Source: a virus. From it: a stretch of DNA of 20,039 bases. Under the pieces are notes generated by a model. It saw nothing but the letters and a program-made list of their open reading frames with translations. It was not told where the DNA came from and did no database searches. Both the position numbers and the translations under genes were made by a program. The DNA lies in IMG/VR virus record IMGVR_UViG_3300037168_000074, positions 1 through 20,039 of that record; one strand, written 5' to 3'. This document shows positions 1-20,039 of the stretch, one piece after another (positions within the stretch are counted from its first letter, which is position 1; each line of letters starts with the position of its first letter).

Positions 1-1
1 T

Positions 2-475
2 TTTGTTTCTGCCAATTATCTCAAGCCAATCAAAACTGGTTCCATCATAGAGCGCATCGTCGACACAAGAAACAAAATCACAAAAATCATCTCTGATATA
101 AAACCAGATTATATTGGCATTGAAGAGATTATTAAGTTTATGAAAGGTGCCAGTTCTGCAAATACAATTATTATGCTTACTACTTATAATAGAATGATTG
201 GTTTGGTGGCTTATGATTATCTAAATAGCCCACCACAATTTTTCAATGTTCTCTCAATCAGACATGGACTTAAATTCAATAAAGTTTTTCCCAAAAAGGA
301 AGATATTCCAGAGCTTGTCGCCAAGCATTTAAATATCAAGTTCCCTTATGAATATAATAAAAAAGGCAAAATTAAAACTGAAAATGGAGATAAGGCAGAT
401 GCTATCGCCGTTGCTTTATATTATTCTTTTCTATTAACCAATCAAATCAAATCCAAAAAACAAAAGGCAAAATGA
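2..475 (+). CDS. RuvC-like Holliday junction resolvase, 5' end cut by window edge
   Basis: The reading frame is open from base 2 through the left edge to TGA at 473-475, so the true start lies outside; the ATG at 140 is internal. About 157 residues are visible. The segment DYIGIEE (bases 107-127) resembles the RuvC strand carrying the second catalytic carboxylate, followed by a helix rich in small residues. The C-terminal [13 protein letters not shown] resembles the RuvC ending (DAADALAVAL) that supplies the last catalytic aspartates. RuvC-family enzymes cut four-way DNA junctions; in phages they resolve recombination intermediates before packaging. The first catalytic Asp motif is off the window and cannot be checked. 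The gene ends in an ATGA overlap with dnaJ, so the two are probably cotranslated. Alternatives within the RNase H fold, such as a Poxvirus A22-type or mitochondrial Cce1-type resolvase, are possible. Confidence 0.62.
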
Positions 476-1428
476 AACTACAAGAAGCGTATAAGGAATT
501 GAATGTTACCGAAAACTCCTCTGAAGAAGAAGTTAAAAAAGCATTTAAGAAGTTAGCCGGCAAATACCATCCTGATATCAATAAAGAAAAAGATGCCGAA
601 GCCAAGTTCAAAAAAATTAACGAAGCCTATCAAATAATCACTGGCGGAACTGCCGCGGATAAAGAAAATCCTTTTTGGTCCACAAATCAACCATTTAATC
701 CATTTGGTGGTAGTCCTTTTGGCAATCCATTTTCCAATGGCGTTTCTTTTAATAATGCCCCAATTAGTCTTACAACCACAGTTTCTTTCCTCGAATCTGT
801 ATTTGGCTGTGAAAAAGATATCAAATTCAATAGAAACTCTAAATGTGCTGCCTGTAATGGTGCTGGCGATATACCAGCAAATAATGGATGTCCGCAGTGT
901 AATGGGAAAGGTGGAGAGGTTCAACGCCAAGGTAACATGGTATTTATTAAAACTTGTTCAAAATGCGGAGGAAGAACAAAGAAAAATCCATGTACTACTT
1001 GCAATTCCAAAGGTGTTATAGAAACTGAAACATCTATCCGTGCAAATATACCTGGTGGAGTTGTTAATGATAATGTTCTTAACTTTCGGGGCATGGGACA
1101 TTTTGCTGGTTCCTTTGGCCCAATAGAACAGCGTGGGGACGTTCATTTACATGTTAAAGTTACTCCCGAGCCAGGGTTATCTTTGGATGGTTCCAATGTT
1201 GTCTCTAATTTAGAACTATCGTTGCAAGAGGCTTTGCAAGGCTGTAGCAAGGTAGTAAAGACTGTTGAAGGCGTTCAAGAGATTCATATACCGATAAAGT
1301 CAAAGAACAAAGAAGAAGTTGTTATTCCTAATGTTGGAGTGAATAAACTTGGGAACCAAAGAGTTATTTTGAATGTGAATTATCCCGAAGATGTTAGCAA
1401 GATAATAGAAATATTAGAAGGGAATTAA
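472..1428 (+). CDS. dnaJ: DnaJ (Hsp40) type I co-chaperone
   Basis: 318 residues. The J domain (about 1-58) has the HPD triad at 33-35 needed to stimulate the DnaK ATPase. A Phe/Gly/Pro/Asn-rich linker (65-95) stands in for the G/F region. The zinc domain has all four Cys pairs: C125-C128, C140-C143, C162-C165 and C174-C177. A substrate-binding C-terminal domain follows (about 182-310), slightly shorter than in cellular DnaJ (about 375 residues). No signal peptide is present, so it is cytoplasmic. The start overlaps the resolvase stop (ATGA). Phages usually rely on the host DnaJ or encode only a bare J-domain protein, so a complete type I DnaJ is unusual. It could recruit host DnaK to replication or capsid proteins; that role is inference. 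The family call is firm. Confidence 0.93.
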
Positions 1429-1429
1429 A

Positions 1430-1765
1430 ATGCCATTCTCTTTACAATGCACGACCAAAGGATGTTGTAAAATACAAATCCCTTATATTGACCCCGCTAC
1501 CGATAAAGTCTATTGTTCTTTTTGTGATCAAGAGATGGCTGGAATAACTCATTTTATCAAAGTGCAAATGAAGTCTCTCAAACAGTTTCGTCAAAAGCAA
1601 CAAACGCCATTTGCAGTCAAATGTTCTAAGTGTGGTAAAACAGATTGTCCAAAGTTAGTTAATAATGAGATTGTTTGTTCTGGATGTAGTAAACCGTTAG
1701 ATAATTTGACTGAGCCATTTAAGATTATATTGAGAGTAAAACTTAAATCAAGTAATGATATATGA
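1430..1765 (+). CDS. Small double zinc-ribbon protein
   Basis: 111 residues, beginning two bases after the dnaJ stop and overlapping the next gene by ATGA. Two cysteine clusters are visible: C7, C12, C13, C29, C32 in the first half and C65, C68, C73, C83, C86 in the second. Each has a C-x2-C knuckle about 14-16 residues after the first cysteines, as in zinc ribbons. A basic, Gln-rich linker (46-60) separates them. I do not recognise a specific family. Because the following gene is a primase core without an N-terminal zinc finger, this protein could provide DNA binding in trans, but the cysteine spacing is not that of the DnaG CHC2 finger and this is speculation. A transcription or replication accessory factor is equally possible. 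Confidence 0.72.
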   Translation: MPFSLQCTTKGCCKIQIPYIDPATDKVYCSFCDQEMAGITHFIKVQMKSLKQFRQKQQTPFAVKCSKCGKTDCPKLVNNEIVCSGCSKPLDNLTEPFKIILRVKLKSSNDI

Positions 1766-2517
1766 TGCAAAATATTGTGAAAGTTTGTCAGAATCTTCTC
1801 AAAGATTATCCGGGCGCAGAGTCGGTAAGGGAATATATAAACGATCGCATTAGTCCTGAAACCCAAAATCTATTCCAATTTGGGTACTTCCCCAATACAG
1901 AAGAGTTATATCTTTTGAGTGATTTTGTTGGGAAAGATTTGCTTATTAAATATAAACTCTTATATTTAAGAACTATTGAAGACTCTATGTCACCAAGAAT
2001 AGTTCCTTATAGTCATTTTGATAATTATCCACTTATAATTCCGTTTCATGATTGTTATGGCAAGATTGTTGGTTTAGTCGGTAGAACTCTTTTGCCAGAA
2101 TCAGAAATGAAAAGTAAAAAGATATCAAAATATAAAAATACTGCCGATTTTAAGAAAGGTAATTATCTTTTTGGTTTATGGCATAATAAACAAGATATAA
2201 CTGAAAAGAACTGTGTTTATATAGTAGAAGGGCAGATAGATGTTATGAAAGCAATTGAAAGAGGCATTAAGAATATTGTTGCTATGGGCAATAATAATAT
2301 GTCTTTCTATCAATTTTCTGTCATTAGCAGATACACCAATAATCTTATTTTGCTATTGGACAATGATGAGGCTGGCATCAAAGGGAGGAAAACGATATTT
2401 AGTAAGTTCGGTAAGTTTGCTAATATCAAGAATATGTATGTGCCTGAACCTTACAAAGATATTGACGAATATCTTTCTAATTGCGAGGAGTCGCCGTCTT
2501 TCATTATAAAAAGTTGA
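1762..2517 (+). CDS. DnaG-type primase core with TOPRIM domain, no zinc finger
   Basis: 251 residues. Residues 29-44 (RISPETQNLFQFGYFP) match the segment just after the CHC2 finger in DnaG. Residues 92-110 (IIPFHDCYGKIVGLVGRTL) match the DnaG motif FPI-x-D-x2-G-x-VIGF-x-GR, and KYKNTADFKKGNYLFGL (123-139) matches its KYLNSPET-F-K-G-LYGL motif. The TOPRIM acidic residues are present: E156 and D160 in VEGQIDVMKA, D200 and D202 in LLLDNDEAG, D233 and D235 in YKDIDEYL. Such enzymes make RNA primers for lagging-strand synthesis. Both the zinc-binding N-terminus and the C-terminal helicase-binding domain are missing, so the protein is under half the length of bacterial DnaG (about 580-600). It overlaps the zinc-ribbon gene by ATGA. 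The catalytic call is strong; primer synthesis on its own is unproven. Confidence 0.88.
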   Translation: MMQNIVKVCQNLLKDYPGAESVREYINDRISPETQNLFQFGYFPNTEELYLLSDFVGKDLLIKYKLLYLRTIEDSMSPRIVPYSHFDNYPLIIPFHDCYGKIVGLVGRTLLPESEMKSKKISKYKNTADFKKGNYLFGLWHNKQDITEKNCVYIVEGQIDVMKAIERGIKNIVAMGNNNMSFYQFSVISRYTNNLILLLDNDEAGIKGRKTIFSKFGKFANIKNMYVPEPYKDIDEYLSNCEESPSFIIKS

Positions 2518-2581
2518 AAAATATAGATAGTGTATGTTATATATATTGTATTGTCTCTAAAATCATTACACAGGAAAATTA

Positions 2582-3658
2582 ATGCATTTTTTATATTTAA
2601 TTACTAATACAATCAATAAAAAAGTTTATATCGGACAAGCCGGAGATCCATCTGTAAGATGGTCGGGACATAAATCTAAGGCCAGATGTAATAGACCAGA
2701 GCAGGTTATTACCCGAGCTATGATTAAACATGGAATAGAAATATTTACTTTTGAAGTAATAGCCAGTTCTAAAACGCAAGACGATACTGATATTGTTGAA
2801 GACCAACTGATAGATCAGTATGATAGCCGTAATCCTGAAAAAGGATATAATGTTGCCAAGGGTGGTAAAACTTGTCCTATGACACCTGAAACAGCTCAAA
2901 AAATATCAGAGGCTATCACAAGATATTATGAAACAAGACCAGGAACTAATACCGGAAGAACTTTTGGTGAAGAATGGAGAATTAATATTTCAAACTCACA
3001 AGCTGGTAAGCCTAGATTATCAACAAGAAGATTTTCCGAAGATATAGAAAAAGAGATTTGTAGACTATATGTTGACGAAAATAAATCTATGTATTATTTG
3101 AAAAATAAGTTTGATTGTTTTTCAAGCCTAATATCTGAAATCCTAATTAGGAATAATATTGGAATAAGACAATTACAAGGGAGAAGATTTTCAGAAGATG
3201 TAGAAAAAGAAATTTGTAGATTATATGTCGAGGAAGAAAAGTCAACATATGCTTTGGGGCGCCAATTTGATTGTGGGAGGGATGTAATATCTTATATTAT
3301 TAAAAAAAATAATATCAAAATAAGACAATCAAATTATAATAAACATCAAAGTAAGTGTCATAAATTTTCACCAGAACAAGAAGCCGAAATATGTAGAATG
3401 TATGTTGAAGAAGAAAAAACCATACGTTCTTTATTTCGTCAATTTGATTGTTCAAATCTCACAATACGTAATATCTTAATAAGGAATAATATTAAAATAA
3501 GACAAAATGTTAGTAATATATTTTCATTTGAACAAGAGGTGGAAATATGTAGGCTGTATGTTGAAGAAGCAAAATCTCTATATCTGTTGGGCAGACAATT
3601 TGATTGTAAGAAAACAACAATTAGAGATATTTTATTTAGACATGACATCAAACTTTGA
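2582..3658 (+). CDS. GIY-YIG homing endonuclease with four HTH-like repeats
   Basis: 358 residues. The GIY-YIG nuclease domain is at about 1-95: FLYLITN and KKVYIGQ give the two signature strands, R26 is the likely catalytic Arg, and E73 the metal-binding Glu. Residues 86-92 (EKGYNVA) are the usual end of this domain in segmented homing endonucleases. A NUMOD3-like stretch follows (about 107-143). The rest is four copies of a 49-residue module. A clear ribosome site (AGGA at 2572-2575) lies 6 bases before the ATG. It stands alone between the primase and an HTH gene with no intron structure visible, so it is probably a free-standing homing gene that cuts a related phage genome lacking it and copies itself in. 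Family call firm; target unknown. Confidence 0.92.
   Translation: MHFLYLITNTINKKVYIGQAGDPSVRWSGHKSKARCNRPEQVITRAMIKHGIEIFTFEVIASSKTQDDTDIVEDQLIDQYDSRNPEKGYNVAKGGKTCPMTPETAQKISEAITRYYETRPGTNTGRTFGEEWRINISNSQAGKPRLSTRRFSEDIEKEICRLYVDENKSMYYLKNKFDCFSSLISEILIRNNIGIRQLQGRRFSEDVEKEICRLYVEEEKSTYALGRQFDCGRDVISYIIKKNNIKIRQSNYNKHQSKCHKFSPEQEAEICRMYVEEEKTIRSLFRQFDCSNLTIRNILIRNNIKIRQNVSNIFSFEQEVEICRLYVEEAKSLYLLGRQFDCKKTTIRDILFRHDIKL
3026..3655 (+). repeat. Four tandem 49-residue DNA-binding modules inside the GIY-YIG gene
   Basis: Module positions in protein and DNA: 149-197 (3026-3172), 201-249 (3182-3328), 260-308 (3359-3505) and 312-358 (3515-3655). Each starts with a [R/H/N]-x-FS box, then EKEICRLYV or a close variant, a Lys/Ser-rich turn, QFDC, and a second helix ending NNIKIRQ. 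The first three are exactly 49 residues; the fourth lacks the last two. Linkers are 3, 10 and 3 residues. The pattern fits small helix-turn-helix units of the kind that extend target recognition in homing endonucleases. The copies differ at many codons, so the duplications are not recent, or have diversified. Confidence 0.85.
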
Positions 3659-3669
3659 GTGAGGTTCAT

Positions 3670-4110
3670 ATGGAAAAAAGGCGTAATAGAAGTGACTCGT
3701 ACCAATGGGTTTTATTAGAGACTATCGTATCCAATGACATGCTTGAAGCCTTCTGCAACGAAGATAGTATTTCGGCTAGGCTGAATCCGTTTGAGTATAA
3801 TGAAAGGTTGATTGAATTGGAAGAACGGCTTAAGAAGGAGTTTTGGAGAATTGTTGATACGCTGCTGACTCCGAGACAGAAAGAGGTTTTGCATTTGTAT
3901 GCTGGTGGATTTACCCAGATGGAGATAGCGAAGAAGCTGGATGTGAATCAGAGTTCGATTACGAAGTCGTTGAATGGGAATGTGGACTATAAGAAGGGTA
4001 AAGTCATATACGGAGGTTCGACTAAGAAATTAAAAAAGATTATAGAAACAGACGAGAAAATCAAGGATATCCTATTAAAAATGGCCATTGTACGCGACGA
4101 AAAATGGTGA
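3670..4110 (+). CDS. Sigma-70 region 4-like helix-turn-helix protein
   Basis: 146 residues from the ATG at 3670, chosen because GAGG (3661-3664) lies 5 bases upstream. A TTG at 3655 overlapping the previous stop would add five residues but has no ribosome site. Residues 66-103 (LTPRQKEVLHLYAGGFTQ... then MEIAKKLDVNQSSITKSL) form the HTH typical of sigma-70 region 4 and LuxR-type regulators. The C-terminal part (104-142), rich in Lys and Gly, follows directly. No region 2 is visible, so it is not a complete sigma factor. It sits between the replication and virion blocks, where a late-gene activator would make sense; a DNA-binding small terminase is another option. Codons between about 3790 and 4010 end in G far more often than in the neighbours. 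Confidence 0.7.
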   Translation: MEKRRNRSDSYQWVLLETIVSNDMLEAFCNEDSISARLNPFEYNERLIELEERLKKEFWRIVDTLLTPRQKEVLHLYAGGFTQMEIAKKLDVNQSSITKSLNGNVDYKKGKVIYGGSTKKLKKIIETDEKIKDILLKMAIVRDEKW

Positions 4111-4271
4111 AAAATTAATGTAAAAAAGTATCAAAAATTCGATCAAGTCGCGAACTATTTGGTATATAGTTTTCCAAGCGAACAGACGGTGAATTAGCTA
4201 GCTGGTGCAGTGAATGCTATAACACCTATAGGCGCAAACTTAGGAAAGAAAAACGTCTCCAACCTGAATAA
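4104..4271 (+). pseudogene. Probable broken zinc-ribbon gene (two in-frame stops)
   Basis: One frame gives, after ATG 4104 (overlapping the previous stop), MVKN, a TAA at 4116, CKKVSKIRSSRELFGI, a TAG at 4167, FSKRTDGELASWCSECY, then a basic tail NTYRRKLRKEKRLQPE and TAA at 4269. The order Cys, Lys, F-x(n)-R-x-DG, then C-x2-C and basic tail matches small phage zinc-ribbon proteins often found with HNH nucleases (pattern C-x2-C ... F ... DG ... C-x2-C). One Cys of the first pair is missing. Most likely a decayed gene. Apart from this, the stretch to the next start holds only AT-rich sequence with no clear promoter. Confidence 0.45.
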
Positions 4272-4379
4272 TAAAATACTATTATCAATATTCTGGAATA
4301 CTTAGTTAGTGCTTTGTTAAAAAATAATAGCAATAATCACTTATATAATAAAGAACTGCTTCGTTCCATTGGAGACTTA

Positions 4380-4838
4380 ATGTCAAAGTTCAACATAGAT
4401 TACTCAAGTTTAACCAATCAAATTACCAAAAAGGCATATAAACTTTCTGATGTAAAAGACCAATTGGAGTCAATTGGGTTTGATGTGGTTCGCTTCAAAG
4501 ACTCCGACAAGTCCGCTGACCTATGGCAAGTTCAAAGTGCCGACGATGGCGAATATATTGTTGCCTTATATGAGACTGACAAGGAAGTAAAGTCTGCCAA
4601 ACTCTGGGATGTCTCCATCTCAAAACTTGCTGGTTCAATCGATGTATCTTACAAAGGCGATCCAATTGTCAGGGTAAATGCCTCTAGACTAGGCGTCCCA
4701 AGTTCTGAAGTAAATAAAATCCCTGAATATCTACCAGCCAAGTTGGCAGCCAATCCAAAATTAGTTAAGGCACTTTTGAATGAACTTTCAGATTCAGCCA
4801 AACAAGAGGTTTTAACTAAATACCCGGAGTTATCCTAA
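4380..4838 (+). CDS. Hypothetical protein, probable virion or packaging gene
   Basis: 152 residues from ATG 4380, chosen because GGAG (4371-4374) lies 5 bases upstream. The frame extends upstream to a TTG at 4314 (174 residues) that has no ribosome site, though the intervening codons could be coding. I do not recognise the family. The N-terminal third is helical and polar. Residues about 45-110 alternate hydrophobic and polar residues (LWQVQ, YIVALYE, IDVSYKG, PIVRVNA), suggesting a compact beta domain. The C-terminal third is again helical. No signal peptide, membrane segment or cysteine cluster. It is the first gene of the long block leading to terL, and the next gene starts one base after its stop. 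Confidence 0.7.
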   Translation: MSKFNIDYSSLTNQITKKAYKLSDVKDQLESIGFDVVRFKDSDKSADLWQVQSADDGEYIVALYETDKEVKSAKLWDVSISKLAGSIDVSYKGDPIVRVNASRLGVPSSEVNKIPEYLPAKLAANPKLVKALLNELSDSAKQEVLTKYPELS

Positions 4839-4839
4839 C

Positions 4840-6453
4840 ATGAGTCTCGATAAAATTCAACAGATAGTAGGCTCTCTGGCAAAATCCATTGATGACAATG
4901 AAAGAATTGCTACACCGATTTTAGCCGCCAAGTTAAATAATGCCCTGGTTAATTTTCCTAGTGACCAGACCCTTGGAGCCATGGCTAGAGTAATTGGCAA
5001 AATGGCTGAAAATAATACTATATTTATTCGCAGGGCAGAACTCAAGCAACTCTATAATAAGTTATTTACTAGAAACACCAAGTTTGCCGAATTATTCAAA
5101 GATGAATTGGGCGAAGTAACCCCACTTCCAAAAGCTACGATTATGACTCATGATGATTCTAGCCAAATAGATCCATATGAAGTTGGTGACCAAATTCTTG
5201 CCAATGCCCTTCAAAGTGTCTTTGATAAACATATTCCAGTAAAGATGTATTCACAAGCACTTGCTGATCGTGCCCAAAAATTAGTTAGTTCTAGTTTAGA
5301 TTCTTGGAATCTTGCCCCTACTAAATTGGGAATTAGTGATGGTAATGATAAATTCCTAATAATTCAGGCTGACTATGAAACTCCAAAAGGAATTGTCTCT
5401 ATCTATGTGCCAGTAGAAGTCCATGACAATAAGGTTTCTGAAGCGTCCATCTTTATGGGCAATTCAGGCCCGCAAGAACTAAATCACTTATCTCTCAAAG
5501 AATATCTCACAACCGCAAGTCCTAAATTAGTAATTAATGGCTCTACTATCCTACAAGTTTTAACCAACGCTAGTTCTGAAAATCGTGAGATTAGTGGCGC
5601 TGAATTGGCACTTACAAAACTAAATGCAACTCGCCAAGGCAAGGGCGACTTCTTCCAAAATCAGATAATTGGTCAAAAGATTGCCGAAGCGGCAAAAGAA
5701 GATGTAAGGCTCCCAAGGCTAAATGAGTTTGAATCCCTTGAGAAAAAATTTACCTCATCAAGCGGTCAGGCTGAGTTTAAGTTTGGCAGTGCAGTCCAAA
5801 CTGGCAGCGAGCACATTGCCAGAGAACTGAAAAGTTATGGGCACAAGAATCCACAAGTATCAGTTTACAAAACCGAAGATGATACAATCTTTTATAGCGT
5901 CGCTTTGGATGGCGGTCGTGTTGGTTTTACGGTCCCAGTAAAAACAGTTGATGGTAAAATTATCAGACCAACCATTATACTTTGCAAAGATAAGGTTTCT
6001 GCCTTTAGTCAAGAAGGCGTAAATGAACTATATGTGAATAACTATAATGACTATAAGGCGGCGGCAGTGGCATCTCCTTTGCATGACCTATCAGCAGCAG
6101 ACTTGCTTAACAATATCCGCAAGGCTTTGACAGAAGATAACTTACCGGCAGCAGAAGATGCCTTGAATGTCTTATCTAGCAAGAACGGACAATCTTATAT
6201 TACAGGGCTACAAATATATATGAACGGCTTGGCACAAAAACAAGCCGAAGAGCTCACACAAAATAAGAAAGAACCCTCCTGTTCAATGGTAATTGCAAGT
6301 TCAGTTAGCGAACATCCAATTTGTGGCCATACTGGCTTACCAGTTCATAAGACATATCAAGACAAAGATGGCAACTGTCGCCCATTATTTAGGCGTAATA
6401 TTGACGAGACTTATGAAGGTGTATTATTCAATAACTCGAAAATCTTTGGATAA
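4840..6453 (+). CDS. Hypothetical protein with an internal duplication, probable virion gene
   Basis: 537 residues; family not recognised. GGAG at 4826-4829 lies 10 bases before the ATG. Residues 1-130 are mainly helical. Two segments look like diverged copies of one beta-rich unit: about 140-225 and 325-400. Each has a helix, a strand starting after an acidic turn (DKFLIIQADY; DDTIFYSVAL), then a G-x-V/G-x-x-x-x-VPV strand pair (GIVSIYVPVEV; GRVGFTVPVKT) and another strand with Lys-Val. The C-terminal end (481-520) has C481, C495, H497, H503 and C513, a possible metal site. No membrane segment. Size and place fit a structural protein, but there is no direct proof. Confidence 0.78.
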   Translation: MSLDKIQQIVGSLAKSIDDNERIATPILAAKLNNALVNFPSDQTLGAMARVIGKMAENNTIFIRRAELKQLYNKLFTRNTKFAELFKDELGEVTPLPKATIMTHDDSSQIDPYEVGDQILANALQSVFDKHIPVKMYSQALADRAQKLVSSSLDSWNLAPTKLGISDGNDKFLIIQADYETPKGIVSIYVPVEVHDNKVSEASIFMGNSGPQELNHLSLKEYLTTASPKLVINGSTILQVLTNASSENREISGAELALTKLNATRQGKGDFFQNQIIGQKIAEAAKEDVRLPRLNEFESLEKKFTSSSGQAEFKFGSAVQTGSEHIARELKSYGHKNPQVSVYKTEDDTIFYSVALDGGRVGFTVPVKTVDGKIIRPTIILCKDKVSAFSQEGVNELYVNNYNDYKAAAVASPLHDLSAADLLNNIRKALTEDNLPAAEDALNVLSSKNGQSYITGLQIYMNGLAQKQAEELTQNKKEPSCSMVIASSVSEHPICGHTGLPVHKTYQDKDGNCRPLFRRNIDETYEGVLFNNSKIFG

Positions 6454-6455
6454 AA

Positions 6456-7280
6456 ATGAAGATATTTAGATTAGTTAAATATTTTGATCATAAGTATAGT
6501 CTAAAATCTTTGGCTGCTTCCAAGGAAGAAACGCTTGATCAAGTAAAAACAAACTTGATTAACGCATATAACTTATATGTTAATTCCTCAAAGGCAAAAG
6601 AGCCAGTTCTGCAAATGCTGGCAAATGCCAAGGAACCTTTTTCTAAGAAATTAATATCATCTATGGAAGAACTTGTTGCTAATATCAATAAGTTATCTGC
6701 ACAACTATTATTCAAGAGGGTAGTTGGGATTTTAGATAGCATTCGCAATATGAAGAATGACCCAGAAAAAACTGTCAGGAATTTTATTCATGACTCCGTA
6801 AGGGTAAATAAGGAATCAGACAGGAACTATCGAGAGCATATGAAGTCCAAATTTGAGATGGTTATCTCAAGAATCTTTTCTATTTTCGAAAAACAAGGCA
6901 GAATTTTACAATCAGTAATTGCATTGGAAACGCCAGAGGTTCATCCAATGGGTTCAGAGGAAATCGGCGGACCAGTTAGGAAAGAACTAAGCAAAGATAA
7001 AATCTTAATGTTTATGAAAAGCCCAGCAGCCCAAGATTATGGATTGGATGATTTGGAAACGATGACTCGTGTTTTATCTTATCCTGATTTGAAAAGCAAG
7101 ATTACTACGCTCATAAATGCAGTAGATAGGGGACACGTTCCTATAGATGGACCAGAAGTCAAATCTGATGTCGAAGCTATCATGAAAATCTATCAAGATA
7201 GGCAACACACTAATATTCCTGCATTGGAAGAGATGCCTGAGAAACCAGAAGAATTTGGTTCAATCCTTGGAGACACATGA
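6456..7280 (+). CDS. Hypothetical helical protein, probable virion gene
   Basis: 274 residues, not recognised. It starts two bases after the previous stop; the sequence before the ATG is A/T-rich with only a weak TTGGAT purine patch. It is predicted almost wholly helical: residues 20-170 alternate Lys/Glu with Leu/Ile, and no cysteine is present. A short Gly/Pro-containing break occurs at about 176-190 (PMGSEEIGGP), followed by a second helical part and an acidic, proline-containing tail (258-274). It ends in an ATGA overlap with the next gene, so the two are probably translated together. No transmembrane stretch. A tail, scaffold or head-associated role would fit the position, but nothing in the sequence decides it. 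Confidence 0.72.
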   Translation: MKIFRLVKYFDHKYSLKSLAASKEETLDQVKTNLINAYNLYVNSSKAKEPVLQMLANAKEPFSKKLISSMEELVANINKLSAQLLFKRVVGILDSIRNMKNDPEKTVRNFIHDSVRVNKESDRNYREHMKSKFEMVISRIFSIFEKQGRILQSVIALETPEVHPMGSEEIGGPVRKELSKDKILMFMKSPAAQDYGLDDLETMTRVLSYPDLKSKITTLINAVDRGHVPIDGPEVKSDVEAIMKIYQDRQHTNIPALEEMPEKPEEFGSILGDT

Positions 7281-7990
7281 GAACTGCCGAACTTTTAACA
7301 GCAATTGCTTCCTGGCTTGAGAGTCCAGATAATGAAGCATTGTGCCTAGCCGAAGATAATAAAGATTGTGCTGCTATTGTTGCAGAATCATGTGTTCTTG
7401 CCGCAAGTTTATTGAAGGCAGCCGCATCGGAAGTAGATGCAATTGAGCCAGAAGAGCCCTCAAAAATTACTCCAGAGTCAATTGAAGAATTGGCAAACTT
7501 GGCATATGTTTTTGATTCCTCGGGCGATCCAGAATTAAAGAAACAAGCATCTGTACTAGATGAACTATTGTTATCTTTCGGCGCTCCACCAAATGCTTAT
7601 GCTATGAGAAAAGATTTATTGGATCAAAGATTAATTGATTTGAAGAAAAAGTATGATGACCCTCGCAAAGAATTGCATGAAACCAACATGATTGGGCTTT
7701 CTGAGAAGGTTATTGAAAAATCTAATATGACCAAGAAACTTGATATTCACGAATATCCATTGTCTACCCGTTATTGTCCTGATCATCATGGGACTTCAAC
7801 ATATCGAGTTGGGGAACATTTGGTTCAATGTCCCATTGACCAACGAACCTATAATTTTGAGACGGGATACAAGTTGGAAAATGGAGACCATGTGCCTGGT
7901 GGAGACGTGGCATTGCAAACCCAGAATTTGAATGTTGGATATCAGGCCACGTTTGATACTCGCAATGGACGTCTCGAAAGAGGGTTTTAA
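7277..7990 (+). CDS. Hypothetical protein with C-terminal Cys/His site
   Basis: 237 residues, not recognised. Residues 1-57 are Ala/Leu-rich and acidic (ELLTAIASWLES, then AAIVAESCVLAASLLKAAASEV), resembling an amphipathic helical hairpin and not a secretion signal, since charged residues run through it. A Pro/Glu linker follows, then a helical middle. The C-terminal part contains C167-P-D-H170-H171 and C185-P-I-D188, a likely zinc-binding pair of knuckles, set in a strand-rich region ending in a Gln/Asn-rich tail. The ATG overlaps the previous stop (ATGA). It may be a small virion component; alternatives cannot be excluded. Confidence 0.72.
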   Translation: MRTAELLTAIASWLESPDNEALCLAEDNKDCAAIVAESCVLAASLLKAAASEVDAIEPEEPSKITPESIEELANLAYVFDSSGDPELKKQASVLDELLLSFGAPPNAYAMRKDLLDQRLIDLKKKYDDPRKELHETNMIGLSEKVIEKSNMTKKLDIHEYPLSTRYCPDHHGTSTYRVGEHLVQCPIDQRTYNFETGYKLENGDHVPGGDVALQTQNLNVGYQATFDTRNGRLERGF

Positions 7991-8002
7991 TTCCTGCATA
8001 AA

Positions 8003-8028
8003 CTCTCATTATGTGTGAGAGATAAATG
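8003..8028 (+). promoter_or_regulatory. Hairpin covering the ribosome site, with a four-codon mini-ORF
   Basis: CTCTCA (8003-8008) pairs perfectly with TGAGAG (8016-8021) across a 7-base loop. The right arm contains GAGAG, the only ribosome-site candidate for the ATG at 8026, four bases further on. The same bases encode ATG TGT GAG AGA TAA (8011-8025), a four-codon frame whose stop touches the gene start. This could lower translation of the following gene unless ribosomes open the stem. Seen in sequence; function inferred. Confidence 0.4.
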
Positions 8029-8781
8029 AATAAGCCAACTTATAAGAAAATATTAAATCATCCAGATTCTTCGGAGATTATATCCAAACTAATAATCGAT
8101 ATTGACTCCTCTGATATTTCAGAATGGTTAAGATCAAAATATTGTAATGCTAATGAACAGGGTTTTTGGATATCCGAAAAGGTATTAAAGGCATTTAAAG
8201 ATAATCATCTTGATTTTTATCAAGAGATAATGAATGATATTAATAAAACAAAGACATCTTTGGAAACAAGTTCAATTGATGACATTGATCTTGCAGTGAA
8301 AAATAATCCTTCATATGAAGATGCAATAACTCGTCTGGCCAAAGGCGAATTGGATGTTGAACAGATGATGGGCAAAATGGCATTGGCAGTTGAAACTCGC
8401 ATTGCCCAAGTATATGATTTAATTCAGGAAGATCCAAGAAACATAAATACCAGAGTAGAAAGACTTTGGATAGAGCTGGTGCAGGCTGCTGGCGATATTT
8501 TAGATAAATATTATAAATGGAAAAATACTCAAACTACAACATTTGTTCAAAATAATGTTTCCATTCAAATTATGGACCAGCATATTTCGGTATTCCATGA
8601 TGTAATTAAAGATGTTTTGGCTCAAATGGATTTGGAAACTTCTCTTTATTTTATGGAGGTTTTCAATGATAAAATGGCAAAATTAAAAATGCCAGAAGTC
8701 AATGCAGGACCAACAACCGAAATGAAACTTGCAGAAGCCAAAGTATTAAACGAAAAAATTAATAAAAAAGTAAATTCATGA
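8026..8781 (+). CDS. Hypothetical protein, possible small terminase subunit
   Basis: 251 residues. The N-terminal 65 residues (KKILNHPDSSEIISKLIIDI, then DSSDISEWLRSKY, then ISEKVLKAFKDNHLDFYQEI) have the look of an HTH-like module: a short proline-containing helix, a turn, a recognition-like helix and a following Leu/Phe helix. Small terminase subunits often carry an N-terminal HTH followed by helical oligomerisation segments, and residues 95-240 here are long amphipathic helices. Family resemblance is from memory and weak. No cysteine cluster or membrane segment. It lies about 5 kb before terL rather than beside it, which counts mildly against the call. It ends with an ATGA overlap with the next gene. 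Confidence 0.68.
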   Translation: MNKPTYKKILNHPDSSEIISKLIIDIDSSDISEWLRSKYCNANEQGFWISEKVLKAFKDNHLDFYQEIMNDINKTKTSLETSSIDDIDLAVKNNPSYEDAITRLAKGELDVEQMMGKMALAVETRIAQVYDLIQEDPRNINTRVERLWIELVQAAGDILDKYYKWKNTQTTTFVQNNVSIQIMDQHISVFHDVIKDVLAQMDLETSLYFMEVFNDKMAKLKMPEVNAGPTTEMKLAEAKVLNEKINKKVNS

Positions 8782-10658
8782 CAAAACAATTCCCAATCAA
8801 AGTTGGCCCAGCTAAAGACTATTCGGATGTTTTGCATCGTCCCGATGAAGTTCCTGAATTGACACCAGATTTGGAAGAAAAAATAAATAAACTAATTGAG
8901 TTCTTTGGAGAATCAGGAATTCAATATAATAAATTTAAACCAGAAAAATTAAAGGAAAATAAAAAAGCATATCCCAACTATGACCAATATATGTATATTC
9001 CCGGTCAGCATAATATTGCTAAATGGATGGATGCCGTTAAAAAAATATATGAGATGGAAGTAAATAAACAACCTCGAATACAATCTATTCATGCCGTCAC
9101 AGCAGGTTGGAAACCAATGGAAACTTATGATTTTCTTAATTGGCTTCGTTATTATGAAGAAGGCAATCATTTGAAATATAAAATGGCACAACTATGGTAT
9201 GAGAACGGAGCTCCAGGTTATTTTTTGCATGTCAAGCCAGATAAGCCAAAAGAAGACGAAAATACTTCCGGCGATCAAATAGATTTTGCTAGAGATTCAG
9301 CAATAGCAAATAACGAAAAAAGACAAGTAATCGAAAAACAAAGGAATAAAATTATTGGTCGTTTGGACTCTGCCGAAAAATTGTTGCGCTCTGTTGATGG
9401 ACATACATTTGCAGGTGATGAACTAGAAGCCCTGATGGATGCCGTTTTTCAATTGAAGAAAAAAATTCAATTGGTAAATAAAATGAGCACTTCAACGAGA
9501 TTATATGACGATATGATTGTTCGCGAAGCCAACATATTGCACCGAAGTGGTTTCGTGAAAGCCTCGGAATGGTTATATAGTCAAGCACAGGCAAATAATC
9601 CTCCACCAAAACATATTGGCACAAAAGGTCCCGTAAAAAAATTGCCACCTGCGCAACCGCCAGAGAGCCCTTCTGCACCGTTGCATCCAGGCGCACCAGG
9701 AGGATTGCCCTCTATGGGACCTGGAATGTCACAAAACGCTCCGGCACCTACAGGCGTTCCCGAGGCTGGGCCCAATGATAATTCTCCAACAAATTTGCAA
9801 GGAGCTTCTCCTTCCGATATCCCAACATCTGGTGAGATTCCATCTTCGCCAACGCCTCAAGAAGAACCAGTGCCAGAAGGCATTTCTGACTTCTTGGATC
9901 GCATGAATGGCGATGAAACTGATGATCTTGAAGTCAATGACATTGAGGATGATTTATTTGTAGAAGCACAAGCACTTGATCCTATTACTACAAATCCTGC
10001 CCCTGCATCTCGTAAAGCGCCTGATACACCACCAACTCAATCGCCAAGAGTGTCAGAAACCATAAAAGACGAGCCTGATGAACCAGCCAATGAATTGGAA
10101 GTAAGTGAAAATGATGCGCCTGCTACAAACCCAGAGGCAACAACAGACACCAGCGTTTTTGATGCCAAAATAGATGCCGCATTTGCCGATGTTACCATAG
10201 CGGACATAGTTGATAAATTAGAAAATATAGCAAATATTTTCAGAACAAGAGAACTAGCCAGACAACTAACAGTGGTTGACTTCATGTTAAATGCACTGAA
10301 TATGAGCAGTTTGTTTCCTTCATTGAGCGAGGCAATCAATAAAAACTTAGATGCTAACCAGTATTGCTTAACCCGTCTTGAAGATATCTTATCAAGATTG
10401 CGTGGAGCCATACCAACCAAGGATGTGGATATCCAAGGACAACCAAATATCCAGAAGCCCGAAACAACTGCAATTAAGAACAAATTGGAAACTGATCTTG
10501 CCAAAGAAAAACAACGCAAGAAGCAAAGAAAAGAACAAGCAGATTCTGAGTTAACTGAGCCTGGCAAAGAAACGCCAAATGTAGAAATTGATGAAGATTT
10601 AGGCGGGACACCTAAGCCTGCCGTTCCTGCTAAGCCAGCACCATTGCCGATTGGTTAA
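8778..10658 (+). CDS. Hypothetical large protein with disordered Pro-rich centre
   Basis: 626 residues, not recognised. Four parts are visible: an N-terminal mixed helical domain rich in Tyr, Trp and Lys (1-155); a coiled-coil-like segment (170-270, including KRQVIEKQRNKIIGRL); a Pro/Ser/Gly-rich, presumably disordered stretch (273-458) with an acidic island at 368-398 (GISDFLDRMNGDETDDLEVN); and a compact helical domain (461-546). A highly charged tail (565-626) ends in Ala/Pro/Lys repeats. The start overlaps the previous stop (ATGA). Such long linkers between folded ends are common in virion scaffold or tail proteins, but no specific role can be assigned. No signal peptide. Confidence 0.78.
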   Translation: MTKQFPIKVGPAKDYSDVLHRPDEVPELTPDLEEKINKLIEFFGESGIQYNKFKPEKLKENKKAYPNYDQYMYIPGQHNIAKWMDAVKKIYEMEVNKQPRIQSIHAVTAGWKPMETYDFLNWLRYYEEGNHLKYKMAQLWYENGAPGYFLHVKPDKPKEDENTSGDQIDFARDSAIANNEKRQVIEKQRNKIIGRLDSAEKLLRSVDGHTFAGDELEALMDAVFQLKKKIQLVNKMSTSTRLYDDMIVREANILHRSGFVKASEWLYSQAQANNPPPKHIGTKGPVKKLPPAQPPESPSAPLHPGAPGGLPSMGPGMSQNAPAPTGVPEAGPNDNSPTNLQGASPSDIPTSGEIPSSPTPQEEPVPEGISDFLDRMNGDETDDLEVNDIEDDLFVEAQALDPITTNPAPASRKAPDTPPTQSPRVSETIKDEPDEPANELEVSENDAPATNPEATTDTSVFDAKIDAAFADVTIADIVDKLENIANIFRTRELARQLTVVDFMLNALNMSSLFPSLSEAINKNLDANQYCLTRLEDILSRLRGAIPTKDVDIQGQPNIQKPETTAIKNKLETDLAKEKQRKKQRKEQADSELTEPGKETPNVEIDEDLGGTPKPAVPAKPAPLPIG

Positions 10659-10682
10659 AAACTAATATAACGATATAGTATT

Positions 10683-12026
10683 GTGAAACTACGCGAACTA
10701 TTAACCATGATGGCAGATACATCTCAGAAAATAGATGTGGTTGAGCCTAAAATTTGCGGAGGGACGCCGCGAGATCGTTATATGGGAAGATTGGAAAATA
10801 TAGAAGATTTAGACCTTACCAACGGAGAATCTACCATTGGATATCTTGCCGAAGAGTTTTACAATTCACTTTCAAAAAAATATAATGTAAAACGAACTAC
10901 TGCCTCTGATGGACACAATACGATTTTTCTTGGGTCTTTCAAAATGGATTTTTCTTCCAATTTTAATGCCCCAAATATTGTTCAAGATTTATCAAAATTA
11001 GGAATCACAAACCCTACCGATATGCAGAAGGAGATCTTCTCAAGAGATTTTACCTGTAACGCTTTATTATTATCTTTTGATCTCAAAACTTTAACAGACC
11101 CTACCAATCATGGTTTCAAGGATATTAAAGACAAGACCATTAGAACTTGCTTATCACCAGATATCACTTTAACAACCAACAAGAATAGAGTTATTAGGGC
11201 TATTTATTTGGCGGCTAAATTGGATTTTAATCTTGATCCAAATATCATAAGTTATGTTCAAAAAAATCCCAAGTCAGTTAGCATATCTACCAATAAAGTT
11301 TTATCAGAAAAACTTACTGAAGCATTTAAGAGAGATGCCGACAAGGCAAGTTATTTATTAACTCAAATGGGTTTATGGAATCTTATTCCAATCTCAGATT
11401 CAGTATATCCTTATTACGAAAAATATCTTAAGGGCTCGATCATATCCAAAGCATCAAAAAAATCAACTCCATATTTAAAACGCAATTTTGATATGGGCGA
11501 AGGTTTATATTCTAATTTAGATAAATACAAGAGCGTTGAATCATTTCGTGATTCCAATCATTTGGACTTTCCTATTGATGATGATTTAACTTGGATTATT
11601 GGCGACTCTGAAAATTTTGAAGGTCCTAAAAATTTAGGACCAGCAGCAAACGATATTCCCAATGATGGCATTTTACCAGGTTCAGTAGGACTTGGTGATT
11701 TTGAATCATATCCATATTCCGCACAAATAGGTGGATATCTTGATAAATATTTAAGTCAGCCAGACTTTGATGATAAGCCAGAAAGCACAATTGATTTTGG
11801 CAATGATTTAACAGACGATGACGAAGAGCCATATGATTTGGAAGAGCCTGATTTAAAGCACTTGTTCAATAAGTATTTGAATTCGGAACCCGATCATGGG
11901 TTGTATGGTTTGCCAGATGGTGTAGACTTGCCTGATGAAGATTTGGGAGATCCTACAATGATTGATCCAGACTATGGAACCTTGGGTCCTGAAAGTTTAA
12001 TATATGAAGACAAGTGGAATATATAA
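10683..12026 (+). CDS. Class II nucleotidyltransferase (CCA-adding / poly(A) polymerase type)
   Basis: 447 residues from GTG 10683; no ribosome site is evident, and ATGs at 10707 and 10710 are alternatives. The head domain has GGTPRD (26-31), the D42-x-D44 metal pair in EDLDLT and a third carboxylate, D89, in FKMDFS. Then comes RDFTCNAL (121-128), matching the RRDFTINAL motif of CCA-adding enzymes, followed by DPTNHGFKDIKDKTIRT (139-155) and NRVIRAIYLAAKLDFNL (168-184), matching the R-x-LRA-x-RFAA-x-LGF helix. These enzymes add nucleotides to RNA 3' ends. A clear EDxxR nucleotide-selecting motif is not visible, so CCA versus A addition cannot be told. Residues 290-447 form an acidic, Pro/Gly-rich tail absent from cellular enzymes. 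Confidence 0.82.
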   Translation: MKLRELLTMMADTSQKIDVVEPKICGGTPRDRYMGRLENIEDLDLTNGESTIGYLAEEFYNSLSKKYNVKRTTASDGHNTIFLGSFKMDFSSNFNAPNIVQDLSKLGITNPTDMQKEIFSRDFTCNALLLSFDLKTLTDPTNHGFKDIKDKTIRTCLSPDITLTTNKNRVIRAIYLAAKLDFNLDPNIISYVQKNPKSVSISTNKVLSEKLTEAFKRDADKASYLLTQMGLWNLIPISDSVYPYYEKYLKGSIISKASKKSTPYLKRNFDMGEGLYSNLDKYKSVESFRDSNHLDFPIDDDLTWIIGDSENFEGPKNLGPAANDIPNDGILPGSVGLGDFESYPYSAQIGGYLDKYLSQPDFDDKPESTIDFGNDLTDDDEEPYDLEEPDLKHLFNKYLNSEPDHGLYGLPDGVDLPDEDLGDPTMIDPDYGTLGPESLIYEDKWNI

Positions 12027-12040
12027 AATATGCTAATATA

Positions 12041-12050
12041 CTAATATTAG
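12041..12050. repeat. Perfect 10-bp palindrome before the His-rich gene
   Basis: CTAATATTAG is its own reverse complement. It sits in the 55-base gap between the nucleotidyltransferase stop and the next ATG, and is preceded by a related CTAATATA. A TATGAT (12055-12060) follows but no good -35 box is seen. It could be an operator; in AT-rich DNA such palindromes also arise by chance. Confidence 0.25.
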
Positions 12051-12081
12051 ATAGTATGATAAAATATTTTGAGGTATCCTA

Positions 12082-13089
12082 ATGTCATTTGAATCAAACG
12101 CCCAACTTTATGTCGTAGACCCAGCCGCCGATGTTCCGTCGGATGGCAATTTGGCATTGGTTCCTTTGGAAGTTCCATTGGAAGTATCTGAGTTTAATCC
12201 TCATGAACCTGAGCACGAACATGAAAGTCATGAAGATCATAAGCATGAAGAGCACGAACATGAGCACGAAGATGGTCATCCATTTGGTCATACTCCATCA
12301 GAATCTCTAATGGAAGTTGGTGAGCCCGTCGAAGTTTCAATCGTAATCGAAGAACTCCCTGGTGCTCCAAAAGATTCCAAAGACCCAGAGCCTGAACTAG
12401 AAGTTTCCGAAGAACCTCCGATGAAGATTGAAGACCTAAATGACGCCAAACCAAAGAAAGATCCAAAATGGGATTGGGAGGCTCACGGACCAAAAGGGTT
12501 TATTGCTTGGGTCAAAAGTCGTTGCGATGATGTTCCAAAACATTCTGGTCAGGATTCAGCCGGATTAGAAAGAGCAATGGCTTATCTTGATAAACTTGAT
12601 GGGGAGATATCTCGTGCAATGAGAATGGATTTGGATGGCGAGTTAGATGCCAATCAAATTGAAAAGGTTCGCTCAATGATTGATGATGGAATTGCTCGTT
12701 TGCATGATAGACTTGATAAAGTTAAAAAAGTGAAGAAAAGCAAACGTTCAAAGAAAAAGACTTCTGATTTTGATATTGGTGATACCTTGGTAAAAGAAGC
12801 CCAAAAGATTACTGGAGTTGGTGGAGTTATGGTAGTTGTTGACTTACTTACTTCTCGAATTGCTAGAACAATGATAAATGGAATGGTCTCGGGAGGCCAC
12901 GACATTAATGATATCTTTGTTCAACAAGTTAAAGAATATGGTCTTAATAAAAGAGAACAAGCCTGCGTTAGACAATTAGTTCAAGATATGGGCTACGCTC
13001 TAAGAGAAGATCGTGGGTATTCACCAGACGAAGATTATGATTTTGCGGACAGTAGTAATGCCGATTTTTCTGCAAATTACAAGGGATAA
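12082..13089 (+). CDS. Hypothetical virion-type protein with histidine-rich segment
   Basis: 335 residues. A good ribosome site, GAGGT (12071-12075), lies 6 bases before the ATG. Residues 41-70 contain 11 histidines alternating with Glu/Asp (HEPEHEHESHEDHKHEEHEH is part of it), a probable metal-binding or flexible acidic segment. An acidic Pro-containing linker reaches residue 125. The C-terminal part (about 130-310) looks folded: DWEAHGPKGFIAWVKSR, a helical hairpin with MRMDLDGELD (197-206), a very basic run KKVKKSKRSKKK, then hydrophobic helices (GVGGVMVVVDLLTSRIARTM) that are too polar at their ends to be a sure membrane span. Family not recognised. A structural or DNA-contacting virion protein is plausible from context. 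Confidence 0.76.
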   Translation: MSFESNAQLYVVDPAADVPSDGNLALVPLEVPLEVSEFNPHEPEHEHESHEDHKHEEHEHEHEDGHPFGHTPSESLMEVGEPVEVSIVIEELPGAPKDSKDPEPELEVSEEPPMKIEDLNDAKPKKDPKWDWEAHGPKGFIAWVKSRCDDVPKHSGQDSAGLERAMAYLDKLDGEISRAMRMDLDGELDANQIEKVRSMIDDGIARLHDRLDKVKKVKKSKRSKKKTSDFDIGDTLVKEAQKITGVGGVMVVVDLLTSRIARTMINGMVSGGHDINDIFVQQVKEYGLNKREQACVRQLVQDMGYALREDRGYSPDEDYDFADSSNADFSANYKG

Positions 13090-13091
13090 TT

Positions 13092-13739
13092 ATGGCAAAT
13101 CCTCGTTCACAATATACCATCAATCGTCAATCTGATAATGACTTCAGCGAAGACCATTGGCTAAAACAATTCGAAAAGAGTTTGCAAAAAGGGGCAGTTC
13201 AACCAAGAAAACAACAATCTCTTTTTGATCAAATTAATTCAATTATGAATACCAATTCCAAGTATAACTCTGTTGAGGCGGTTGTTGATGATATGAAAGA
13301 AAGAAGTGGCTTAACTGCTTATCTGAAAAAAGCCAAGGTTGAATCAGATAGTCCAAAATTAGAGACAATCAAAAATGCCTCTAAAACAAGCGACAAATCA
13401 AGTGATAAAAAAGACAAGATGCCAGTTGTAATAAAAAAATTCCCAAGCATATTGGATACATTAAAAAATTGTATCAATGATTCCAAGGGGAATCTTTCCA
13501 TTCCAGCCATCATAGAAAGAGTCCATTCAATTCATCATAACGATGTCTCAGATTCCAAAGATTGGGATGATGACGATTTGATGTATTTGGTTAGTCAATT
13601 AAATTTGGAAGCCAAAAGCAATAATCCAACGAATTACGAAGATTCCACTAATCTTGGAAAGCACGACTCAAACTCTAATCAAGAGATTGATCCTTCCAAT
13701 ACAGACGCATTTTTCGCTCTAAATCCCGCCAGGTTTTAA
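13092..13739 (+). CDS. Hypothetical polar protein upstream of terL
   Basis: 215 residues, not recognised. AGGG at 13082-13085 lies 6 bases before the ATG. The protein is rich in Ser, Asn, Asp and Lys, with a likely disordered Lys/Ser stretch (88-110, including KTSDKSSDKKDK). Two short helical parts flank it: one around 20-75 (HWLKQFEKSLQKG and SLFDQINSIMN) and one at 117-170 with VVIKKFPSILDTLKNCI and a DDDDLMYLV acidic helix. It ends DAFFALNPARF. No cysteine cluster, signal peptide or membrane span. It lies directly before a hairpin and terL. A small accessory packaging role is possible but not supported by any motif. Confidence 0.7.
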   Translation: MANPRSQYTINRQSDNDFSEDHWLKQFEKSLQKGAVQPRKQQSLFDQINSIMNTNSKYNSVEAVVDDMKERSGLTAYLKKAKVESDSPKLETIKNASKTSDKSSDKKDKMPVVIKKFPSILDTLKNCINDSKGNLSIPAIIERVHSIHHNDVSDSKDWDDDDLMYLVSQLNLEAKSNNPTNYEDSTNLGKHDSNSNQEIDPSNTDAFFALNPARF

Positions 13740-13756
13740 CCGGTGTGTCTTTGACC

Positions 13757-13772
13757 AAGGCAAATTAGCCTT
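13757..13772 (+). terminator. Weak terminator-like hairpin before terL
   Basis: AAGGC (13757-13761) pairs with GCCTT (13768-13772) around a 6-base AT loop, followed by ATTTTG. The stem is short and the T-run interrupted, so a weak terminator or RNA processing site is possible. It falls in the 52-base gap between the preceding gene and terL. Confidence 0.3.
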
Positions 13773-13791
13773 ATTTTGTGCATATTTTTGC

Positions 13792-15687
13792 ATGTGTCGT
13801 ATGTCAGATGCAGAGTCCAAAGAACTATTCTTAAAATTAAAGACCGACTTATTGAATCTTGATCCAGTAGCGTGGATAGAAAATCATCTAACGCTTGATG
13901 GCTCACCATTTTTGGTGCATGGTAATGGATATCGCCCCTATTCGGATCTATATAGATATATAGGAATCAAGGCATTAGAGCCCACCTCTAAACCAATTAT
14001 CTTAGTCAAAAGTCGTCAGGTAGGCGCCACTACTATGGCGTCTGCCCTTGAAATGTATTTCATGGCCTCTGGTATCTTTGGCACATCTGATAACCCTCCA
14101 ATGCGTGTAATGCACACCTTTCCGCATTTAGAACTTGCTGCTGCATATGCCAAGACAAAGCTTAATCAGATGGTTATATCTGCAAAACCACTTCCAGATC
14201 AAGATTTAAAAAAAGGTGGCAAATCAAGATCTTGTATTCAAGCATTGCTTGATCAAACCACAGTAGCAAATGACTCTTTGCATTTTAAACAGTTTATTGG
14301 TGGCAATCACTTATGGGTTGAATCAACTGGACTTGACGCAGATCGCATCATGGGTCGAACTTGCGATGTTATTTTTTTTGATGAAGTTCAAAAAACTAGC
14401 TCACTTGCCATTGGCAACGCTCTCAAAATATTATTCACTGCAAAATATGGTAGACCTTCCAAAGGTGTTCAAGTTTATTTTGGAACTCCTCGTCGCAAAG
14501 GCTCCGATTTTCAGAAAATGTGGGCAGCATCTTCGCAACAATATTATTATTTGGGTTGCGAAAATTGTCATAAGCACTTCCCATTTTACACTCCTGGCTC
14601 TGATGATTGGAAAGATATTTGGATTCATGGCTTTATTGTAAAGTGCACGCATTGTTCGCATGAACAAGACAAGAGGGATGCTGCCGAACGTGGCAAATGG
14701 GTTGCTGTAAAAAATGTAGATGATGAAGATTGTTTGATGGTTGGCTTTCATATTAACCAACTTTATATGCCAATGGTGTCTCGTGAAGACATGACAAACG
14801 AAATGCCTGGCGTTCATCCGATAAATACAGAACGCGTTTATATGAATGATGTTTTGGGAGAATTTTTTCAAGGCGATTCTAGTCCAATTACGCCAGAAGA
14901 GATTCGTGAGATTTGTGCAGATCCAGGTCGTAAGTTCAGGGCCAGAATTGATTTAACAAAAGAAGATCAAAAGGACCAGTTAGTTGTGTTAGGCATAGAT
15001 TATGGTGCGAGGGCTGATTTGGAGCAACTTGCCAATCCAGATAAAATTATTAATCGTGGTCAATCATATAGCACAGCAGTAGTTCTTTCAATAAAAGGGG
15101 CTGGTCGCTTATCTATCGAGTACTGCACCAAGTTTAAGCGTAATGATATGGAAAGTAAAAAGGGAATCATTGACCAAATTATGAGGCAATACAGCGTTCA
15201 GTTGGCAGTTGGTGATATTGGGTATTCAAACGACTTCTCTGCTATGTTGCATAATATTTACGGAGATCGTTATTTGGTGTCTCGTGCCCATAACAAAGTC
15301 AATGACCATATAAAGTTTACTACCGATTCTTTCCCGAAAGAGATTGTCTTTGAAAGAGATTATTATATTGGTGAATTATATGAGCAAATGAAAAAAGGAA
15401 TGATTAGATTCCCATTTGGAGATTATGAAAAAATTGCGTGGCTAATTGAACATTGTGCTAGTATGGAGATTAAGCCATCTATCTCTAGGGGAGGGGATCC
15501 AACTATTCATTATGTCAAGGGATCGCAGCCTAATGACGGCTACATGGCGTTGCTCAACGCCTATATAGCCTATCAATTTTTAATAACAAACGGCTTCACA
15601 AATAATAATCCATTACTGCAAGGCAAGAATTTAAAAGAGATAAATAAGCCTCTCGTGATGACTGGCGTAATATCTCGCAGGATCTGA
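13792..15687 (+). CDS. terL: Terminase large subunit (ATPase and nuclease)
   Basis: 631 residues. The ATPase domain has a Walker A-like KSRQVGATT (73-81), Walker B VIFFDE (193-198, D197 and catalytic E198) and a coupling-type motif FGTPRRKG (230-237). A four-Cys knuckle pair (C256/C259 and C285/C288) is inserted after it, as in GpA-like terminases. The RNase H-like nuclease shows GIDYG (401-405, D403), VGDIGYSND (D475) and a late NDGYMALLNA (D582). TerL pumps DNA through the portal into the prohead and cuts the concatemer. ATG 13792 is used; ATG 13801 is equally possible, as neither has a ribosome site. The TGA stop (15685-15687) falls at the edge of an IS200/IS605-like end. Function is firm. 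Confidence 0.95.
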   Translation: MCRMSDAESKELFLKLKTDLLNLDPVAWIENHLTLDGSPFLVHGNGYRPYSDLYRYIGIKALEPTSKPIILVKSRQVGATTMASALEMYFMASGIFGTSDNPPMRVMHTFPHLELAAAYAKTKLNQMVISAKPLPDQDLKKGGKSRSCIQALLDQTTVANDSLHFKQFIGGNHLWVESTGLDADRIMGRTCDVIFFDEVQKTSSLAIGNALKILFTAKYGRPSKGVQVYFGTPRRKGSDFQKMWAASSQQYYYLGCENCHKHFPFYTPGSDDWKDIWIHGFIVKCTHCSHEQDKRDAAERGKWVAVKNVDDEDCLMVGFHINQLYMPMVSREDMTNEMPGVHPINTERVYMNDVLGEFFQGDSSPITPEEIREICADPGRKFRARIDLTKEDQKDQLVVLGIDYGARADLEQLANPDKIINRGQSYSTAVVLSIKGAGRLSIEYCTKFKRNDMESKKGIIDQIMRQYSVQLAVGDIGYSNDFSAMLHNIYGDRYLVSRAHNKVNDHIKFTTDSFPKEIVFERDYYIGELYEQMKKGMIRFPFGDYEKIAWLIEHCASMEIKPSISRGGDPTIHYVKGSQPNDGYMALLNAYIAYQFLITNGFTNNNPLLQGKNLKEINKPLVMTGVISRRI

Positions 15688-15772
15688 CATACTCCCACGA
15701 CTGAAGTCGTTGGGTTCAGATGTTGCATAACCGTCTTACGAGACTGCATTATACATTGCATCTTTGAGCCTT
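15685..15772 (-). mobile_element. IS200/IS605-type end or orphan omega-RNA-like sequence
   Basis: Read on the minus strand, this ends with CCCAACGACTTCAGTCG, TGGGAG and TATGTCA. CCCA-CGACT (15694-15702) pairs with AGTCG-T-TGGG (15705-15714) with one bulged T. From memory, the hairpin plus TATGTCA flank is typical of the right end of IS200/IS605 elements with TnpB, which is also the 3' end of the TnpB omega RNA. Just upstream on the minus strand, a GTCT-CGTA-AGAC mini-hairpin and paired TGCA boxes (15724-15750) add RNA-like structure. No tnpA or tnpB lies in the window. The upstream boundary is approximate. It may be a remnant, a MITE-like derivative or an RNA working with a TnpB encoded elsewhere. 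Confidence 0.65.
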
Positions 15773-15809
15773 GTCAGTGTTGAACTTCTCGTAAAATAAA
15801 ATATTTTAA

Positions 15810-15859
15810 TTCTCGTTTTCGTTGATATATGAGTATTTGAGCATCAATGAATACGAGAA
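15810..15859 (+). promoter_or_regulatory. Long hairpin just before the portal start
   Basis: Bases 15810-15826 pair with 15843-15859: 15 Watson-Crick pairs, one G-U and one T-T mismatch around a 16-base loop. The right arm ends three bases before the portal ATG and includes GAGAA, the only weak ribosome-site candidate. An extra TTCTCGT copy at 15786-15792 could pair with the same right arm, giving an alternative fold. It may control portal translation, or be the other end of the IS200/IS605-like element. The bases between 15773 and 15809 hold only AT-rich sequence. Confidence 0.55.
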
Positions 15860-15862
15860 AAA

Positions 15863-18838
15863 ATGCCTATTGACAGAGCAACAAAAATTTGGAAGGGACC
15901 ATCGAATTCAGAAAGTTATATGAATAACAGGTCCACTGTCCCTCAAGTAAGTGCCATTATGGCCAGCAGCGTTTCTGAATCCAGAAGAGCAGCAATCTCG
16001 CAAGAAGTTGACGCTGGATATTTTAGAGATGGCTCTGGGCCTGGCATAAATGAAAACGGAATTACTAGCAATGCAATAGTGGTAGCTTCCGTTGGTCATA
16101 AAAAATATGGGCAGGCTTTCTCTGGTAGTGGTGGTGGGAATATGTTTCATGGTATGCATGGAGATACCGTTAAGCAAACTCCAGAAGTATATTCTCCACT
16201 ATGGCTTGATTCAAATCTTAATTTACCTCGTGACCGTGCGACAATTAATGCTTGGTGTAGAAGTTTCTTTGCATTAAACCCATTTGTGCATAATGCCATT
16301 TGTTTGCACAGCACATACCCAATTAGCAAACTAAGTATAAAATGCCCCAATAAAGATATCGAAAAGTTCTTCAACGACATGATTGAAGAGACTGATCTCA
16401 TGAACATATGTTGTCAAATTGCTCAAGAATATTGGCTTCTTGGCGAAGCATTTGTTTATGCAGAATTGGATGAAAGTCGTGGTCAGTGGAGTCGTTTGAT
16501 GATCCAGAATCCAGATTATATGATTGTCAAAAGAACGGTTGTAGCCGACGAACCAATTATTATGTTGCGCCCAGATGAAAATCTAAAAAAGATTATATTC
16601 TCAAATCGTCCAACAGATATTGAACAACGAAAACAATTAAATAATCATATTATTGATTCTGTTAGACGCGGAGAGAATATTCCATTGGATAATTATAATG
16701 TGTCTCATTTGGCAAGAAGAATTAGCCCTTATGAGATTCGTGGCACCGGCTTGCCGGTGTGTATTTTCCGTCAATTAATGCTCTTTGATAAGCTGCGAGA
16801 GAGCAAATTTGCTCAAGCTAGCAACATGATAAACCCGCTGACCATCGTGAAGATAGGCTCCGCAGACTATAAGCCTACCTTCGCTGACATCGAAGCCTGG
16901 CGCGACGTGTTCGAATGCCATGATGAAGAGACAGAAGTCTTAACTCAAGATGGATTCAAGAAGTTTGATCAAGTAATAGAATATAAAGAGGTTATGGATG
17001 GCACAACTGGCTGCTCATATATCTCATATGCAGTTCCAAGAACAGATATAAAGATAGCCTGTTTCAATCCTAATAATGAAGAACTGGAATATCACGCTCC
17101 AATAGGGGCTAGTTTATATAATTATGACGGGGATATGTATCATTTTTCCAATAAGAAAATGGATATAAAAGTTACCCCAAATCATAATATGTGGGTTTCT
17201 AAAAGAGATGGCAATTCAAAATATAATGAATGGTATAAAAAACCTGCCAACAAAATGTTGCCTAATGATTATTATAAGTTTCGCTCTTGTGCCAATTGGC
17301 AAGGTGAAACACCTGAGACTGTAAATATTATTGGGAAACAAATACCAATTAAGCTTTATTTGGAATTTTTAGGATATTTGCTTAGTGAGGGATCTGTTTA
17401 TAAAACTGTTGGCAGAGGTTATTATGTGGCTATTTGCCAGTCTACTATTACTGAAAAAAGATATTATCCACAAATGCAAAAGTGTTTAGAAGATTTTGCT
17501 GGTTTATTAGGTAAAAATTGTCATCAGTCTATAAGAGAATGTGGAATGTGGGGAGGACTTATCTCCAGTAAAAAACTATATACATATTTTAAAAATGAGA
17601 TTGGTGTTGATGATAATACTAAATCTGCTTTTAAACATATACCAAGATGGATATTAGATTTATCTCCAGATTTACTAAAAGTATTATTAAATGCCTTGGT
17701 TATTGGCGATGGAACTATTAGAAAAAGTAGAGTAAATAAACTTACATATAATCAATATACCACTATCTCAAAACAATTAGCAGATGATATTTTTGAAGTA
17801 ATATTTAAGTGTGGATTTTCTCCTTTATTGGCAACTACTTTTAGAAAAGGTAAGTTTGTTTATGATGTTTCTTGGTCAGTAGATCGTAGGAAAGGATCTT
17901 TTCCAGTAGTTCATAATGGAAAAACTTCCAGTAATAGAGGTAGTAAAAATATTGATGTAACTAAGATTGAAAAGTATTCTGGTAAAGTTTGGTGTTTCGA
18001 GGTGCCTACTGGCTTATTTATTACTAGAAGGAATGGCAAGATCACTATTCAAGGGAATAGTGCCCGGTATGACAAGGATTTTAAAATTTTTACTCATGAG
18101 GGCGTCACCGTGGAACGCGTGGGATATGGTTCTGGTATCTATGATATCTCTGGAGACATTACTCAAATTATAAAAGAGATATATGTGGGATTGCAAGTGC
18201 CACCAGTTTTAACTGATGGTGGTGCAGATACTACTTATGCTAATGGTGGTGTTGCTCTTGACGTCCTCAGACAACGCTATATGCAATTTCGCAATATGTT
18301 GGGACAATGGCTCAAACGAAAAATCTTTGCACCCATATCCAAATTACAAGGATTCTATGATTACTCTGGTGGAGAAAAACAATTAATTGTCCCAGAGATT
18401 GATTGGAATCATATGTCCTTGTTTGATGCCGGCGATTATATCCAAGGATTGGTTACCTTGACTCAAGGGGAAGATTCCGCGAAGCGTGCCTCTCTGCATA
18501 CCTTATACCGATCTATGGGATTGGAATATGAAGATGAACAACGCAAGATTCGTCGAGAAGCAATTCAAAATGCCATCAATGCAAAAGAAAAAGCAGCACT
18601 TGCCACAATGGATTTGAATGCATTGCGAGCCTTGGACGACGAGGACGAGATTACCGAAGTCGAGGCAGGCAAGGCAGCCGCAAGCGGCGAAGCTCCGTTG
18701 CCGGGCGAGACGCCTGGTGGAGCGCCCCCGGCACCCGGAAGTTTGCCAGGATTAGATTTGGGACCGCCACCATCGCCCGACGCTGGCGTTGGTCCAGCTC
18801 CTGGAGCGCCACCAGCAGCACCGCCACCTGGTCCATAA
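15863..18838 (+). CDS. Portal protein precursor containing an intein
   Basis: 991 residues, of which 352-732 are an intein; the spliced protein would be about 610. The N-extein has the usual portal layout: a disordered N-terminus, DRATINAWCRSFFALNP (124-140) and the following helices, then TDLMNICCQIAQEYWLLGEAFVYAEL as the conserved wing region. The C-extein continues with VGLQVPPVLTDGG (775-787), typical of portal proteins that list helices after the stem, and ends in a Pro/Gly/Ala-rich tail (940-991). The portal forms the dodecameric DNA channel that docks TerL. It follows terL, the normal order. The only ribosome-site candidate is GAGAA inside a hairpin. Portal identity rests on pattern and context. 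Confidence 0.85.
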   Translation: MPIDRATKIWKGPSNSESYMNNRSTVPQVSAIMASSVSESRRAAISQEVDAGYFRDGSGPGINENGITSNAIVVASVGHKKYGQAFSGSGGGNMFHGMHGDTVKQTPEVYSPLWLDSNLNLPRDRATINAWCRSFFALNPFVHNAICLHSTYPISKLSIKCPNKDIEKFFNDMIEETDLMNICCQIAQEYWLLGEAFVYAELDESRGQWSRLMIQNPDYMIVKRTVVADEPIIMLRPDENLKKIIFSNRPTDIEQRKQLNNHIIDSVRRGENIPLDNYNVSHLARRISPYEIRGTGLPVCIFRQLMLFDKLRESKFAQASNMINPLTIVKIGSADYKPTFADIEAWRDVFECHDEETEVLTQDGFKKFDQVIEYKEVMDGTTGCSYISYAVPRTDIKIACFNPNNEELEYHAPIGASLYNYDGDMYHFSNKKMDIKVTPNHNMWVSKRDGNSKYNEWYKKPANKMLPNDYYKFRSCANWQGETPETVNIIGKQIPIKLYLEFLGYLLSEGSVYKTVGRGYYVAICQSTITEKRYYPQMQKCLEDFAGLLGKNCHQSIRECGMWGGLISSKKLYTYFKNEIGVDDNTKSAFKHIPRWILDLSPDLLKVLLNALVIGDGTIRKSRVNKLTYNQYTTISKQLADDIFEVIFKCGFSPLLATTFRKGKFVYDVSWSVDRRKGSFPVVHNGKTSSNRGSKNIDVTKIEKYSGKVWCFEVPTGLFITRRNGKITIQGNSARYDKDFKIFTHEGVTVERVGYGSGIYDISGDITQIIKEIYVGLQVPPVLTDGGADTTYANGGVALDVLRQRYMQFRNMLGQWLKRKIFAPISKLQGFYDYSGGEKQLIVPEIDWNHMSLFDAGDYIQGLVTLTQGEDSAKRASLHTLYRSMGLEYEDEQRKIRREAIQNAINAKEKAALATMDLNALRALDDEDEITEVEAGKAAASGEAPLPGETPGGAPPAPGSLPGLDLGPPPSPDAGVGPAPGAPPAAPPPGP
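16916..18058 (+). mobile_element. Intein with LAGLIDADG homing endonuclease in the portal gene
   Basis: 381 residues, from C352 to N732 of the precursor, with Ser733 as the first C-extein residue. Block A is CHDEETEVLTQDGFKKF; block B is VTPNHNMWV (437-445), with the T-x2-H motif. The two LAGLIDADG helices are FLGYLLSEGS (502-511) and LLNALVIGDGT (608-618), with E509 and D616 as the likely metal ligands. Block F is VWCFEVPTGLFITRRNG (709-725). The end is QGN-S: the usual penultimate His is Gly731. Such inteins cut themselves out of the protein and copy their DNA into empty alleles. Boundaries are well supported by the motifs and by extein continuity (WRDVFE / SARYDKDF). Confidence 0.9.
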
Positions 18839-18887
18839 ATGCATAATCTAACATTTATTTGTTATGAATAAATTGGAGAAGAATATT

Positions 18888-20039
18888 ATGCAGAAAACTG
18901 CTCAAAAAAGAAGCATTCTCAACAAATTAAGGGAGATGAGCAATGTCAGCGGCATTGCTGCTGAGAATTTTTTCAGTCCACAGTTTCAAGAAGTGATGGA
19001 AAATCTAAGGACCATTGACGCTAATATTCGTTCAATAGCAACTGGGCAACAAATTGAAGGCGCCGATCCTGATCCAGGCCAAACTGGAGATACCACAAGT
19101 CTAAAAGATTTGTTAAAATCTGCAAAATCTAACTTCAACAGACGAGAATATATGACCGCAGTGGCTGAACTCGGTCGTTTTCATAAAAAGTTTTTTGACA
19201 TTACTGTCCAAATTAAAAATTTGCACAATAAGGTTGATCAAGTTCATCATAAGTTTTTGTTTCAGGATTTAGACGAAGATCATAAAAAAGAATTAAAAAA
19301 TCTAAAAACTCGTTTTTCTGCTGAACAAAGATTGGCTATTATCAAAGAAGCTAGTGTTATGGACTTCTTCTATAACATAGGCACAAAGCGTGGTCGTGCA
19401 CTGGCTTTTTATGAAAAGCGTTATCCTAAACAAATTAGCAGATTAAAAAAAGATACTGCTAATCTATTAGCCAAGTCAGAAGGGCTATTGGGACAATTGC
19501 TTTCGTCATTAAAAGAGATGGCCTCTGCCAGAGCCACTCGCAATGTTGATAAATATATGGGTGCAGCAAATAAAGTTGAAAGAACTTATGATAATTATGA
19601 TAAGACATTTAAGGATTATTATACTACAAATATCAAAGGATTTTTGGAAGTCGTTTTCCCAACAGAAGAAAAACCAGAGGCTGCAACCGATGTTTCGCCA
19701 ACAGGCACAGCAGATAATTCTAAACAACCCACAATTCATCCTGAACCCAGCGAATATGGAACTAGTGATCCAGAATCAATTCCTATTGATTTAACCAATC
19801 CTAAATTTCCCAAAGATCCCAATATGCCAACTAACATTGGTCCAACTATACCTCCACCGCCAGATACTGTTAGAGAAATGTCTCCACCATCTGGTATGGA
19901 AACTTCGCCTCCAACAATTCCACCAGGCATTGAAACCTCTCCTCCAACAGTTCCTTTAGCCCAAAAGGGGCCAGTTCAATGGAAGACTCCTGCCAAAGGA
20001 CAAAGGGCGCAAGATATTCCTGCTATATTGCCAAGTAAA
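18888..20039 (+). CDS. Hypothetical helical, proline-tailed protein, 3' end cut by window edge
   Basis: 384 codons with no stop before the right edge. ATG 18888 has GGAG (18875-18878) 9 bases upstream; an in-frame ATG at 18864 is less likely. Residues 1-260 are helical and charged, with probable coiled coil at about 100-150 (ITVQIKNLHNKVDQVHHKFL, then KKELKNLKTRF) and at 195-225. From about 263 on the chain is Pro/Thr/Ser-rich, with the near repeat ETSPPTIPPG / ETSPPTVPLA (about 347-365). No cysteine is present. Not recognised. Following the portal, it might be a prohead protease, scaffold or head-tail protein, but no catalytic motif is seen in the visible part. Confidence 0.8.
   Translation, partial: MQKTAQKRSILNKLREMSNVSGIAAENFFSPQFQEVMENLRTIDANIRSIATGQQIEGADPDPGQTGDTTSLKDLLKSAKSNFNRREYMTAVAELGRFHKKFFDITVQIKNLHNKVDQVHHKFLFQDLDEDHKKELKNLKTRFSAEQRLAIIKEASVMDFFYNIGTKRGRALAFYEKRYPKQISRLKKDTANLLAKSEGLLGQLLSSLKEMASARATRNVDKYMGAANKVERTYDNYDKTFKDYYTTNIKGFLEVVFPTEEKPEAATDVSPTGTADNSKQPTIHPEPSEYGTSDPESIPIDLTNPKFPKDPNMPTNIGPTIPPPPDTVREMSPPSGMETSPPTIPPGIETSPPTVPLAQKGPVQWKTPAKGQRAQDIPAILPSK

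Follow-up and report, generated by a model that had tools for sequence, protein, structure and literature searches.

A probable right-end fossil of an IS608-type element at the terL stop codon of a phage

IS608 inserts 3' of the tetranucleotide TTAC; its right end is cleaved at TCAA, its left guide is AAAG, and its transposase TnpA uses a left-end hairpin and this left guide at the left end (PMC5934647). The reRNA of ISDra2 measures about 150 nt and carries a 16-nt guide (PMC8612924), and a gene drive of insertion sequences (IS) by TnpB has been reported on plasmids (PMC11870625). The window analysed here, a 20,039-base stretch of phage DNA, carries a short insert at the 3' end of terL, which we read, with a probability of about 0.93, as a tolerated, immobile right-end fossil of an IS608-type element at the terL stop codon. 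The features of the locus are:

13792..15687, plus strand: terL, encoding TerL, a GpA-like ATPase (Pfam PF05876)
15684..15790, minus strand: 5'-truncated IS200/IS605 (IS608-type) element, a right-end remnant of 107 nt, by homology to an intact IS and by covariance model
15684..15687, minus strand: TCAG, the right cleavage site at the 3' end of the element, invariant across the aligned right ends
15685..15687, plus strand: terL stop codon TGA, inside the element and derived from it
15694..15713, minus strand: subterminal right-end hairpin CCAACGAC TTCA GTCGTGGG, aligned with 18 right ends
15748..15777, minus strand: promoter-like CTGACA-18-TATAAT in the tnpB tail, 11/12 consensus
15749..15790, minus strand: 3' end of tnpB, 13 codons plus stop (EKFNTDKAQRCNV before the stop), in a frame common to the tnpB of the intact element L003 (EKFNTDKARRCNV before the stop), by tblastn
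15791..15794, minus strand: target tetranucleotide TTAC (left cleavage site) in the flank, from intact copies and PMC5934647
15791..15862, plus strand: native terL-portal spacer, of a length as in relatives

The intact tnpA-tnpB element L003 has 1,618 bp and lies in the viral contig IMGVR_UViG_3300047326_000072, which belongs to the same phage group:

3968-4366: tnpA, Y1_Tnp domain
4363-5400: tnpB, Cas12f1-like_TNB domain
5465: right end of the element

Its left end reads TTAC/GATCCCAGTAGCAGAAAGCC, with AAAG in place as the left guide of IS608. The genes flanking it are structural genes of the phage group (40-56% identity to relatives); terL is absent from the record. When this IS was compared with the window by BLASTN, 106 of 111 positions were identical at 15794-15684 on the minus strand (E 9e-47) and no IS sequence was found in the window beyond 15684-15794; in a DNA search, remnant and intact IS end were 96% identical over 106 nt. 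A covariance model made from 18 other right ends, with the window excluded, matched the last 43 nt of the remnant (15726-15684, minus strand) with 55 bits and an E-value of 1.4e-9, and its sole further match in the window was the same hairpin read weakly on the reverse strand. Thus, the minus strand of 15685-15772, called an IS200/IS605 right end in a first-pass annotation made from the letters alone, is indeed one, although the true span is 15684-15790. The covariance-model and BLASTN check proposed there held for our own right-end model and for the L003 match but not for Rfam, which gave no match at gathering scores and, at a lax threshold, only chance-level eukaryotic RNA families.

Since G-A-A-C-C-C and most of the stem sat in the search pattern, they are conserved among the aligned right ends by construction. 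The TCAG end was absent from the pattern; it is invariant in 18 of 18 aligned right ends and is the element end in about twenty differently flanked copies. The stem shows both-sided pair changes at two positions among the 18 right ends. In the remnant, a guide-like GAAC precedes the hairpin, the stem has one A.G mismatch, and the predicted fold energy of the terminal hairpin is -10.9 kcal/mol, compared to -17.5 kcal/mol in the L003 copy. The same mismatch is found in L111, a copy with tnpB, and, therefore, it is weak evidence of decay and the weakness of the hairpin is not decisive.

On the minus strand, the remnant contains the 13 final codons and the stop of tnpB, the inter-gene part, the right-end hairpin and TCAG, in this order. 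The tnpB tail matched TnpB residues 332-345 in tblastn (93%). The left edge reads ATTTTAC/GAGAAG and the right edge TCAG/ATCCTGCG. We set the bounds to 15684 and 15790 because right ends diverge only past TCAG and because homology to the tnpB codons reaches 15790. Four different intact elements start with GAT directly after TTAC. The placement of the left junction is ambiguous between 15790 and 15794, since TTAC could equally be the Tyr codon of tnpB; an extension to 15794 was discarded as the main reading, since flanks joined there restore no in-frame stop at the conserved place.

tnpA (Y1 transposase), which is present in L003, was not found in the window, as the first-pass annotation had said, and the 20,039-base record, a fragment of a genome, has no tnpB beyond the 13 codons and stop that the annotation had missed. 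A left-end subterminal hairpin and a left guide were not found either: in BLASTN, the L003 left end matches only the right-end hairpin (15693-15716). With the left end gone, the remnant would be immobile even if TnpA were supplied. The fragment is present in one copy in the window. In a BLASTN search for distant matches among phages and plasmids, the matches, mostly in haloarchaeal plasmids, covered only 25-33 nt around the hairpin; they reflect a shared right-end motif and not a source.

The edge of the element had been equated with the TGA of terL. The element does abut the terL reading frame at its stop, but its edge is 15684 and the TGA lies wholly inside, indicating that the stop is supplied by the element. 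Joining the flanks on the plus strand (CTCGCAGGAT/GTAAAATAAA) gives an empty site containing AGGATGTAAAATAAAATA, in which TerL ends in ISRRM-TAA and has 631 aa as now. The joined site is clean, with an insertion 3' of TTAC and no duplication of the target. The insertion thus exchanged Met631 for Ile and ATG-TAA for ATC-TGA, the TGA coming from the element, with the length kept at 631 aa. Relatives were aligned to the last TerL residue (n=66 with a complete terL end); the stop is TAA in 55 of them and the final codon ATG in 4.

After joining, the spacer up to the portal gene, which starts at 15863, has 71 bp including the stop; in relatives it mostly has 60-85 bp, with a TTGATATAT...GAGTAT-like core. 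Most relatives' spacers hold a conserved TTGATATATTATTA..TGAGTATAGTA-like motif, found in the window at about 15822-15850, which may be a promoter of the phage or a site of processing. In five relatives, an open frame of 244-268 aa with two HNH-like CxxC...DHI...H motifs lies directly past the terL stop (L028 3394, L040 1814, L046 7170, L047 5382, L064 1206), and the terL-portal junction therefore seems to draw mobile endonuclease genes.

Two further features were noticed in the window. The portal gene is interrupted at 16916-18058 by an intein of 381 aa that starts with CHDEETEVL, ends with TIQGN before S and has a weak LAGLIDADG match; seven related loci have an intein at 36-64% identity, and 58 alignments to relatives cross the site uninterrupted. 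A free-standing GIY-YIG endonuclease with repeated helix-turn-helix-like units is encoded at 2582-3658 and is likely a homing endonuclease.

At the terL-portal junction, the fragment is missing from all 66 relatives whose terL end is complete, and 424 kb of 38 related loci yielded no such right end; the remnant is restricted to one contig among the relatives found. The first-pass annotation had named, as the finding that would speak against an IS origin, the same sequence as ordinary intergenic DNA in relatives with no IS history; the sequence is absent from the relatives. When L003-type tnpB was searched for at the protein level, L003 was the sole viral copy and genome contigs gave none. The related phage contigs G003 and G004 contain a second right-end orphan without tnpB (L102, minus strand), 95 nt long and 85% alike to an intact sister copy 1.5 kb away, which indicates that right-end remnants recur in the phage group. 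Like the remnant in the window, it is a 5'-deleted right end with a tnpB scrap beside a gene start; unlike it, it is of a different subtype (82-85% alike) and has the intact sister nearby. In L102 (1445-1539 of the reverse strand; 1754-2110, minus), this second orphan is found downstream of a tmRNA gene carried by the phage (Rfam RF00023, 96 bits), at a distance of about 215 nt, and tRNA genes are close by.

The homology, the boundaries, the TTAC and TCAG ends, the reading of the empty site and the absence from relatives are observed; beyond these, we infer that a full copy came first. A single insertion of a complete IS608-type element (about 1.6 kb, with tnpA and tnpB) would have taken place on the minus strand, on the 3' side of a TTAC complementary to the G-TAA that ends terL. 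Such an insertion would be nearly harmless, because the TCAG end brings an in-frame TGA. A later deletion would have removed the left end, tnpA and all of tnpB except 13 codons, leaving 107 nt, whose right-end sequence now serves as the last base of the final terL codon and its stop, a fossil tolerated by the phage. The deletion probably ran between the repeats TTACGA (left-end junction) and TTAYGA (tnpB tail). In L003, the left junction is TTACGAT and the tnpB tail is TTATGAGAAG; a deletion between L003-like repeats would give exactly the TTACGAGAAG of the window. Since the L003 tnpB-tail repeat is TTATGA and differs from TTACGA, the deletion would need a synonymous C in the Tyr codon of the donor tnpB or an imperfect repeat. 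No relative above 81% TerL identity with an empty or full site was found, and the order of insertion and deletion was therefore not seen directly.

The first-pass annotation had offered three readings, of which that of a remnant was right, the sequence being an orphaned right end homologous to the intact L003. That a TnpB from another locus of this phage, or from a co-infecting phage, uses the insert as a guide RNA in trans is very unlikely. Such a guide (TAM TTAC, guide ATCCTGCGAGATATTA, beginning at 15683 and not at 15684 as annotated) would cut the ancestral empty site of close kin lacking the insertion. The insert retains the right end with its hairpin, the junction and TTAC, a promoter-like site lies within the tnpB tail, the 107 nt fold better than 199 of 200 shuffles (z -2.9; L003, -2.6), a TNB (TnpB-type) domain occurs in 6 of the 32 related records searched (Y1_Tnp in 4; L003 is counted in both), and the TnpB-driven gene drive on plasmids (PMC11870625) offers a precedent. 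However, the 20 kb record has no tnpB of its own, the remnant is known from a single contig, a transcript starting at the promoter-like site would have only ~57 nt ahead of the guide as compared to the reRNA of ISDra2 (PMC8612924), and the terminal hairpin is the weaker one, albeit with the mismatch shared by L111. In register, the terL ends of the 66 relatives match the putative guide at 11 of 16 bases at most, with a mismatch from guide base 1 to 3 (in the best twelve, the match breaks at guide base 2 or 3 or earlier), and TTAC is in register in 3 of 66. The poor match makes the terL of rivals an implausible target, and the annotated role of a stand-alone guide against the terL-portal junction of rival phages was rejected; only sister phages that keep the ancestral empty site would fit, and none are known. 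A slimmer prospect is that the promoter-like site still drives transcription of an omega RNA fossil lacking tnpB, which then serves a TnpB elsewhere. If true, that TnpB would cut insertion-free sister phages at TTAC-ATCCTGCGAGATATTA, and a working guide RNA of this kind would be a gene drive without a nuclease gene of its own.

The promoter-like CTGACA-18-TATAAT, the minus-strand one of three such sites on both strands of the window, also bears on a regulatory role, in which it would drive an RNA antisense to the 3' end of terL, or in which the hairpin would alter the stability of the terL-portal mRNA. The 11/12 agreement of the site and the position of the hairpin closely 3' of the terL stop are in line with this, but the site is also found in the intact IS of L003, indicating that it was inherited and not selected at terL, no terminator-like site was seen, and the arrangement is conserved in no relative; the reading is scarcely credible. 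We give equally little credence to a mini-element of the MITE or PATE kind, non-autonomous and dependent on TnpA supplied in trans. Such an element would explain why a short insert is bounded exactly by TTAC and TCAG, yet the left-end hairpin and left guide are missing, and tnpB codons occupy the left edge instead. The fragment turned up only once, and in the viral collection the sole match to a pattern of 26 bases taken from the tnpB tail was the intact L003 copy; the annotated MITE-like derivative was dropped on these grounds. We therefore retain the reading as an ordinary genomic fossil over that as a stand-alone guide RNA. It would record the entry of an IS608-type element into this large-phage group and its landing in the packaging-gene operon.

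With IS608 (ISHp608, IS200/IS605 family, Helicobacter pylori), the locus shares the TTAC left in the left flank and a tetranucleotide right cleavage site (TCAA in IS608, TCAG in the window), and the intact copy also shares the AAAG left guide, a GAA-type right guide before the hairpins and the order tnpA then tnpB. It differs in being a right end only, with no left end, no tnpA and 13 tnpB codons. In its position, spanning the tnpB 3' end and the right end with a guide that would come from flanking DNA, it corresponds to the TnpB reRNA (omega RNA) of ISDra2, which has about 150 nt and acts with TnpB (PMC8612924), whereas the window has 107 nt and no tnpB. On Borrelia plasmids, IS605/200 stem-loops and degenerate element forms are likewise reported to persist in the genome (PMC2775950), but there the stem-loops are linked to lipoprotein genes, whereas the remnant described here is linked to the stop codon of a phage terL.
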